Assembly (NCBI RefSeq): GCF_003609835.1
Contig: NZ_AP017898.1
Coordinates: forward strand, 1,488,001 to 1,552,000
DNA length: 64,000 nucleotides
Origin: Sphingopyxis sp. FD7
GTDB lineage: Bacteria > Pseudomonadota > Alphaproteobacteria > Sphingomonadales > Sphingomonadaceae
Direction of reading: 5' to 3'
Below the pieces are notes generated by a model. The model did no database searches, was not told the origin of the DNA, and saw only the letters and a list, made by a program, of their open reading frames with translations. How positions within the stretch are numbered: the first letter of the stretch is position 1; each line of letters starts with the position of its first letter. A program made the translations under genes and the position numbers. This document shows positions 1 through 64,000 of this stretch, piece by piece.

Positions 1-360
1 ATTGTTGAGCCAGTCGAGCGCCGGATGACTGAGACACCCGATGCAGGCAAGCGCGAGCAGCCAGCCGCGATGGACCGGAAGGCGATCGACCGGTCGATTG
101 CCACGCCGTTCCTGCCAGCGGTCGAAGGCAATCATCAGCACCCAGAGGATGAGCGGCAGCACCAGCATGGCAACCGGCCCATGGGTGATCCCACGCCGAA
201 AGCCCAGATGCTGCACCCCATCGAGCCAGAACAGGCAGGCCGCGTCGATGTCCGGCAGGTTCGCCGCCACAACCAGCGTCGGAATCGCCAGCCCTGTCTT
301 CTTCTTGAGCCCCATCTGTCCCAGCAATGCGCCGACAAGGCTGTGTGTCAAATTATCCAT
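1..360 (-). CDS. DUF457/YdjM-like membrane metal-dependent hydrolase (3' end outside window)
   Basis: The reading frame starts at the ATG at 360 and is still open at the left edge, so only the first 120 residues are seen. The N-terminus MDNLTHSLVGALLG, followed by AANLPDIDA, HGPVAMLVLPL and SHPALDWLNN, is the typical pattern of the DUF457 (YdjM, LexA-regulated in E. coli) family. Family knowledge: integral membrane proteins with a conserved N-terminal His and HG/SH-x-x-x-D motifs that probably bind metal; the substrate is unknown. Visible hydrophobic stretches cover residues 25-40 and 60-80. It is separated by 68 bp from the next minus-strand gene (Yip1-like), with which it may share a transcript. 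The family call is fairly safe; the enzymatic activity is only inferred from the family name. Confidence 0.8.
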   Translation of the reverse strand, partial: MDNLTHSLVGALLGQMGLKKKTGLAIPTLVVAANLPDIDAACLFWLDGVQHLGFRRGITHGPVAMLVLPLILWVLMIAFDRWQERRGNRPVDRLPVHRGWLLALACIGCLSHPALDWLNN

Positions 361-427
361 AGGCCCCGTCGCTCGCTGCGCCATCCTCCGATCGACGGCC
401 GCCCCCAACGGAGGACGACCGCCCGGA

Positions 428-1054
428 TCATAGCTGCGTGCCGAGCAGCGACGGCGCGGTAATGGAGGAGACCACGGCGCCGATGATGAGGAACAGCACG
501 ACCGCAACGATCACAACAATGGCCGCGTAAGCCGCTGCCTTGTCCTGCGGCACCTTCATCAGCACGGGCAGGCCGAGATAGAGGATATAGAGGCCATAGA
601 GCGCGAACAGCAGCCCGATCAGGCCGAGCATCGGGATCAGCCCGAAAACGCCGCCAACCCACGCCGCGGTGCCCGAATAGGCGGCAACCTTCAGCGCCTG
701 GATCTGGTCCTTTTGACCGCCGAAACTGGGCGCCAACCCGTCGATGACGAGCGCCAGGACAAAGACGGTCGCCAGGGTCAGCCCATAAGACAGAATCGCG
801 GAGGTCAGCGCGGCGCCGATTGGCGGATGCCAGGTCACGCCAAGCGCCGGGAACCCGATGAGCTGGCCGCCGATCAGCGAGGCGAACGGCCCGATCGCCG
901 CCAGGACGACGACATAGGGGACATAGATCGACTTCGTCGTCGCCGGTTCGGCGGCGATCACCGGCCACGCTTCTTTGGGTTTGAGCAATATGTCCCTGGC
1001 GCGCCGGACGATGCCCGCGGCGGGGCCGGAACCATTGGGTGATAAATCAGCCAT
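428..1054 (-). CDS. Yip1 domain membrane protein
   Basis: A protein of 208 residues starting MADLSPNGSG (ATG at 1054; a second ATG one codon earlier is possible). After a polar N-terminus containing RARDILLKPKEAWPVIAAEP, the classic opening of bacterial Yip1 proteins, come about five hydrophobic segments. The sequence GLIPMLGLIGLLFALYGLYI resembles the second half of the Yip1 membrane core. Function in bacteria is unknown; the location is the inner membrane. It is transcribed divergently from hspQ (gap about 180 bp, which must hold both promoters). Nothing odd is seen in length or frame. Confidence 0.85.
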   Translation of the reverse strand: MADLSPNGSGPAAGIVRRARDILLKPKEAWPVIAAEPATTKSIYVPYVVVLAAIGPFASLIGGQLIGFPALGVTWHPPIGAALTSAILSYGLTLATVFVLALVIDGLAPSFGGQKDQIQALKVAAYSGTAAWVGGVFGLIPMLGLIGLLFALYGLYILYLGLPVLMKVPQDKAAAYAAIVVIVAVVLFLIIGAVVSSITAPSLLGTQL

Positions 1055-1233
1055 CATGCGTCTCCCCTGCTAGGATGCGGCCCGCAACCCGATCGGGACA
1101 TGCAGAGGCCACGGGAATGTTTAGCCCCGATGACCAGCGCATCCGTAACCCCGATCACAACCGATTCGGCAAACCGCGGCACCCGGGAATGTAACGCACT
1201 TGAAACAGTCGTAAACCGCCATAGATTGAAGGC

Positions 1234-1608
1234 ATGATGCCCGAATCCGCCCCCGAAACCCCGAACAGACCCGTGGCGCCGCTGGTCGGTCGCGCGCGCT
1301 TTGCCCCTGGCGACATCGTGCGCCACCGCATGTTCGACTTTCGCGGCGTCGTGTTCGACATTGACCCGGTCTTTGCGAACAGCGACGAATGGTATGAAGC
1401 GATCCCCGAGGAAATCCGACCGGCAAAGGAGCAGCCCTATTACCATCTGCTCGCCGAAAATGGCGATTCATCCTATATCGCCTATGTCAGCCAGCAGAAT
1501 CTGGTCGCCGATGGCGACGGCGGCCCGATCGACCATCCGCAGATCGAAACGATGTTCGACGGGCTGGAGCAGGGCCGTTACCGCGTCCGCGCAATCCACC
1601 GTCACTAG
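1234..1608 (+). CDS. hspQ: Heat shock protein HspQ / hemimethylated-DNA-binding YccV-like
   Basis: 124 residues. After a variable 20-residue N-terminus, RARFAPGDIVRHRMFDFRGVVFDIDP and WYEAIP are the signature of the YccV/HspQ beta-barrel fold, and QPYYHLLAE followed by YIAYVSQQNL completes it. In E. coli HspQ is a heat-induced specificity factor for the Lon protease; the older label is hemimethylated oriC DNA-binding protein. Which role holds in alphaproteobacteria is not known from sequence. It is a single gene, divergent from Yip1 and convergent with the ABC-2 permease; a long palindromic repeat separates it from the latter. Adjacent ATG codons at 1234 and 1237 make the start uncertain by one residue. 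Confidence 0.92.
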   Translation: MMPESAPETPNRPVAPLVGRARFAPGDIVRHRMFDFRGVVFDIDPVFANSDEWYEAIPEEIRPAKEQPYYHLLAENGDSSYIAYVSQQNLVADGDGGPIDHPQIETMFDGLEQGRYRVRAIHRH

Positions 1609-1614
1609 ATTTTA

Positions 1615-1786
1615 GACCCTGTTTCCGTGAGATTGAAGCGCGGGACGGAGCAGATTTTGCCGCGCGGCGAGGCGCGACGAGGGAGCGATGGTTATCCATC
1701 GTGACCGACGAGCAACGACGTCCTCGCGGCAAATCGGCCTGCCGCCGCAGGCGGTCGTCCCTTCAATCTCACGGAAACGGGGTCTA
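1615..1786. repeat. About 170 bp imperfect palindrome between convergent genes
   Basis: The outer arms (1615-1638 and 1761-1784) form a 24 bp inverted repeat with one mismatch (core TTTCCGTGAGATTGAAG). Inside lie further complementary blocks (GGGACG/CGTCCC, TTTGCCGCG/CGCGGCAAA) and a central GATGG-TTAT-CCATC hairpin. It lies exactly between the stop codons of hspQ and the ABC permease. It may act as a bidirectional terminator, or be a dispersed miniature element; only a genome-wide search can tell. Confidence 0.75.
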
Positions 1787-1827
1787 GCGACATTCGACCC
1801 CGGTAGAGAGCGCGGGAGCGCGGCGCA

Positions 1828-2700
1828 TCAGGCCTTGAGCTTCCAGCCCGAGGCCAGCAGGCGATAGGTCACAAATCCCAACACGACATTGACCGCGACG
1901 AGCACCAGCGCCGCGGTCGGCACGGGATTGGCGATTGTCGCATCGACCGTTCCGATAAAGCCGTAACGAAAGCCCATGATCGCATAATAGACGGGGTTGG
2001 CGTGGGCGATCCCCTGAAACCAGGGCGCGAGCAGGTCCACCGAGTAGAAAGTGCCCGACAACAGCGCCAGCGGGGTCACGACGAAATTGGTCACCGCCGC
2101 GGCATGATCGAACTTTTCGGCCCAGACCGACGTGATGAGTCCGAGGAAACCCAGCATCATCGCCCCCAGTATGCCAAAGACCGCGACCGCCCACAGATGA
2201 TCGGCTCCGACATCGACGCCGGGCCAGAACAGCATCGCGATCCAGAGTACGAAACCGACGAGGATCGCGCGCGTGATCGCGGCGCCGACCAGCGCGATAA
2301 CCAGCTCGCCGACCGCGAGCGGCGGCATCAGATAGTCGACGATCGTTCCCTGGATCTTGCCCACGAGCAGCGAAAAGCTGGAATTGGCGAAGCTGTTCTG
2401 CAGCATCGCCATCATGATGAGCCCGGGCGCGATGAAATCGGCGAAGGGGACGCCGATGACGGTGCGCCCGGCCCCGCCAAGCGCCACGGTAAAAATGACA
2501 AGGAAAAGGAGCGTCGTGATCGCGGGCGCCCAGATTGTTTGCAGCTGGACCTTGAAAAAGCGCCGCACCTCCTTGACATATAGCGCCCGCATGGCCGGCA
2601 CGTTGAGCGCGCGGATGTGCGGGACGCCGGGTTCGGCAAAAGCCGGACCTGAGCGGATATTTGCTGAGTCGGGGTTCGAATTTTGGGGCTGGCCGTTCAT
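1828..2700 (-). CDS. ABC-2 type transporter permease
   Basis: 290 residues from the ATG at 2700 (MNGQPQNSNP). The open frame extends further upstream but would overlap the start of gcrA, so the shorter form is preferred. About six membrane segments are visible. The opening ALYVKEVRRFFKV, then TIWAPAITTLLFLVIF, FIAPGLIMMAMLQNSFANSS and the central GTIVDYLMPPL, are typical of the ABC-2 permease fold (YadH/NodJ-like). It would form the membrane half of an exporter. No ATP-binding partner gene lies next to it in the window, so the substrate and partner are unknown. It is divergent from gcrA and convergent with hspQ. Confidence 0.88.
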   Translation of the reverse strand: MNGQPQNSNPDSANIRSGPAFAEPGVPHIRALNVPAMRALYVKEVRRFFKVQLQTIWAPAITTLLFLVIFTVALGGAGRTVIGVPFADFIAPGLIMMAMLQNSFANSSFSLLVGKIQGTIVDYLMPPLAVGELVIALVGAAITRAILVGFVLWIAMLFWPGVDVGADHLWAVAVFGILGAMMLGFLGLITSVWAEKFDHAAAVTNFVVTPLALLSGTFYSVDLLAPWFQGIAHANPVYYAIMGFRYGFIGTVDATIANPVPTAALVLVAVNVVLGFVTYRLLASGWKLKA

Positions 2701-2818
2701 GGCGTTCTCGCCTATCGCCTCCCCGATCTTACCGCAAGCTGGGCCGTCGCGACCTCGATCCCGAAAGGATCGCAATACGGACGCTGTGGCCCGCGGCGGG
2801 CAATGATGAGGAATGAAT

Positions 2819-3508
2819 ATGTCGTGGACCGATGAGCGCATCGAACAGTTGCGCAGCATGTGGGAAAAGGGCCTGACCGCCAGTCAGATCGCCGACGAAC
2901 TCGGCGGCGTCAGCCGCAATGCCGTCATCGGCAAGGCGCACCGACTGGGGCTGAAATCGCGTCCCTCGCCCGTCAAGGCGACCGAAAAGGCCGCAAAGCC
3001 CGCCAAGCCTGCGGCGCCCGCCGCACCGAAGCCCGCACCCGCCGCTGCCACGGTGCGTCCGGCCGCCCCTGCCGCGCCGCGTCCGGCGCCGGTTTCCGCA
3101 CGCCCCGAACCCAGGCCTGCGGCCGAAGCCCCGCGCGAAACGAGCAGCGACGTCGCGCCGAAACCCGATGCGCCGCGCATCGTCTCGATCGGCCCCGGCG
3201 GCTTTATCCGTCAAGGCCCCGGCGACCAGCAGGCGCCGATCCCGCCCGCGCCGCCGCGTCGGCTGGTGCCCGCCAAGCCGAGTCCGGAAATTGCCGACAA
3301 GACGAGCCTGCTCGACCTCAACGATCGCATCTGTCGCTGGCCGATGGGGCATCCGGGCGAGCCTGACTTCCATTTCTGTGGTGAGGCGGTGAACCCCGGC
3401 TTCCCCTATTGCGTCGAGCATTGCGGCCGCGCCTATCAGGCACAGCTGCCGCGCGGCACGCGGCGTCCGCCCCCACCCCCGCCCTTTGGCGGTCCGCGAG
3501 TTCGTTAA
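2819..3508 (+). CDS. gcrA: GcrA cell cycle regulator
   Basis: 229 residues from the ATG at 2819. An in-frame ATG two codons earlier exists, but GAGGA at 2808-2812 is better spaced for 2819, and family members begin MSWTDER. The N-terminus MSWTDERIEQLRSMWEKG, followed by SQIADELGGVSRNAVIGKAHRLGL, is the DNA-binding helix-turn-helix of GcrA. Residues about 55-140 form an Ala/Pro/Lys-rich linker; the C-terminus has CRWPMGHPG, FHFCGE and YCVEHCGRAYQ, which bind the RNA polymerase sigma-70 complex in Caulobacter. Family knowledge: GcrA acts with CcrM methylation (GANTC) to activate cell-cycle genes. It is followed 9 bp later by a thioesterase gene. Confidence 0.96.
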   Translation: MSWTDERIEQLRSMWEKGLTASQIADELGGVSRNAVIGKAHRLGLKSRPSPVKATEKAAKPAKPAAPAAPKPAPAAATVRPAAPAAPRPAPVSARPEPRPAAEAPRETSSDVAPKPDAPRIVSIGPGGFIRQGPGDQQAPIPPAPPRRLVPAKPSPEIADKTSLLDLNDRICRWPMGHPGEPDFHFCGEAVNPGFPYCVEHCGRAYQAQLPRGTRRPPPPPPFGGPRVR

Positions 3509-3517
3509 GCGCGCCCG

Positions 3518-3913
3518 GTGAGGCCGTTCGGCCAGGATTTTGAGTTCGCGCGCGCGCTCGGCCTGCAAATGGTCGCGCGCGGCGGCGGATGCTGCACAAT
3601 GGCGATCGACATCGAGCGTGAGCGGCATTTCAATCCGCAAGGTGTCGCGCACGGCGGCGTCGCCTATTCGCTCGCCGACACCGCGATGGGCGGGGCGCTG
3701 TTCAGCACGCTCGACGAGGGGCTCTGGTGCGCGACGCTGGAGATCAAGTTCAACTATCACGTCGGTGTGCGCGAAGGCCGCCTGATTTGCGAGGCCAGCG
3801 TGCTCCACAAGGGCAAGCGCGTGGCCAATATCGACGCCCGTTTGTTCCAGCACGACCGGCTCGTCGCGAGCGCCAACGGCAATTTCGCCATTTTCCCGGC
3901 GCCGAAGAATTAG
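3518..3913 (+). CDS. PaaI-like hotdog thioesterase
   Basis: 131 residues with a GTG start at 3518, nine bases after the gcrA stop, so probably cotranscribed. The hotdog core is clear: HFNPQGVAHGGVAYSLADTA (the HGG motif and helix of the PaaI/4HBT family), then LEIKFNYHVGVREG and the final strand NGNFAIFP. It would hydrolyse an acyl-CoA, such as a phenylacetyl- or other aryl/short-chain CoA; the substrate cannot be read from sequence. Length is normal for the family. No other phenylacetate genes are nearby. Confidence 0.88.
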   Translation: MRPFGQDFEFARALGLQMVARGGGCCTMAIDIERERHFNPQGVAHGGVAYSLADTAMGGALFSTLDEGLWCATLEIKFNYHVGVREGRLICEASVLHKGKRVANIDARLFQHDRLVASANGNFAIFPAPKN

Positions 3914-3930
3914 CCCAACCTCTTTGACCC

Positions 3931-3956
3931 GTCATCCCGGCGAAGGCCGGGACGAC
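3931..3956. repeat. Short REP-like palindrome
   Basis: GTCATCCCGGC-GAA-GGCCGGGACGAC forms a stem with a 3-4 base loop directly after the thioesterase stop codon. This GTCATCCCGGCGAAGGCCGG type recurs widely in alphaproteobacterial intergenic DNA (general knowledge) and may end transcription of gcrA and the thioesterase gene. Confidence 0.7.
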
Positions 3957-3963
3957 GACCTGG

Positions 3964-4102
3964 GGCCGATCGACATTCAGCTCTGGCGGTCTGCAAATGG
4001 CGGCCTTCCGCGCTTCCGCTGCTCACGTGCAAAAGCACGCTGCGCTCCGGATCACGGAAAACCAGCATTTTTGACTCGCCAGCTTCTGAATGTCGATCGG
4101 TC
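3964..4102. repeat. 139 bp inverted-repeat element
   Basis: Arms of 17 bp (3964-3980 and 4086-4102, one mismatch; core CCGATCGACATTCAG) enclose about 105 bp with internal complementary blocks, including GTGCAAAAGCAC. No reading frame of its own. It abuts the end of the IS481 remnant, and the transposase frame reads through into it. It looks like a miniature dispersed repeat. Confidence 0.6.
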
Positions 4103-4107
4103 CGAGG

Positions 4108-4633
4108 TCTTTGGTCCCGGTGTTTGATGGTGCGGGTTTGAGGTAAATCGTTCGGGTTCATTTGCCCAGCATTTGCAGATGTATTCGTAGGGAGTGAGGC
4201 CGCGGAGCGTCTTGAGGCGCCGGCCGTAGTTATAGGCATCGATGAAGTCGTGGAGGTGCGCAGTCAGTTGGGCATGGCTGTCATAATGGTATCGTTTGAC
4301 GGTCGCTTCCTTGATCGTCCGGTTCATCCTTTCGACCCCCGCCTTCGCGGGGGCAGGCTCTGGCCGTTGGTCCAGGGATGCTTCACTTTGGTCAGCCGGT
4401 GCTCGATGCCATGCTCGTCGCAAACGCGATCGAAGATGTGGTGGAAGGCATATTTGTGGTGCGCCATGTTGGTGAACTGGATGCCGTTGTCGGTCAGCAC
4501 GGTGTGGATCGCATAGGGGACCGCTTCGATCAGGTTCCGCAGGAACTGGGCAGCAATCATCTTGTCGGCTTGCTGCTGCAGCTCGACGAAGGCGAACTTG
4601 CTCGTCCGGTCGATCGCCACGAACAGGCGCAGC
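4108..4633 (-). mobile_element. IS481-family element, 3' remnant with broken transposase
   Basis: The left end carries the terminal repeat TTTGGTCCCGGTGTTTGATGG, matching the end of the other IS481 remnant at 23938. On the minus strand the C-terminal transposase half is readable: LRLFVAIDRTSKFAFVELQ, VLTDNGIQFT and KHPWTNGQ in one frame, then VERMNRTIKEATVKRYHYD, YNYGRRLKTLRGLTPYEYI and ANEPERF in another. The frame change is caused by a 23 bp palindromic insert between NGQ and VERMN. The N-terminal half is missing: it stops exactly at the IS3 terminal repeat at 4634. The element is inactive. Confidence 0.88.
4337..4359. repeat. 23 bp palindromic insert inside the IS481 transposase gene
   Basis: Between the codons for NGQ and VERMN, which are contiguous in intact relatives, lie 23 extra bases. 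They contain CCCCGCCTTCGCGGGG, a GC-rich hairpin of the kind seen in REP units. Because 23 is not a multiple of three it shifts the frame. The exact edges are uncertain by a base or two. Confidence 0.7.
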
Positions 4634-4664
4634 TGATCTTCCCCCGGTTGCGCGGACACCAGGG

Positions 4665-5546
4665 TTAGCCCGTCATGCGTTGCTCGGCCTGTTCGGGGGT
4701 GAGATACCCGAGGGCCGAGTGCATGCGGTTCCGATTATAATAGCCTTCGATATATCCGAACAGAGCCTGCCGGGCTTCGAGATGCGTTGCCCAGCGGCAT
4801 TGATGGACCAGTTCGACCTTCAGCGTATGGAAGAAGCTCTCCATCGGCGCGTTGTCGTAACAGTTCCCAGTGCGGCTCATCGACGCGGTCGCGCCGATCG
4901 CAGTGAGTTGATCGACATAAGCCCCGGCGGCATATTGCGATCCGCGATCGGAGTGATGCACGAGTCCGCGTAGCGGTCGCTGCCGTTGGGCGGCCATCAT
5001 CAACGCAGCGAGCGTCAGTTCGGTGCGCATGTGATCCCGCATCGCCCAGCCCACGATCTTGCGAGTCGCCAGATCGAGCACGGCGGCCAGATACAGCCAG
5101 CCTTCGCCGGTCGGGATATAGCTGATATCGGCCAGCCACACGCGGTTCGGCGCCGTGGCTTCGAAGCGCTGCGCGAGCAGGTTCGGCGCGATCGGCAGGT
5201 AATGGCGGCTGTCGGTCGTCGAGGGCCGAAAGCGGCGACCGGCAAGCGCACGGATGCCGTGGCGGCGCATCAGCCGCTCGACACGACCGCGGCTGCAGCC
5301 GCGCCCTTCCGCGCGCAGCGCGGCATGCATCCGGGGACTGCCGTATCGCCCGGAATGCCGCGCCTGGATCCGACGGATATCGCCGAGCAACACGGTGTTC
5401 GCCGTCGTGCGCATACTCGGCGGCCGATCGCGCCAATCGTAATAGCCGCTGCGCGACACACCGAGCATGCGGCACATGACGCTGACCGGCCAGGTGCCAG
5501 CATGGGCGCGGATGAACTGGAACTTCACCGTGGCATCTCCGCGCAA
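4665..5546 (-). CDS. IS3-family transposase OrfB (DDE integrase domain)
   Basis: 293 residues in the frame following OrfA. It has the HTH_21 region (MCRMLGVSRSGYYDWRDRP), then the rve integrase core with the catalytic acids in WLADISYIPT (first D), HHSDRGSQY (second D) and APMESFFHTLK (E). The C-terminal YIEGYYNRNRMHSALGYLTP is the standard IS3 ending. It is expected to be made as an OrfAB fusion by -1 frameshifting at the A6G run of orfA. All catalytic residues are present, so the copy may be active. Confidence 0.93.
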   Translation of the reverse strand: MRGDATVKFQFIRAHAGTWPVSVMCRMLGVSRSGYYDWRDRPPSMRTTANTVLLGDIRRIQARHSGRYGSPRMHAALRAEGRGCSRGRVERLMRRHGIRALAGRRFRPSTTDSRHYLPIAPNLLAQRFEATAPNRVWLADISYIPTGEGWLYLAAVLDLATRKIVGWAMRDHMRTELTLAALMMAAQRQRPLRGLVHHSDRGSQYAAGAYVDQLTAIGATASMSRTGNCYDNAPMESFFHTLKVELVHQCRWATHLEARQALFGYIEGYYNRNRMHSALGYLTPEQAEQRMTG

Positions 5547-5839
5547 ATGCCGACCGCTTTTTTCAGAATGTCGCGCTCCATGCGCGTGCGATCGAGTTCG
5601 CGGCGCAGCCTGGCAATCTCCGACGCCTGATCCGCCGGCGACGCCATCGGCGATGATAGCGGCTTCGCCGCAGGCACTGTCCCCTTGATCTCCAGTGCCC
5701 GCTGCCAGCGCCTCAACATCGTCGGCATGATCCCCAGCTCACGCGCAACGTCGGTCTGCATCCGACCGCTCGTCTCCCACAGCGTCACAGCCTCGCGCTT
5801 GAACTCGTCTGTGAAATATCGCTTCCCAACCTTCGCCAT
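5525..5839 (-). CDS. IS3-family transposase OrfA (helix-turn-helix)
   Basis: 104 residues. The N-terminal helix-turn-helix KRYFTDEFKREAVTLW, followed by VARELGIMPTMLRRW, binds the terminal repeats. The C-terminal leucine-zipper-like segment EIARLRRELDRTRMERDILKKAV ends at the slippery AAAAAAG used for frameshifting into OrfB. It overlaps OrfB by 22 bp. Confidence 0.92.
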   Translation of the reverse strand: MAKVGKRYFTDEFKREAVTLWETSGRMQTDVARELGIMPTMLRRWQRALEIKGTVPAAKPLSSPMASPADQASEIARLRRELDRTRMERDILKKAVGICAEMPR

Positions 5840-5900
5840 CTTACACCTCCTCGCTCCAATGAGCCGTTCATCGGTGTCCGCGCAACCGGGGGAAGATCAA

Positions 5901-6477
5901 ACCGCTTCCGGCGCTGGGCCGAGCGCGGTGTGTGGGAACGGATCTTCGTCCAGCTCGCCGGGGTCGAAGGCGTGCCGGACAAGCTCTTCATCGACAGTAG
6001 CCGCATCAAGGTCCACCGCACCGCCGGAGGCGCAAAAGGGGGGGCCTTGGCTCATGGTATCGGCATCGCCAAAGGCGGCAGGAATACCAAGCTCCACGCC
6101 GTCTGCGACGAGAAGGGCCGCCCCACGTCCTCCTGCTGACACCCGGCAATACGCACGATGCCAAGGTCGCCACGCTGGCGATCAATGCCGTGCCACCGTC
6201 AGAATATCTGGTTGCCGACAAGGGCTACGACAGCAACGCCTTACGCGCCTGGCTGATCGAGCGCGGCACCACGCCGGCCATCCCCGCCAGGTCCAATCGC
6301 AAGGCGCGCATTGAACACGACCGGAAAATCGCCAGCGCAATGACGTCGAGCGCATGTTCTGCCGCTTCAAGGACTGGAGGCGCCTCGCCACACGCTTCTA
6401 CCGCAACATCAAGACCTTCATGGTCACTATCGCCATCGCCGCCTTCGTCACTTGGTGGCTCCAATGAGTCCAAACCC
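5901..6477 (+). mobile_element. IS5-family element remnant, frameshifted transposase
   Basis: Plus-strand fragments of one transposase are readable in three frames: RFRRWAERGVWERIFVQLAG, KLFIDSSRIKVHRTAGGAKGG and NTKLHAVCDEKGRP; then LLTPGNTHDAKVATLAINA and YLVADKGYDSNALRAW; then NDVERMFCRFKDWRRLATRF and FVTWWLQ. At least two frameshifts lie near 6122 and 6335. The 5' part is missing, cut at the IS3 end. The right end (GGCTCCAATGAGTCC and following bases) looks like the element's terminal repeat and sits only 8 bp from the kdgK stop codon. It is inactive. Confidence 0.85.
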
Positions 6478-6484
6478 AAAGCTC

Positions 6485-7504
6485 CTATCGTACGACATCA
6501 GCAGCTTTCAACGATGCCCGTTCGAGCGCTCCACGCGAGAAAGGCGCGAGATCGCCGCGCAGCCCATGTTTGAGCGCCGAGAGCGAAAGACCGTGCGCAG
6601 CCACGTCGACCAAGGCGAGACCTTGCCACAGTCCATCAAGGATACCCGCCGCAAAGGCGTCCCCGGTGCCGACGCGATCGACGATCGGCGCAATTACGGC
6701 GTCGGCGGTTGCGGCCCACGCTTCGCGCGTGTCGATACGCGCAACGATACAATGCTCATCAGCGCCCACGACATGCCGCGCCGTCGATGCGACGTGGGTG
6801 AGCGCCGGAAAACGGTCGAGCAAAGCCAGCGCGGCCGCGCGTCGCCGATCCTCGCCATCGCCCGAAAATTCCTGCCCCAGGAGCAGCGAGGCGTCGCGGT
6901 GATTGCCGAAGAGCAGCGTCGCCTGCTCGACAATCGGGCGCAGGATCGCGGCGGGGTCGTCGTGCCAGCGCTCCCACAAACGGCCGCGCCAGTTGCCGTC
7001 GAACGACACGCCGATTCCGCGCGCACGCGCTGCGCGGGCGGCGGCAAAGGCCGATTCGGCCGCGGCCGCGCCAAGCGCGGGTGTCACTCCCGAAAGGTGC
7101 AGCCAGTCGGCGCCGCCGAGCAATGCATCCCAGTCCCACTCGGTCGGCGCAGCGCGTGCAAAGGCCGAATCGGCGCGGTCGTAAACGACTTCGGCCGCGC
7201 GCATCGGACCACCGGCAATGTGGTAATAGAGGCCCATCCGTCCGCCGCGGCGCAAGATCGCACCGATATCGACCCCGTGCCGCCGCAATTCGGCGATGGG
7301 GGCGTCGCCGATCGTGCCCGAAGGCACGGCGCTGACCATGCGGCTGCGATGGCCGAGCGCCGCAAGCGCGACGGCCACATTCGCCTCCGCGCCCCCCACC
7401 CAGGCGTCGAAGCGCGGCGATTGTAGCGGCATTTCCCCGGCGGGGACGGAGAGACGCATGACGATTTCGCCAAAGCAGAGAATGGTGCGGGATTGAAGCG
7501 TCAT
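6485..7504 (-). CDS. kdgK: 2-dehydro-3-deoxygluconokinase (PfkB family)
   Basis: 339 residues starting MTLQSRTILCFGEIVMRLS. PfkB features: FGEIVMRL at the start, WVGGAEANVAVALAALG (first PfkB signature), LSGVTPALG, FDGNWR, LFGNHRD, and the C-terminal DRVGTGDAFAAGILDGL with the anion-hole GTGD and catalytic Asp. Similarity is greatest to KDG kinases, which turn 2-keto-3-deoxygluconate into KDPG. Its start codon overlaps the hydratase stop (TGATG), so the two are translationally coupled. Placement at the end of the alginate operon fits the pathway after DEH reduction. The IS5 remnant ends 8 bp beyond its stop, so downstream genes of the operon (an aldolase, for example) could have been lost there. 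Confidence 0.85.
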   Translation of the reverse strand: MTLQSRTILCFGEIVMRLSVPAGEMPLQSPRFDAWVGGAEANVAVALAALGHRSRMVSAVPSGTIGDAPIAELRRHGVDIGAILRRGGRMGLYYHIAGGPMRAAEVVYDRADSAFARAAPTEWDWDALLGGADWLHLSGVTPALGAAAAESAFAAARAARARGIGVSFDGNWRGRLWERWHDDPAAILRPIVEQATLLFGNHRDASLLLGQEFSGDGEDRRRAAALALLDRFPALTHVASTARHVVGADEHCIVARIDTREAWAATADAVIAPIVDRVGTGDAFAAGILDGLWQGLALVDVAAHGLSLSALKHGLRGDLAPFSRGALERASLKAADVVR

Positions 7505-8289
7505 CAGGGCAGTCCGGTTTCGGGAACGGCGGTGCAGGCGATGCGGATCGCCGAGCCAAAACTTGCGGTCGCGTGCTCGCCCGGAACGATCGGATGGACC
7601 CCCGTGATCGCCCCTGCCGAAATCCATTGACCGGGCGCGAGCGCGATGACGCCGCGCAGATGAAGATCGACGAGGAAGCGGAGCGAACCCCAGGGACCAT
7701 CGAGCACATCGCAGGCGCGCCCGCGGCCGACGCTGGCGCCCTCGATCCGGGTTTCGACCCCAAGCCGGTCGAAGCCGTCGCGCGCAAGCGGGGGGCCGAT
7801 CAGCAGGCCGTTGTTGATCCCGATATCGGCAATGATGCCGAAGGGAGCGAGGTCGTGGACATCGGGCGCGGGCGAACTCGCAACCTCGAAACCCACGCGG
7901 ATTTCGCTCACATAATCGGGCGCGTCGGCGAGCGAGGGAAGATGATCGGGCACGCGGTCGAGGCGGAGCATCACCTCAGCCTCGATCGCGCCCGTGCCAC
8001 CGACAAATATCCGTGCCTGACCCGGCGTACCGTCGGAGACGTCGACGCTCCGCAGTATCGGCCCCGCGAGCCGCTCGGCAGCGAGCGAGGCCACGAGCGG
8101 ACCGGGGATACGCCCGACTTTCCAGCCGAGCACTGGCAAGGCCAGCGCATCGCAAAGCCGCCGCTGCACGGCATAGGCGTCCTCAAGCGTCGCCGGAGCT
8201 GGGCGCGGAAAGGCGGCGAGCGCCGTTCCCGCCCGGCGGGCCTCGATCAACAGGGTCGCCGCATCGTCGGCACGCGCGGACAGGCTCAT
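7504..8289 (-). CDS. 2-keto-4-pentenoate hydratase-like (FAH superfamily) enzyme
   Basis: 261 residues from ATG at 8289. GWKVGRIPGPL, the acidic IEAEVMLRLDR segment and ADIGINNGLLIGPPL match the MhpD/hydratase branch of the fumarylacetoacetase superfamily; LVDLHLRGVIALAPGQWISAGAITG is the characteristic C-terminal motif. Members bind Mg or Mn and act on 2-keto acids (hydration, decarboxylation or C-C cleavage). Set between the FadR-like regulator (19 bp upstream) and kdgK (overlap), it probably acts on a 2-keto-3-deoxy sugar acid or a product of it. This role is an inference; it is not a standard alginate-pathway enzyme. Confidence 0.75.
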   Translation of the reverse strand: MSLSARADDAATLLIEARRAGTALAAFPRPAPATLEDAYAVQRRLCDALALPVLGWKVGRIPGPLVASLAAERLAGPILRSVDVSDGTPGQARIFVGGTGAIEAEVMLRLDRVPDHLPSLADAPDYVSEIRVGFEVASSPAPDVHDLAPFGIIADIGINNGLLIGPPLARDGFDRLGVETRIEGASVGRGRACDVLDGPWGSLRFLVDLHLRGVIALAPGQWISAGAITGVHPIVPGEHATASFGSAIRIACTAVPETGLP

Positions 8290-8308
8290 GCGGGCGACCG
8301 TCGGACCA

Positions 8309-9055
8309 TCAGGCGAGCTTCGCGCTCAGCAGATAGCGCTCGCGGCTTTCTGCGGCGCGGCGGCGCAGTTCGTCGAGTGCGCGCTCTTCGGTCTCGTCGA
8401 GCATCGATTCGAGCAGGCGGTTGAAATGCCGCCGCATCGCGAGGCGCGCGCCTGCGGCATCGCGGCGCCTGAGCGCTTCGACGACATCGGCATGTTCGGA
8501 CTGTCGCGCGCGGCCATCTTTGCGGCAGACGAGCGAGTGGCTCTGCCGAACCTCGGGCAATTCCATGCGCATACGCCACAGACTCTCGATGACGTGGATG
8601 ATCGCCTTGTTGTTCGATGCCGCCGCGATCGTCATGTGAAACTCGCGGTCGATGACACTGATCTCGTCCTCGCTCGCGGCCTCGTCCGCCATCGCAGCGA
8701 GCAGTTCATCGAGCTTCGCGAGGGTTTCGGCCGAGATCGTCGGCGCGGCGAGTGCGGCCGCCTCGGCCTCGAACAGCGAACGCGCTTCGGTGACTTCGAA
8801 GGCGCTGACTGGGGGCAGGCGCTTGCTGTCGCCCGGGATTTGCGATTCGACATAGGCCCCGGCGCCAGTGCGGATGTGAATCCAGCCCGTCGCCTGCAAG
8901 GCGATTTCAGCTTCGCGGATCGTCACGCGGCTGACCTCGAACCGTTCGGACAGCTCGCGTTCGCCGGGAAGGCGTGCGCCGGGGGGATAGGTGCCGTCGA
9001 GGATCAGGTCCCGGATGGCGTCGGCGATGTCTTCAAAAAGGCGGCGTTCGGCCAT
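8309..9055 (-). CDS. GntR-family transcriptional regulator, FadR subfamily
   Basis: 248 residues. The N-terminal winged helix (residues about 1-75) contains AIRDLILDGTYPPGARLPGERELSERFEVSRVTIREAEIAL, with the FadR-group pattern. The C-terminal all-helical FCD domain has VTEARSLFEAEAAALAA, DREFHMTIAAASNNKAI and HADVVEALRRRDAAGARLAMRRHF; the Asp and His residues are the usual metal/ligand site. It is the only regulator in the alginate locus and heads the regulator-hydratase-kdgK operon. The gap above its start holds an inverted repeat TCATAC-N6-GTATGA that could be its own operator. The ligand is probably a pathway intermediate such as KDG or DEH (inference). Confidence 0.87.
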   Translation of the reverse strand: MAERRLFEDIADAIRDLILDGTYPPGARLPGERELSERFEVSRVTIREAEIALQATGWIHIRTGAGAYVESQIPGDSKRLPPVSAFEVTEARSLFEAEAAALAAPTISAETLAKLDELLAAMADEAASEDEISVIDREFHMTIAAASNNKAIIHVIESLWRMRMELPEVRQSHSLVCRKDGRARQSEHADVVEALRRRDAAGARLAMRRHFNRLLESMLDETEERALDELRRRAAESRERYLLSAKLA

Positions 9056-9088
9056 AGCTTATTCGTCTCCCACATCATGTGTAGAGAG

Positions 9089-9110
9089 TTCATACAATCC
9101 GGTATGACAA
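9089..9110. promoter_or_regulatory. Candidate operator of the FadR-like regulator
   Basis: A perfect 6 bp inverted repeat TCATAC-AATCCG-GTATGA (9090-9107) lies 35 bp upstream of the regulator start. Read on the minus strand it begins TTGTCATACC, a 10-mer that recurs in the promoter gap of the PL6 lyase gene (20349-20358). FadR-type proteins bind short palindromes of this size. Binding itself is inferred. Confidence 0.5.
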
Positions 9111-9137
9111 TTTTGAAGCCTAACAATGCGACGATCG

Positions 9138-10040
9138 TCAATCGGCATCGGAACATGCTCCGTCCGAGGGGATTTTGGCCGCGCAGAGCCATGCGACCAG
9201 CCGCGCCATCATCGCCGCGCGTGTCGCCGCATCGAATTTCCCATGGCCGCCGCCCGGTACCACGACAAAATCGTTGCGGATGCCAAGCGCGTCGAGGCGG
9301 TGTTTGAGTAACTGCGACTGGGCGATGGGGACGACTTTGTCGGCATCGCCGTGCACGATGAAGATGGGCGGCGACGCGGCGTCGAGCCAGGTCAGCGGCG
9401 ACATGGCTCGCGCCATCTCCGCGGCGTCGCCGCGCGCACCGATCCATCGGGCGACCGTGGGGTGCAGTCCGCCCTCGCCCGATCGCAGCACCGCAAGGTC
9501 GGTGGGGCCGTAAAAGTCGATCACCGCGGCAGCGCGCGGCGGATTGCGGCAATCGGGGGCATCGATCGCGTTCGACGCGGGCAGCAGGCCCGCCATCAGC
9601 GCCAGATGTGCCCCCGCCGAGCTTCCCGCCAGCAGGATTTGATCCGGATCGAAACCGAACCTGGCGGCGTTAGCGCCCGCCCAGTGCAAAGCGCAACGCG
9701 CATCGATCACCGCGGCGGGCGCGCTCGCCTCGCCCGCCAGCCGATATTGCACCGCCGCGACCGAGAATCCGGCATCGAGATAGGGCCGGAACGCCTGCCA
9801 GTCGGCGGGCCGCGCGCCGCGCGCCCAGCCGCCGCCGTGAAAATAGAGGAGGACGGGTACCGGCGCGCGCCGCGCGTCGGGATGAAGATAAAGATCGAGA
9901 TGGAGCGCTACGCCGTCGGCCTGCCGATAGACGAGATCGCGCACGATCGATGCCGGTTCATCGCTTTCGCGCGCGGCCGACGGCGGCGATGCCGGAAGCA
10001 CCGCCGCCGCCGCTGCGACCGACAGAAAAAGACGCCGCAT
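9138..10040 (-). CDS. Secreted alpha/beta-hydrolase esterase
   Basis: 300 residues from ATG at 10040. The N-terminus MRRLFLSVAAAAAVLPASPPSAA is a Sec signal peptide (cut near residue 22), so the enzyme is periplasmic or secreted. HGGGW (oxyanion hole), GSSAGAHLALMAG (nucleophile Ser), IFIVHGDADKVVP (Asp) and VVPGGGHGKF (His) complete the catalytic triad of a BD-FAE/acetyl-esterase-like carboxylesterase. It lies 16 bp after the TonB receptor stop codon and is surely cotranscribed with it. In an alginate locus the natural guess is removal of O-acetyl groups from the polymer or oligomers; the substrate is not proven by sequence. Confidence 0.84.
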   Translation of the reverse strand: MRRLFLSVAAAAAVLPASPPSAARESDEPASIVRDLVYRQADGVALHLDLYLHPDARRAPVPVLLYFHGGGWARGARPADWQAFRPYLDAGFSVAAVQYRLAGEASAPAAVIDARCALHWAGANAARFGFDPDQILLAGSSAGAHLALMAGLLPASNAIDAPDCRNPPRAAAVIDFYGPTDLAVLRSGEGGLHPTVARWIGARGDAAEMARAMSPLTWLDAASPPIFIVHGDADKVVPIAQSQLLKHRLDALGIRNDFVVVPGGGHGKFDAATRAAMMARLVAWLCAAKIPSDGACSDAD

Positions 10041-10056
10041 CACCGCCCTGCGCCGA

Positions 10057-12915
10057 TCAGATCCGCGCCCGGATTCCGATGAAATATTTCGAGCCGTAAT
10101 AATGATATTGGCGGCTGCTGCCATAGATGGGCATATAGGTCGCCTTGGGTTCGTTGAAGATGTTGAGCGCCTCGAAGCGCAGCGACACGCCCTTCATCAG
10201 GTCAAGCGAGGCGCGGAAATCGACGGTCTCGCTGGGTCCGACAAAGCGAAGCTGGCTGTTGCCACCGACGAAATCCTGATAATATTTCGAGCGGTAGTTA
10301 TAGATCGCCTGCAGCGACACCGGGCCGATCTCATAATAGGCCTGCGCCGACAGCACATGTTTGGAATAGCCTGACAGGCTGGCCGGGGGGATGATACCTT
10401 CTGACACGGTCTCGGTCACCGGATCGAACTGGTCGCCGAGCCGGACGTCCTCATTCTCGAAGTTCGAATCGGCATAATTGTAGCTGACCTTTGCGCCCAG
10501 CCCGTCGAGCGGCTTGGGCAGGAAGCTGAAGCGCGTCGCCGCAGTGAGTTCGAGGCCATAGATGCGCGACTTGTCGGGGCTGTTGCGCGTCTGCGTCACC
10601 GGCACCGTCACCGTCTGCCCGTCGATGACGAATTGTTCGTCGAACACGACCGGCTGGAAACCGCCGTTGAACTGCTTGTAATAGAGCGTAGCCGACAGAA
10701 TGCTGTCCTTGTTCGGATACCATTCGATCGCCGCGTCGGCGTTCCACGACATCAGTGGTTTCAGACGCGGGCTGCCGTTGGCGCGGACATTGTCGATCGC
10801 GTCCTCGATATTGGTGAAACTGCCGCCGTCGTCGAGCGTGAAGGTGCGCCCCGCGCCGAGCGCGCTGGGAGCGGGCCGCGACATGGCGCGATAACCCGCG
10901 ACGCGCAGCAGCGTGTTCGGCGCAACCTCGAAGATCGCGTTGACGCTGGGCAGGATGCGCGTGCTGCGGCTCTTGATCGTTACTGTTTCGAAATCGTCGG
11001 TGGTTTCGAGGCGGAAGGTGCCGTCGCCATTGTCGACAAGGACGAACTCGCTGCGCAGGCCGTTCGAGGTCACGTCGGTCTTGACGACACGCACGCCGAT
11101 ATTGCCGCGGACGGGGAAGCTGCCGAGATCGACGTCGTAGTCGGCCATGATATAGCCCGCGAGCGTGCGTTCGGTGACGTCGCGGTTCGCAGGCGACCTT
11201 TTGTCCTCGAGCGCGCCCGGATCCTCGCTCCCCATATATTCGCGAAACAGGCAATCGACGTCGAAGGTCGCCCAGCTGGTGATGGCGTTGCCGTCGGCCG
11301 CCGACAGGAAGTCCGTCTGCGGAAAGGCGCGGTTGCGGCAGAGATTGTTGATGCGCCGGTCCTCGGCGATCGGCGGGTTCAGGTTGAAGTCGCCGTTGCG
11401 CACATCATAGTCGCGGAAGGTCATTTCGGACCAGCGCACGCCCGCCGAGAGCTTGCTGAAAAAACCGTCCATTTCATAACCCGCGTCGAAGCGGCCGGCG
11501 ATGATCTTGTTGTGGCGGCGGCTCTGGTCGCGGCGGAAGCGCGCATCGTCCCAGAATAAATCGTGGTTGTTGAGGTCAAAACGCGGATCGATCGTGATCG
11601 TCGGCACGAAGCTGCCCGGCGCGATCTCATATGTATAGGGAATGCGCATGTTGTTGAACACGGTGCGCACGCCGTTGACGTCCGTCGGGTCGGTGCGCAG
11701 GCGGACGTTGCGTTCATCCTCGACGCGGATCGTGCGCGAATAGCTGCCGTCGATGATGAGCGTCAGCCGGTCGCTGGGCTGCCATTCGATCGACAGGCCG
11801 CCACCCAGATATTCCTCGGCGCGCGACAGTTCGGACCCGTTCGATTCGATCGCGCTCTGCCCGCTCAGGCTCTGAACGATGCCGTTTTCATCATAAACGA
11901 CGTTGGTCAGGCTGCGGCGTGCTTCGGAGATGTTGAGGTCGCGGCGGCTCTCGACAAAGGTGCGGTCCGAATATTGGACGTCGAGATTGATGTTGAACTG
12001 GTCCGACGGCCGCCACTGGATCGCGCCGAAGATCGCGTCGCGCTTGTCGGTCTCGCTGATCTGGCGGAAGGTATAGGCGTTGGGGACGAGGTAGAAGGGA
12101 TGGCCTTCGCCATAATCGTCGCGGCCATACTCGGTGCAATTATTGTTGGTCACGACGATGTCCGCACGGCACGCCGTCCAGGTCGTCGACGCGGCATAGG
12201 TTTCTTCGGGATTGTTGGTGTCGTTGCGCTGCACGCCGATCGCGATGCCGATCGTGTCGTTCGCGAACTGGTCGACATAGCTCAGCGTTCCGCGCCAGCC
12301 GATGCCCCCCGACCCGACGATGCGGTCGCCATAGGGATTATACTGCGCCTTGACCTCGGCCTGGATGCGGCGCTTGCCGAAATCGAGCGGGCGGAGCGTT
12401 CCGATCTCGATCGTGCCCGCGACGCCGCCTTCGACAAGGCTCGCCTGCTGCGTCTTGTATATCTTGATATTGTTGACGAGTTCGGAGGGGAACTGGTTGA
12501 AATTGACCGAGCGGTCGCCGCTGCCGTTCGTCGCGTCGCGGCCGTTGAAGGTCGAATTGGACAGAAAGGGGCCGAGGCCGCGCAGCGCGATTTCGGACGC
12601 GTCGCCCTTTTCGCGGTGCGTCGTCGCGCCGGTGATCGTCTGGATCGCCTGCCCGACCGAGATCGCCGGAATGTCGCCGATGTCGTCCGACGACAGCGCA
12701 TCGACGATCGCCGTTTCCTCCCGCTTGGTGTTAATTGAATTCTGGATCGTCTCGCGAATCCCGGTGACGATGATCGCGTCATCCTCCTCCGGCCCGGCCC
12801 CCGCGGGCGCTTCCTGCGCCATCGCAGGCGCCACAGTCGCGATCAGCGCCGAGCAGGCGCTGGCCAGCAAGACGGTGCGGCGCGTGCGCGCATGGATAGG
12901 ATTGCGAGAATTCAC
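10057..12915 (-). CDS. TonB-dependent receptor (alginate locus, copy 1)
   Basis: 952 residues. GTG at 12915 is preferred because GGGGAGAG stands about 5-8 bases before it; an ATG 12 codons upstream is the alternative. A signal peptide (RRTVLLASACSALIATVAPAMAQ) leads into the plug domain (AIIVTGIRETIQNSINTKRE, VGQAIQTITGATT, VNNIKIYKTQQ, GGVAGTIEIGTLRPLDFGKR), then the beta-barrel, ending YHYYGSKYFIGIRARI with the usual terminal aromatic pattern. It belongs to the large Caulobacter/Sphingomonas-type receptors (TIGR01782-like) that import oligosaccharides across the outer membrane. It forms a unit with the downstream esterase; a shared motif lies 61 bp above its start. Confidence 0.92.
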   Translation of the reverse strand: MNSRNPIHARTRRTVLLASACSALIATVAPAMAQEAPAGAGPEEDDAIIVTGIRETIQNSINTKREETAIVDALSSDDIGDIPAISVGQAIQTITGATTHREKGDASEIALRGLGPFLSNSTFNGRDATNGSGDRSVNFNQFPSELVNNIKIYKTQQASLVEGGVAGTIEIGTLRPLDFGKRRIQAEVKAQYNPYGDRIVGSGGIGWRGTLSYVDQFANDTIGIAIGVQRNDTNNPEETYAASTTWTACRADIVVTNNNCTEYGRDDYGEGHPFYLVPNAYTFRQISETDKRDAIFGAIQWRPSDQFNINLDVQYSDRTFVESRRDLNISEARRSLTNVVYDENGIVQSLSGQSAIESNGSELSRAEEYLGGGLSIEWQPSDRLTLIIDGSYSRTIRVEDERNVRLRTDPTDVNGVRTVFNNMRIPYTYEIAPGSFVPTITIDPRFDLNNHDLFWDDARFRRDQSRRHNKIIAGRFDAGYEMDGFFSKLSAGVRWSEMTFRDYDVRNGDFNLNPPIAEDRRINNLCRNRAFPQTDFLSAADGNAITSWATFDVDCLFREYMGSEDPGALEDKRSPANRDVTERTLAGYIMADYDVDLGSFPVRGNIGVRVVKTDVTSNGLRSEFVLVDNGDGTFRLETTDDFETVTIKSRSTRILPSVNAIFEVAPNTLLRVAGYRAMSRPAPSALGAGRTFTLDDGGSFTNIEDAIDNVRANGSPRLKPLMSWNADAAIEWYPNKDSILSATLYYKQFNGGFQPVVFDEQFVIDGQTVTVPVTQTRNSPDKSRIYGLELTAATRFSFLPKPLDGLGAKVSYNYADSNFENEDVRLGDQFDPVTETVSEGIIPPASLSGYSKHVLSAQAYYEIGPVSLQAIYNYRSKYYQDFVGGNSQLRFVGPSETVDFRASLDLMKGVSLRFEALNIFNEPKATYMPIYGSSRQYHYYGSKYFIGIRARI

Positions 12916-12975
12916 GTCGTCTCTCCCCAAGAATGATTCTTTTATGACCAATATTGTTGTTCAATATCGGTTAAT

Positions 12976-13020
12976 TTGTCAACCAATATGTCTGGATAAT
13001 TGGCTAGTCCATATTGACAG
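12976..13020. promoter_or_regulatory. Two-part motif above TonB receptor 1
   Basis: TTTGTCAACCAATAT (12976-12990) and CCATATTGACA (13010-13020), 19 bp apart, lie in the short gap between the acetylesterase and receptor genes. Both blocks recur above the other receptor gene of this locus (23504-23544). In both cases the first block begins exactly 61 bp upstream of the chosen start codon. A regulator-binding or promoter role is inferred from conservation. Confidence 0.55.
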
Positions 13021-13030
13021 GCAATTATCC

Positions 13031-13876
13031 TTATCGCACAAGCTGGCTGCGCAACTGCGGAACCGCGCGCGCCAGCGCCTCGGTCACCAGTTTTGCCGTG
13101 ACTTCGGCGCCGACGGGGCCGAGGTGAGTGTAATCGAACTTGCGCGTCACCTGTCCACGCGCGCCCTTGCCGACAATCGGCGGCTGTGCGGGCGGAGCCG
13201 GGCGCGCCGCGAGCGTCGTGCCCGCTTGCGCCGCCGCGAGCTCCTCGGGCGTCGGCGGCACTTGCGCGAGCTTGGTCGCCATCTCGGGCCCCATCTCCTC
13301 CGTCTGCGCGGCGCTCAGCGCGTTGAGATCGACAAGCGGCACATCCATCGCCTTCGCGACACCGCGCACCTGGTCCGACCAGCTTGCGAGCGTGTTGCGC
13401 AGCTTCCCGTCCCGGAACTCGCGCCGCGTCAGCGGGGTGACGAGCACGGGCGTCGCACCCGCTGCCCTTACCTCTTCGACAAAGCGGCGGAGGTTCGCGG
13501 GGAACTCGGTCGTCTCGTCGGTCCAGCGTTCAGGCTTGCTCGACTGGTCGTTGTGCCCGAACTGGATCAGCACCCAATGGCCGCGGTATCCCGGCACGCG
13601 CGCTTCGGCGAGCGCGATGTCCCAGCTGCCCTCCTGCCGATAACTGCGCGTCGAGCGCCCGCCGCGCCCGGCGTTGACGCAGGCGACCGACGATTTGACA
13701 TGGTTCGCGCAAAAGGCGCCGCCCCAGCCGCTGTGCGGCGCCATCGTCGAATCGCCGACGAGGATGATCTTGTAGGGCTGAAGCGGTTCGGCGTCGGTGC
13801 GTTCGCGCTCCTGCGCCCCCGCCCCCGACCCGCTCGCGAGCAGCGCGCACGCGGCGATTGCGAAAAGCCCGCGCAT
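13031..13876 (-). CDS. SGNH/GDSL esterase, rhamnogalacturonan acetylesterase-like (CE12 type)
   Basis: 281 residues from ATG at 13876, which overlaps the SDR stop codon (TGATG). A signal peptide (MRGLFAIAACALLASGSGAG) indicates export. SGNH blocks: IILVGDSTMAPHSGWG (nucleophile Ser about 43), NAGRGGRSTRSY (Gly), LIQFGHNDQS (Asn) and DYTHLGPVGAE (Asp-x-x-His). This order and spacing match the rhamnogalacturonan acetylesterase group. Residues about 190-240 form an Ala/Pro-rich insertion unusual for the fold. In this operon it probably removes acetyl groups from alginate, which bacteria often acetylate; pectin is a formal alternative, but no pectinase is present. Confidence 0.85.
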   Translation of the reverse strand: MRGLFAIAACALLASGSGAGAQERERTDAEPLQPYKIILVGDSTMAPHSGWGGAFCANHVKSSVACVNAGRGGRSTRSYRQEGSWDIALAEARVPGYRGHWVLIQFGHNDQSSKPERWTDETTEFPANLRRFVEEVRAAGATPVLVTPLTRREFRDGKLRNTLASWSDQVRGVAKAMDVPLVDLNALSAAQTEEMGPEMATKLAQVPPTPEELAAAQAGTTLAARPAPPAQPPIVGKGARGQVTRKFDYTHLGPVGAEVTAKLVTEALARAVPQLRSQLVR

Positions 13877-14628
13877 CACGAGAAAGCCAGCCCGCCGTTC
13901 ACGTCGAGACACACGCCCGCGAGGAAGCTTGCGGCGGGTGAGGCAAGATAGACGATCGTGTCGGCAACCTCGTCGGGATGGCCTTCGCGGCGAAGCGGCG
14001 TGTTGCCTGCCGTCGCGGCGCGCCCTTCGGGCTTCGAGAAAATATCGTGAAAGCTGGTGCCAATGAGGCCGGGGCAGACCGCGTTGACGCGGATGCCCTG
14101 CGGCCCCAGCTCCTTTGCCATCGCGCGGGTATAGGTCATCAGCGCCCCCTTCGCGGCCGCATAGACCGACGCGCCGGGACCACCACCGTCGCGGCCTGCT
14201 TGGCTCGAGACATTCACCACCGCCGACCCTTCGCCAAGGAAGGGCTGCGACGCCTGAAGCACGAGGAACGCCGATTTGAGGTTGAGCGTCATCACCTGGT
14301 CAAAAAAGGCTTCGTCCATCTCGCTCAGCGTCTTGCGCGCGACCATGCCGCCGGCAAGGTTGACGAGGATGTCGAGCCGCCCGCTGAACGCGACACCGAC
14401 CTCTTCGAGCATCGCCTTGACCGCGCCGCTGTCGGTGACGTCGGCCTGGACCAGAAAGGCGTCGCCGCCCGCGTCCTCGATGGTCTTCAGCGTGTCCTCT
14501 GCCGCATCGCGACCGCTGTTGTAATTGATCGCGACGCGAACGCCGGCGCGCGCGAGTGCGATCGAGACTGATCGTCCTATGTCGCGGCCGCCGCCGGTGA
14601 CGAGCGCGGTTTTGCCCTGGAGAGTCAT
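13876..14628 (-). CDS. SDR-family oxidoreductase, probable DEH reductase
   Basis: 250 residues from ATG at 14628, preceded by AAGGAA. Classical SDR motifs: TGGGRDIGR (cofactor loop), LVNLAGG (NAG-like), NVSSQAG (catalytic Ser), YAAAKGAL (Tyr-x-x-x-Lys) and VNAVCPGLIGT. In alginate-using bacteria an SDR next to the MFS transporter and lyases reduces 4-deoxy-L-erythro-5-hexoseulose uronate (DEH) to 2-keto-3-deoxygluconate, and the position here (between MFS and acetylesterase genes, gap of 13 bp to MFS) supports that role. The SDR family call is secure; the substrate is inferred from context. Confidence 0.85.
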   Translation of the reverse strand: MTLQGKTALVTGGGRDIGRSVSIALARAGVRVAINYNSGRDAAEDTLKTIEDAGGDAFLVQADVTDSGAVKAMLEEVGVAFSGRLDILVNLAGGMVARKTLSEMDEAFFDQVMTLNLKSAFLVLQASQPFLGEGSAVVNVSSQAGRDGGGPGASVYAAAKGALMTYTRAMAKELGPQGIRVNAVCPGLIGTSFHDIFSKPEGRAATAGNTPLRREGHPDEVADTIVYLASPAASFLAGVCLDVNGGLAFS

Positions 14629-14641
14629 GTGGTGCAGTTCC

Positions 14642-15925
14642 TTATTCTTGGATGTTGGCGGGTTTGACGGTGACCGGGACGACGCGACCGCCGACCAGCC
14701 AGAAACACAGGAAAGCGGCGGGGACGATCGCCGCCGAGAGCGCGAAGATCGGCGCATAGCTCGTCTCGGTCAGCGCGGGGACGAGCCAGGTGGTGATGAG
14801 CGTGCCCGCAACTGCGGCGGTGCCGCTGATCCCCGCGAGGCTGCCGACGGCGCCGCCGCCGAAATAGTCGCTCGGCAGCGTCTGGATATTGCCGATCGCC
14901 ATCTGGAAGCCGAAGAGGATGCACGCGATCAGCAGCACGGCATTGAGCGGTTCGCTCGCGCCGATCGTGAAGAGCAGCGAAGGCAGCATGATCGCGCAGC
15001 CGATACCGATCGTCGTCATGCGCGCGCGGTGGACGCCGCCGCCGCCGCCGATGATCCGCCCCGCGAGCCAGCCGCCGAACAGGCTGCCCAGCATCGCGCC
15101 GACAAAGGGCACCCACGCGAAAAGCCCGATCTGCTTGACGTCGAAGCCGAAGGTTTCGGCCAGATAGATCGGCAGCCACGACACGAAGAGCCACCAGACG
15201 GGGTCGAGGAAAAAGCGCGACAGGATGACGCCCCAGCTCTGGCGATAGCGCAGCAACTCGCCGAGCGGCACGCGGCGGCTCTCGTCCCGCCCCGCTTCGG
15301 TGCGGCCGGTCAGGATATAGGTGCGTTCTTCCTCGCTAATCCCCGGATGGTTTTCGGGATCGGCCTTGTAGAACCAGAGCCACGGCACCAGCCAGACGAA
15401 GCCCAGCAAGCCGATGAGCAGGAAGGTTCCAGGCCAGCCGAACTGGACGAACAGCAGCGCGATCAGCGGCGCCGACACGATGCCACCGAGCGAAGCCCCG
15501 GCGTTGAAAATGCCCTGCGCCAGCGCGCGCTCGCGCGACGGGAACCAGAGCGCATTCGCCTTGGTCGCGCCCGGCCAGTTGCCCGCTTCGCTGACGCCTA
15601 GCGTCGCGCGCAGCACCATCAGCGGCGGCATCGAGCGCACGAGCGCGTGCGCGGCGATCGACAGTGACCAGATGACGATCGAGATGGTAAAGCCCATCCG
15701 CGTCCCGATCGCGTCAAAGATGCGCCCGAACAGCGACTGGCCGAAGGCGTAGAAGATCATGAAGATCGTCACCAGCAGCGCATAATCTTCCTTGGTGGCG
15801 CCGATGTCCTTCGACACTTCGGGCCACATCACCGCCAGCGCATTGCGGTCGATATAGTTGATGACCGTCGCCAGCGCGATCAGCGCGATCACGCACCAGC
15901 GAAAACGACCCTTGATATTGCTCAT
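14642..15925 (-). CDS. MFS transporter, hexuronate/DEH carrier (ExuT-like)
   Basis: 427 residues from ATG at 15925 (MSNIKGRFRW); an upstream in-frame start would overlap the PL17 gene deeply. It is an inner membrane protein with about 12 helices. INYIDRNALAVMWPEVSKDIG, GRIFDAIGTRMGF and EAGNWPGATKANALWFPSRERALAQGIFN match the anion:cation symporter (ACS, ExuT/GudP) family that takes up hexuronates. It overlaps the PL17 stop by 4 bp (ATGA). Context makes unsaturated uronate or DEH the likely cargo. Confidence 0.9.
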   Translation of the reverse strand: MSNIKGRFRWCVIALIALATVINYIDRNALAVMWPEVSKDIGATKEDYALLVTIFMIFYAFGQSLFGRIFDAIGTRMGFTISIVIWSLSIAAHALVRSMPPLMVLRATLGVSEAGNWPGATKANALWFPSRERALAQGIFNAGASLGGIVSAPLIALLFVQFGWPGTFLLIGLLGFVWLVPWLWFYKADPENHPGISEEERTYILTGRTEAGRDESRRVPLGELLRYRQSWGVILSRFFLDPVWWLFVSWLPIYLAETFGFDVKQIGLFAWVPFVGAMLGSLFGGWLAGRIIGGGGGVHRARMTTIGIGCAIMLPSLLFTIGASEPLNAVLLIACILFGFQMAIGNIQTLPSDYFGGGAVGSLAGISGTAAVAGTLITTWLVPALTETSYAPIFALSAAIVPAAFLCFWLVGGRVVPVTVKPANIQE

Positions 15926-18096
15926 TTTTTCGCTCCGGTTGCGGCGATGTCGAGGCGGCCGACCGGGCCGGTCCATGCAAGAATGCGGCCATCAACGGTG
16001 ACGCTGTGCTGCGCGTTCGGGGTGACATCTTCGGCAACCGCGATCGCGATGCGACGGCCGTCGACGAGCGTGACGAGCACCAGATCGAGGCCCTTTACGC
16101 GGCGATGCTCGAGCCCTGTCACGCGCGCGCTGCTTGCCACGACCGTCTCGGCCGACGCGTCATAGGCGCCGTGCGGCTCAAGCAAGTTCACGAAGGTCGC
16201 GGTCGCCGCGCCATCGACACGCTGGATCAGCGCGGGTTCGCGGCGCAGGTTGAACTCGGGATCGTTCGCGCCGCTTTCGGCAAGGATGAAGCGCGCGCCC
16301 GCGGGCGGTGCCATATGATAGGAATAGAAACGGCTGCCCTGCATCCATGTCAGCCGCGCCTTGCCCGTCCCGGTGCCTTCGCCGTCGACCCACAGATGCT
16401 GATAGCCGTTCGCCTTGCCCAGCACCGGTCGTTCGGCGAGATTGCGGGCAAAGGCGATGTCGCTGTCGATGATATGCCCCGAAAAATGCAGCGGCAGGTC
16501 ATAGACATGCCTGCCGCCGCCAGTTCCGTGGAGGATATCGAGCGAAAGCGGATTTGCGAGACCGTCGACTTCGATCAGCAGCAGCGCGCGGCGCATCGTC
16601 ACGCCCTTGTACGCGCTGTCGATCTCGCCGATCGCATAGCGGGTGGGGCCGCCCAGCGACGCGGCAAGCTGGCGCGTACCATGCCGTTCGCCGACTTTCC
16701 AGTCGCCGCCGAAATGGCTTTGTTCGTCGACGACGAGCGTATTGTGCGCGATCGTCGCGCTCGCCCAGCTGTCGTTTTCGGGCAGGTAGCGCCCGCCGCG
16801 CTTCGCCTCGACATTCAGGAAGCGCGCGGCGCCATAGTCCGTCACCACCGCGCCGGTTTCGTCATAATAGACCCAGCCGAGGCGGTCGAAATGGCCATGA
16901 CCCATCCCCTGCACGGTATTTTTGGCGACGAGCAGCGGGCCCTTGGGATCGGGCTTGCTGCGCAGCAGGACAAGCGCGCCGCCCTTGCCGTCGGGACCGT
17001 CGGAGAGCAGCCGCGAGCCGAAGGACCAGGGCTTCGCCTTGCCCGCGGCCAGGTCCGCCGCCAGCGCCTGCCCCGCGGGGGTCAGCACGGTGCGGTCCTG
17101 CCAGTCGGCGATCGACAGAAAGGCGGGATCTTTCGTCGCCGCATAGGCAATGGCGACGGCGTGATAGAGTTCCTCGGTGCGCAGGCTCTTGTCGGGCATC
17201 GCGTCGTTGACCGGCAGGAAATATCCGTCGTGGGTCAGGTCGATCGCGGTGCGCACGGCCTTCAGGACGATGCCGTCCCGATAGTCGAAAATCCTGCGGT
17301 CGGGATCGTTCGCGGCGATCGCCGCGGCAAAAACGACGAAGGGCTGGAGCGCATAACGCTGATAATAGGGGCCTTCGGCATAATAGCCGTCGGGCGAGAA
17401 GAGCAAGTCGAGCTGACGCAGGAACCCCGCCTTGCCGCTTTTGTCGAGCCCGAGCAGCGCCTTGTCGACAAGGTCGCGGTCGCCGAGCAGATAGCCCGAC
17501 AGGCCGACCCCGGCCGCCGCCCACGTCGCATGATTGTGGATGCGGTTGATGACCTCAGGCGACTCGTCGGACAGGAAGCGTGCCATCGGGCGGATCACAT
17601 CGTCGTCGATCCGCTGGCGGTCGGCGGCGGACAGCGACCCGCGGATCGCCGCATAGCCCTGCGCCGCATTGACGAGGAACACGCTGTCGTTGAGGCTTTG
17701 CCAGAACAGCCGCCCCGCGGTCTGGTTCGCCTTTGCGGGGTGCGGACCGAGCGCCGGATAAAGATCGGCATAGGCAAGCAGAAGATCGCGGACATGATCG
17801 CGGTAGCGCGCCTCGCCGGTCAGGCGGAACAGCTGGCCGCCCTCGAAAATGACGCGATAATTGCGCTTATGCTGTTCGTGGGTGAAGCCGCCGCCGGGAT
17901 CCCTGGGCACGGGCACGTTGATGCCTGCGCGGATCGAGGTATCGACGGTGCGGCGCGCGTGCTCGACCTCCGAAGCGAACAGTGGGGCAAAGGCCTGCGC
18001 CGAGGCCGCGGACGGCGTCGCCGCCATCGCGGGACCGGCTGGCATCGCGGCGGCAGTGAGGAGCAGCGCGGCCGCCCGGGACGGAAATGCGATCAC
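15922..18096 (-). CDS. Oligoalginate lyase, polysaccharide lyase family 17 (heparinase II/III-like)
   Basis: 724 residues with a GTG start at 18096 overlapping the PL6 stop by 4 bp. A signal peptide spans residues 1-26. The N-terminal alginate_lyase alpha-barrel (about 40-330) has NYRVIFEGGQLFRLTGE, INRIHNHATW (Asn188-His189) and YYAEGPYYQRYALQPFVVFA (catalytic Tyr). The C-terminal heparinase II/III beta-sheet domain (about 360-650) has MGHGHFDRLGWVYYDETG and NDSWASATIAHNTLVVDEQSHFGG. These are the motifs of PL17 exolytic enzymes, which release monomeric unsaturated uronate (DEH) from alginate oligomers. It is central to the operon. Confidence 0.93.
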   Translation of the reverse strand: MIAFPSRAAALLLTAAAMPAGPAMAATPSAASAQAFAPLFASEVEHARRTVDTSIRAGINVPVPRDPGGGFTHEQHKRNYRVIFEGGQLFRLTGEARYRDHVRDLLLAYADLYPALGPHPAKANQTAGRLFWQSLNDSVFLVNAAQGYAAIRGSLSAADRQRIDDDVIRPMARFLSDESPEVINRIHNHATWAAAGVGLSGYLLGDRDLVDKALLGLDKSGKAGFLRQLDLLFSPDGYYAEGPYYQRYALQPFVVFAAAIAANDPDRRIFDYRDGIVLKAVRTAIDLTHDGYFLPVNDAMPDKSLRTEELYHAVAIAYAATKDPAFLSIADWQDRTVLTPAGQALAADLAAGKAKPWSFGSRLLSDGPDGKGGALVLLRSKPDPKGPLLVAKNTVQGMGHGHFDRLGWVYYDETGAVVTDYGAARFLNVEAKRGGRYLPENDSWASATIAHNTLVVDEQSHFGGDWKVGERHGTRQLAASLGGPTRYAIGEIDSAYKGVTMRRALLLIEVDGLANPLSLDILHGTGGGRHVYDLPLHFSGHIIDSDIAFARNLAERPVLGKANGYQHLWVDGEGTGTGKARLTWMQGSRFYSYHMAPPAGARFILAESGANDPEFNLRREPALIQRVDGAATATFVNLLEPHGAYDASAETVVASSARVTGLEHRRVKGLDLVLVTLVDGRRIAIAVAEDVTPNAQHSVTVDGRILAWTGPVGRLDIAATGAKK

Positions 18097-20318
18097 GGCT
18101 GGGCCTCCACAAGATTATCCTCGATCACGCCGCGCGGCGGCCCTTTCCAGACGAGTTCCTCGATCCGCGGCGCCGGGGTCGCGGCAAAGGCGTTCGACGC
18201 AATTCGCGTTTCGGGCGCTCCGACCGAATGAATGACCAGGATGCCGTCAGATCCGGCAAAGCTGTTCTGCGCGATTTGGCTATGCTGGGCGCCCGAGATA
18301 CGCAGCGACACGTCGCCCGCGCCGCTGTCCACAACGCTCGAACGGGTCATCGCGAACCAGGGACCGAACGTGCTTTCGTCACTGCCCTTGCGCAGCAAAT
18401 CGGCGACCATGGCAACGCGCGCGAAGCGGCTGCCGGTAATCGTCAGCCGTTCCATCGGATACCAGCCCTTCGGTTCCTGTTCGCCGGTGCCCAGGACCAC
18501 CACCCCCATGTCGGCAAAGTCGCTGTTCGAAAGGGTGACGTCGTCGGCGAAGGTGCCCGGCGCCATGACGATGCCGTCGAGGCGCCCCTTGCCCGGACCG
18601 CGCACCGATACGCCATCGAAAGCGATGCGGTAATTGGGGGCGACGCCGCCCTCGACCGCGATCAGCGCGCGCTCGCCCGCAGTCGCCCGCGCGTCGATCG
18701 CCAGATTTTCGAGCCGCAGCCCACCGCCACCCGCAATCCGCGCCAAGCTGGATGCGACGCGCAGCACGGGCTTTGCATCGTTGGCGCCGGCGATGGTCAG
18801 CCTGCGCCGGACCGTCAGCGGTGCGGCGATATCATAGACCCCCGTTCCGAGCGCCAGCGTGTCGCCCGCCCTGCTTTCGGCTACCGCTTCGGCCAGCGAG
18901 GCCCCCACGGCGAGTGCCCGCGTTGCGCCGGTGCCAAACGCCGCTTCGGGCGCATCGCCGCGATACCAATGCGCACCGACCTCAGCGCGCGTCACGGGTT
19001 TCAAATTGCGCGGCGCACCGACCGCGGCGAGCGCCGGATCGGTGGGATAGAGGAGGCCGTTGGCGGCGCGTTCAAGCGTCACCGCGCGCTGTTCGACACC
19101 TTGGCTCAGCAGCGGCCTTGCAACCATCGCCTGGACATTGCCCGCAAGCGCGATACCGGCAATGTCGCCTTCGGCGCGAAACGGGTCTTGCCCTTTCGCC
19201 CCCACGATCAGGTTGCGCTCAAAGCGGCTGTCCACCGGCGCCGCCGATCGTTCGGCATCGGCCCCCGCGGCAAAGGTGATGCGCGCACTGTCGACGATGC
19301 TGTTGCCGACGATCCGCGCGTTCGCGACCTGATGATAGCGATTGACGACTGAATTGGGCACGCCGTTCATCACGCTAATCGCGCTTTTGAACGAGGTGCC
19401 CGCCAGCCCCTCGAAATAATTGTCGCGCACAATCTGGTCGCGGTTGATCACGCGCACGCCGCCGGTGTCGGGCACGCCCTTGCCGAAAAAGATATTGCGC
19501 TCGATCAGGTTGCCGTTGCCGTGGCGCAGCACGAACGCGCCCTGCGCTTCGAGCACCAGATTTTCGCGGAGGATATTGCCGCCCGCCTTGACCGAGACGA
19601 TCTCGACCTCGCCGCTCGTGCGGTCGAAGATGTTGCGTTCGACGAGCGTCAGGCTGTCGGACAGCGATTCCTCGCTCGTGCCGATGCGGATCGTCTCGCC
19701 CCCGTTTGATCCCAGCGGCGGGCGCGGGCCGAAATAATTATGGTCGATGCGGTGCCGATTGGCCTCGCCCTGCCCCTTGGGCCGGATGACCGCAAGCGTG
19801 ACCCCGGCGTTGGTCTTGCCCTCGAAATGCGAATGATCGACGCGGTTGTCGGTGCCATAAAGCGCGATCCAAATATCCTCGGCGCGGCGGTCGGGTTTGC
19901 TGAAACCGTCGATCACCACTTCGGTTACGCGCGAATCGCGCGCAGGGGTCCGCGAATCGCGGCGGAAGGAAATGACTTCGCGCGTGGGGCTGTAGCCGCC
20001 CCGAAAGACGAGGCCGGTGACGACCAGATGCCGGCCGCCGAGTCGCAGGTTCGACTGGCCCGTGAGGATCACCTTGCCCTTCGTCTGGGCCGCGAGCGTG
20101 ATCGGCTTGTCCACCGTCCCGGTGCCGGTGAACACCGCCTGGAAATCGCGCCACTCCCCGTCAGCCAGCAGGATGGCATCGCCCGGCGTCGCCGCCTCGA
20201 CCGCCGCCTTGAACTGCGCCTGGTCGGTGACGAGCATCTCGCGCCCATGCGCCGCGACGGAGGTCGAAATCAAAAGCGCCACCGCCAGAATCGATCGAAG
20301 TTTCAACGCCTCACCCAT
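18093..20318 (-). CDS. Alginate lyase, polysaccharide lyase family 6 (two-domain)
   Basis: 741 residues from ATG at 20318 (MGEALKLRSILAVALLISTS; signal peptide to about residue 25). The N-terminal right-handed beta-helix (about 28-400) carries the PL6 motifs NGGETIRIGTSEES, VEIVSVKAGGN (catalytic Lys about 244) and FVLRHGNGN (catalytic Arg about 265). The C-terminal half (about 450-740) is a second beta-helix, as in the AlyGC type. PL6 enzymes cut alginate, often polyG or polyMG. It is the first gene of the PL6-PL17-MFS-SDR-CE operon; the gap above holds a sequence sharing TTGTCATACC with the regulator's own promoter. Confidence 0.93.
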   Translation of the reverse strand: MGEALKLRSILAVALLISTSVAAHGREMLVTDQAQFKAAVEAATPGDAILLADGEWRDFQAVFTGTGTVDKPITLAAQTKGKVILTGQSNLRLGGRHLVVTGLVFRGGYSPTREVISFRRDSRTPARDSRVTEVVIDGFSKPDRRAEDIWIALYGTDNRVDHSHFEGKTNAGVTLAVIRPKGQGEANRHRIDHNYFGPRPPLGSNGGETIRIGTSEESLSDSLTLVERNIFDRTSGEVEIVSVKAGGNILRENLVLEAQGAFVLRHGNGNLIERNIFFGKGVPDTGGVRVINRDQIVRDNYFEGLAGTSFKSAISVMNGVPNSVVNRYHQVANARIVGNSIVDSARITFAAGADAERSAAPVDSRFERNLIVGAKGQDPFRAEGDIAGIALAGNVQAMVARPLLSQGVEQRAVTLERAANGLLYPTDPALAAVGAPRNLKPVTRAEVGAHWYRGDAPEAAFGTGATRALAVGASLAEAVAESRAGDTLALGTGVYDIAAPLTVRRRLTIAGANDAKPVLRVASSLARIAGGGGLRLENLAIDARATAGERALIAVEGGVAPNYRIAFDGVSVRGPGKGRLDGIVMAPGTFADDVTLSNSDFADMGVVVLGTGEQEPKGWYPMERLTITGSRFARVAMVADLLRKGSDESTFGPWFAMTRSSVVDSGAGDVSLRISGAQHSQIAQNSFAGSDGILVIHSVGAPETRIASNAFAATPAPRIEELVWKGPPRGVIEDNLVEAQP

Positions 20319-20338
20319 TCGTTCGTTCGCTAACTGGT

Positions 20339-20358
20339 CTATACATGAGGTATGACAA
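20339..20358. promoter_or_regulatory. Candidate FadR-like operator above the PL6 operon
   Basis: On the minus strand TTGTCATACC-TCAT-GTATAG resembles the inverted repeat above the regulator gene (TTGTCATACCGG followed by TTGTATGA at 9089-9110), sharing the first ten bases and the GTAT half-site. It lies about 20 bp upstream of the PL6 start codon, where a repressor would block transcription. Confidence 0.45.
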
Positions 20359-20416
20359 TACAAGATTTTTCTGCTGCCAAATTGCCTGACTAATGGAGAC
20401 GTCCGGCGCCGCGCCC

Positions 20417-23400
20417 CTAGAAGCGCAGCGCGGCACCGAAGGTGATCCGGCGATCGGGCAGACCCTCGAAGCACAGCAGCGCCCCGTCGTTGACGCAATA
20501 TTGCGAGATTTTCGACTTCGTGAGGTTGACCCCCTCGATCCCGATATTGAGGAAGTCGGTGACGTCATAATTGATACTGGCGTTGAGCTGCCCGCGCGCC
20601 GCGGTGACCACCGGAAAACCGAAGGTGCTCGCCAGCGTCGCACCGCCGACCGTGTCCAGCGTGCGGAACGCACTGCGCCATGTATAGCGTGCGCGCGCCG
20701 ACAGCCCGTATTTTTCATAATAGAGCGTGACGTTATAGGCGTGCTTCGAAAAATCGAGCAGGCCCTGCTTCGCGGTGACGGGCACGAAATCGGCATCGTC
20801 GTAGATGCCGTTGATCGCATTGAAGATGTCGGTGCCGCGCACCGCCGAGGTGTTGACCGCTTCGCCGCCGCCGAACTTCTGATAGGTATAGTTGGCGAGG
20901 ATGCCGAAGCCCGAGGCGAAGCCCAGCGCATCCTCGAATTGCGACAGATCATATTGCAGCGCGACCTCGACCCCGGTCTGCGTCGTGCTGCCCGTATCGT
21001 TGATCGTCGTCAGGATCGGCACGCACATGCCCGACCCGCCGATCGGCGACAGCTGGTTGCGGAAGGCAATCGGGTTATAGATGCCGCCGCCTTCGCACGG
21101 CGGCGTAATGTCGCGGAAGCCGTTGGCGTCGAGCGGCGCATCCTCGAGCTGCGTCACGAACAGGTCGGTGCGCTTTTTGTGAAAAACGCCGACGCTCAGC
21201 ACCGATGCCGGCGCAAAATACCAGTCGATCGACGCATCATAGGATGTGACCGTTTCGGGCCGAAGGTTCGGATTTCCAATGGAAACCGCGGCATTTTCGC
21301 TCGTCACGAACGACACTGACGTCGACAAAAGGTTGAAATCGGGCCGATTGATGTCCCTGCCCCAGCTGGCGCGGAGCATGATGTCGTCGCTGACATCGGC
21401 GACCAGGTTCAATCGCGGCAGCAGCTTGCTGTAACCGCCGCGGCTGACGACCTGCGTCACGACATTGCCGGTCACCGAATTGCCGATCGAATCGAGCCGC
21501 GTGTCGAGCCAGCGCAGCCCGAAATTGCCGCGTACCGGCCCAACCTCGAAATTGGCCTGGCCGTACACCGCGTGCGTCGTCTCGTTGATGGTGAAGAAGC
21601 CCGCCGAATTGGCCGAGGCGTCATTAAGCACGCGCCCGCCGGGCGCAGCCAGCAGCGCCTGGCGCAGAATATCGATCGTGCCTTCGCGGTCGCTGAATGC
21701 GCGGTTGGGATCGATCAGCAGGAAATCCCCGAAGAACAGATCCCGGCCATCGGCGTCGCCGAAATTGTCGGGCCCCGGAACGAGCAGGTCGGCGAACGCG
21801 GTCCCGCGCGGACTGTCGTTCAAGCTGCTGAGCGTGAGGGTCGAACCCACGTCGTTGAAACTGCTCGTCGACTTGTTGAACCGGTAACCGACGTCGAACG
21901 AGGTGAAAAAGGGCGTCAGGTCCGCGACGTCGAGCGACGTGTCGAGGCGGAAGGCGTCCTCCTTGTTCCGCCGACTGTCGTTGCCGATCACCACCTGTTG
22001 CAGCACGACATTGGCGGGATCGAGCAATTGCGCGACGGTCGGCGCCAGCGGCGAGTCGAAATTGATCCCGAACCGCAGCGACCCACCCGACAGGTCATAG
22101 GCAAAGGGGACCGCATTGTCGTTGCCGGTAAAGACGGGCGCATTGGGGTTGAGGAAATTGAGCGTCGTGCTGAGATCGGGGTTCGACGTGTTCGAAATCG
22201 ATCGCGACGCTTCGGCCCGCCCCGTCAGGCGGCCGGCACTGAACTCAGTCCCCAGCCGATAGATTTCGCTCTTGGTCAGCCGCGCGCCGACATCGCTTGA
22301 AAAGCGAAGGTTAGGATCGTCGCGATCGACCGCGAGATCGGGTTCCAGCACCCCGGTCTCCGCGACCGCGATGCTGCCGAGCCGCACGCCGTCGAGCGAT
22401 CCGAAATCGACCGTCTGGAACGAAGTCGGCACGCTGTAATTGAGCAGCGCGTTAACCCCCGACGCTTGGACGCGCGAGCTGTCCTGGCGTCGCTCCTGGT
22501 CGTTATAGACGGTGTCGAAATAGAATTTCAGATTGTCGCTCGGCGCCCATTCGAGCGTACCGGCGAAATTCTTGGTTTCATATTCGAAGTTTTCGAGTTC
22601 CTGATTGAGGAACTGGATACCGACGAAGTCAAAGGATTGTGCGGCCGGCCGCCGCATCGGCTGATTCTCGAGCACACCGCCACGCACCACCGCCGCATCG
22701 ACATTTTCCACTAGCCCGCCGTCGCGATCGACGCGCGGGCGAAAGGATGTCGCTTCCTGCTGCGCATAGCTGCCGCTGAGCACCAGCCCGATCTCGCCGA
22801 CGCCGGTCGACCAATTATCGCCGAAGGTCGCTGAAATACGCGGCGTCACGCTATCGGACAGCTCGCTATATTCACCCTGCACGCGCCCCGCGATAAGCAT
22901 CTCGCGAAGATCGAGCGGGCGAATGGTGCGCAGGTTTATCGTGCCACCGACCGAGCCCTCGATCGTCTTGGCCTCCGGCGCCTTGATGACCTCGACCGAC
23001 GCGATGATCGATGCGCTGACATCCTCGAAGCTGATGCCGCCGCGCCCCGACCCGGATCCCACGGTCGAGACGCCGTTGATTTCGACGCGATTATCGTTCG
23101 TGCCGCGAATCTGGACCCCGGTGCCGACCCCCGCTTCACGCGTGATCTGCACTCCCGTCACATTTTCGAGCACCTCGGCGAGATTCTGGTCGGGCAGCTT
23201 GCCAATATCTTCGGCCTGAATGACCTCGATCAGGCTGTCAGCATTGCGCTTTTCCGAAAGCGCGCTTTGCAGCGACGATCGAATGCCCGTGACGACGATC
23301 GCCTCGTCGTCCGCGGCCTCTGTGGCCGATCCCTGCGCAAGCGCGGCGCCTGGAGCCGTCGCTGCGGTCAGCGCCGTCCCGACGAGGCATATCTTGCGGA

Positions 23401-23443
23401 AACGAATTCTGCGCGCGGACGAACCGGTCCCGCGATCGGACAT
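20417..23443 (-). CDS. TonB-dependent receptor (alginate locus, copy 2)
   Basis: 1008 residues. ATG at 23443 is chosen because GGGAGAGG at about 23453-23460 is well spaced for it; an ATG two codons earlier is too close. The frame stays open far upstream but crosses the AT-rich promoter region. A signal peptide (RKICLVGTALTAATAPGAALAQ) precedes the plug: EAIVVTGIRSSLQSALSEKRN, AEDIGKLPDQNLAEVLENVTGVQITRE, RGTNDNRVEINGVS. The C-terminus ends RITFGAALRF. It is a standard large sphingomonad receptor for oligosaccharide uptake. The paired receptors of this locus differ strongly, so they may take different alginate fragments. Confidence 0.93.
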   Translation of the reverse strand: MSDRGTGSSARRIRFRKICLVGTALTAATAPGAALAQGSATEAADDEAIVVTGIRSSLQSALSEKRNADSLIEVIQAEDIGKLPDQNLAEVLENVTGVQITREAGVGTGVQIRGTNDNRVEINGVSTVGSGSGRGGISFEDVSASIIASVEVIKAPEAKTIEGSVGGTINLRTIRPLDLREMLIAGRVQGEYSELSDSVTPRISATFGDNWSTGVGEIGLVLSGSYAQQEATSFRPRVDRDGGLVENVDAAVVRGGVLENQPMRRPAAQSFDFVGIQFLNQELENFEYETKNFAGTLEWAPSDNLKFYFDTVYNDQERRQDSSRVQASGVNALLNYSVPTSFQTVDFGSLDGVRLGSIAVAETGVLEPDLAVDRDDPNLRFSSDVGARLTKSEIYRLGTEFSAGRLTGRAEASRSISNTSNPDLSTTLNFLNPNAPVFTGNDNAVPFAYDLSGGSLRFGINFDSPLAPTVAQLLDPANVVLQQVVIGNDSRRNKEDAFRLDTSLDVADLTPFFTSFDVGYRFNKSTSSFNDVGSTLTLSSLNDSPRGTAFADLLVPGPDNFGDADGRDLFFGDFLLIDPNRAFSDREGTIDILRQALLAAPGGRVLNDASANSAGFFTINETTHAVYGQANFEVGPVRGNFGLRWLDTRLDSIGNSVTGNVVTQVVSRGGYSKLLPRLNLVADVSDDIMLRASWGRDINRPDFNLLSTSVSFVTSENAAVSIGNPNLRPETVTSYDASIDWYFAPASVLSVGVFHKKRTDLFVTQLEDAPLDANGFRDITPPCEGGGIYNPIAFRNQLSPIGGSGMCVPILTTINDTGSTTQTGVEVALQYDLSQFEDALGFASGFGILANYTYQKFGGGEAVNTSAVRGTDIFNAINGIYDDADFVPVTAKQGLLDFSKHAYNVTLYYEKYGLSARARYTWRSAFRTLDTVGGATLASTFGFPVVTAARGQLNASINYDVTDFLNIGIEGVNLTKSKISQYCVNDGALLCFEGLPDRRITFGAALRF

Positions 23444-23503
23444 GCACATGCGCCTCTCCCTTGCTCTTGCAATCTTTCTTACGGACATAATCGTTAGTCC
23501 ATT

Positions 23504-23544
23504 TTTGTCAACCAATATCGGAAATATGACTCGCCATATTGTCA
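23504..23544. promoter_or_regulatory. Two-part motif above TonB receptor 2
   Basis: TTTGTCAACCAATAT (23504-23518, identical to the block above receptor 1) and CCATATTGTCA (23534-23544, one base different), here 15 bp apart. The first block begins 61 bp above the start codon, as in receptor 1. The second block runs into TTGTCATGCC, close to the TTGTCATACC element of the other two promoter gaps. Confidence 0.55.
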
Positions 23545-23569
23545 TGCCACATTGAATTGCATAAATGAT

Positions 23570-23901
23570 GTTGATGCTGAGGGAGTTGGCTAACCGCGCT
23601 TCGCTGACAATCTCTTTCATGACATCGCCGAACACGGGAGCCGCGAGACTCGATGAACGAAGCTGCGTCAGGAAGCCGGAGGTCAGATGTTTCATGCTGC
23701 GGTTCTTCGCGGGTCGGCCCTGGGTAAGCCGTTCGCGCCGCGGCCGTCCCCAAGCGCGACCGCGGCCGCCATCGCCTGCCGTATCCGCAGGTTCCAGATC
23801 GGTCCGCAGCGGGCAGGTGTAACCCGACCGGAGGCGCACGCAGCGCAAGATAGATTTTTGAAGTGATCGGAGGTGGTGGTCAGCTGCGGCTTTTGAAGTG
23901 C
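23570..23901. other. Unassigned stretch between receptor promoter and mobile island
   Basis: About 330 bp without a gene I can support. Open frames run through it on both strands because of high GC, but none shows a known motif or a good ribosome site. It may hold decayed sequence left by the insertion events that follow. Confidence 0.4.
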
Positions 23902-23936
23902 TGACCTGCCCCCTGGTTTCTACCAGACGAGATTAG
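23902..23936. mobile_element. Leftover end of an IS407-type (IS3 family) element
   Basis: TGACCTGCCCCCTGGTTTCT followed by ACCAGACGAGATTAG is closely similar to the terminal repeat of the complete IS407-type element at 25276-26544 (TGACCCCCTGGTTTCCACCA, then GATTAGAG). It is cut at 23937 by the IS481 end, so it is a fossil terminus of an older insertion. Confidence 0.6.
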
Positions 23937-23937
23937 G

Positions 23938-24222
23938 TGTTGGTCCCGGCATTTGATGGCGCATTATCCATGGAGCAATGGAAGTATGTGCTATGGGACA
24001 GATTTTACACGGGAGCGCCTGGACGACGGAGGCAGTCCGTCGAGCGATACAACATAGTCAAGAGAGCCTGAGGCTTCTCGCCAAGTGCTACGGCATCAAC
24101 CAGAAGACGGTCGCCAAGTGGACGAAGCGTACGGCATTCAAGGATTTGCCGACTGGTCTGAAGGATGTGCATTCGACAATGCTCTCGATCGACGAAGAGG
24201 CGATCATCGTCGCCTTCCGTGG
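23938..24222 (+). mobile_element. IS481-family element, 5' remnant
   Basis: It starts with the terminal repeat TGTTGGTCCCGGCATTTGAT, matching the IS481 end at 4108. From ATG at 23993 the transposase N-terminus is readable: MGQILHGSAWTTEAVRRAIQ, SQESLRLLAKCYGINQKTVAKW (helix-turn-helix), DLPTGLKDVHSTMLSIDEEAIIVAF. It stops abruptly near 24215-24222, where IstB-like sequence takes over. The catalytic half is missing, so it is inactive. Together with the 3' remnant at 4108-4633 it represents both ends of the same IS type, about 19 kb apart. Confidence 0.83.
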
Positions 24223-24330
24223 TGACACGGCTCGAAGAGGAGACGCGGATCGGCAAGGGCGGGACCCTTGGCGGCGCAGCTGTCGCGGCTCGACCTGATC
24301 GTGCTCGACGAGCTCGGTTATTCGCGCGGC
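24223..24330 (+). pseudogene. istB fragment (IS21-family ATPase)
   Basis: Reads VTRLEEETRIGKGGT, then after a one-base frame change LAAQLSRLDLIVLDELGYSR. This is the Walker B region (LIVLDELGY) of IstB-type ATPases of IS21 elements. Only about 36 residues survive, bounded by the IS481 remnant on the left and the IS5 remnant on the right. Confidence 0.7.
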
Positions 24331-24680
24331 TGTTTGTGGTGACGGCGGGGCGGGATGACGACAGTTGCGCCTTGCGCCTCGATCTTCTCGCACAGGCTGT
24401 TGGCGTCATAGGCCTTGTCGGCGAGGACTTGCCCGGCCTCCAGTCCGTCGATCAGTTCCTTGGCGGGCGCCATGTCGTTCTGCTGTCCGGGGCCGAGGTT
24501 GAAGCGCACCGGCAGGCCCAGCGCATCGACTACGGCATGGATTTTGGTGCCGAACCCGCCTCGCGAGCGGCCCAGGGCCTGGGCTTCCTGGCCCCCCTTT
24601 TTAGCGGTGCCCCGGCCGCCTGCGCCTGAGCCCGGATGACGGTGGCATCGATTGCGATCCACTCCATGTCGGGATGGCAA
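24318..24680 (-). pseudogene. IS5-family transposase, second frame (C-terminus lost)
   Basis: The meaningful part starts after the frameshift: KKGGQEAQALGRSRGGFGTK, DALGLPVRFNLGPGQQNDM, ELIDGLEAGQVLADKAYDAN (second catalytic Asp) and VVIPPRRHHKQPRE. The stop codon is supplied by the foreign IstB DNA at about 24330, so the final helix with the catalytic Glu is missing. Confidence 0.75.
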
Positions 24681-24990
24681 GAAACCGCCTCGAATATCCG
24701 GTCAAACACACCTTGTTCGATCCAGCGATAGTAGCGCCGCTTGGCCGTCTGGTAAGGACCGAACCGCTCGGGCAAATCGCGCCAGCGCCCGCCCGAACGC
24801 GCCAGCCACAAAATGGCGTCGAAAAACCGCCGTGCGTCACTGCGCGGGCCGCGCCGGTCCTTGCGCCCACCGGGCACAAACTCCCGCAAAATCTCCCATT
24901 GGTCGTCCCGAAGCACTTCGCCTTCCACACCAGCCTCCAAAAGCCAGCGTTGAATCAGAACTCAGCACAAATGGGAATCCCATAAATTGT
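24331..24990 (-). mobile_element. IS5-family element (IS427-like), truncated
   Basis: Two overlapping minus-strand frames encode the transposase. From 24940: LRDDQWEILREFVPGGRKDR, GPRSDARRFFDAILWLARSG, DLPERFGPYQTAKRRYYRW and MEWIAIDATVIRAQAQAAG (first catalytic Asp). After a shift near 24600: GGFGTKIHAVVDALGLPVRF, LADKAYDANSLCEKIEAQGA, then KQPRE. The A5G6 run at the junction suits the programmed frameshift of this IS group. The C-terminus with the catalytic Glu (usually YKARHLIENFF) is missing, cut by the IstB fragment. The right boundary near 24990 is approximate. Confidence 0.82.
24530..24940 (-). pseudogene. IS5-family transposase, first frame
   Basis: 136 codons with the DUF4096-like N-terminus of IS5/IS427 transposases (LRDDQWEILREFVPGGRKDR, WRDLPERFGPYQTAKRRYYRW) and the first catalytic Asp region AIDATVIRAQ. 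In intact relatives the ribosome shifts at an A/G run near 24600 to reach the second frame. Because the element lacks its C-terminal third, the gene is dead. Confidence 0.75.
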
Positions 24991-25307
24991 CACTACAGCC
25001 TAGGCGGCCGCCGCGGAGATCCAGAACCTGGAGAATAACCGCGAACGCGGCAAAACTTGTACGGAATAGCGCTTCAATGGGACAAAGAGGGCTTTCGTGA
25101 CAACTGGAATCCTATCCACAGGAAAGTAAGCCATAAGCCGATCAGCCAAGCTCAGGCCCGAACCATTATCGAGGCCGCCTTCGCCAAGGATCAAGAATTG
25201 AGACTCAAGCCACTTCGCACCGTTTTTCTGGATGTAGGCGGTCGTCCGGTCGCGTTCAACCGCGCCGATGGCGCCTGACGTGACCCCCTGGTTTCCACCA
25301 GCGGGGA

Positions 25308-26219
25308 TTAGAGCCCAGCAGCTTTGTTGCGCATGAGCGCAGTGTAAGCAATGGCCTGTGCAGCGGAGCCCGAAGGGCGTAGCTGCACAGGCCATTGCTT
25401 ATGCAGTTCGGCGGCGAACGCCGCCGGTGTCTCATATCCAAGGGCCGAGTGTGGCCGCGCCTGGTTGTAATCTTCGGCCCAGGCCGCGATCACTGTGCGG
25501 GCATGATCGAGGTCGAGGAACAGCGTCTCGTTCAGAAGCTCATCGCGCATCCGGCCATTGAAGCTCTCGACATAGCCGTTCTGCATCGGCTTGCCCGGCG
25601 CGATATAATGCCACTCGACCCCGACCTCACCGCACCATGCGAGCACCGCGTTCGATGTCAGCTCGGTCCCATTGTCGCTGACGATCATCCCCGGTCTGCC
25701 GCGCTCCTCGATCAGATCGCTGAGCTCGCGCACGACCCGGCGCCCGGAGATCGACGTGTCGGGCACCGCGCGCAGGCACTCCCGCGTGACATCGTCCACG
25801 ATGTTGAGCACCCGGAACCGCCGACCTGACGCCATCTGATCATGCACAAAGTCGAGGCTCCACCGCTGGTTCGGCAGCGCGAGCACCGGTGCGGGCGCCC
25901 GCGCACCGATCGCCCGGCGCCGGTTGCGTCTTCGTCGGACCATCAGCCCCTCCTCTCGATACAGGCGCTGGGTCTTCTTCCTGTTGATCATCACGCCCTC
26001 CCGGCGCAGCAGGATATGCAGGCGCCGATAACCGAACCGGCGACGCTGCTGCGCCAACTCGCGCAGCTTCTCCCGAACCTCGGCATCGTCGCCACGCTGC
26101 GACCGGTAGCGCATGCTCTTCCGATCGGCGCCTGTGACACGGCACGCCCGCCGCTCGCTCATCCCATGGCAAGCCTGGAGATGGGCGACCGCTTCCCGCT
26201 GAACGGCGGGCGTCACCAT
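25308..26219 (-). CDS. IS407-group transposase OrfB
   Basis: 303 residues. HTH_21 region [22 protein letters not shown], then the integrase core with catalytic residues in [12 protein letters not shown] (D), [12 protein letters not shown] (D) and [16 protein letters not shown] (E), ending [20 protein letters not shown]. It is expected to be made as an OrfAB fusion by -1 frameshifting in the A7 run at about 26219-26225. The copy looks intact. Confidence 0.93.
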
Positions 26220-26479
26220 TTTTTTGTGAGAAGATCCTTCAGCGCCGCATTGTCCAGCATCGAGTCCGCAAGCAACCGCTTCAGCTTCGCGTTCTCGTCC
26301 TCGAGCGAGCGTAGCCGCTTCGCCTCCGACACCTCAAGGCCGCCATACTTGGCCTTCCAGTTGTAGATCGTTGCTTCCGACACCCCGTGTCGCCGCGCCA
26401 GCTCGCCGGTCTTCGCGCCCGCCTCCGCTTCCTTCAACACCCCGATGATCTGCTCTTCCGAAAACCTCAAACGCTTCAT
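26213..26479 (-). CDS. IS407-group transposase OrfA
   Basis: 88 residues beginning [20 protein letters not shown]. Helix-turn-helix [23 protein letters not shown], then the leucine-rich coiled segment [20 protein letters not shown]. It ends LLTKKW just after the slippery A7 run and overlaps OrfB by 7 bp. Confidence 0.93.
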
Positions 26480-26572
26480 CTGTCCGTCCTTCCTTCAAGA
26501 CCGGACTCTAATCACTGTTGGAGGAAAATCAGGGGGTCACGTCACGCCTCCTACATGCGATTTCAAATCGCT

Positions 26573-27013
26573 CAGAGCCTGTTTCATGTGTGGACGGCCC
26601 CTGTTGGGCAAGGGGTAATTTGACGGTCTGATACTACCCTGGTCAGGTTCATTCATGTGTCCGGCCTGTTCGCGTGGCGCGAAAGGCCGCTGACCATGAT
26701 GGTGTCGGTGGATCGGTCCTCATCAAAATTGCGCGCTTGGTTGGCGCGTTGAGATCCCCGGCTTGATCGGGTTGCATCAGCTTTGTCGTTTCCTGGTGAA
26801 AGGAATCATCCAAGGGATTCGACGCAGCTGATATGAAGGGCCTCGCATCGCGCCTGTTTCAAGCGCGGTGCAAAGCCGTCAACAGGCCCTGATCGGGCTG
26901 TGGGTGAATTTGTGACATTGACCGTTGTCACTCGACGGAAAACCTTGTTATCCAACTTCGTTCAGTTTATACACGAATGCAGCTAAGTGATTGATAATAC
27001 TCTATTTATCTGC
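26573..27013. other. Non-coding segment between GlcG fossil and tRNA scar
   Basis: About 440 bp with no protein or RNA gene I can support. It is less GC-rich toward its right end. Its left edge cuts the GlcG fossil and its right edge is the tRNA-Lys fragment, so it is probably the outer part of an integrated element or of a further decayed IS. No integrase gene is present. Confidence 0.4.
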
Positions 27014-27060
27014 GACTCTTAATCAGCGGGTCCTAGGTTCGAGCCCTAGTGCGTCCACCA
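27014..27060 (+). repeat. tRNA-Lys(CTT) 3' fragment: probable attachment-site scar
   Basis: GACTCTTAATCAGCGGGTCC followed by TAGGTTCGAGCCCTAG and TGCGTCCACCA is the 3' 47 bases of a tRNA-Lys with anticodon CTT: right half of the anticodon arm, variable loop, complete T arm and acceptor strand with CCA. The upstream bases do not form the 5' half (no D arm, no matching acceptor). Integrases commonly duplicate the 3' end of a tRNA gene at the far border of an island, so this marks one end of an integration event. Confidence 0.72.
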
Positions 27061-27210
27061 TTTTTCTCCATAAAACAGCTGCTTATGCGAGATCGGCGTT
27101 GGATTGTCCGTGTGGTCTGCGCAACTATCAAGCGCATTTCTATAGGCCGCCAGCATTCCCGACGCTTGTATACCATGCATCCTCGGGCGAAGCCTCACCC
27201 CGCGGGCTTG

Positions 27211-28244
<1,034 letters not shown>

Positions 28245-28248
<4 letters not shown>

Positions 28249-30110
28249 TTGAGTGCCTCCTCGATGGCGGCTTCGATCTCGGCAATCGTGAAGGGCTGGC
28301 CCGACACCTTGTTCACGGGCCTGGCATCGACCAGATATTGATCGCGCAGCACCGTCTTCAATTGCCCCGTGTTCATTTCGGGCACGATCACCCTGTCATA
28401 GCTCTTCAGCAGCTCGCCCAGATTGCCGGGCAGCGGCCAGATATGGCGGATATGGACGTGGCTGACATCCAGTCCCTCGGCACGCTTGCGCCGCACCGCC
28501 TGGTGGATCGGGCCGAAGGTCGAGCCCCAGCCGACCACCGCCAGCTTGCCGCCCTCGGCGCCCAGCTCGACGATCTGGTCGGGCACTTTGATGCCGTCGA
28601 TCTTCGCCTTGCGAATATCGGTCATCGTCTGGTGGTTCGCGGGCGCGTAGTTGATGTGGCCGGTGTCGACTTCCTTCTCGATCCCGCCGATGCGGTGAAG
28701 CAGGCCGGGGGTGCCGGGCTTGACCCACGGACGCGCGAGCTTGTCGTCGCGGCCATAGGGTTTGAAGCCACCCTCAGGCACTTCGGTCAGGAACCGGGCC
28801 GGAAACGCCTCATAGGCCGCCAGATCGGGCACTTTCCACGGTTCGGCCGCATTGGCGATATAGCCGTCGGTGAGCAGCATCACCGGGGTCATATATTGCA
28901 CCGCGATGCGGCACGCCTCGATCGCGCATTCAAACGCATCGCCCGGCGAACGGGCGGCGATCACCGGCATCGGCGCATCGCCGTTGCGTCCGTACACCGC
29001 TTGATAAAGGTCCGACTGTTCGGTCTTGGTCGGCAGGCCGGTCGACGGCCCGCCGCGCTGCGAATTGACGATCACCAGCGGCAGTTCGGTCATAATCGCG
29101 AGACCCATCGCCTCGCCCTTGAGCGCGATGCCGGGCCCCGACGAACTGGTCACGCCGAGCGATCCGCCATAGCTGGCGCCGATCGCCGAACAGATGGCCG
29201 CAATCTCGTCCTCGGCCTGAAAGGTCGTGACGTCATATTCCTTGAGCCGCGACAGGTGATGCAGGATCGCCGACGCCGGAGTGATCGGATAGCCGCCGAA
29301 AAACATCGGCAGCCTGGCGAGCTGCGCGCCCGCGACGAGCCCGAGCGCGATGCCTTCGGCACCGGTCAGCGTACGATAGAGGCCGGGTTCGGCGGGCGCG
29401 GGGTCGACATGATGCTGCTTGAGCGGCCCCGCCAGCTCGGCCGTCTCGCCATAGGCGTGCCCCGCATTGAGCGCCGCGACGTTCGCCGCCGCCAGCTCGG
29501 GCGCCTTCGCAAACTTCGCATTGAGCCAGTCGATCAGCGGCTGGCGGTCGCGGTCGAACATCCACAGCGCCAGCCCCAGCGTCCACATATTCTTGCAGCG
29601 CAGCGCTTCCTTGTTGCCAAGGCCAAAGGGCTTCACCGCGTCCATCGTCAGCTGGCTGATATTCAGTTTCAGCAGCTGCCATTTGGCGAGGCTGCCGTCG
29701 TCGAGGGGATTGGCTTCATATTTCGCTTTGGCGAGGTTGCGGTCGTTGAACTCGCCCTCGTCGGCGATGATGAGGCCGCCGGGCTTCAATTGCGGCACAT
29801 TGGTCTTGAGCGCCGCGGGATTCATCGCGACCAGCACGTCGGGCGCGTCGCCCGCGGTGTCGATCGCCGACGATCCGAAATTGATCTGGAACGCCGACAC
29901 GCCGAACAAGGTGCCCTGCGGCGCGCGGATTTCGGCAGGAAAATCCGGGAAAGTGGCAAAGTCATTGCCCGCAAGCGCCGACGACAAAGTGAATTGGCCG
30001 CCGGTCAGCTGCATCCCGTCGCCGCTGTCGCCGGCAAAGCGAACCACCACTGCATCCGAAAGCGGGGACTGCCGCGCGCCGTCGGCCTGGTCCTCTACCA
30101 CTGTCGCCAT
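28245..30110 (-). CDS. korA: 2-oxoacid:ferredoxin oxidoreductase, fused gamma-alpha subunit (KorA-like)
   Basis: 621 residues from ATG at 30110 (MATVVEDQADG). The N-terminal gamma domain (about 20-190) has VVRFAGDSGDGMQLTGGQF and APQGTLFGVSAFQINFGS. The alpha domain follows: GLVAGAQLARLPMFFGGYPITPAS, FQAEDEIAAICSAIGASYGG, SSSGPGIALKGEAMGLA and IVNSQRGGPSTGLPTKTEQSD. The C-terminal transketolase-like part ends with VIVPEMNTGQLKTVLRDQYL. Gamma-alpha fusion is standard for this family. It is coupled to korB by a 4 bp overlap and transcribed divergently from the esterase gene at 30295. Confidence 0.93.
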
Positions 30111-30294
30111 TTTGTCTTCTGCCTCAAATCTTGCGAACCTGTGACATGGGCCTAGGCCTCTGCGCGCCAAGCCGCAATTGAGAAAAAATTGTGCGCCGCA
30201 AAGGGCAAGGCGTCGCTCGGTTTCGATTTGCGATTGAATTTGCCCCGCCAATCCCGAATAGCGTGACGAAAATCGCGACCAGGGAGAAACGCAG

Positions 30295-31242
30295 ATGACC
30301 GATGGCCCCACCCATTTCAGGCGCCCCGACGTGGCGGCTTTCCTCGCCTTCCTGAACGCGCAGGAAGGACCGAAGATGGAGGAAATGCCGCCCGAAGGCG
30401 CGCGCGAGATGTTTCGGGCAATGGGCCAGCTTGCCGACGCCCCGCGCGGCGAGATCGCGCATGTCGAGGATCGCGCCATCCCCGGACCCGCGGGCGAGAT
30501 TCGGGTTCGCATCTATGACAATCGCCCGGCCCGCGAGCCCGGCCCCGTCATGGTCTTCTATCACGGCGGCGGCTGGGTGATCGGCGACCTCGACACGCAC
30601 GATCCTTATTGCGCCGAAGCCGCGCGGCAGCTCGACATGCCCGTGATCGCGGTCGATTACCGCCTCGCCCCGGAACACCCCTTCCCCGCCGCGCCTGAGG
30701 ATTGCGAAGCGGCGACGCGCTGGGTCGCCGACAACATCCCCTGCACCGGCCTTGTGCTTTCGGGCGAAAGCGCCGGCGGCAATCTGACCATCGCGACCGC
30801 GCTCACGCTGCGCGACAAGCCGGCGTCGAAACCCGTCGTCGCGATCCACCCCATCTACCCCGCCGTGACGACGCACGACGACTGGCAAAGCTATCGCGAT
30901 TTCGGCGAGGGCCATCTGCTCACCCAGGGCAGCATGACCTGGTTCGGCAATCATTATGCTGCGGATCCCGCCGACTATCGCGCCTCGCCGCTCGATTTTC
31001 CGGCCGAGGGCCTGCCGCCGACGCTGCTGGTCACCGCGGGGCTCGACCCCTTGCGCGATCAGGGCCGCGCCTATGCCGCCAAGCTCATCGAAGCGGGCGT
31101 GCCCACCAGCTTTCGCGAGGCAAAGGGCAATATCCACGGCTATATCAACCTGACGCGAGCCATTCCGAGCGCGAAGGACGATATTCGCGGCGCCCTCACC
31201 ATATTGAAAGCGATCGTCGCCGAGGCTAGCGGAGCCGCATGA
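30295..31242 (+). CDS. Hormone-sensitive-lipase family alpha/beta-hydrolase (acetyl esterase type)
   Basis: 315 residues. FYHGGGWVIGDLDTHD is the HSL oxyanion-hole HGGG motif; VLSGESAGGNLTIATAL carries the nucleophile Ser, GLDPLRDQG the Asp and GNIHGYINL the His. AVDYRLAPEHPFPAAPED is the typical family segment. No signal peptide, so it is cytoplasmic. It hydrolyses short-chain esters; the natural substrate is unknown. Its stop codon overlaps the rppH start (ATGA), so the two form one operon. Confidence 0.92.
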   Translation: MTDGPTHFRRPDVAAFLAFLNAQEGPKMEEMPPEGAREMFRAMGQLADAPRGEIAHVEDRAIPGPAGEIRVRIYDNRPAREPGPVMVFYHGGGWVIGDLDTHDPYCAEAARQLDMPVIAVDYRLAPEHPFPAAPEDCEAATRWVADNIPCTGLVLSGESAGGNLTIATALTLRDKPASKPVVAIHPIYPAVTTHDDWQSYRDFGEGHLLTQGSMTWFGNHYAADPADYRASPLDFPAEGLPPTLLVTAGLDPLRDQGRAYAAKLIEAGVPTSFREAKGNIHGYINLTRAIPSAKDDIRGALTILKAIVAEASGAA

Positions 31243-31715
31243 TCGATCACGACAAGCTCCCCTATCGCCCCTGCGCGGGCGTGATGCTCGCCAACCGCGA
31301 TGGCCGCGTTTTCGTCGGCCAGCGGCTCGATACGTCGAGCGAGGCGTGGCAGATGCCGCAGGGCGGGATCGACGCGGGCGAGGACGCCGAAGAGGCGGCG
31401 ATCCGCGAGCTTGGCGAGGAAACCGGCGTCCATGGCGGGCTCGTCGACATCATCGCGCGCAGCCGCGAGGAGTATTTCTATGACCTGCCCGACCATCTGA
31501 TCGGCAAGATGTGGGGCGGCAAATATCGCGGCCAGCGCCAGCACTGGTTCCTGATGCGCTTCATGGGCGAGGACAGCGACATCAACATCCACACCAGCCA
31601 TCAGGAGTTCCGCGCCTGGAAGTGGGTCGAGCTGAACGAGATCGAAAAGCTGATCGTTCCGTTCAAACGCGCGCTTTATCGCGGGTTGGTCGAGGAGTTC
31701 GGCCCGCTCGTCTGA
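31239..31715 (+). CDS. rppH: RNA pyrophosphohydrolase (Nudix)
   Basis: 158 residues. PYRPCAGVMLANRDGRVFVGQRLD opens the protein, and GGIDAGEDAEEAAIRELGEETGV is a perfect Nudix box (G-x5-E-x7-REL-x-EE-x-GV) binding Mg. WGGKYRGQRQHWFLMRF and HQEFRAWKWVEL are signature segments of RppH/IalA, which removes pyrophosphate from the 5' end of mRNA and starts its decay. It overlaps the esterase gene by 4 bp and is followed by a palindromic repeat. Confidence 0.95.
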   Translation: MIDHDKLPYRPCAGVMLANRDGRVFVGQRLDTSSEAWQMPQGGIDAGEDAEEAAIRELGEETGVHGGLVDIIARSREEYFYDLPDHLIGKMWGGKYRGQRQHWFLMRFMGEDSDINIHTSHQEFRAWKWVELNEIEKLIVPFKRALYRGLVEEFGPLV

Positions 31716-31721
31716 CCAGAG

Positions 31722-31819
31722 CCGTCATTGCGGGCGAAGCGACGCAATCTCCAGCCATCCACCTTTCGCCATGTCGATGGCTGGGGATTGCCGCATCGCC
31801 CCCGGCTCCTTGCAATGAC
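31722..31819. repeat. Imperfect REP-type inverted repeat after rppH
   Basis: The left arm starts GTCATTGCGGGCGAAGCGAC and continues through GCAATCTCCAGCCATC. The right arm starts GATGGCTGGGGATTGC and ends CTTGCAATGAC. It is the same repeat type as the perfect copy at 39073-39142. It lies between the convergent rppH and uracil-DNA glycosylase genes and probably terminates both. Confidence 0.72.
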
Positions 31820-31826
31820 GATGCGA

Positions 31827-32489
31827 TCAAGCGCTCTCTTCGTGCAACGCCAGCGCCCTACGAAAGACGTCGGCGAACATCTCCGGCGTCAGCCGCCCGG
31901 TGTTCGTGTTGTAACGCGAGCAATGATAGCTATCGACCAGATGTCGCCCATCGGGCAGCGCGTGGACCGCGCCATGCGCGAAGGGAAAGGCGGCAAGGCG
32001 GACGCCGACGGCGCGCAGCACCGCATCATGGGCGATCCGTCCGAGCGCGACGATCACCCGCACCTTCGGCAAGGCCGCAAGCTGCCGCTCGAAAAAGGGC
32101 CTGCAATTCGCGATTTCGGTGGGCGTCGGCTTGTTCTGCGGCGGCAGGCATTTGACGCTGTTGACGATGATCGCGCCGTCGAGCGCCAGCCCATCGTCGA
32201 TCCGCGCATCATAATCGCCCCGGCTCAGCCCGAACGCGGCGAGCGTCCTGAACAACAGGTCGCCCGCATAGTCGCCGGTGAACGGCCTCCCCGTCCGGTT
32301 CGCCCCATGCTTGCCCGGCGCCAGTCCGGCCAGCGCCAGCCATGCATCGGGATCGCCGAAGGCATGGACCGGCGCGTTCCACCAGTCGGGATGTTCGGCC
32401 TGACACGCCCGGCGCAGCGCGACGAGGCGCGGGCAGCGTGGACAATCGCGCGGCGGCTCGGTTCCGGGCAACGGGCTATCAATTTCCAT
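31827..32489 (-). CDS. Uracil-DNA glycosylase, family 5 (UdgB-like)
   Basis: 220 residues from ATG at 32489 (MEIDSPLPG). DCPRCPRLVALRR carries the first cysteines of the iron-sulfur cluster, GLAPGKHGANRTGRPFTGDYAG is motif 1 of family 5 (note A-N-R-T-G-R, as in UdgB), VNSVKCLPPQNKPTP and NCRPFFERQL carry the remaining cysteines, and YHCSRYNTNTGRLT is the C-terminal H-x-S-x-x-N motif. Family 5 enzymes remove uracil, hypoxanthine and other deaminated bases from DNA. It is transcribed divergently from folK, starting 24 bp apart. Confidence 0.9.
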   Translation of the reverse strand: MEIDSPLPGTEPPRDCPRCPRLVALRRACQAEHPDWWNAPVHAFGDPDAWLALAGLAPGKHGANRTGRPFTGDYAGDLLFRTLAAFGLSRGDYDARIDDGLALDGAIIVNSVKCLPPQNKPTPTEIANCRPFFERQLAALPKVRVIVALGRIAHDAVLRAVGVRLAAFPFAHGAVHALPDGRHLVDSYHCSRYNTNTGRLTPEMFADVFRRALALHEESA

Positions 32490-32512
32490 GCGGCTGCGAT
32501 AGGCGCGCGGAC

Positions 32513-33034
32513 ATGAGCAACGCAATGCCGCTGCCCCTCTATGCGATCGGCCTCGGGTCGAACCGGCGCCATGCGCGCTATGGCGATCCGCGCGCGGTGC
32601 TGCTCGCGGCGCTCGCCGCGCTGGAGAGCGACGACATCGAGGCGGTTGACGCCAGCCCGATCATCGCCAGCGATCCCGTCGGCCCCTCGCGCCGCCGCTA
32701 CGCCAATGCCGTCGCGCTCGTCGCCTCGAAGCTGAGCCCGCCCGAAATGCTCGAACGGTTGCAGGACATCGAGGCGCGCTTCGGCCGCCGCATAGGCCAG
32801 CGCTGGGGCGCCCGCACACTCGACCTCGACATATTGCTCTGGTCGGGCGGCGCCTGGTCCGACGCGGCGCTGACCATCCCGCACCCCGCGCTTGCCGATC
32901 GCGCCTTCGTGCTCGGCCCGCTCCGCGCGATCGTGCCCGATTGGCGCCACCCGCTCCACGCGCGCAGCATCCGCCAGCTCGCCGCGCAGCTCGTCCGTCC
33001 AAAGCCGGTTGACCGGCGCGCCGCGGCGCACTAG
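32513..33034 (+). CDS. folK: 2-amino-4-hydroxy-6-hydroxymethyldihydropteridine diphosphokinase
   Basis: 173 residues from ATG at 32513. YAIGLGSNRRHARYGDPRAVL is the N-terminal HPPK motif, SPIIASDPVGPSRRRYANAVALV the substrate loop, RRIGQRWGARTLDLDILLW the signature (R-x-x-x-R-W-x-x-R-x-x-D-L-D-I), and IPHPALADRAFVLGPL the C-terminal motif. It transfers pyrophosphate to the pterin in folate synthesis. No other folate gene is adjacent. A tRNA-Lys gene follows 42 bp later. Confidence 0.95.
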   Translation: MSNAMPLPLYAIGLGSNRRHARYGDPRAVLLAALAALESDDIEAVDASPIIASDPVGPSRRRYANAVALVASKLSPPEMLERLQDIEARFGRRIGQRWGARTLDLDILLWSGGAWSDAALTIPHPALADRAFVLGPLRAIVPDWRHPLHARSIRQLAAQLVRPKPVDRRAAAH

Positions 33035-33076
33035 GGCGACGGCTCACCTCGCGCGCCGCAACATCCGGGCGCCGAT

Positions 33077-33152
33077 GGGCCCTTAGCTCAGTCGGTAGAG
33101 CAACTGACTTTTAATCAGTAGGTCGCTGGTTCGAACCCAGCAGGGCTCACCA
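33077..33152 (+). tRNA. tRNA-Lys (anticodon TTT)
   Basis: A full 76-base cloverleaf: acceptor GGGCCCT/AGGGCTC with discriminator A and encoded CCA; D arm with AGCTCAGTCGGTAGAGC; anticodon arm CTGAC-TTTTAAT-CAG with TTT at positions 34-36; T arm GCTGG-TTCGAAC-CCAGC. All stems pair, allowing one G-T pair in the acceptor. Confidence 0.97.
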
Positions 33153-33213
33153 CATTTAAACCTCTTTGGTTCCATAAGCTGCCCCGCGCCGACCGGCGCG
33201 GAAAGCAGGTTCA

Positions 33214-34236
33214 ATGGAGGGTAATCATTTGTCGACGCTGATTACGGGCGCTGCCGGATTCATCGGGATGCAGGTCGCGGCGGCCTTGCTTCGCCGCGGC
33301 GAAGCGGTTGTCGGCATCGACAATTTCACGCCCTATTATTCGGTCGAGCTCAAACGCGCGCGCGTGGCGCGGCTCGATGCCGATTCTGGCGGCCTGTTCA
33401 CCTTCCTCGACGTCGACTTTGGCGATGCTGCGGCGCTCGATAATGCGCTGGCGGGCCAAAGGATCGACCGGATCGTCCATCTCGGCGCCCAGCCCGGCGT
33501 CCGCTATTCGCTCGAAAATCCCGCCGCCTATGTCCACTCGAACGTCGCCGGGCATGTCAACATCCTCGAACTCGCGCGGCATCGCGCGATTTTGCATCTC
33601 GTCTATGCCTCCTCCTCCTCGGTCTATGGCATGCGCGCCGACACGCCCTTCCGGGTCGCCGACCGCGCCGACACGCCGATCTCGCTCTATGCGGCGACCA
33701 AGCGCGCCGACGAATTGCTGAGCGAAACATACGCGCATCTGTTCCGCATTCCCCAGACCGGCCTGCGCTTTTTCACCGTCTATGGCCCGTGGGGACGCCC
33801 CGACATGGCGATGTGGAAGTTTACCGAGGCGGTGCTGCAAGGTCGGCCGATCGACGTCTATAATCATGGCGATATGCGCCGCGACTTCACCTTTATCGAC
33901 GATATTGTGAACGGCGTGGTTCTGGCGCTCGACCACCCGCCCGCCGACGACGGGCGCGAGAAGCCGGGCGGTTTCACGACTCCGCACCGGATCTACAACA
34001 TCGGCAACAACCAGCCGGAAAAGCTGACCGATATGATTGCCGCCATCGAGCAGGCGTGCGGTCGCAAGGCCGAAATCAACCTGCTGCCGATGCAGGATGG
34101 CGACGTCTATCAGACCGCAGCCGATATCGGCGATATCCAACGCGATCTTGGCTTTGCACCGACAACGCCGATTTCGGTCGGGATTTCCGCCTTTGTCGAA
34201 TGGTATCGGAAAGACTGGCTGCCACGAAGCGCCTGA
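33214..34236 (+). CDS. NAD-dependent epimerase, probable UDP-glucuronate 4-epimerase
   Basis: 340 residues from ATG at 33214. A TTG at 33229 preceded by GGAGGG would give the tighter start MSTLITGAAGFIG that relatives show. Extended-SDR features: TLITGAAGFIGMQVAAALL (cofactor loop), GIDNFTPYYSVELKRARV, YASSSSVYG and the catalytic YAATK. FTVYGPWGRPDMAMWKFTEA and MRRDFTFIDDIVNGVV are typical of UDP-glucuronate 4-epimerases (GAE/LpsL) making UDP-galacturonate for surface polysaccharides. It is convergent with nrsF, with only 3 bp between the stops. Confidence 0.9.
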   Translation: MEGNHLSTLITGAAGFIGMQVAAALLRRGEAVVGIDNFTPYYSVELKRARVARLDADSGGLFTFLDVDFGDAAALDNALAGQRIDRIVHLGAQPGVRYSLENPAAYVHSNVAGHVNILELARHRAILHLVYASSSSVYGMRADTPFRVADRADTPISLYAATKRADELLSETYAHLFRIPQTGLRFFTVYGPWGRPDMAMWKFTEAVLQGRPIDVYNHGDMRRDFTFIDDIVNGVVLALDHPPADDGREKPGGFTTPHRIYNIGNNQPEKLTDMIAAIEQACGRKAEINLLPMQDGDVYQTAADIGDIQRDLGFAPTTPISVGISAFVEWYRKDWLPRSA

Positions 34237-34239
34237 ATA

Positions 34240-34887
34240 TCACCACCGCAGGAAACGCGGCAGAATCAGCCGCCCGGCGAGCGCCGAGATGACCACCGCC
34301 AATCCATGCCACAATGCGATGTGGATCAGATTGTCGTCGGCGCAATGCAGCGCGACGATCGTGGCACCCGCGGCGCCCGAGGCGAGGCCGATCACCCAGC
34401 CCGCCCGCGCCGGTGAGGTCGGCGCGCCAGACCTGAGCCACAGGAACAGCGCCGCGCCGACGCCCAGCCCCGACGCAATGCCGAGCGACAGGCAATGCGC
34501 GTCGAGCCCGCCGTGCGCCGCGTCGATCGCCGCATGAGTGTCGCCGAACGCCAGCAGCAATGCCGCGAGCGGCAAGGACAGCGCCGCGAGCACCGCCCAG
34601 CGCCAGCCGCTATAGTCGCGCCCGACGCCGGGCAGACCCATGCGCAACGCGCTCCACGCCGCGGCGACGCCCGTGGCCGCGATCAGCCAGAAGCTGAGCA
34701 TCGACAGCGCGGGCATCCCGCCCGCGGCAAGGTCGTGACGCATCCCGTAAAGCCACAGGAGCAGCACTGCACCGCCAACCCAGCCCGCAGCCGTCCACGC
34801 CAGACCCCGAACCATCTTTTTGGGTGGCACGGGTTTTAGTTCGTCGGCCAGTCCGTCGATCAGTTCGTCGATCGATGCGTCGTTCAT
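34240..34887 (-). CDS. nrsF: NrsF-type anti-sigma factor (DUF1109)
   Basis: 215 residues from ATG at 34887. A short cytoplasmic N-terminus (residues 1-28) is followed by six hydrophobic segments. This is the DUF1109 pattern found with SigF-type ECF factors. Two cysteines (Cys132 in AHCLSLG and Cys182 in LHCADDN) stand in the later membrane part, the arrangement thought to sense heavy metals in Caulobacter NrsF. It lies directly after sigF, end to end, and is the last gene of the bufferin operon. Role: hold SigF at the membrane until metal stress (family knowledge). Confidence 0.88.
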   Translation of the reverse strand: MNDASIDELIDGLADELKPVPPKKMVRGLAWTAAGWVGGAVLLLWLYGMRHDLAAGGMPALSMLSFWLIAATGVAAAWSALRMGLPGVGRDYSGWRWAVLAALSLPLAALLLAFGDTHAAIDAAHGGLDAHCLSLGIASGLGVGAALFLWLRSGAPTSPARAGWVIGLASGAAGATIVALHCADDNLIHIALWHGLAVVISALAGRLILPRFLRW

Positions 34888-34888
34888 T

Positions 34889-35410
34889 TCATTCACTTTC
34901 AATAAGTTGTGCGAGTTTTTTGAGGCCGCGATGAATGTTCACCTTCACCAGCGACTCGCTCTGGCCGCAGATTTGCGATGCTTCGGCAATCGAGGCGCCC
35001 TCGATCTTGACCAGCGTGATCGCCTGCGCCTGGCCAGGCGGCAGCAATGTCATCAGCCGGTCGATACTGAGCCGCGCATGGACCGCTTCGTCCTCCGCGC
35101 CTACCGCGGCGTCATTGTCGCCAAGTTCCGCCTCGTCCCGTTGACGGCGCAGCATGTCGATCCAGCGGTAACGCGCGATCGCCGCGAGCCAGGGCAGGAA
35201 AGCGCGGCCGCTGTCCCATGTCGCGAGCTTGCGGTGCATCGACACAAGCGTTTCCTGTATCAGATCGTCGATCTGATGCGGCGCGATACGGCGCGCGAAA
35301 TAGCGCGCGAGCCAGAGGCGGCAATCACCGAGCAGCGCGCGATAGGCCGCGCGGTCCCCCCGCTGCGATGCGGCCATCAACCGCGCGAGCGAAGGTTCGT
35401 CGAGGCTCAT
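34889..35410 (-). CDS. sigF: ECF sigma factor, SigF type
   Basis: 173 residues. Region 2: YRALLGDCRLWLARYFARRI, DDLIQETLVSMHRKLATWD and PWLAAIARYRWIDMLRR. Region 4: LPPGQAQAITLVKIEGASIAEASQICGQSESLVKVNIHRGLKKL, the helix-turn-helix for -35 recognition. Pairing with a DUF1109 anti-sigma and with bufferin genes identifies it as the SigF group known from Caulobacter metal stress. It overlaps the DoxX gene by 4 bp. A promoter of exactly the SigF type stands in front of bufA, suggesting positive autoregulation of the whole operon. Confidence 0.9.
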   Translation of the reverse strand: MSLDEPSLARLMAASQRGDRAAYRALLGDCRLWLARYFARRIAPHQIDDLIQETLVSMHRKLATWDSGRAFLPWLAAIARYRWIDMLRRQRDEAELGDNDAAVGAEDEAVHARLSIDRLMTLLPPGQAQAITLVKIEGASIAEASQICGQSESLVKVNIHRGLKKLAQLIESE

Positions 35411-35865
35411 CTCCGGCGCAGCCTAGCAAAGAGCGCGTCGAGCGAGAACAGCCCGCCGCCGCGCACGATCAGCATCGCCGCCATCGCCGCCCAGAGCGAA
35501 TGCACCGGCCACCAGGCGTCGGGAAAGACGAAGATCTGGATGACGAGCGTCATCACGAGCAGCGCCGCCGCCGAAAAGCGCGTCGCGAGGCCGAAAAGCA
35601 GCAACGCTGGGAACAGATGCTCGGCCCAGACCGTCAGCGGCACCGCGAGCGCGGGATCGAGCGGCAGGCCGGAAAACTCGTTCGCGAACAGATCATATTG
35701 TATGGGGTCGATAGCTGGAAAGCCGCCCTCGGCGACCTTGGTCTGGCCCGAGCGCCAGAAGACTCCCGCGAGCGCGACGCGCAGCAGCAACAGCGCTGCA
35801 CCCTCGGCGATCCGCGACGATGCCATCCCGACGGCGCGATCGTAAAAACCAAACAAGCGTTTCAT
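35407..35865 (-). CDS. bufD: DoxX-family membrane protein of the bufferin operon
   Basis: 152 residues with four hydrophobic segments. LLLLRVALAGVFWRSGQTKV is the DoxX N-terminal motif, VPLTVWAEHLFPALLLFGLATRFSA the central one, and LVMTLVIQIFVFPDAWWPVHSLWAA closes it. DoxX proteins commonly accompany bufferin peptides; they may help membrane passage or reduce the modified peptide, but the exact role is not established. It overlaps both neighbours by 4 bp, so it is a tightly coupled member of the operon. Confidence 0.88.
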   Translation of the reverse strand: MKRLFGFYDRAVGMASSRIAEGAALLLLRVALAGVFWRSGQTKVAEGGFPAIDPIQYDLFANEFSGLPLDPALAVPLTVWAEHLFPALLLFGLATRFSAAALLVMTLVIQIFVFPDAWWPVHSLWAAMAAMLIVRGGGLFSLDALFARLRRR

Positions 35866-36566
35866 CTTTCCACCTTTGCAAAAGCCCCGGCCTCGATCAG
35901 CGCCGCGATCGCCGCCCCGCCGCCGGGATGGTTTTCGCCCAGCAGCGCGATAAGGTTACCGAGCGGCGATATGTCCGCCGCGGCATCGAGCACCGCGGCA
36001 TCCGCCGGATGCGCGGCGAACAGCCGCACCTCGGCATCGGGGCGGGTGATGAGGATGGCTGCCGTGCCGGGCGCGAAGGCGGGATCGAGGCGCGGCGCCG
36101 CATCGGCCGCGAGGGGCACGATGCGCGCGGCGGGGTGACGGCGAACCGGCGTCGCGATCAGCGCAGCTTCGTCGCACCTGGCCAGGTCGCCGAGCCGGAG
36201 CGCGGGGGCATCGGCGGCATGATAGCTTTCGAGCCACGCCCATTCGACGCGCGCGATGTCAGCGGCGAGCGGATCATCCAGCCAGTCGGCCAATCCCGCG
36301 CCGATGTCGGCGAGCGCGCGCCGCTCGGCTCCGCCCGAGTCGATGAAGGCGCGCGAGAGGCGGTTGAACACGCCTTCCCCCAAATGCTCGCGGAGGCGCG
36401 GAAACGTGTCTTCGAGCGCCACGAGGCGCGCGTGCGAAATGGTGTTGGCGTGGACGCGCAGCCCGCGCAGCACCGCCGCCTCGGTCCCGGCGAACAGGCC
36501 GGTCGGCAGGTGCCGAGGACCGTGGAGCAACGTCGCCGCCACCGCCGCCTGATCGCCGTCACGCAT
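35862..36566 (-). CDS. bufC: DUF2063 partner protein of the MNIO enzyme (BufC-like)
   Basis: 234 residues. The N-terminal DUF2063 domain is visible: LRGLRVHANTISHARLVALEDTFPRLREHLGEGVFNRLSRAFIDSG, the usual YRxN-like helical region. The C-terminal half (about 110-234) is the winged/ferredoxin-like partner domain. By analogy with MbnC in methanobactin synthesis it binds the DUF692 enzyme and presents the precursor peptide. It overlaps bufB by 8 bp. Confidence 0.87.
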   Translation of the reverse strand: MRDGDQAAVAATLLHGPRHLPTGLFAGTEAAVLRGLRVHANTISHARLVALEDTFPRLREHLGEGVFNRLSRAFIDSGGAERRALADIGAGLADWLDDPLAADIARVEWAWLESYHAADAPALRLGDLARCDEAALIATPVRRHPAARIVPLAADAAPRLDPAFAPGTAAILITRPDAEVRLFAAHPADAAVLDAAADISPLGNLIALLGENHPGGGAAIAALIEAGAFAKVER

Positions 36567-37419
36567 CGACCGGCTCCAGCAAGGCGTCGGCCTTGCCCGC
36601 CTCGGCCATCAGCACGGCGAAATCGGGCACGCCGCTGTCCCATTCGACAAGGACGGGCCGCGGCCCCGCGCGGCGGATAAAGCGGGCGAGCAGCGCCCAG
36701 CAGCTGTCGCGCACCGACGAACCATGATCGTCGATCGCGATCCGGCCGCCGTCACCGTCATCCTTGACCGCGTGACCCGCGACATGGATTTCACCGACAA
36801 GCGCGGGATCGATCGCGTCGAGCCACGGCGCGGGATCGAGGCCGAGATTGAAGGCCGAGACCTCGACATTGTTGATGTCGAGCAGCAGGCCGCAGCCGCT
36901 GCGGCGACAAAGTTCGTGGAGGAACGACAGCTCGTCCCAGTCATCGCGCGCATAGGCAAGATAACGCGAGGGATTTTCGATCAGAATGCGACGGCCGAGC
37001 CGGTCCTGCACATGATCGACCTCGCGCGCGAAATGATCGAGCGCCGCGTCAGTGTAAGGAATCGGAAGCAGGTCGGGAAATCTGTCGCGCGGGGTGCTGC
37101 TCCAGCTCAGATGGTCGGACACCATCGCGGGCTGGTAACGGTCGCAAAGGCGCGCGAGCGCGTCGAGTTCGTCGCGGTCGACACCCGCCGCCGACCCGAG
37201 CGACAGGCCGACCGAATGGAAGCTGATCGGCATGACGTCCGCAATCGCCGTGAGCCAGCGATGCGGCGGCCCGCCCGCGCCGAAGTAATTTTGGGGGTGA
37301 ACTTCGGCCCAGGCGGGCGCCGCGCCCCGCTCCGCGGCCGCCAGCACGTCGGCATAGTGCCGGGCCTTCAGCCCGATACCGGCGCGCGGCGGCAGTGTGT
37401 GGAGCGGGACGGAAGCCAT
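36559..37419 (-). CDS. bufB: MNIO-family (DUF692) iron oxidase, bufferin-modifying (BufB-like)
   Basis: 286 residues of TIM-barrel type. PRAGIGLKARHYADVL opens the chain; the metal-binding His, Asp, Glu and Asn residues are seen in ISFHSVGLSLGS, MVSDHLSWSS, ILIENPSRYL, LLLDINNVEVSAFNLG, EIHVAGHAV, DDHGSSV and VEWDSGVP. These enzymes use a multinuclear iron centre and oxygen to convert Cys residues of a partner peptide (in bufferins to thiooxazole groups that bind copper). The partner is the BufA peptide encoded 4 bp upstream. All motifs are present, so the enzyme should be active. Confidence 0.93.
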   Translation of the reverse strand: MASVPLHTLPPRAGIGLKARHYADVLAAAERGAAPAWAEVHPQNYFGAGGPPHRWLTAIADVMPISFHSVGLSLGSAAGVDRDELDALARLCDRYQPAMVSDHLSWSSTPRDRFPDLLPIPYTDAALDHFAREVDHVQDRLGRRILIENPSRYLAYARDDWDELSFLHELCRRSGCGLLLDINNVEVSAFNLGLDPAPWLDAIDPALVGEIHVAGHAVKDDGDGGRIAIDDHGSSVRDSCWALLARFIRRAGPRPVLVEWDSGVPDFAVLMAEAGKADALLEPVDA

Positions 37420-37423
37420 GGGG

Positions 37424-37729
37424 TCAGCCCTTCTTCGGCACCGGCTTGGCGTTGCCCTTGTGCGCGGTCAACGTGCCGCCCATCTTTTCGCAGCTGCCCT
37501 TGGCGACATATTTCCAGGCGTTACCCTGATAATCGACGGTCGAGGTGCCGGCGCAGCTTGTGCCCGGACCGGCGGCGCAGTCATTCTTGCCCTTGAGCGC
37601 GACGCCGTAGCATCTTTCCTTGGCGTCCTTCGCGCCTTCGGCGGCGATCGCGGTGCCCGTGAGCGCCTGGCCCGCGGCAAGCGCAAGCACCGCCGACGCG
37701 GCAAGCGACAGTTTCAACGAATTGGTCAT
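37424..37729 (-). CDS. bufA: Bufferin precursor peptide (DUF2282)
   Basis: 101 residues from ATG at 37729, preceded by GGGAG. Signal peptide residues 1-30 ([20 protein letters not shown], then TAIAA), so the product goes to the periplasm. The mature part has four cysteines: Cys40 in [11 protein letters not shown], Cys51 in KNDCAAGPG, Cys59 in GTSCAGTS and Cys80 in KGSCEKMGG. This is the DUF2282 pattern of BufA1-type peptides, in which two Cys are modified by the DUF692 enzyme to chelate copper. The C-terminus is Lys-rich. First gene of the operon; a SigF-type promoter lies 52-77 bp above the start codon. Confidence 0.93.
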
Positions 37730-37780
37730 GGGAGTCTCCCTTCCTAAATGGTTTGATGCGGAGGATGGCATCGTCCGGGG

Positions 37781-37806
37781 TTCGCGGCCCGCGGGAAAAA
37801 GGTTAC
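37781..37806 (-). promoter_or_regulatory. SigF-type promoter of the bufferin operon
   Basis: On the minus strand GTAACC (37806-37801) is followed after exactly 16 bases by CGAA (37784-37781). This equals the GTAACC-N16-CGAA pattern recalled for SigF-controlled promoters in Caulobacter crescentus. It lies about 50 bp above the bufA start, which leaves a normal 5' leader. Confidence 0.8.
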
Positions 37807-37877
37807 GCAGTGCGCGGGCAGGAATTGGCAGAGCGCCGCCAATCGCATAGGAACCGGATCAACCTCATCTGAAACGG

Positions 37878-37952
37878 CATTCCGGCGAAGGCCGGAATCT
37901 CACCCTGGACTTCTGACGCAGCGGCGAGATTCCGGCTGTCGCCGGAATGACG
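37878..37952. repeat. REP-type palindrome upstream of galE
   Basis: CATTCCGGCGAAGGCCGGAAT with following CTCA, then, after about 23 bases, GAGATTCCGGCTGTCGCCGG and AATGACG. Each half is a hairpin and the two halves pair with each other. It lies in the 310 bp gap between divergent bufA and galE (37730-38039). Apart from this repeat and the bufferin promoter I see nothing else there. Confidence 0.7.
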
Positions 37953-38039
37953 AGAATAAAGGTGGTATTCAGTCCAGCCCGGTCGCGCGCCGCCAGCACA
38001 GAGCGGGTCGCGAATGGGACGGCAGACCAAAGGGCGGCG

Positions 38040-39056
38040 ATGAACATCCTTCTGACCGGCGGCGCCGGATATATCGGCAGCCATGTGGCGGCGACGTTGG
38101 CGGCGGCGGGGCACCGCGTGACCTGTTTCGACAATCTGTCGAACAGCGACGCAGCGGTGATCGACCGGCTGGAAGCGATCACCGGCGCGGTGATCCCGCT
38201 GGTGGTCGGCGACATCCGCGACGGCGACGCGCTGCGCCGTGCGATGCGCGGCCACGCGATCGAGGCGGTGATCCATTTCGCCGGATTGAAAGCCGTCGGT
38301 GAGTCGGTGGCCGAGCCGATCCGCTATTATGACAATAATGTCCGCGGCACGCTGTCGCTGATCGAGGCGATGATCGACTGCGGCGCCAGGCGGCTGGTTT
38401 TTTCGTCGAGCGCCACCGTTTACGGCCAGCCGCAATATCTGCCGCTGGACGAGGATCATCCGACGTCGGCGACCAACCCCTATGGCCGCACCAAGCTGAT
38501 GATCGAAGAGATGCTGGGCGACATCGCCGCCGCCGATCCCGACTGGCGGATCGCGATCCTGCGCTATTTCAACCCCGTCGGCGCGCACGACAGCGGACTG
38601 ATCGGCGAGAACCCCAATGGCGTCCCCAATAATCTGATGCCCTTCATCAGCCGCGTCGCGGCGGGCCGGCTCAGCGAATTGTCGGTGTTCGGCGACGATT
38701 ATGACACGCACGACGGCACGGGGGTGCGCGACTATATCCATGTCGTCGATCTGGCGGCCGGGCACGCGGCGGCGCTGGACGCCATTGTCGGGGCCGACCG
38801 GTCACTGTCGATCTGGAACCTCGGCACCGGCCAGGGCTATTCGGTGCTCGACATGATCAAGGCGTTCGAGCGCGTGAACGGCGTCGCCATCCCCTATCGC
38901 ATCGCGCCGCGCCGCGCGGGCGACGTTGCCAGCTGCTTCGCCAGCCCCGACCGCGCCGCGCGCGAGCTGGGCTGGACCGCGGAGCGCGACCTTGACGCCA
39001 TGTGCGCGTCGAGCTGGCGCTTCGAGCGGATGCTGGCGACGCGCAACGCGGATTGA
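38040..39056 (+). CDS. galE: UDP-glucose 4-epimerase
   Basis: 338 residues from ATG at 38040. MNILLTGGAGYIGSHVAATLA (Rossmann motif), TCFDNLSNSD, VIHFAGLKAVGESV, FSSSATVYGQPQ, NPYGRTKLMIEEML (catalytic Tyr-x-x-x-Lys), LRYFNPVGAHDSGLIGE and DGTGVRDYIHVVDLA are the classic GalE series. It interconverts UDP-glucose and UDP-galactose, supplying surface glycan synthesis. It is convergent with the UPF0016 transporter gene; a perfect palindrome separates them. Confidence 0.95.
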   Translation: MNILLTGGAGYIGSHVAATLAAAGHRVTCFDNLSNSDAAVIDRLEAITGAVIPLVVGDIRDGDALRRAMRGHAIEAVIHFAGLKAVGESVAEPIRYYDNNVRGTLSLIEAMIDCGARRLVFSSSATVYGQPQYLPLDEDHPTSATNPYGRTKLMIEEMLGDIAAADPDWRIAILRYFNPVGAHDSGLIGENPNGVPNNLMPFISRVAAGRLSELSVFGDDYDTHDGTGVRDYIHVVDLAAGHAAALDAIVGADRSLSIWNLGTGQGYSVLDMIKAFERVNGVAIPYRIAPRRAGDVASCFASPDRAARELGWTAERDLDAMCASSWRFERMLATRNAD

Positions 39057-39072
39057 TATCAGACTATTCTTC

Positions 39073-39142
39073 GTCATTGCGAGCGCAGCGAAGCAATCTC
39101 CAGCTATCGAACTGGAGATTGCTTCGCTGCGCTCGCAATGAC
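39073..39142. repeat. Perfect 31 bp inverted repeat (REP type), bidirectional terminator
   Basis: Arms 39073-39103 and 39112-39142 are perfectly complementary over 31 bases (left arm starts GTCATTGCGAGCGCAGCGAA) with an 8-base loop CTATCGAA. It lies behind galE and reaches into the last codons of the transporter gene on the other strand. It is the same family as the copy at 31722-31819. Confidence 0.9.
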
Positions 39143-39730
39143 TGGGTGGGTGCTGGGCTTACCCCAGCCACCCGCCGTCTGCGCGAGCACCCATACACCA
39201 ATCGCGAGGAACAACACCGCCGCAACAAGGCGTATCTTGGCCAAGTCAACGCGCTTCAGCAGTTCGTTTCCAAGGAAGATCGCGGGCACATTGGCGATCA
39301 TCATGCCGAGTGTCGTGCCCACCGTGACCGCCGCGACCGCCTGATATTGCGCGCCGAGCGCAATCGTCGCCACCTGCGTCTTGTCGCCCATTTCAACGAG
39401 GAAGAAGGCAACGAGCGTCGTCAGAAAGGCGCCGAAACGCGGCCTGGGCGCATCCTCGTCATCGAATGTGTCGGGCACCAGCGTCCACGCCGCCATGGCG
39501 ATGAACGAAACGCCGATCGCGTAACGAAAGACCGGGCTGTCGAGAAGGGCGGCCGCCTGCGCACCGAGCAGCGCCGCGAGCGCATGGTTCGCGAGTGTTG
39601 CGACCAATATGCCGAAGATGATCGGCAGCGGGCGGCCGAAGCGCGCCGCGAGCAATATGGCTAGCAGCTGTGTCTTGTCACCGATTTCGGCGAGCGCGAC
39701 GATAGCGGTCGAGGTGAACAGGGCTTCCAT
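39104..39730 (-). CDS. TMEM165/GDT1 (UPF0016) family cation exporter, probably Mn2+
   Basis: 208 residues from ATG at 39730. Two internally repeated halves carry the family motifs ALAEIGDKTQLLAILLAARF (residues about 13-32) and FFLVEMGDKTQVATIALGAQ (about 112-131); six to seven membrane helices. Members export Mn2+ or exchange Ca2+/Mn2+ with protons. The gene is preceded by a yybP-ykoY manganese riboswitch, which strongly supports Mn2+ as the cargo. The last dozen residues (HPVIASAAKQSPVR) are encoded by the palindromic repeat that overlaps the 3' end, and are probably a dispensable tail. Confidence 0.93.
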   Translation of the reverse strand: MEALFTSTAIVALAEIGDKTQLLAILLAARFGRPLPIIFGILVATLANHALAALLGAQAAALLDSPVFRYAIGVSFIAMAAWTLVPDTFDDEDAPRPRFGAFLTTLVAFFLVEMGDKTQVATIALGAQYQAVAAVTVGTTLGMMIANVPAIFLGNELLKRVDLAKIRLVAAVLFLAIGVWVLAQTAGGWGKPSTHPVIASAAKQSPVR

Positions 39731-39789
39731 GACAACTCCGGGGCCGGGCGGCTTCGCGATTCCAACGGACATCGAACCCGCCGCCCGGC

Positions 39790-39915
39790 CCGGACGGAGG
39801 CTCGACGCCATTGGTCTCGCCCAAGCGGTGCACCGCTTCCACCGCACCACGGCCTCTCGACCGAGTATGTTGACGCGGCGGCCCGTCGCAAGCGACGGCT
39901 GGCTACTCCCCAGAT
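39790..39915 (-). ncRNA. yybP-ykoY manganese riboswitch
   Basis: The minus strand contains the hallmark GGGGAGTAGCC (39911-39901), then a stem-loop CCGTCGCTTGCGACGG, then CAACATACTCGGTCGAGAGG and further stems, leading to the UPF0016 transporter ATG at 39730. The GGGGAGTAG start and the paired stems fit the yybP-ykoY class, which binds Mn2+ and turns on Mn exporters. The 3' limit is approximate. A GC-rich hairpin with arms GCCGCCCGG/CCGGGCGGC (around 39745-39785) lies between aptamer and start and may be the switching expression platform. Confidence 0.83.
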
Positions 39916-40118
39916 GACGCGGCGGCGGTAGACGGCGGCGCGGCGTCTGGCAAGTCCGAAGCCGCGGCGGCCGCCTTTTCGGCTTCGGCGATGTCGGCGT
40001 CCATGGCCTTTGCGCGCGCATCGATTTCCTTCGCCGCCTTGTCGTAACGGGTGTCGAAATCGGGCTCGTCCTGGCAGGCGGCGAGGAGGAGCAAGGGGAT
40101 GATCAGGAGCGCGCGCAT
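39903..40118 (-). CDS. Small lipoprotein
   Basis: 71 residues from ATG at 40118, coupled to the tamB stop (TGATG). MRALLIIPLLLLAAC is a lipoprotein signal with lipobox LAAC; the mature part QDEPDFDTRYDKAAKEIDARAKAMDADI is charged and helical, followed by an Ala/Ser/Pro tail. The function is unknown; the position suggests a role beside TamAB in the envelope. Its TAG stop codon lies inside the GGGGAGTAG hallmark of the following riboswitch. Confidence 0.78.
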   Translation of the reverse strand: MRALLIIPLLLLAACQDEPDFDTRYDKAAKEIDARAKAMDADIAEAEKAAAAASDLPDAAPPSTAAASSGE

Positions 40119-43100
40119 CAATAATCCTTGCGATAGCGAATCGACAGGTTCGACTGCCCCGATCCGCCCGCCTGGCTGAGCAGTGAAAGCGTGCGGGTCA
40201 GGCTGATCTCAAGCTGCGTCGCGGTGTAGCCGCGCGCGTCGGTGATGACCTCCAGATAGATATCCTTGGTGATATATTGTCCTGCGGCGAGCGCGGCGCC
40301 GCGGCCGATCGTGTCGTCGGGGCCGAGTACGCGCAGGCGGTCGATGCCGGCCGCCGACTGGAGCGCGCCGAGCGGGCTCAATCCCCCGCCCCCGCTGCTC
40401 AGCGTGTTGAGCGAGGAAGCGAGCTGCACCGCCTGAAGCGGCGACAGCGTCGTGATCGAATCGCCGAACAGGATGCGCGAGACGATCTCGTCCTGCGGCA
40501 GCCCCGGCACGCTGGAGAAGGCGACCTGCGGGTTGCTGGCGCGTCCCGTCACGCTGACGCTCACCGTTACCGTTTCGATGGTGTCGCTGGCGATCAGGCG
40601 GATCGCGGGGTCGAAGGCGTCGCCGGTCGGGAAGGTCACACGCCCCTCCTCCAGCTCGAACGAGCGTCCGGCAAAACCCAGGGTGCCGCGCACCAGCTCG
40701 ATCTCGCCGGTCACGCGCGGCGCCAGGGTCGTGCCGCGCAAGGCGACATCGGCCTCCCATTCGGATTCGAGCCCCATGCCGCGGACATAGATTTCATCGG
40801 AGGCCCGCAGGCGAATATCGAGGCGGATCAGGTCGAAGAGGCTGCCGCCGAGCGCGGCCAGCCCATCGCCGCTGATCCGCGTACGTCCCGCAGGCGCCTT
40901 GCGCCGCACGCCTGTCAGCACGGGCACCTGCGCCGCGCCTTCGCGCACGATACGATAGCGCGTTTCGGGGAGGCGAAGGTCGCCCGACAAGAGCGCGGTT
41001 TCGCCCGCGGACTTTTGCAGCCGCAGATTGCCCGTCGCGCGCGCGGCGATATTCTCGCTGCGCGCGAGCCGCGCATTGTCGAGCGTCGCGGCGAGGTCCA
41101 TCGGATAGCCATCAGCCTGCGACAGGCTGATATAACCGCTGGCCGTGACCGTGCCCTCGCCGGCCTTTGCGGTCAGTTCGGCGATTTCCAGCCGGTTGCC
41201 GGAAAAGCGGCCATTCACCCTCATGCCGACGAGCCGCGTGCCATAGGTCTGGTTTTCGTAAACCATGTCGCGCCCGCGGACGACGCCGTTCAGGCACGGA
41301 TCGGCGACGCGGCAGCCGAAATCGGCGGCGACCGCAACCGGTCCCGACACATGCTGGTCGGCGGGGCCGAAGAAGGAATAGAGCGTATCGGCGGGGCCGT
41401 TATAGCGGACGCCGCCGCCGAGCGGCGCGGCGCGCAGCCGGTCGGTCCACGCACCCGCGGCGGGACCGAGCGGGCGCAGCGACGCCTGGATACGTCCGAC
41501 CACGGTGCCGCGCTTGCGCATCACCGCGCGCGCTTCGCCGCCGTCGGCGAGCAGCTTGCCCGCGAAATTGACGTCGACCGGCTGGCTGACCGAGACGGCG
41601 GTGGTGCGCGTGAAATTGCGGATCGTCAGCCGCGCGTCGGCGCGCGGAAAGGCGTCGGCATGGGCTTGCTCGAAATCGAGACTGCCGCTCGCACGGCCGC
41701 CGATCCCCATGCCGGGATAGACGGCATTGAGGATCGCCATATTGACGCGGTCGAACCGCGACTGAAGCCTGATCCCCTCGCCGAAGCGCCCGGCGACGCG
41801 CGCGCTGCTGCGGCGGCCGAGGTCGATGCTGGTCGGCAGCAATTCATAGCCGTCGGGGCCGGGAACGATCCGCGCGGGCGATGTGGTGCGGAAATTGATG
41901 CCCGTCGCACGCCCCTGCACCGACGCACGCCACAGGTCGGGCTTGAGATCGGCGTTGGCCGCGATGCGGAAGGGAACGCCGCTGACGCCTTCGATGAGCG
42001 CCTGCGCCTTGCCGCTGCCGGCGCGATAATCGATCTTCACGCGCGCGACGGCGATGTCATAATCGCGGATCTGCGTGTCGGCGACCTGGATGTCGGCGAC
42101 GATGTGCGGCGTCTCGTACAGCGTCACATCGGCATCGACCACCGCTGACCCGACCGCGAGCCGCGCCGGGCCGGGAAGCACCACATTGTTCGCGCGCACA
42201 TTGATCGCGGCGGCCTGATGCGCGCCTGCGGCGGTGAGCCGCACGAGGCCCCCCAGCCCTTGCCCCGATGCGTCGAGCTGGCCCGTGAACGGACCCGCAT
42301 CGCTCTGGACAAGGCGTCCGCTGAAACCGATGCCCGACAGGTCGCCGCGCTCGACGTCGATCGTCAGCGGCCCCGCGGCCGTGAGCAGCACGACATCGGC
42401 GGCGAGCGGGCCATAATCGGTATCGCCCGTCGCGGCGAGGCGATAGCCCTTGGGGGCGCCGGTGACACGCGCGACGAGATTGGCGAGACCGATACCCAGC
42501 CCCGGCCGATCGGCGGTCACCACCGCGCGCGGATCGCTGATCGTGCCAGCCAGTTCGACACCCAGCGGGCCATAGTCCGTCGAGGTCGCCCGCGCGGCGA
42601 GGCGTATCTGGCCGCCCGGCGCATAGCTCCCCTGCCCGCCGGTGACGCGCAGGCGCGGCGCCGTCAGCCGCAAGCCCGAAAAGCGCACGACGCCGTCGGT
42701 GCCGTATCGCACATCGCTGATCACCGTGGCGTTGCCACCAAGAACGTCGCGTACCCCGGAGTTGAACAACCGCGTCGAACGCGCGCGAACGCGGCCCGCG
42801 ATCTCAAAGCCGCCGCGCGGCGCGGTCTTGAGGTCGGCGTCGGTGTCGATGTCGAAGATGCCGACGCTTTCGATCCGGTAATCATTCACCCGCCCGTCGA
42901 TTGCGCCGGTGTAGAAGCCGCGACCCAGATCGGCGACGACGATCGCCCTGGCATCGATCCGCGGCGAGCGGAGGCGCAGATTATCGCTCAGAATCCGCCC
43001 ATCGGCATAAGCGAGGTCGCCGTCGAGCCGCACGTCGGCGAGCGTCCCGCCCGCAACGGTATCGAGCCCGCGAATGCGCGCCGCCCGGCCCGCGACGGGA

Positions 43101-44341
43101 ATCAGGATCTGCTCGGCATCGACACGCGCCTTGCCCGCGAGACTGAGCCGGTCGATGATGATGTCGTTGACCGCAAGGTTGGCGGCATTCGCCTGATAAT
43201 CGACCTTTGGACGTGCAAACGCACCGTCGAATGTCGCCGTCGCGCGCAAGCCACTGGCGCGCAGCGCGGGCGCGATCGCGCCGGGGCGACGGATGTTGAC
43301 CGCGAGCGCGAGCTCTTCAAAGCGATTGGCGCCGAGATCGACGCCGCCGCTGATGCCAAGATCGGCCGCGCTGGACGTCAGCCGCCCGTCGAGCACCGCC
43401 TTGCGCCCGGCGAGGCGCGCCTTTACGTCGATGGCGGTTTCAGGCGCCAGCAGCTCGGCCATCGGGCCGCTGAGCAGCCGTGACGGCTGCGCATTGCCCT
43501 TGGCTGCAAAATTGCCGTCGCGCGCCCTCAGCGCGATGCGGGCGAGCGGCGCGGCGCCGAGGTTCGCCGTCAGATTGCCGTTCCACGCTTTCCAGTCACC
43601 GCGCCCGTCGAGCTTTGCCGTCAGCGTCTCTTCGAACCCGCCCATCGTCGCGAGCACGCCGCCCGCGGGGGCGCTCATATCGAGCGTCATCGCCAGCCGG
43701 TTCGTCTCCGGCACCGCGTCGAGGAGCAGCTTCAGCGTATCGCCCTTGCCGCCCCCGCCGATGGTTTCGGCATTGGCGCTGATCTGTGCGCGGCGGTCGG
43801 CGATCGCGACGCGGCCGTTCAGCGTCGCCACCTGACGCTCACCCGCCACCGCGGGCTCGAAGATGAAGCGATCGACGCGGAGGCGGCCGACGTCGATGTC
43901 GAGGTCGGGAAGCAGCGGCTCGCCGGTGTCGGGCACCGGCCTGAACGTCGGCAGCTTCTCCATCACCAGCGTTTCGGCGGTTGCTGAGCGGATGTCGATG
44001 TGGCTCGCCAGATAGCGCAGTGGCCGCCAGTCGATCCGCAACTCGGGCGAGCGCAGGAACACGCCCTTGGGATCGGACAGGGTGAAGTCGCGGACGATCA
44101 TCCGGCTGTAGAGCGAGCCGTCGAGTCGGCCGATGCCGATCTTCATCCCGTTTTCGAACTCATATTTTTCAATCTGGGTGACGACGAAACGCCGCCCGGC
44201 GTCGCTGTTCAATCCGATGAGGAACAGCGCGAAAAGAAGGATGAGGCCCAGCAGCGCATATCCCGCGCCGCGCAGGATCGCGCGCGGCCAGTTCCGCGCC
44301 GCGACCGGCGCCGTTTCGGTCGCGGGCAGATCGTCGGCCAT
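40118..44341 (-). CDS. tamB: Translocation and assembly module subunit TamB
   Basis: 1407 residues. One N-terminal membrane anchor (about 20-45, GYALLGLILLFALFLIGLNS) is followed by a long run of beta-strand repeats (AsmA/TamB type). The conserved C-terminal DUF490 domain starts near 1080: GEIELVRGTLGFAGRSFELEEGRVTFPTGDAFDP, VTGRASNPQVAFSSVPGLPQDEIVSRILFGDS and a final LSIRYRKDY strand. TamB spans the periplasm, working with TamA in outer membrane protein insertion and probably lipid transport. Its ATG overlaps the tamA stop by one base. Confidence 0.94.
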   Translation of the reverse strand: MADDLPATETAPVAARNWPRAILRGAGYALLGLILLFALFLIGLNSDAGRRFVVTQIEKYEFENGMKIGIGRLDGSLYSRMIVRDFTLSDPKGVFLRSPELRIDWRPLRYLASHIDIRSATAETLVMEKLPTFRPVPDTGEPLLPDLDIDVGRLRVDRFIFEPAVAGERQVATLNGRVAIADRRAQISANAETIGGGGKGDTLKLLLDAVPETNRLAMTLDMSAPAGGVLATMGGFEETLTAKLDGRGDWKAWNGNLTANLGAAPLARIALRARDGNFAAKGNAQPSRLLSGPMAELLAPETAIDVKARLAGRKAVLDGRLTSSAADLGISGGVDLGANRFEELALAVNIRRPGAIAPALRASGLRATATFDGAFARPKVDYQANAANLAVNDIIIDRLSLAGKARVDAEQILIPVAGRAARIRGLDTVAGGTLADVRLDGDLAYADGRILSDNLRLRSPRIDARAIVVADLGRGFYTGAIDGRVNDYRIESVGIFDIDTDADLKTAPRGGFEIAGRVRARSTRLFNSGVRDVLGGNATVISDVRYGTDGVVRFSGLRLTAPRLRVTGGQGSYAPGGQIRLAARATSTDYGPLGVELAGTISDPRAVVTADRPGLGIGLANLVARVTGAPKGYRLAATGDTDYGPLAADVVLLTAAGPLTIDVERGDLSGIGFSGRLVQSDAGPFTGQLDASGQGLGGLVRLTAAGAHQAAAINVRANNVVLPGPARLAVGSAVVDADVTLYETPHIVADIQVADTQIRDYDIAVARVKIDYRAGSGKAQALIEGVSGVPFRIAANADLKPDLWRASVQGRATGINFRTTSPARIVPGPDGYELLPTSIDLGRRSSARVAGRFGEGIRLQSRFDRVNMAILNAVYPGMGIGGRASGSLDFEQAHADAFPRADARLTIRNFTRTTAVSVSQPVDVNFAGKLLADGGEARAVMRKRGTVVGRIQASLRPLGPAAGAWTDRLRAAPLGGGVRYNGPADTLYSFFGPADQHVSGPVAVAADFGCRVADPCLNGVVRGRDMVYENQTYGTRLVGMRVNGRFSGNRLEIAELTAKAGEGTVTASGYISLSQADGYPMDLAATLDNARLARSENIAARATGNLRLQKSAGETALLSGDLRLPETRYRIVREGAAQVPVLTGVRRKAPAGRTRISGDGLAALGGSLFDLIRLDIRLRASDEIYVRGMGLESEWEADVALRGTTLAPRVTGEIELVRGTLGFAGRSFELEEGRVTFPTGDAFDPAIRLIASDTIETVTVSVSVTGRASNPQVAFSSVPGLPQDEIVSRILFGDSITTLSPLQAVQLASSLNTLSSGGGGLSPLGALQSAAGIDRLRVLGPDDTIGRGAALAAGQYITKDIYLEVITDARGYTATQLEISLTRTLSLLSQAGGSGQSNLSIRYRKDY

Positions 44342-46674
44342 CAGAAGGCCTGCCCGATCGAAACATAGACGCTGACCCGCGCCTCACCCGGCTTGCGCGC
44401 GATCGGCGTCGCGATGTCAAAGCGCATCGGCCCGAAATTGGTATAATAGCGCGCGCCGATGCCCGCACCGAAGCGCAGATCCTGAAAGGTCGGCGCCGAG
44501 CTGCGATAGACCTGCCCCGCATCGACGAAGCCGACGACGCCGAAATTGCCGAAGCGATAGCGCGCCTCGACCGCGACCTCGTTGAGGCTCCGGCCACCGA
44601 TCGGATCGTTGTTGGGGTCTTTGGGGCCGAGTTCCTGATAACCAAAGCCGCGCACCGACCCGCCGCCGCCGGCATAGAAGCGCCGCGACGGCGCCAGCCG
44701 TTCGCGCGCCGCCCCCAGAATCGATCCAAGGCGAAGCCGACCGGCGAGGACGATATTGTCCGTCACCGGATAATAGCCGCTGATGTCGGTACGAAGCCGC
44801 GCATAGGGCGAGAAGCGCCCCGCCAGCGACCCTTCGGGCTGGATCAGCGATGTGATACGAAATCCTCTGGTCGGGTCGAGCAGGCTGTCGGTGCGATCCA
44901 TCCCGACCTGTCCGCTCAGTCCCAGGATGGTATAAAAGTCAAAGGATCGCTCGCCAGCGGCGAAATCATAATCATCCTCGCGCGTCGCGATGAGTTCGAC
45001 GCCATAGGCATAGGTAAACTTCTTTTGCCAGATCGGCGTCGAATCATAGCTGATGCGCGCGCCGACGCGGCCCGTCAGCGCCTCGAACGCGTCATAGTTG
45101 CTACGCGTCGCTTCGGCGACGAGCTCGAAGGTCCGGTCGCGGCGCCCGGCGTTCGAGCGGCGAAGCGTCGCGCCGACCCCCTGTTCCTGGGTTCCGAGCA
45201 CGCCGCGAAAGGTCAATGCGCCTTCGGGCGGGAACATATTGCGGTGCGTCCAGCTGCCCTCGAGCCGCAATCCCTCGCCCGTGCCATAACCTGCGCTGGC
45301 AGCAATGGTGCGCGGCGGGCCCGCCTGCTGCGTCACCAGCATCGTGACATATTCGGTGTCATCACCGGCGCTTTCGCCCGTCGCTTGCGGCTCGGCGGCG
45401 ACGGTCGAGAACAGCCCGGTGGCGACGAGCGCCTGTCTCAGATCATCGACCTTGCGGCTGTCGTAAAGGTCGCCGCGCTTGAACCGCGCGAGCACCGCGA
45501 CATGATCGGCGTCGAAGGCCAGGTCGCCCCTCGTCTCGATTCCGCCGAAACGCGAGCGTTTGCCGATGTCGATGGGCAGCGTATAGACGCCGTCGCCGGT
45601 CGCCGGATCGAGCAGGATGTCGCGCTGTCCTACCTCGGCGAAAGGGTAGCCCTCTTCGGGCAGTTTGAGCGCGATTGCCGCCTCGGCGCCCTGAATCCGC
45701 TGTGCGACGATGGGCTCGCCGACGCTGAGCAGGAAATTGTCGGCGATCAGGCCGGGCGGAACCGTCGGCGCGGCGTCGATGACGATGTCCGACAGCGTGT
45801 ATCGCTGTCCGGGCGTCACGTCGATGATCGCGGTGATCGGACGACGGCCCTGCCCCTCCTCGCGCGGCCCGCGCTCGATGCGCGTGTCGACGATCGCGTC
45901 ATAATAGCCTTCCGACGCAAGGATGCGCTGCATCAGCTCGCCGTCGGCGGACAGGCGCGCGCGGATCATCGCTGCATTGTCGGCCTTGCCGTCGCCATCG
46001 TAGAGCGCCGAGAGATCGCCGAACAGGTCGGCAAGGTCGACGCCGCTGCTGTCGTCGGCAGCCTCCAGTCCGTTGACCTGAACCTGGTATGCCAGTTCGC
46101 GATTATCCCCCTCCTCTTCGGCCTCGGCAAACTCGACGGGTTCGACGTCGAAATTGTCCAGCGAGGGGAGCGGTGCGGCCAGTTCGCGGTCGCTGATCGG
46201 CGCATCGCCGATCGCCTCGACGGCATCGCTGTCGGCCAGCGCGGGGACGGGAATGTCATCAACCGCGGGCGGCGCAGCGCCTTCGGCGGTCTCGGCATCC
46301 GCTTCGCCTTCCGCCGCGCGCTTTGCTGCTTCGACCGTCTGCCGCCGTTCGAACTCGGCAATCGATTCGAGCGGGCGGTCGAGTTCGGGATCGTCCTCGG
46401 CGCTGATCGGCGGGATCGCCTTTTCAAACTCGTCGTCGCCGATGATCGGTTCGACGTCCGGAAGCGCCGCTCCGGGCGGCGGCGGCGATGGCGATGCGAT
46501 GCGATCTTCGGAAGACCGTTCGGCGGCCACCGCTTCCGAAGCGACGGCTTCGCCCTGCTGCCCGGCGGCCGGCTGTGCGACCGTCCATGCCGAAGACGCC
46601 GCCGCACCGATCAACAACCCTCGGACCACCCGTCGGCGGCACGCATGATCGCAGATTATGTCAGATTTTCGCAT
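44341..46674 (-). CDS. tamA: Outer membrane assembly factor TamA (BamA/Omp85 family)
   Basis: 777 residues from ATG at 46674 (MRKSDIICDH). After a signal region and an acidic, Pro-rich segment (about 45-195; unusual for TamA and likely disordered) come POTRA-like repeats: RARLSADGELMQRILASEGYYDA, VTPGQRYTLSDIVIDA, ALKLPEEGYPFAEVGQRDI and KRGDLYDSRKVDDLRQALVATGLFSTV. The Omp85 barrel includes RRFYAGGGGSVRGFGYQELGP (the RGF lid-lock motif) and ends in the barrel-closing VSVYVSIGQAF. It forms the TAM complex with TamB, encoded immediately downstream. Confidence 0.93.
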   Translation of the reverse strand: MRKSDIICDHACRRRVVRGLLIGAAASSAWTVAQPAAGQQGEAVASEAVAAERSSEDRIASPSPPPPGAALPDVEPIIGDDEFEKAIPPISAEDDPELDRPLESIAEFERRQTVEAAKRAAEGEADAETAEGAAPPAVDDIPVPALADSDAVEAIGDAPISDRELAAPLPSLDNFDVEPVEFAEAEEEGDNRELAYQVQVNGLEAADDSSGVDLADLFGDLSALYDGDGKADNAAMIRARLSADGELMQRILASEGYYDAIVDTRIERGPREEGQGRRPITAIIDVTPGQRYTLSDIVIDAAPTVPPGLIADNFLLSVGEPIVAQRIQGAEAAIALKLPEEGYPFAEVGQRDILLDPATGDGVYTLPIDIGKRSRFGGIETRGDLAFDADHVAVLARFKRGDLYDSRKVDDLRQALVATGLFSTVAAEPQATGESAGDDTEYVTMLVTQQAGPPRTIAASAGYGTGEGLRLEGSWTHRNMFPPEGALTFRGVLGTQEQGVGATLRRSNAGRRDRTFELVAEATRSNYDAFEALTGRVGARISYDSTPIWQKKFTYAYGVELIATREDDYDFAAGERSFDFYTILGLSGQVGMDRTDSLLDPTRGFRITSLIQPEGSLAGRFSPYARLRTDISGYYPVTDNIVLAGRLRLGSILGAARERLAPSRRFYAGGGGSVRGFGYQELGPKDPNNDPIGGRSLNEVAVEARYRFGNFGVVGFVDAGQVYRSSAPTFQDLRFGAGIGARYYTNFGPMRFDIATPIARKPGEARVSVYVSIGQAF

Positions 46675-46773
46675 CTGCTGGCCACCGATGAAGACTTGTG
46701 GCCCCAGAGACTTGACCGCGCAACCCGATTCTCCCCTTCGCCATAAGGCCAACGCCCTGGTCCCAGGTCGGTT

Positions 46774-46790
46774 CCCGGCGCCGCGCCGGG
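46774..46790. terminator. GC-rich hairpin behind the UDP-glucose dehydrogenase gene
   Basis: CCCGGCG-CCG-CGCCGGG forms a 7 bp stem with a 3-base loop 20 bp after the stop codon. It lacks a clear T run, so termination is only possible, not certain. Confidence 0.3.
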
Positions 46791-46809
46791 CCGCGTCGCG
46801 CGTGCCGGA

Positions 46810-47979
46810 TCAGCTGTCGGCGCCGAACAGGTCGCGGCTGTACACCTTGTCCACAACATCGGCGAGTTCGTCAGTGATGCGGTTCGCGATGATGACGTCG
46901 GCTTCGGCCTTGAAGGCATCGAGGTCGCGGATCACGCGCGAGTTGAACAGCCGGTCCTCCTCGATCAGCGGCTCATAGACGATCACCTCGATCCCCTTGG
47001 CCTTCACGCGCTTCATCACGCCAAGGATGCTGCTGGCGCGGAAATTGTCCGAGCCCGCCTTCATCGCAAGGCGGTGGATCCCGACGACGCGCGGGTTCCG
47101 TTTGATGACCTCCGACGCCACAAAATCCTTGCGCGTCGTGTTCGACGAAACGATCGCCTGGATCAGATTCTGCGGCACGTCCTTGTAATTGGCGAGCATC
47201 TGCTTTGTGTCCTTCGGCAGGCAATAGCCGCCATAGCCAAAGGACGGATTGTTGTAGAAACTGCCGATCCTGGGGTCGAGGCACACGCCCTCGATCACCT
47301 GCCGCGGATCGACGCCGTGCGCGGCCGCATAGGTGTCGAGCTCGTTGAAGAAGGCGACGCGCATCGCAAGATAGGTGTTCGCGAACAGCTTGATCGCCTC
47401 GGCCTCGGTATTGCCCGTCTGGAGGATCGCCGTATCGGGCTTCAGCGACCCCTCGAGCAGCAGCCGCGCGAAATCGGCGGCGCGGGGATGCGTATTGCCG
47501 ACGATGATCCGCGACGGGTAAAGATTGTCATGCAGCGCGCGCCCTTCGCGCAGGAACTCGGGCGAAAAGACGATGTCGTTGCTGCCGTGCTCGGCGCGCA
47601 TCCGTTCGGTGAAGCCCACCGGGACGGTCGATTTGACGACGATCAGCGCGCCGGGCGCCAGCTTCAGCGCATCGGCGACGACGCTTTCGACGCTGCTCGT
47701 GTTGAAATAATTGGTGTCGGGGTCATAGTCGGTCGGGGTCGCGACGATCACGAAGTCCGCACCGGCATAGGCCGCCTGCCTGTCGATCGTCGCGACGAGA
47801 TTCAGCGGCCTGTTCGCCAGATAATCCTCGATTTCGGGATCGACGATCGGCGATCGGCGCGCGTTGATGAGCTCGACCTTGCGCGCGTCGATGTCGAGCG
47901 CGGCGACCGCATTATGCTGCGCCAGCAGCACCGCGTTCGAAATGCCGACATAGCCCGTGCCGACGACGGCGATCTTCAC
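46810..47979 (-). CDS. ugd: UDP-glucose 6-dehydrogenase
   Basis: 389 residues with a GTG start at 47979 preceded by [25 protein letters not shown] (NAD fold), [72 protein letters not shown] (catalytic Cys) and the C-terminal domain with [19 protein letters not shown]. Length and motifs match the short E. coli-type enzyme (388 residues). It oxidises UDP-glucose to UDP-glucuronate, the precursor for the epimerase at 33214 and the UDP-xylose synthase at 51630. Confidence 0.95.
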
Positions 47980-48065
47980 GGGCGACTCCTGTTCTGCTGT
48001 CAATGGCTTATCCTTTGGCCGATGCGGCGCCGTCCGTAGCAACGGCCCCGCGATCGCTCAATGCC

Positions 48066-49529
48066 TCATGTGCCGCAGAAGGTCGTATAGGGCGCCGCGT
48101 CGGCGGGCGCGGGTTCGGCGAAGCGTTCCAGCCCCGACCTTGGCGCGAACGGATGGCGCACGACCTCGAGCAGTTCGAGCCAGGGGGCAAGGTCGCCCCC
48201 CTCGGCCGCCTCGAGCGTCGCCTCGACAAGATGGTTGCGCGGGATATAGAGCGGGTTCACGCCATCCATCGCGTCGGCAAGCTCGAGCGGATTGGCGGCG
48301 CCTCGTTCGATGCGCCGCCACCAGGCGGCGATCCACGGCGCCATCGCATCGGGCGCTGGCAGCAGCGCCTGCATCGTCGCCCCGTCGCCGCGGAGCAGCA
48401 TCGCGAGTGCACGAAAGAAGGAGGTGAAGTCGACGCTGAGCTTTTCCAGCTCGTCGAACAGGCCGTCGATGAGTTCGGCATCGTCGCCCGCGCCCTCGGC
48501 AAGACCCAGCTTCTGCCGCACATGCGCGTGCCACCGGCTCCGAAACTTTGCCGGAATCGCATCGACGAGCGCCTTCGCCGCATCGACGTCGGACGGCGAA
48601 ACGCGGTGGATCGCGGGCAACAGCGCTTCGGCAAAACGCGCCATGTTCCAGTGCATGATCTGCGGCTGGCGGCCATAGGCGTAGCGGCCGTTCGCGTCGA
48701 TCGAACTGAACACCGTATTCGCGGCAAAACGGTCCATGAAGGCGCAGGGGCCATAATCGATCGTCTCGCCGCTGATCGCGACATTGTCGGTGTTCATCAC
48801 GCCGTGGATGAAGCCCACGCCCAGCCAGCGCGCGATGAGGTCGCATTGCAAGTCGATCACCCGGTCGAGCAGCGCGAGGTGCGGATTGGGCGCATCGGCC
48901 AGATCGGGGAAGTGCCGCCTGATGCTATAGTCCGATAGCTGGATCACATGATCGGCGCCGAAATGCGCGGCAAAGAACTGGAAGGTGCCGACGCGGATAT
49001 GGCTGCTCGCGACGCGCGTGAGCACCGCGCCCGGATGCGCCCGTTCGCGCTGCACGCGCTCGCCCGTTGCCACCGCGGCGAGCGCCCGCGTCGTCGGCAC
49101 CCCCATCGCCGCCATCGCCTCGGACACAAGGAACTCGCGCAGCACCGGACCGATCGCCGCCTTGCCATCGCCGTTGCGCGAGAATGCCGTCGGCCCCGAT
49201 CCCTTGAGCTGGATGTCGAAGCGCGCGCCATCGGGCGCGACGATCTCGCCGAGCAGCAATGCGCGCCCGTCGCCCAGCTGCGGCGAAAAATGGCCGAACT
49301 GATGCCCAGCATAGGCGAGCGCGATGGGGGCGGCGCCCTTGGGAATATCCTGCCCCGAAAACAGCCGCGCAAGCTCGTCTGCATCGGCTCCATCTCGATC
49401 GAAACCAAGCCTTTCGGCCAGCCGATCGTTGAACGCGAGAAGCCGGGGCGCCGATGGCCTTAGGGCTTCGGCGGGCGCATAGAAGCCTTGCATGGCGGCA
49501 TGAAAACTATTCTCGAACGCAAAATCCAT
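48066..49529 (-). CDS. selO: Protein adenylyltransferase SelO (YdiU)
   Basis: 487 residues from ATG at 49529 (MDFAFENSF). AYAGHQFGHFSPQLGDGRALLLGEI, DIQLKGSGPTAFSRNGDGKAAIGPVLREFLVSEAMAAMG, GFIHGVMNTDNVAISGETIDYGPCAFMD and YAYGRQPQIMHWNMARFAEAL are the pseudokinase-fold motifs of SelO, including the DYGP segment replacing DFG. It transfers AMP to Ser, Thr or Tyr of target proteins and helps in oxidative stress (family knowledge). The chain ends TTFCGT: a Cys near the C-terminus stands where some eukaryotic relatives have selenocysteine. Confidence 0.94.
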   Translation of the reverse strand: MDFAFENSFHAAMQGFYAPAEALRPSAPRLLAFNDRLAERLGFDRDGADADELARLFSGQDIPKGAAPIALAYAGHQFGHFSPQLGDGRALLLGEIVAPDGARFDIQLKGSGPTAFSRNGDGKAAIGPVLREFLVSEAMAAMGVPTTRALAAVATGERVQRERAHPGAVLTRVASSHIRVGTFQFFAAHFGADHVIQLSDYSIRRHFPDLADAPNPHLALLDRVIDLQCDLIARWLGVGFIHGVMNTDNVAISGETIDYGPCAFMDRFAANTVFSSIDANGRYAYGRQPQIMHWNMARFAEALLPAIHRVSPSDVDAAKALVDAIPAKFRSRWHAHVRQKLGLAEGAGDDAELIDGLFDELEKLSVDFTSFFRALAMLLRGDGATMQALLPAPDAMAPWIAAWWRRIERGAANPLELADAMDGVNPLYIPRNHLVEATLEAAEGGDLAPWLELLEVVRHPFAPRSGLERFAEPAPADAAPYTTFCGT

Positions 49530-49788
49530 TGCCACCGCTCCAGAATCACAGATTGAACGGCGACCATCTGTTTGCAAGCCCCTGCGGCGCAGATGGGCAT
49601 GCGGATCCGCGTATCCACTTCTTGCTTTCCTGGAGTGCCCAGCCGGTTGCCGCACCAAGCTTGCCCTTATCCAAACAACGCGCCGTCCAATCTGTCGGCC
49701 ACCGGGCATCAAAACCGGCTGGGCGGCGCTTCATGTGAATCCCTGCATTGCCCAGCCCGGATATCGCCCGGCTTCCGTCGACGAAGAA

Positions 49789-51429
49789 CTATAATCTGGT
49801 CAAATCGCGACGCTGGACAAACTCGATTTTTCCGTTCTTGCCACGCGAATAAATTAGAGGTTGCTCAATGACGGCCGCCTTGGCTCCTGCGCCGATCCGA
49901 AAGGCGAATTCTTGCGTCGAATCCTTTGCAACGCCTTTCAATCCGAACTCGCCGCGAACGATACGGCAGCGCCTTGATGTTCCCAGGTGGATCCCCGCCG
50001 CATCCCTGAAGGCAGTATCTCGACCATTGCCGTATACACGAGCGCCTTCGATGACGATATCTTCCGGCGGAAAAATGGGGTGATGCACCAGAATACCCTC
50101 GTGCGCGCAATCGTAACAGGCGACATTTTCGATTCGAACACCAAACGCCCGTTCATCCACCAGAATGCCTTCGCGGAATCGCGAGAGATCGGCGTTACGA
50201 ATGAAGCCGCCCCGTATCTGCAGAGCGCGGCCACCCGCACTATTCGCTCCGATTCCCGGGCCGGATCCTGATACCCCATCGAAGACGACGTCGCATTCCA
50301 CCAGCGGATCGACCATATTATCATAGCCGTCAGCCATGGCCCGGCCGATATTGTCCGCATATCCACGAAGTTCAAAGACCTGACCGGTCGCGCTGCTTCC
50401 AATGCGGCAATTTTCAAACCTGATGCGCTTGCCCAGCAGATGGCGATCCCGGGGCAACACAAACTCCGCGCCGAGATCGCCAACCTCATGCACATATGCC
50501 TGATAAGTTACGCTTTCGGCATAACAATCCGCGACCGTGACCGAATGGGCGCCCGATATCCGAACACAAAAGCTGCCCCGATCGGTACCGATTGATGGCG
50601 CCGTCAATGCGCCGACCCGAATATTCTTGATGACTCCATGGCGCGAAGGGATGACATATGCCGTCCCCTCCAGATAGGCTCTCTTGTTCATCGTCTGGGT
50701 GTGCGCGCTGTCAAGCGCCGAAATCGGTCCGATATGTCCCCAATCGACATGAACGGCGCCATACATCCGGTCTGACGACGGGACCTCGATATTCTCGATC
50801 CGATAGTGGCTGCAACCAATGATCTGGATCGCCGGCGCACCAAGGTGCCCTCCGTCTCCATCCGGCACCCACTTATCGCTCTGGATCCGAAGGTCGTATA
50901 CTTCAAAATCATGGGGATCATTATCGGGATTGGGACGGGCAATCTCATTGGGATCTCCCAGGCGGCATCCTGCCGACACGCCGCAATGCGCGGCTCCCTG
51001 AAGCCCGGGCTGGCCGGTCGAAACGACCTTCACCCTCCCGCCGAACAGCGCCGAACGACTTCGCATCCTGAACGCGCTATGGTTGCCGCTGTCGAAGCAC
51101 CCGATGACCGACGATCCGCGCAGGTCGAGCCGAACATCTTCCTTCACGATCAGATCCGACGAGATCTTGTAAACTCTTCCCGGATCAAGACGAACCGTTC
51201 CACCGCCGATCGAGGCCGCGAAATCAATGGCGGCCTGAATTGCTGATCCGTCGTCAGACCCGCGACCGAGCCGTTCGTCCCAATCACCTGCCGCGCCAAA
51301 ACGACCGGCGACGATGACTGGCGGCTCCGAACCGAACGCATGGACGAAAAGCGTCGATCCCGCACTCAGCACATTCGATAAAAAATGCCTTCTCAGGATC
51401 GTCACGCATCCGTCCCGCGTTGCCTGCAT
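49789..51429 (-). CDS. Right-handed beta-helix protein, pectate-lyase-3-like
   Basis: About 546 residues if starting at ATG 51429 (MQATRDGCVTILRRHFLSNV); the frame is open further upstream, so the start is uncertain. RRHFLSNVLSAGSTLFVHAFG could be a signal segment. GAAGDWDERLGRGSDDGSAIQAAIDFAASIGGGTVRLDPGRVYKI matches the N-terminal cap of Pectate_lyase_3 proteins, and the remainder is a series of beta-helix turns (IENVACYDCAHEGILVHHP, DIVIEGARVYGNGRDTAFRD). At the border of a polysaccharide locus it may be a lyase or hydrolase trimming the glycan. Catalytic residues cannot be assigned. Confidence 0.7.
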   Translation of the reverse strand: MQATRDGCVTILRRHFLSNVLSAGSTLFVHAFGSEPPVIVAGRFGAAGDWDERLGRGSDDGSAIQAAIDFAASIGGGTVRLDPGRVYKISSDLIVKEDVRLDLRGSSVIGCFDSGNHSAFRMRSRSALFGGRVKVVSTGQPGLQGAAHCGVSAGCRLGDPNEIARPNPDNDPHDFEVYDLRIQSDKWVPDGDGGHLGAPAIQIIGCSHYRIENIEVPSSDRMYGAVHVDWGHIGPISALDSAHTQTMNKRAYLEGTAYVIPSRHGVIKNIRVGALTAPSIGTDRGSFCVRISGAHSVTVADCYAESVTYQAYVHEVGDLGAEFVLPRDRHLLGKRIRFENCRIGSSATGQVFELRGYADNIGRAMADGYDNMVDPLVECDVVFDGVSGSGPGIGANSAGGRALQIRGGFIRNADLSRFREGILVDERAFGVRIENVACYDCAHEGILVHHPIFPPEDIVIEGARVYGNGRDTAFRDAAGIHLGTSRRCRIVRGEFGLKGVAKDSTQEFAFRIGAGAKAAVIEQPLIYSRGKNGKIEFVQRRDLTRL

Positions 51430-51629
51430 CCAAAAAAATCCGGCCAGCACGCAACCGGTCGAATATGCTATCGGGCGTCGGCGATTGCGAACGGCAACGC
51501 GCGGTCCGCACGAGCCGATTGAGCTTCGCACGGACACCACATCGGACGCCTCCCCGTTCTCAAACAGGCCATGTTCACGCCACGACGGTCACGGAAGCGC
51601 AACGCCCGATCGGTCTGCAACACCCAAGC

Positions 51630-52580
51630 TTAGATATCCAGTTTTTTGCGGAAATAGGCAATCGTGCGGTCAAGACCTTCATCGAGATCGACGGCAGGCT
51701 CCCAGCCCAACTGCGCCTTCGCTCGGCCAATGTCGGGTTGACGCTGCAATGGGTCATCCTGAGGCAGGGGCTGACGAACGAGCTTCGAGCTGCCGCCAAC
51801 CTTGGACAATATCTTCTCCGCAAGTTCGAGAATGGTGAACTCTGCCGGATTCCCGATGTTTATCGGCCCGTGCACCTCCGGCCCCGCATCCATGAAGGCA
51901 ACGAATGCCGAGATCAGATCGTCGACGTAACAGAAGGAACGGGTCTGCGAGCCGTCTCCGTAGATGGTGATTTCTTCGCCGTGCAGCGCCTGAACGATGA
52001 AATTGGACACAACGCGACCGTCGGACGCGTGCATCCGGGGACCATAAGTGTTGAATATGCGCGCGACCTTGATGTCCAGTTGATGTTGGCGATGATAATC
52101 GAAGAACAGTGTTTCGGCGCAACGCTTGCCTTCGTCGTAGCAACTGCGAATACCGATCGGGTTGACATTGCCCCAATAGCTCTCCTGCTGCGGGTGCATC
52201 GTCGGGTCACCATAGACCTCGCTCGTCGACGCCTGGAAGATCGGCACCTTCAGCCGCTTGGCCAGGCCCAGCATATTGATCGCACCGTGAACGCTCGTTT
52301 TCGTCGTCTGGACGGGATCATGCTGGTAGTGGATCGGCGAGGCGGGACATGCCAGATTGAAGATTGCGTCGACCTCCACGAACAGCGGGAAGCAAACATC
52401 GTGGCGCATGAACTCGAACAACGGATTGCCAGCCAGATGGTCAAGATTGCTCTTGTCACCCGTGAACAGATTATCGACGCAAAGCACCTCGTCACCGCGG
52501 GCCAGCAGGCGGTCGATGAGGTGTGAGCCCAGAAAGCCGGCTCCACCGGTGACCAATACGCGCCTACGTCCAAATTTCAT
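51630..52580 (-). CDS. uxs: UDP-glucuronate decarboxylase (UDP-xylose synthase)
   Basis: 316 residues from ATG at 52580. [20 protein letters not shown] (cofactor loop), [80 protein letters not shown] (catalytic Tyr-x-x-x-Lys) and [22 protein letters not shown] are the UXS signature. It decarboxylates UDP-glucuronate to UDP-xylose, so UDP-xylose is probably a building block of the local surface polysaccharide. It is divergent from the capsule gene at 52795. Confidence 0.94.
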
Positions 52581-52794
52581 TTTCTGCACAACAAGCTCCC
52601 AGCGAGATTGGCGGCTCTCTATGCCATGCCCCCAAACCTGTCCAGCGCAAGGGTTGCAACTTGCTGCAATGGCGCGGCGATTTGTGCGGACCACATGGAC
52701 AGGTCGTCGAAACTACATTAGGGGTCACCGCCCGTCCGGCGGCGTTCCGGCGAACGAGCCTTTAACGAAACACCGATATCCTGCTGGAGCGACT

Positions 52795-54204
52795 GTGAGT
52801 TACGCCGACAAACGCCGCAGAATCGGCCTTATCGTCGACCATCCGACGCGCGACCTGCCTGGCATGGTATTGCTGGGCTTTCATTTGGCGCAACACGACA
52901 TAGAGACAGTGCTGATTCCCATGTATCAGCAGGGCATCGACGTGCCGATCCTCGATCTCGATGCGCTGGTGATGAACTTCGCGCGCCCGGTGAACCTGCC
53001 GCTTGCGAGGCAGTATCACGCGCTGGGAACCCGGCTCTTCGTGCTGGATACGGAGGGCGGTGTGCTGTCAAGCGAAGGCAGGGCATCGCCCGAAGCAATC
53101 GCCGACTACACCGCAACGAGCGGTTTTTCGGACCTGTTGTCAGGCTATTTCTTCTGGGGTGAACGGCTTCGCGATGCCTTTGACAGGGCTGCCGTCCTGC
53201 CAACGGACCGGCTTTTCCTGACCGGCTGTCCCCGCTTCGATTTCTACACTGGCGTTCTGCGCGAATGTAGCCCGCCGAAGCGACGCGGTCACATATTGAT
53301 CAACACCAACTTCCCCATGGCCAATCCGCGCTTCGTCGACGGGCGTGGCGACGATCGCGCGGCGCTCCGCGAACTCGGCTTCTCCACGAACTATATCGAC
53401 GAACTGCTCTCGGAAAACCGTCGGATAATGAAGGCGATCATCACCCTTGTCGACGATCTTGCTCGCGACCTGCCGGAAACACAAATTGTCCTGCGCCCAC
53501 ATCCTTTCGAGAGGTTAGAGACCTATCGCTCGCATTTTTCCGGCCACGGCAATATCGTGGTCGATGGCGACGGCCCGGTTCTCGAGGCATTGAACGGCGC
53601 CCGAGCACTTGTCCACCTCAATTGCGGTACAGCTATCGAAGCACTGATGTCTCACGTTGCACCGCTGGCGCCTGACTGGATCAACAGCGATTTTATGCGT
53701 CGACACGTCGAACTTCCTACGCGCGCCAGTCATCTGGTGGGCTCCTACGCGGAAATGCTGGACATTCTTCGATCCGATGCGCCAGCCCGCGACGTCGATC
53801 TCGACGGGCTGTACCGCCGCGTTGCCCATCCTTATTTTCACCATAACGACGGCAGGGCCGCGGAGCGCGTCGCCGCAATCCTCGCCCAGAAGGTCGACGG
53901 ATCGGGCGAAAGCCATCGAAGCCTGAGGATGGCGTTGAATGGTTCGCATCCGCGCCCTAGCCTCTGGCAAAAGGTCCAGGCACTTGCCGGTAATCTGGCG
54001 GGCACAGCGATCGTGCGCGATGTGCGCGCACGATCGCGGCCATCACGCAGAGCCAAGATATTCCGCGCGCAGAACGTCCAGCCGCTGATCGAGCGATTGA
54101 GCGCCCTGCTCGGCCATTCCGGACCGCGTGTTGCAAGCGCCTCCCATCCCATCACTGGGCTTCCGCTCGCCAGCATCGTCATGACTCCGAGGGCAAAGTG
54201 CTGA
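52795..54204 (+). CDS. Surface carbohydrate (capsule) biosynthesis protein
   Basis: 469 residues with a GTG start at 52795, GGAG about 6 bases before it. No signal peptide or membrane segment. RRIGLIVDHPTRDLPGMVLLG opens a GT-B-like N-terminal domain; LTGCPRFDFYTG, HILINTNFPMANPRF, VLRPHPFERLETY and VHLNCGTAIEALMSHVAPLAPDWI resemble the second domain of capsule/surface-carbohydrate proteins (Capsule_synth-like, TagF-like fold). Probably a glycosyltransferase of the locus; donor and acceptor unknown. It overlaps the following polymerase gene by 7 bp. The C-terminal 90 residues are Arg-rich with no recognised motif. Confidence 0.72.
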   Translation: MSYADKRRRIGLIVDHPTRDLPGMVLLGFHLAQHDIETVLIPMYQQGIDVPILDLDALVMNFARPVNLPLARQYHALGTRLFVLDTEGGVLSSEGRASPEAIADYTATSGFSDLLSGYFFWGERLRDAFDRAAVLPTDRLFLTGCPRFDFYTGVLRECSPPKRRGHILINTNFPMANPRFVDGRGDDRAALRELGFSTNYIDELLSENRRIMKAIITLVDDLARDLPETQIVLRPHPFERLETYRSHFSGHGNIVVDGDGPVLEALNGARALVHLNCGTAIEALMSHVAPLAPDWINSDFMRRHVELPTRASHLVGSYAEMLDILRSDAPARDVDLDGLYRRVAHPYFHHNDGRAAERVAAILAQKVDGSGESHRSLRMALNGSHPRPSLWQKVQALAGNLAGTAIVRDVRARSRPSRRAKIFRAQNVQPLIERLSALLGHSGPRVASASHPITGLPLASIVMTPRAKC

Positions 54205-55595
54205 CAACAATCGCCTTTGTTTTCGCTGCGCTGTTCCTCTTCCTGCTCTGGAAGAAGCAGCGACACGTTTTTTTCGCCGCATTCTTCATTCTTTTTGGGC
54301 TGATCTATCGCATCATCGACGTCACCTATCTCGACCTCTTTGGCCCAGTGTATGCGATCGAACTCGAACGCTATGTCGGCGGCAATGGGGCGGCGCCCGC
54401 ATTCATACTTTCCTGCTTCGCGTTCCTGTTACCGCTGGCCTTGCTGCTTCGCCGGGACCGGCTGGTCCGCGACATCGCAGGGCGGCAGACAGAGACGACC
54501 TATCACATCATCATTCGCAAGGCGGCGTTTGTCGGCCTTAGCGCGCTGATTCTCTTCCTTTATGTCGATATGCTGCGGATCGGAACTATCCCGCTTTTTT
54601 CGGGTATGGACCGTCTCGAATATAGTCGGGTTGCGGGCTATCTCCACGGTCCGGCTTATGAAATGAACTTCCTGATCAGCGCGACGATCGGTGTATTTGC
54701 CTTTCTGCCACGCCTTTTCGGCAAACAATATTCCCTGAGCTGTATCGGCTTGATGATCGCCCTGCTCTGCTATTGGGCGCTGACGGGGAATCGCTTTTCG
54801 CCTTTTTTCGTCACGCTCAGTTTTTTCTTCATTCCCTATGCCGCCATAGTGGCCCTGGAAAGTGCAGGCACCATCCGCCGCGAAACGACAAAAAGCGTAT
54901 GGAGCGTCCTTATATCGTCGCGCGTCCTGTTGTTGTTGGGAGGCGTCGCGGCCAGTGTCGCGATCGTCGGCCTGCTGTTCAACAGCTATTATGACGTTCG
55001 CAATTATGCCGATCCCTTCTTCCACATAAAGCAGCGCATACTTGTTCAGCCGATCCAGATATGGGCGTCGACCTGGGACACCATCCGTTTCGGCCTTACC
55101 GAACGGGTGAACTGGCTGGCGATTGATCAAGTGCTGATTAATCCGGCGCGGCCGGAAGGCAACACGACCATTTATTACCTTATGGAACGAGAACTTGGCT
55201 TTTTTCGCGCAGAAGAATTGATCGATGCGGGGCAGCAGTATGCAGGTGGCTACCCTGAGATATTTTTCTTGTTATTTGGCGTTCTTTCGGCAATTCCACT
55301 GATGCTCATTTTTGGCATAACAACGGTTCTTGCCCTGTATTGCGCGGTCAGATCATTCGGCCAGGGACGCCCTTTGACCTGCATTATGGCGCTCTATGTC
55401 TTTTATGGGTTCAGCTTATGCTACATCGGCGGCATGTTGAACTTCATCATCGCGCCGACCTTTCTGGTCAAATTCACGCTGCTGTGGGTCATCTGGGCGA
55501 TGGAAAAATATTTCATCGCGCGCGAGCCGCTGTCGGTCCGCGGTTGGCCGTTGACAGGACGAACGCCCCGTCCACGACGGCCTTCTCTTTTCTAG
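54198..55595 (+). CDS. O-antigen/polysaccharide polymerase-like membrane protein (Wzy-type)
   Basis: 465 residues, GTG start at 54198 within the end of the previous gene. About ten to twelve hydrophobic segments are visible, with a large loop (about 265-340; SYYDVRNYADPFFHIKQRIL, ERVNWLAIDQVLINPARPEG) and the C-terminal GGYPEIFFLLFGVLSAIPLML. Topology with a large periplasmic loop near the C-terminal half, plus position between glycan genes and a Wzx flippase, fits a Wzy polymerase. Sequence motifs are too weak for certainty. Confidence 0.72.
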   Translation: MLTTIAFVFAALFLFLLWKKQRHVFFAAFFILFGLIYRIIDVTYLDLFGPVYAIELERYVGGNGAAPAFILSCFAFLLPLALLLRRDRLVRDIAGRQTETTYHIIIRKAAFVGLSALILFLYVDMLRIGTIPLFSGMDRLEYSRVAGYLHGPAYEMNFLISATIGVFAFLPRLFGKQYSLSCIGLMIALLCYWALTGNRFSPFFVTLSFFFIPYAAIVALESAGTIRRETTKSVWSVLISSRVLLLLGGVAASVAIVGLLFNSYYDVRNYADPFFHIKQRILVQPIQIWASTWDTIRFGLTERVNWLAIDQVLINPARPEGNTTIYYLMERELGFFRAEELIDAGQQYAGGYPEIFFLLFGVLSAIPLMLIFGITTVLALYCAVRSFGQGRPLTCIMALYVFYGFSLCYIGGMLNFIIAPTFLVKFTLLWVIWAMEKYFIAREPLSVRGWPLTGRTPRPRRPSLF

Positions 55596-55606
55596 TTGGC
55601 GATCAC

Positions 55607-56974
55607 ATGGAAACTGTTCCGATTATCACCACTCTTGCTGAGTATCAGACCCGATTCTGGCTGCTCGTCGGCGACGATCTGCGTGAGCGTGGTTTCGCGC
55701 CGCATTTCATTTCGTTCGACGACCGGTCGTGTGACATGTTGAACAACAGTGGCTTTGCAGTCACTGCGGCGAATGACGTCGCCGAGCCGCCGGTGGACCG
55801 ATTGGACGCGACGCTGGACAGCGTGCAAGTCACCAACCTTGCCTATTGGACCTCGCACGAACGTTTCGCGTTCGGGCGGGCGGATGACGAGGCGATGAAA
55901 GTAAAACTCGCGCGTAGCATCATCGCGGCGCAGTCGGCCATCGCCGACGCGCAAGGACGTGGTCAGCCGGTCATGGTGCAGGAGGTCGGCGGCTTTCTTT
56001 CGGTGGTTGGATCGTGGTTTGCCGCGCGCAGCGCCGGGATTCGCCACTTTTTTATCGAGCCGAGCTTTTTTCGGGGTCGGTTGCTGTTCCGTGAGGGCGA
56101 TTTCGCTGCTCCCGTAATTCCCGCTGATGCGTGCGCGCCTCATGGAGCCGATTTTTCGGAATATCTTCGGAGAACGCTGGAAGATGGGCAGATCGTCATT
56201 CCGAAGAAGGATGCTCACCATTATAGCGCGGCGTGGAAAAAGGTGGTCAACCTCAGAAACGCGAGGCGTTTCGCCGAAAAGGCGTATGACAAATATATTC
56301 TCGGAAAGCGGCAGGAGTTCGGCTTCATCGGGCAGCATGCCGCGACGCATGTGAAAGCCCTGGTGAACTCCCGCAAGCTTGCGGGCCACTACACGTCGCT
56401 CGACGTTATGGGCGATTTTCTCTATTTCCCCTTGCACGTGCCCGGTGACATCGCACTGACACTTCGGTCGCCCGAATATCTCGATCAACTGGCGCTGGTG
56501 GACTATATTTGCCGCAACCTTCCCGACGGGATGCGTCTGGCCATCAAGGAACACCCTGCAATGGTCGGCATGATGCAGCCGGACCGGCTCAAGGCCATGC
56601 TTCGGCGCTACCCGCGCCTGGCACTGATTGATCCCGGAACCAATAATTATGCGGTTATGAGGCGCGCCAGAGGGATTGTGACGATCAACAGCAAGACGGG
56701 TGCGGAAGCCGGCTTGATCGGTTTGCCCGTTATCGTGCTCGGCGACGCATTTTACCGCGAAGCGCCCTTCGCACATGCGCTGGACAACCTCGTCGAACTG
56801 CCCGGCGCGCTGCAGAAACTGGTCAATGGCGAGGATCGCCGTTCCAGCGATGCCGCCCGCCTCGACTGGTTCGCAGGCGCCTGGGAACTCAGCAAGCCTG
56901 GCGAACTCTATGTCACCGGCGCAGATGAGGTGCGCACATTTACCGACACGCTGGCGTCATATCTTCGTTGCTGA
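55607..56974 (+). CDS. Capsular polysaccharide biosynthesis protein
   Basis: 455 residues from ATG at 55607 (METVPIITTLAEYQTRFWLL); the ribosome site is weak. It is soluble. VMVQEVGGFLSVVGSWFAARSAG and HFFIEPSFFRGRLLF, then LDVMGDFLYFPLHVPGDIALTLRSPEY, LAIKEHPAMVGMM and GIVTINSKTGAEAGLIGLPVIVLGDAFY, match the Capsule_synth (KpsC/S- or LipB-like) fold in which the H-P and N-S-x-x-x-E elements bind the nucleotide sugar. KpsC/S enzymes add Kdo linkers; here it could be a glycosyltransferase using a nonulosonate or other donor. Confidence 0.8.
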   Translation: METVPIITTLAEYQTRFWLLVGDDLRERGFAPHFISFDDRSCDMLNNSGFAVTAANDVAEPPVDRLDATLDSVQVTNLAYWTSHERFAFGRADDEAMKVKLARSIIAAQSAIADAQGRGQPVMVQEVGGFLSVVGSWFAARSAGIRHFFIEPSFFRGRLLFREGDFAAPVIPADACAPHGADFSEYLRRTLEDGQIVIPKKDAHHYSAAWKKVVNLRNARRFAEKAYDKYILGKRQEFGFIGQHAATHVKALVNSRKLAGHYTSLDVMGDFLYFPLHVPGDIALTLRSPEYLDQLALVDYICRNLPDGMRLAIKEHPAMVGMMQPDRLKAMLRRYPRLALIDPGTNNYAVMRRARGIVTINSKTGAEAGLIGLPVIVLGDAFYREAPFAHALDNLVELPGALQKLVNGEDRRSSDAARLDWFAGAWELSKPGELYVTGADEVRTFTDTLASYLRC

Positions 56975-57019
56975 ACAGGCGCGATTGCAAAGACTATTTC
57001 TGGGTGAAGCAAGGCATCA

Positions 57020-57778
57020 ATGTCCGATAATCTCGTTTCGATCATCACACCGGCTTACAGGGCCGCACAGATTATTCCGGAGACGATTCGCTCGGTTCAG
57101 TCGCAGACCCATAGCGAGTGGGAAATGCTGATCGCCGAGGATTGCGGCCCCGATGAAACGCGCGAAGTCGTGCGCGAGTTTGCTCGCGCGGACTCCCGGG
57201 TCAAACTGCTCGAAATGCCTGCAAACGGAGGGCCCGCCGCCGCCCGCAATCTAGCCCTTTCGGCCGCCAAGGGCCGATGGCTTGCCTTTCTCGACAGCGA
57301 CGACCTCTGGCTCCCCGAAAAACTGGAGCGACAACTGGCCTTTCATCGCGGCCGTGAAGATGCCGTTATCAGCTTTACTGGTTTCCGTCGCATCAGCGCG
57401 GACGGCTCCGAGACGGGTCGCTACATCGGCGTACCGCCCGTCATGGGTTATAAAGCGTTGCTGGGAAACACGGCGATCGCCACCTCGACGGTGATCGTGG
57501 ACCGTCGCCAATCGGGCGAGTTCACGATGAAGAAGACCTATTATGACGATTTCGCGTGCTGGCTGGCATTGCTGCGTGAGGGGAAGTTTGCGATCGGGCT
57601 CGACCAGGATCTGATGCGCTATCGTGTCATGGCGCAGTCCGTAAGCCGGAACAAGGGCAATAGCGCCAAGCAGGTTTGGCTCGCCTATCGGAACATCGAG
57701 AAGCTGTCACTGTTCGCCGCAGCATGGTATTTTGCGCAATATTCGGCGCGCGCCTTTCTCAAGTATCGGACGTTCTGA
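57020..57778 (+). CDS. Glycosyltransferase family 2
   Basis: 252 residues. NLVSIITPAYRAAQIIPETIRSVQSQTHSEWEMLIAEDCG is the GT-A nucleotide-binding start; NGGPAAARNLALSAAKGRWLAFLDSDDLWLPEKLERQL carries the D-x-D type motif (DSDD). TYYDDFACWLALLREG is the acceptor region. It adds one sugar to the lipid-linked repeat of the locus. It is similar to the TuaG/WaaV group. Soluble or peripheral; 45 bp after the capsule gene. Confidence 0.93.
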   Translation: MSDNLVSIITPAYRAAQIIPETIRSVQSQTHSEWEMLIAEDCGPDETREVVREFARADSRVKLLEMPANGGPAAARNLALSAAKGRWLAFLDSDDLWLPEKLERQLAFHRGREDAVISFTGFRRISADGSETGRYIGVPPVMGYKALLGNTAIATSTVIVDRRQSGEFTMKKTYYDDFACWLALLREGKFAIGLDQDLMRYRVMAQSVSRNKGNSAKQVWLAYRNIEKLSLFAAAWYFAQYSARAFLKYRTF

Positions 57779-57792
57779 TCGGACGATCGGCG

Positions 57793-58680
57793 TCATGGAG
57801 TAAGGAATGCCCGTTCGATCTCGTCCGCCGCATTATCAACCCTGAAGAAGGTGCGGGTTGGCTCCGGAAAGACGCGAGGCGGAGCGAAATATGTTGCGGT
57901 ATACATCAGCCGCTCATGCCCCGCAGCGACTCGGCTACCCATGTGTAGGCAGCGCGACGTTTCGACCATGAAGCACGTGAGACGCGGGCCGAGAATCTCC
58001 CGCCTCGCGTCGATGATGTTGACCGCCCTCGGCATTTGGTCGTCGCGGCGGTGACTCTTGAATGAAAAGCCGATCCTGTCTGAACAGGGACCAGGAAGGA
58101 ATGAGAAGGGCCCATCTTCGACAGTGTTCACGTCGGTCAGATAAACGAACAATTTTATCACCTTCACGTCGTCATGGTCTCGGTGCCAGAGCTGTGAATA
58201 GGTCGGCTCCCCCACCATCGGCGCCGAATGGGTGACGGTGACATAATCAAGACGGGGAACCACGCCGAACAATCGTGTCACAAGACGTATTATTTCGTCC
58301 TGCAACGCAAACTGCGCGTAGAAATGGCCGGACGGCAACTGACCATTTTCCATCGCACGCTCGACAAGATGCGACCACAAGCCGCTCTTGGTGTCAGCAA
58401 AAATCCTCTCTGACGCCTTTTCCGCAGCAATGAGGTCATCGGTGACATCCCGCAAACGGGACCTCTGCACCTCGGGAATATAGTCACCCAACATCACAAA
58501 GCCGTCACGCTCAAAATCAATCGCTATCCGTTCGGTACGCTCGTCGACAGGTAATTGTCGGGCGAGGCGCATCCGACGGGGAAGATCGCCTTGTCCGGCC
58601 AGTTGCATGACCGCTTTGACGCCGTGCTTGAGCGGCGACCTATTGACATGCCAGAGCAATCTTTTCGACAGTGACGCCAT
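57793..58680 (-). CDS. Phytanoyl-CoA-dioxygenase-like (2-oxoglutarate/Fe(II)) enzyme
   Basis: 295 residues from ATG at 58680. IAIDFERDGFVMLGDYIP opens the PhyH fold, LWHRDHDDVKVIKLFVYLTDV holds the H-x-D iron ligands, GPFSFLPGPCSD follows, and TSRCLHMGSRVAAGHERLMYTATY contains the distal His. It uses oxygen and 2-oxoglutarate to hydroxylate a substrate. Set between a glycosyltransferase and the Wzx flippase, it may modify a sugar or lipid of the polysaccharide; the substrate is unknown. It is transcribed toward the plus-strand genes, stopping 14 bp from the GT2 stop codon. Confidence 0.85.
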   Translation of the reverse strand: MASLSKRLLWHVNRSPLKHGVKAVMQLAGQGDLPRRMRLARQLPVDERTERIAIDFERDGFVMLGDYIPEVQRSRLRDVTDDLIAAEKASERIFADTKSGLWSHLVERAMENGQLPSGHFYAQFALQDEIIRLVTRLFGVVPRLDYVTVTHSAPMVGEPTYSQLWHRDHDDVKVIKLFVYLTDVNTVEDGPFSFLPGPCSDRIGFSFKSHRRDDQMPRAVNIIDARREILGPRLTCFMVETSRCLHMGSRVAAGHERLMYTATYFAPPRVFPEPTRTFFRVDNAADEIERAFLTP

Positions 58681-58726
58681 AGTCCGCTCCTTCCTTCGCA
58701 ATAAATTGCACATCCACCTTATGTAT

Positions 58727-60235
58727 TCACGCAGTCCTGACCCGCAGCAGTGACCAAAGGCGCTTAAAAACCCGGACACGCTGGTCGGGCTTGATCATCA
58801 GGGCAATCAGCGCCGCCGTCCACACCGTGCTGGCGCCGCCCAGGATCAGGACCAGATCGATCAAGCCAGGCTCGGGAACAGATGCACGACATAGAAGAGC
58901 CACGCCAAGCGAGCTGACAAAGATGATCGATAGCCATCTGAACAGGCCGGAACCAATCGCCAGCTCGCGGCGGATCAGATTGATCTGGAAAGGATAAATG
59001 ACGAACATGCTGGCCACCTGTCCGATCACGAAGCTCCATGGCGAAACGAACGGCAGCAGCGCCAGCGACACACCTATTTGCAGAATGATTTGTATCGTTG
59101 CCAAACGATTCAGTCGTTTAACCGCAGCATGGTTCGCAAGCAGCATCGAACCGCCAAAGCTTGTCGAAACACTCAGCAGGGGCACGAACAGCATCAGGCT
59201 CAGCCAGTACCAGTAGGGCTCGATCGCGCGTCCAAGCCAATGGTGGATGATCGGCTCGGCAAAAGCCATGGCCATGATCGTCACCGGCGCAAACAGCACA
59301 AATGCGGTCAACGTCCCCACGAGTCCGAGTTTTGATACGGCTCCAGCCTCGTCACCGGCCTGTAGGCGCGCCGCAAGCGGCACGACCGTGCTGCTGGTAA
59401 GGGCGAAGATCGACTTGGCGAACCGCGGAATCCGGACGATTGCATCGAAAAGGCCGACTGCCGCCGGTCCGACAAGCAGACCGAGCAGAGGCGAGGCCAT
59501 TTGCGTCTGCACGACTCCGAGAATCTTGTTCGAGAGCATCGTCCTGGACCAGGCGAAGATGTCCTGACGCACCGATCGGTCATATTGTGCAAGCCGAAGG
59601 CTGTTTGCGCGGCAGAGGCCAAAGGCAAAAAAGGTCGCCATCGCGGCGCGTAACGTGACACTCGACAAGAAGGCCAGGCAAATGGCGTTCGCACCATAAC
59701 CGCCATCCACAAGCATCAGCGTCGCACCCCCAAACGTCAGTGCGGACGCAACTTCGCAACTGCGCAACTGTCCAAAATTTTCAAAACCCTTGATGATGCC
59801 TTCTGCGATGAGCGAAAGGAACAGAAAGGGAAGCAGTGCGGCGGTAATCCTCAATACACTCGCAAAACCGTTCTGCTGAGCGGAGGGGATCGACAGCCAG
59901 CCCGAAATATGTCCGGCGGCCAGGGCGATCGCGCAGGCAGCCACAATGGAAGTCGCGAGCGAAATGATGCAGAGCACGGCGATGCCCTGACCCGCCGTCG
60001 GCCAACTCCCCTTTGCGCGGGCGGTTGCAACCAGGCGGGTGGCATTCTCGCCAACGCCAAGATCGAGGAATCCGAAGGCCGCGCTTGGAAGAAATATCCG
60101 CGCCAGAATAATCTGCCCATAGCCCGCTACACCATAGGCGGCGATCAGGACTGGCGCGAGCAGTAGCCCGACCAGGCTCACGATGAAGTAGGCGATGCCA
60201 GTCAGGGCAACGTTACGGGCCAGAGCAGCAAACAT
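58727..60235 (-). CDS. Polysaccharide flippase (Wzx/MATE-like)
   Basis: 502 residues from ATG at 60235. About 13-14 hydrophobic segments. NVALTGIAYFIVSLVGLLLAPVLIAAYG, GYGQIILARIFLPSAAFGFLDLGVGENATR and the central DIFAWSRTMLSNKILGVVQTQMASPLLGLLVG are typical of the Polysacc_synt / Wzx family in the MOP superfamily. It turns the lipid-linked repeat unit to the periplasmic face of the inner membrane. It lies 13 bp after the aminotransferase gene. Confidence 0.9.
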   Translation of the reverse strand: MFAALARNVALTGIAYFIVSLVGLLLAPVLIAAYGVAGYGQIILARIFLPSAAFGFLDLGVGENATRLVATARAKGSWPTAGQGIAVLCIISLATSIVAACAIALAAGHISGWLSIPSAQQNGFASVLRITAALLPFLFLSLIAEGIIKGFENFGQLRSCEVASALTFGGATLMLVDGGYGANAICLAFLSSVTLRAAMATFFAFGLCRANSLRLAQYDRSVRQDIFAWSRTMLSNKILGVVQTQMASPLLGLLVGPAAVGLFDAIVRIPRFAKSIFALTSSTVVPLAARLQAGDEAGAVSKLGLVGTLTAFVLFAPVTIMAMAFAEPIIHHWLGRAIEPYWYWLSLMLFVPLLSVSTSFGGSMLLANHAAVKRLNRLATIQIILQIGVSLALLPFVSPWSFVIGQVASMFVIYPFQINLIRRELAIGSGLFRWLSIIFVSSLGVALLCRASVPEPGLIDLVLILGGASTVWTAALIALMIKPDQRVRVFKRLWSLLRVRTA

Positions 60236-60248
60236 TGTCCGATGAGCG

Positions 60249-61751
60249 TCAAGCGACCCGAGGGGCCAGACTTGCCCGCGCGACCGCCGCACGAAGCGCC
60301 TCGGCGACCCTGTCGACCTGTGTCGCCGTCATATTGGAGCCGGAGGGCAGGCACAAACCACGCGCAAAAATATCGGCTGCAACATCGCGATTGCCCCCGG
60401 CTGTCACATAACGACAACCAGCGAAGATCGGTTGCATGTGCATGGGCTTCCAAACATGTCGCGCCTCGATGTCGAGCCTAGCAAGCTCTGCGATCAGGTC
60501 GCCTGGATTCAATCCGTCAGCCAGCGTTGCCGTGGTCAACCATCGATTGGATCGACTTCCTTCAAACTCGGGCATCCAGACAAGACTCTCAACATCCGCC
60601 AAGGCCTCGCGGTAGCGATCGAAAACGGCGCGGCGCGCGGCAACACGTTCTTCCAGTCGCACAATCTGACCCCGGCCGATTCCTGCCAGGACATTGCTCA
60701 TCCGGTAATTGAAGCCCAGTTCGACATGCTCGTACCAGGGAACATTCTCGCGTGCCTGCGTCGCCAGCTTGCGCGCGTGCTCCGTGATCGCCGGATCATC
60801 GGCGACCAACATTCCGCCGCCCGATGTCGTGATGATCTTGTTGCCGTTGAAACTGAAAATGCCGATACGGCCGAAGCTGCCGCACGACCGTCCCCGAAGG
60901 CTCGATCCGAGTGACTCAGCGGCATCCTCGATCACCGGCACAGCGTATCGATCGCAAATTGGCAGGAGGCGGTCATAATCAGCCGGCTGACCATACAGGT
61001 CGACGATGATGACGGCCTTGGGCATATGGCCTTCGCGCCGACATTGATCGAGCGCTTTCTCCAGCGCAACCGGACACATGTTCCAGCTGCCATCTTCGGC
61101 GTCGACAAAAATGGGTTCGGCTGCTTGATAGAGGATAGGGTTGGCGCTTGCTGCAAAGGTCAGCGACGAGCAAATTACCCGGTCTCCGGGCCCAACTCCG
61201 AGCAGAATGAGCGCCAAATGGATCGCCGCGGTTCCCGACGACAAAGCCGCCGCGCTCGCAACGCCAGTGACAGCTGCAACCTCGCGCTCGAACGCATCGA
61301 CATTGGGTCCCAACGGCGCAATCCAGTTGGATTCAAAGGCTTCACGAACAAAGTCCATTTCATCGCCGCTCATATGCGGGGCAGACAGAAAAATCCGCGC
61401 GGCGAGGTCACGGCGCAGATACAGTCCGGCAACCTGTCCGGCCTCGTCCAGCAGCGGAAGTTGGTCGATTGAATGCCGGTCCATCAGCGCAAGCGCGGCT
61501 TCGCCGCCGAGGCCGTCGGGGGCGGTGATTGATGGAGAGTCGCGCACATCGTCAATCGGTGAATCGAGCGTCCGGCCAGCAATCAGCAGTCGCCGGACGT
61601 CGCCGTCGGTCACGGTCTGGAGGAACCGTCCGGACGCATCGACATGAAACAGAACGCCAAAACCCGTTTCATTCAGACGACCCAGCGCGTCGCGCAGGGT
61701 CATGCCGCTTTGCAGAAGCAGATTGGCGACTTCTCGGCGAGGAACACTCAC
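60249..61751 (-). CDS. CBS-pair / DegT-DnrJ-EryC1 aminotransferase fusion (LegC-like)
   Basis: 500 residues, larger than usual (about 380). Residues about 10-125 form a CBS pair: LLQSGMTLRDALGRLNETGF, DASGRFLQTVTDGDVRRLLIAG, ALALMDRHSIDQLPLLDEAG. The aminotransferase follows: APHMSGDEMDFVREAFESNWIAPLGPNVDAFE, ALSSGTAAIHLALILLGVGPGD, VIEDAAESLGSSLRG and FSFNGNKIITTSGGGML with the PLP Lys; HVWKPMHMQPIF closes it. It belongs to the PglE/LegC group making a 4-amino sugar. CBS pairs in this pathway are normally on the nucleotidyltransferase (PtmE), so the fusion is notable. It overlaps neuD by 4 bp. Confidence 0.9.
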   Translation of the reverse strand: MSVPRREVANLLLQSGMTLRDALGRLNETGFGVLFHVDASGRFLQTVTDGDVRRLLIAGRTLDSPIDDVRDSPSITAPDGLGGEAALALMDRHSIDQLPLLDEAGQVAGLYLRRDLAARIFLSAPHMSGDEMDFVREAFESNWIAPLGPNVDAFEREVAAVTGVASAAALSSGTAAIHLALILLGVGPGDRVICSSLTFAASANPILYQAAEPIFVDAEDGSWNMCPVALEKALDQCRREGHMPKAVIIVDLYGQPADYDRLLPICDRYAVPVIEDAAESLGSSLRGRSCGSFGRIGIFSFNGNKIITTSGGGMLVADDPAITEHARKLATQARENVPWYEHVELGFNYRMSNVLAGIGRGQIVRLEERVAARRAVFDRYREALADVESLVWMPEFEGSRSNRWLTTATLADGLNPGDLIAELARLDIEARHVWKPMHMQPIFAGCRYVTAGGNRDVAADIFARGLCLPSGSNMTATQVDRVAEALRAAVARASLAPRVA

Positions 61752-62401
61752 AACAGGAACTCGTCAAGCCGTCGGCGTTCGGTCGCGGGGTTGCCGAGCC
61801 ACAGACTGTTAGCAGGGACATCCTTGGTCAGCGTGCTCCCCATCCCGATCATGCACCCCTGCCCCAGCGTCAACCCCTGCCTTATGCTGGTCCCCGTTCC
61901 GATCTCGACCCCGGCACCTGCCGTGACGCCGCCCGAGCAGGCAACGAGCGGCGCGAGGGTACTGAAATCGCCCAGGTCTGTATCGTGCCCGACAGTGGTG
62001 TTCAGGTTGACGATCACATGCCGCCCGATGCGTATCTGCGTCGTGATCGACACATTCGCGCAGATGAGACTGCCGTCGCCGATCGACACATAGTCGGACA
62101 ATGCTGCACTGCGGTGCACCACGGTACCGAACCGGGGATTTCCGGTCTCCATCATGCGGCGCACGACGGCCTGTCTTGAACGCGGAGCGCCGATGGCCAC
62201 AAGGAAATGATGATCGGCGAAGCGGTGCCAGTCATCGACTCGGCCAAGCACCGGAACGTCGCAGACCGACCGCCCCTGCAAGGCATCATCATCGTCCAGA
62301 AAACCCGTCACATCCCATCCCTCGCGCGATTCGCGCGCGGCCCAGAGCGCCTCGCGCCCAAGGCCTCCTGTTGCGACTATGATGATTTTCGATTCAGCCA
62401 T
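61748..62401 (-). CDS. Sugar O/N-acyltransferase, NeuD/PglD family
   Basis: 217 residues. The N-terminal Rossmann-like part (KIIIVATGGLGREALWAARE, VTGFLDDDDAL, HHFLVAIGAPRSRQAVVRRM) is followed by a left-handed beta-helix of hexapeptide repeats: VSIGDGSLICANVSITTQIRIGRHVIVNLNTTVGHDTDLGDFSTLAP, GVTAGAGVEIGTGTSIRQGL. The catalytic His is in TVGHDTDLGD. It acetylates the 4-amino sugar made by the neighbouring aminotransferase, or the nonulosonic acid itself. Complete length for PglD. Confidence 0.92.
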   Translation of the reverse strand: MAESKIIIVATGGLGREALWAARESREGWDVTGFLDDDDALQGRSVCDVPVLGRVDDWHRFADHHFLVAIGAPRSRQAVVRRMMETGNPRFGTVVHRSAALSDYVSIGDGSLICANVSITTQIRIGRHVIVNLNTTVGHDTDLGDFSTLAPLVACSGGVTAGAGVEIGTGTSIRQGLTLGQGCMIGMGSTLTKDVPANSLWLGNPATERRRLDEFLL

Positions 62402-62411
62402 TGATGGCCCC

Positions 62412-63554
62412 CTAATATGAATTGATCTTCATCCGCAGAGCGGGATCGGAAAAGTCGGTCTTTTCCAGTATTTCGCAAATCCTGACGTCGGCATGCGGTT
62501 CGCCATAAACATTGCGCAACCCTTGCGGATCAAAAGTGATCGCCTTCCTTATCGCTCGACCGATCGCATCGCTTTCGGGTGGGGCGTCGAAGACATTCGC
62601 GCTGCGTAACCTGCCAGCCTGCCTTTCGCCAACGTTGACGACGGGCGTTCCGAATGTCGCTGCCTCAACGATACCGCTGGACGAATTGCCGATCAGGAAG
62701 CGGCATTCGGCAAGCAGTGCCAGATAATCCGCCCTCGGCACATGATCGATCATCGTGAGCCGCCCCGCATCCTGCATCGACTCAATCTCGTTGCGAATTG
62801 CCGTAGTGCCATGATCGGCGTTCGGCATCAGCGCCACGCATCTGAACGGATGTTCCGCCAGCGCGTCAAAAATGGCTCGCCATTGCACTCCCGCTTCGGC
62901 GGCTTGCTGAACGACAGGGTGAAAAAGGAGCAGAACAAACGGCTCGTCGTCCTTGACGCCATAACGATTCCGAACCGTCACGGCAGTCGCACGATCCGGC
63001 GCCACCAGACCGACAAGCCCTGGGGCGCCGACATCGAATATCCGGTCGGGATCCTCGCCCATGCGAATCAGACGCTGGCGCGAATCGTCGTTCGACACAC
63101 AATGGATATGCGCCAGTTTGGAAATGGAGTGACGGATGGATTCGTCGACCGAGCCCGATCTGTCACCCCCCGCAACATGAACGATCGGCACATCTGCAAA
63201 GAGCGCAGCCGTCGCCGCGCCGAGCATCTCGCCACGGTCGCCCAGCAACAAAAGCGCTTCGCAACAATTTTCCGCCAGATAATCGGCAACGCCGCAGGTG
63301 ATGAGGCCGGTCGACAGGCCCATGCCGTGACCGCTGTCATCGTCGATCGGGACCGGAATCGTCCGTTCGACTGCGAGACCGGAAGCTCTGACCTCCCGCT
63401 CGGTGCGACCGAACCGGTCCGACAGATGCATTCCCGTGACGATCAGTCGCAGCTCCAGGCGCGGCGATTGGTCGATCGCCCGGAGTGTGGGCAGCATCAG
63501 GCCAAAATCGGCCCGCGTCCCGGTCAGATAGACGATGCGTTTCGATCCGGTCAC
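62412..63554 (-). CDS. neuC: UDP/GDP-N-acetylglucosamine 2-epimerase, hydrolysing (NeuC/LegG type)
   Basis: 380 residues with a GTG start at 63554 overlapping the neuB stop by 4 bp. IVYLTGTRADFGLMLPTLRAI (characteristic NeuC start), LIVTGMHLSDRFGRTEREV, LLLLGDRGEMLGAATAALFADVPIVHVAGGDRSG, ESIRHSISKLAHIHCVSND, FHPVVQQ and FLIGNSSSGIVEAATFGTPVVNVGERQAGR. It removes the nucleotide and epimerises at C2 to give the hexosamine used by NeuB. With a PglE/LegC-type aminotransferase beside it, the legionaminic-acid type (LegG) is more likely than sialic acid. Confidence 0.93.
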   Translation of the reverse strand: MTGSKRIVYLTGTRADFGLMLPTLRAIDQSPRLELRLIVTGMHLSDRFGRTEREVRASGLAVERTIPVPIDDDSGHGMGLSTGLITCGVADYLAENCCEALLLLGDRGEMLGAATAALFADVPIVHVAGGDRSGSVDESIRHSISKLAHIHCVSNDDSRQRLIRMGEDPDRIFDVGAPGLVGLVAPDRATAVTVRNRYGVKDDEPFVLLLFHPVVQQAAEAGVQWRAIFDALAEHPFRCVALMPNADHGTTAIRNEIESMQDAGRLTMIDHVPRADYLALLAECRFLIGNSSSGIVEAATFGTPVVNVGERQAGRLRSANVFDAPPESDAIGRAIRKAITFDPQGLRNVYGEPHADVRICEILEKTDFSDPALRMKINSY

Positions 63555-64000
63555 CCGACGTCGTCCTGACACAGCTTGCTGCCCCGCGGGATGTCGCGCG
63601 TCGCCGTGCGCTCGAAAAGCCAGTCCGCTCGTTCAGGGCCGATACCGTCACCGGGACGCAGGAAGGCGATGGTCGCAGCGGTCAGCCTGTCCCCCTTTTT
63701 GATATCGATCAGTGCGAAAGCACTGCGGCGAACCAGGGTGCGCGTCGGAATCTCGATCGGCACGGGGCGCTTAACGCCGTCGCCGAGCGCAAGTTCGACA
63801 TTACGAATGGCGTCGATCATCGCGCGCAACTGCGGGGGTTCCAGCGACGCCGCATGATCGGGGCCGTGATCTCGGCTGTTTTCCGTAAAATGCTTTTCAA
63901 TCACCGTTGCGCCGCGCGCGACCGCTGCAACCGCAATCTCTGTTCCCAGGCTATGATCCGAATAGCCGACCGGCAGGTCGAGTTCCGCGGCCAGTGTGTC
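63551..64000 (-). CDS. neuB: N-acetylneuraminate/legionaminate synthase, C-terminal part (5' end outside window)
   Basis: The frame is open at the right edge, so only the last 149 residues are seen. LPVGYSDHSLGTEIAVAAVARGATVIEKHFTEN (active-site region of the NeuB TIM barrel), HAASLEPPQLRAMIDAIRN, then the antifreeze-like SAF domain VRRSAFALIDIKKGDRLTAATIAFLRPGDGI and the end DIPRGSKLCQDDVG. It condenses a hexosamine with phosphoenolpyruvate to a nine-carbon acid. It overlaps neuC by 4 bp. Confidence 0.93.
   Translation of the reverse strand, partial: DTLAAELDLPVGYSDHSLGTEIAVAAVARGATVIEKHFTENSRDHGPDHAASLEPPQLRAMIDAIRNVELALGDGVKRPVPIEIPTRTLVRRSAFALIDIKKGDRLTAATIAFLRPGDGIGPERADWLFERTATRDIPRGSKLCQDDVG

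Follow-up and report, generated by a model that had tools for sequence, protein, structure and literature searches.

A second SigF-type promoter motif embedded in bufC of a Sphingopyxis bufferin operon

Our results support a model in which the bufferin 1 (Buf1) operon of Sphingopyxis sp. FD7 has two SigF promoters, P1 for the whole operon and P2, lying inside bufC, for doxX-sigF-nrsF; we put the probability of this reading at roughly 0.8. The operon occupies positions 37729 to 34240, on the minus strand, of the window, by which we mean the whole 64,000-nucleotide stretch that was analysed (NZ_AP017898.1, positions 1,488,001 to 1,552,000). That P2 is an active promoter, and what purpose it serves, we infer by comparing related operons. 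The operon class itself is already known, given the Caulobacter Buf1 operons controlled by SigF and NrsF and the sigma factor and NrsF genes in other Buf1 clusters, and the embedded P2 is the new part. Control of the operon has so far been read as a single upstream promoter, and we found no description of an internal SigF promoter in bufC in the literature searched, which comprised titles and abstract openings, with few subscription papers and no supplements.

The operon and its upstream promoter motif

The first-pass annotation described six closely spaced genes on one strand, bufA-bufB-bufC-doxX-sigF-nrsF, and this arrangement is confirmed on the minus strand (coordinates include stop codons). 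The first gene, bufA (37424..37729), encodes a DUF2282 bufferin 1 precursor (Pfam DUF2282, 87 bits against a cut-off of 22) and is followed after a gap of 4 bp by bufB (36559..37419), which encodes an MNIO bufferin maturase (above the Pfam MbnB_TglH_ChrH cut-off, and at 334 bits against 310 for NCBIfam MNIO_BufB). An overlap of 8 bp joins bufB to bufC (35862..36566), whose product is a DUF2063 partner protein (above the Pfam cut-off) and whose 3' part holds P2, as placed by codon alignment. The remaining genes are doxX (35407..35865), the first gene after P2, for a DoxX-family membrane protein (above the Pfam DoxX cut-off); sigF (34889..35410), for an ECF sigma factor (above the Pfam cut-offs for Sigma70_r2 and r4_2, and named also from its position before nrsF); and nrsF (34240..34887), for an NrsF/DUF1109 anti-sigma factor (Pfam NrsF, 137 against 26.8 bits). 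The bufC/doxX and doxX/sigF overlaps are 4 bp each, and nrsF begins 1 bp after sigF. The genome (3.94 Mb, two contigs) has a single DUF2282, a single MNIO and a single NrsF gene, all in this operon. Among named relatives, those nearest to BufB are from Sphingopyxis (identity up to 93%), and the protein is related to structure 3bww and to MbnB.

The features of a Buf1 cluster are present: a four-Cys DUF2282 precursor, an adjoining BufB-type MNIO maturase, and genes for a DUF2063 partner and DoxX. The N-terminus of BufA resembles a signal peptide when judged by eye, and the cysteines lie at 40, 51, 59 and 80 of the precursor, not of the mature peptide as had been stated. Their 10-7-20 spacing recurs in 41 of 42 BufA proteins, those of the window and of 41 related loci (L042-L082). 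BufA scores below the cut-off of the NCBIfam BufA2 model (32 against 60 bits), BufC and DoxX miss those of the HvfC and HvfX equivalogs, and NrsF reaches 60 bits against a cut-off of 300 for the equivalog AntiSigF_NrsF. Judged by sequence, NrsF is thus of the Caulobacter NrsF family but a different equivalog. Both columns holding its Cys 132 and Cys 182 are kept in 37 of 37 aligned NrsF proteins; the two correspond, by position and number and not by direct alignment, to Cys 131 and Cys 181, which are reported to matter in Caulobacter (PMC3511200).

An exact GTAACC-N16-CGAA motif, P1 (37781..37806, minus strand), precedes bufA, its CGAA lying 51 bp ahead of the ATG, in agreement with the earlier estimate of about 50 bp. 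This motif was defined in Caulobacter by 5' RACE and reporter fusions (PMC3511200). Upstream of bufA in the 41 relatives it is exact in 33, has one mismatch in 7 and is absent from one, and it lies 33-79 bp upstream of the gene in 40 sequences. All six genes stand in the same order in 39 of these 41 loci; one of the other two stretches ends within bufC (L052), and the other, from Novispirillum (L080), lacks sigF and nrsF and is the one in which the upstream motif is absent. The sequence, the conservation of P1 and the Caulobacter SigF literature all support the earlier proposal that a Buf1 operon here carries a dedicated SigF/NrsF pair and a matching promoter, although its further claim that regulator and peptide share one transcript proved incomplete. 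A scan of positions 33900-38100 returned one sigma-70-type promoter-like site (0.4 expected) and two terminator-like sites (3.1 expected), giving no support for a further control point of either kind, and an Rfam search of the window matched only a tRNA.

A second copy of the motif inside bufC

The first-pass annotation overlooked a second exact copy of the motif, P2, which reads on the minus strand from 35959 to 35934, within bufC, and ends 68 bp before the doxX ATG. Two exact copies thus stand in the window; 100 shuffled versions averaged 0.04, and no single one of them had two. Across the genome the motif (N15-17) is not enriched, with 18 matches against 17 for a reversed control pattern, and we rejected the genome-wide count as evidence; the evidence therefore consists of placement and conservation and not of the bare count. 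Ten exact N16 copies occur in the genome: four before genes (bufA, gor, egtB and a cytochrome b operon), P2 itself, and five within open reading frames.

If P1 alone worked, the copy in bufC would be a chance or protein-driven match. The tight overlaps and gaps of 1-4 bp favour a single message, and the genome-wide count, no higher than its control, also speaks for this reading. However, P2 is present with exactly 16 bases of spacing in 49 of 52 bufC genes that have sigF downstream (the window, the 39 six-gene relatives and 12 collinear operons from further genera), although these cases are not independent because the sequences are related. The three exceptions are a copy with one mismatch (L152), a copy with N17 spacing that sits in a different frame (L057) and a gene with none (L165). 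By comparison, the motif is missing, even allowing one mismatch, from all 19 bufC genes that have no sigF in the next 1500 bases, and GTAACC itself is absent from them; two of the 19 (L116 and L119) are incomplete and so uninformative, and 17 are complete enough to judge. The sense strand of bufC accounts for all 38 exact copies in the genes of the 39 six-gene relatives, and the other 11 gene and strand combinations (bufA, bufB, doxX, sigF, nrsF and antisense bufC) have none. The copy lies 67-115 bp upstream of the doxX ATG in 39 sequences, and the truncated bufC of L052 also carries one. L165 has all six genes in order yet lacks P2, which shows that P2 is dispensable and is a further point for a one-promoter operon. 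Weighing these observations together, we consider it unlikely that P1 acts alone.

The 12 operons from further genera come from a search for NrsF across the order, which found it in 124 of 296 genomes. From these matches 60 regions were hand-picked to cover genera beyond the window's own, and their genes were located by means of profiles derived from the relatives. Collinear six-gene operons make up 12 of these regions, spread over ten genera, with an exact P2 in 10, the one-mismatch copy in L152 and none in L165. The location of P2 tracks the position of sigF. In L138, where doxX-sigF-nrsF forms an operon of its own, the motif precedes doxX by 103 bp, and in two loci of one genus (L159 and L163) the motif lies inside doxX, ahead of sigF.

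Codon conservation at P2

A second alternative is that the conserved letters reflect selection on a Gly-Asn-Leu motif in the BufC protein and mark no promoter. In the codon alignment the -35 box falls as xGT-AAC-C and is kept as xGT-AAC wherever the motif is retained. In keeping with a protein constraint, 51 of the 53 six-gene-type BufC proteins in the alignment have Asn at the box (all but L057 and L165, the latter reading GGC GAA), and the reading frame is identical wherever an N16 copy occurs. However, the first residue varies and GT is kept: the codon is GGT (Gly) in most sequences, AGT (Ser) in L049 and L156, TGT (Cys) in L128 and L142, and CGT (Arg) in L152, where the next codon, TTT, accounts for the one mismatch. 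Other proteins of the same family, encoded by bufC genes without sigF downstream, never have Asn at this position and mostly have Glu or Asp, and the GTAACC of L057 lies in a different frame. The third codon positions point the same way, as all four wobble bases within the motif are among the 11 best-conserved of 222 codon columns (ties included, ancestry uncorrected). Given each protein, the chance of the motif codons is about 3% (range 0.8-11%, shared ancestry ignored), and they are seen in 50 of 53 aligned sequences and in 10 of 13 representatives of clusters formed at 60% identity. A constraint from the protein alone is thus very improbable, and under the two-promoter reading it is the embedded motif that seems to have shaped the BufC sequence. 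If so, P2 would offer a clear example of a protein sequence held in place by regulatory DNA, one that can be traced through at least 10 further genera and shifts position together with the sigma factor gene.

A two-promoter model, known systems and a wider candidate regulon

In the model that we propose, NrsF would sense periplasmic copper or a similar stress via its two cysteines, as was reported for chromate in Caulobacter, and release SigF. RNA polymerase carrying SigF would start at P1 to make the full message from bufA to nrsF, and BufB and BufC are predicted to convert Cys residues of BufA into copper-binding groups. As a Buf1 peptide, BufA would be expected to carry thiooxazoles at its two central Cys residues and to bind copper. 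In Buf1 the central Cys residues are reported to be modified and the outer two to form a disulphide (PMC12452194). SigF would also start at P2 to make doxX-sigF-nrsF alone. With their own start, DoxX, SigF and NrsF would be supplied independently of the long upstream message, which would free both the switch (SigF) and the brake (NrsF) from it, and P2 probably allows the SigF switch to be turned on apart from the rest of the operon. The shared transcript proposed earlier stands as the message from P1; because a conserved SigF-type promoter motif also precedes doxX-sigF-nrsF, it is probably only about half of the wiring. Self-amplification of the operon, also proposed earlier, is plausible. On the two-promoter reading, an autoregulated sigma factor would keep its own feed after relocation to the tail of the operon that it targets.

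The closest known counterpart is in Caulobacter crescentus, where SigF is reported to control CC3254-CC3257 (DUF2282, DUF692, DUF2063 and DoxX) together with CC2907-CC2905 (PMC3511200); with sigF-nrsF (CC3253-CC3252), all six families and the GTAACC-N16-CGAA motif are common to both systems (PMC3511200, PMC8224329). In Caulobacter, however, sigF-nrsF is transcribed separately, from an intergenic promoter of its own, whereas here it forms the tail of the bufferin operon, overlaps doxX and likely has its own promoter in bufC. In favour of the two-promoter reading, the Caulobacter sigF promoter is described as required for sigF expression and responsive to SigF. Against it, SigF there was called "not strongly auto-regulated" with chromate, a finding reported for cadmium as well, and sigF and bufB mutants are reported as not sensitive to either metal (PMC3511200). 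Copper is reported to induce the Caulobacter SigF regulon, with sigF rising by 2.2 to 4.7 log2 units, and a sigF::Tn5 mutant to be copper-sensitive (PMC8224329). By analogy, we infer a metal response in this host, with copper as its signal.

Related arrangements have been described elsewhere. In Sinorhizobium meliloti, rpoE7-ecfR7 and SMb20530-SMb20527 (ECF16) place a sigma/anti-sigma pair beside DUF692 and DUF2063 genes, as here, with promoters that start GTAAC and contain CGAA, but the genes are divergent and not collinear; for RpoE7, of the same group, autoregulation is suggested, and it is reported as not induced by H2O2, cadmium or chromate (PMC6180224). Cupriavidus metallidurans gigPABT, an operon by RT-PCR that is induced by copper and gold, likewise adjoins a sigma and anti-sigma pair (rpoQ-rsqA), but divergently; that source describes RpoQ control of gig as unproven and reports rpoQ-rsqA to be RpoD-dependent (PMC10304878). 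More generally, Buf1 clusters, unlike Buf2 clusters, are described as containing genes for a sigma factor and NrsF, and they share these genes and the four conserved cysteines with the operon here; the text consulted on them offers no analysis of promoters (PMC12452194).

Beyond the operon, exact sites also stand upstream of the genes for glutathione reductase (gor) and EgtB, both of whose products exceed their NCBIfam cut-offs, and before a cytochrome b561 gene that is followed by a gene for an Oxidored_molyb protein. Among the best 30 genus relatives of each gene, the exact site occurs before egtB in 26, before gor in 27 and before cytochrome b in 21 (5 more with one mismatch). Of 60 genomes of the genus, 46 have an NrsF that exceeds its cut-off. 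Genomes with NrsF carry the exact site more often than those without: 38 of 44 against 2 of 9 for egtB (Fisher p 0.0003), 29 of 31 against 2 of 11 for gor (p 6e-6) and 21 of 27 against 1 of 8 for cytochrome b (p 0.002), in a non-random draw of genomes that includes additional regions, with kinship uncorrected and two of the cytochrome b misses at contig ends.

These sites and P2 might instead serve another ECF sigma factor, such as EcfG of the general stress response. In Sphingopyxis granuli TFA, egtB and egtD are reported to belong to the EcfG regulon (PMC7083833), the few genomes without detected NrsF that keep the sites would fit such a factor, and in one NrsF-less genome (G714) the egtB site reads GGAACC. 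However, for S. granuli the EcfG consensus is given as GGAAC-N16-CGTT (PMC7083833), which none of 30 egtB upstream stretches carries with N16-17, and the P2 motif goes with the position of sigF and not with stress genes. Although the egtB site may belong to EcfG instead of SigF, it is quite unlikely that P2 and the other sites together serve such another factor. We somewhat favour a broader reading of the two-promoter model, in which the bufC-embedded SigF promoter of collinear sphingomonad operons is an autoregulated start that has forced Asn into BufC, and egtB, glutathione reductase and the cytochrome b/molybdopterin operon are under SigF as well, which ties copper buffering to low-molecular-weight thiol defence. 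If so, SigF would control more than metal buffering, its regulon reaching ergothioneine and glutathione reductase. A molybdopterin oxidoreductase operon is part of the predicted SigF regulon both here and, as reported, in Caulobacter. One genome that is 87% complete (G719), in which NrsF was not found, keeps all three sites.

Variant arrangements of the buf and sigF genes

In two of the further regions fetched, L159 and L163, the genes run in the order bufA-doxX-sigF-nrsF with bufBC divergent, and an exact SigF motif (GTAACC-N16-CGAA, the candidate SigF promoter) lies within doxX, upstream of sigF. Another set of regions (L083-L119) is arranged differently: bufA-doxX is divergent from sigF-nrsF, in many cases with an additional bufA and a bufB coming after, and the motif precedes several of these units. 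Four regions (L131, L136, L156 and L165) carry bufA in tandem at the head of a six-gene operon.

SigF-type sites elsewhere in the genome

Elsewhere in the FD7 genome, exact SigF-type sites stand before egtB (C1:2686950-2686975), glutathione reductase (C1:1197793-1197818) and a cytochrome b561/Oxidored_molyb operon (C1:2455817-2455842), and all three are conserved within the genus.

Edges of the operon

Downstream, a plus-strand NAD-epimerase gene (window 33214-34236) converges on nrsF, and its end is separated from the nrsF stop by only 3 bp (window 34236-34240), which leaves no space for a terminator between the two genes. An Rfam-annotated tRNA gene occupies window 33077-33149 on the plus strand. 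Upstream, the bufA/galE intergenic region contains an inverted-repeat-like stretch (window 37870-37950; ATTCCGGCGAAGGCCGGAAT ... ATTCCGGCTGTCGCCGGAAT), which by eye appears REP-like.
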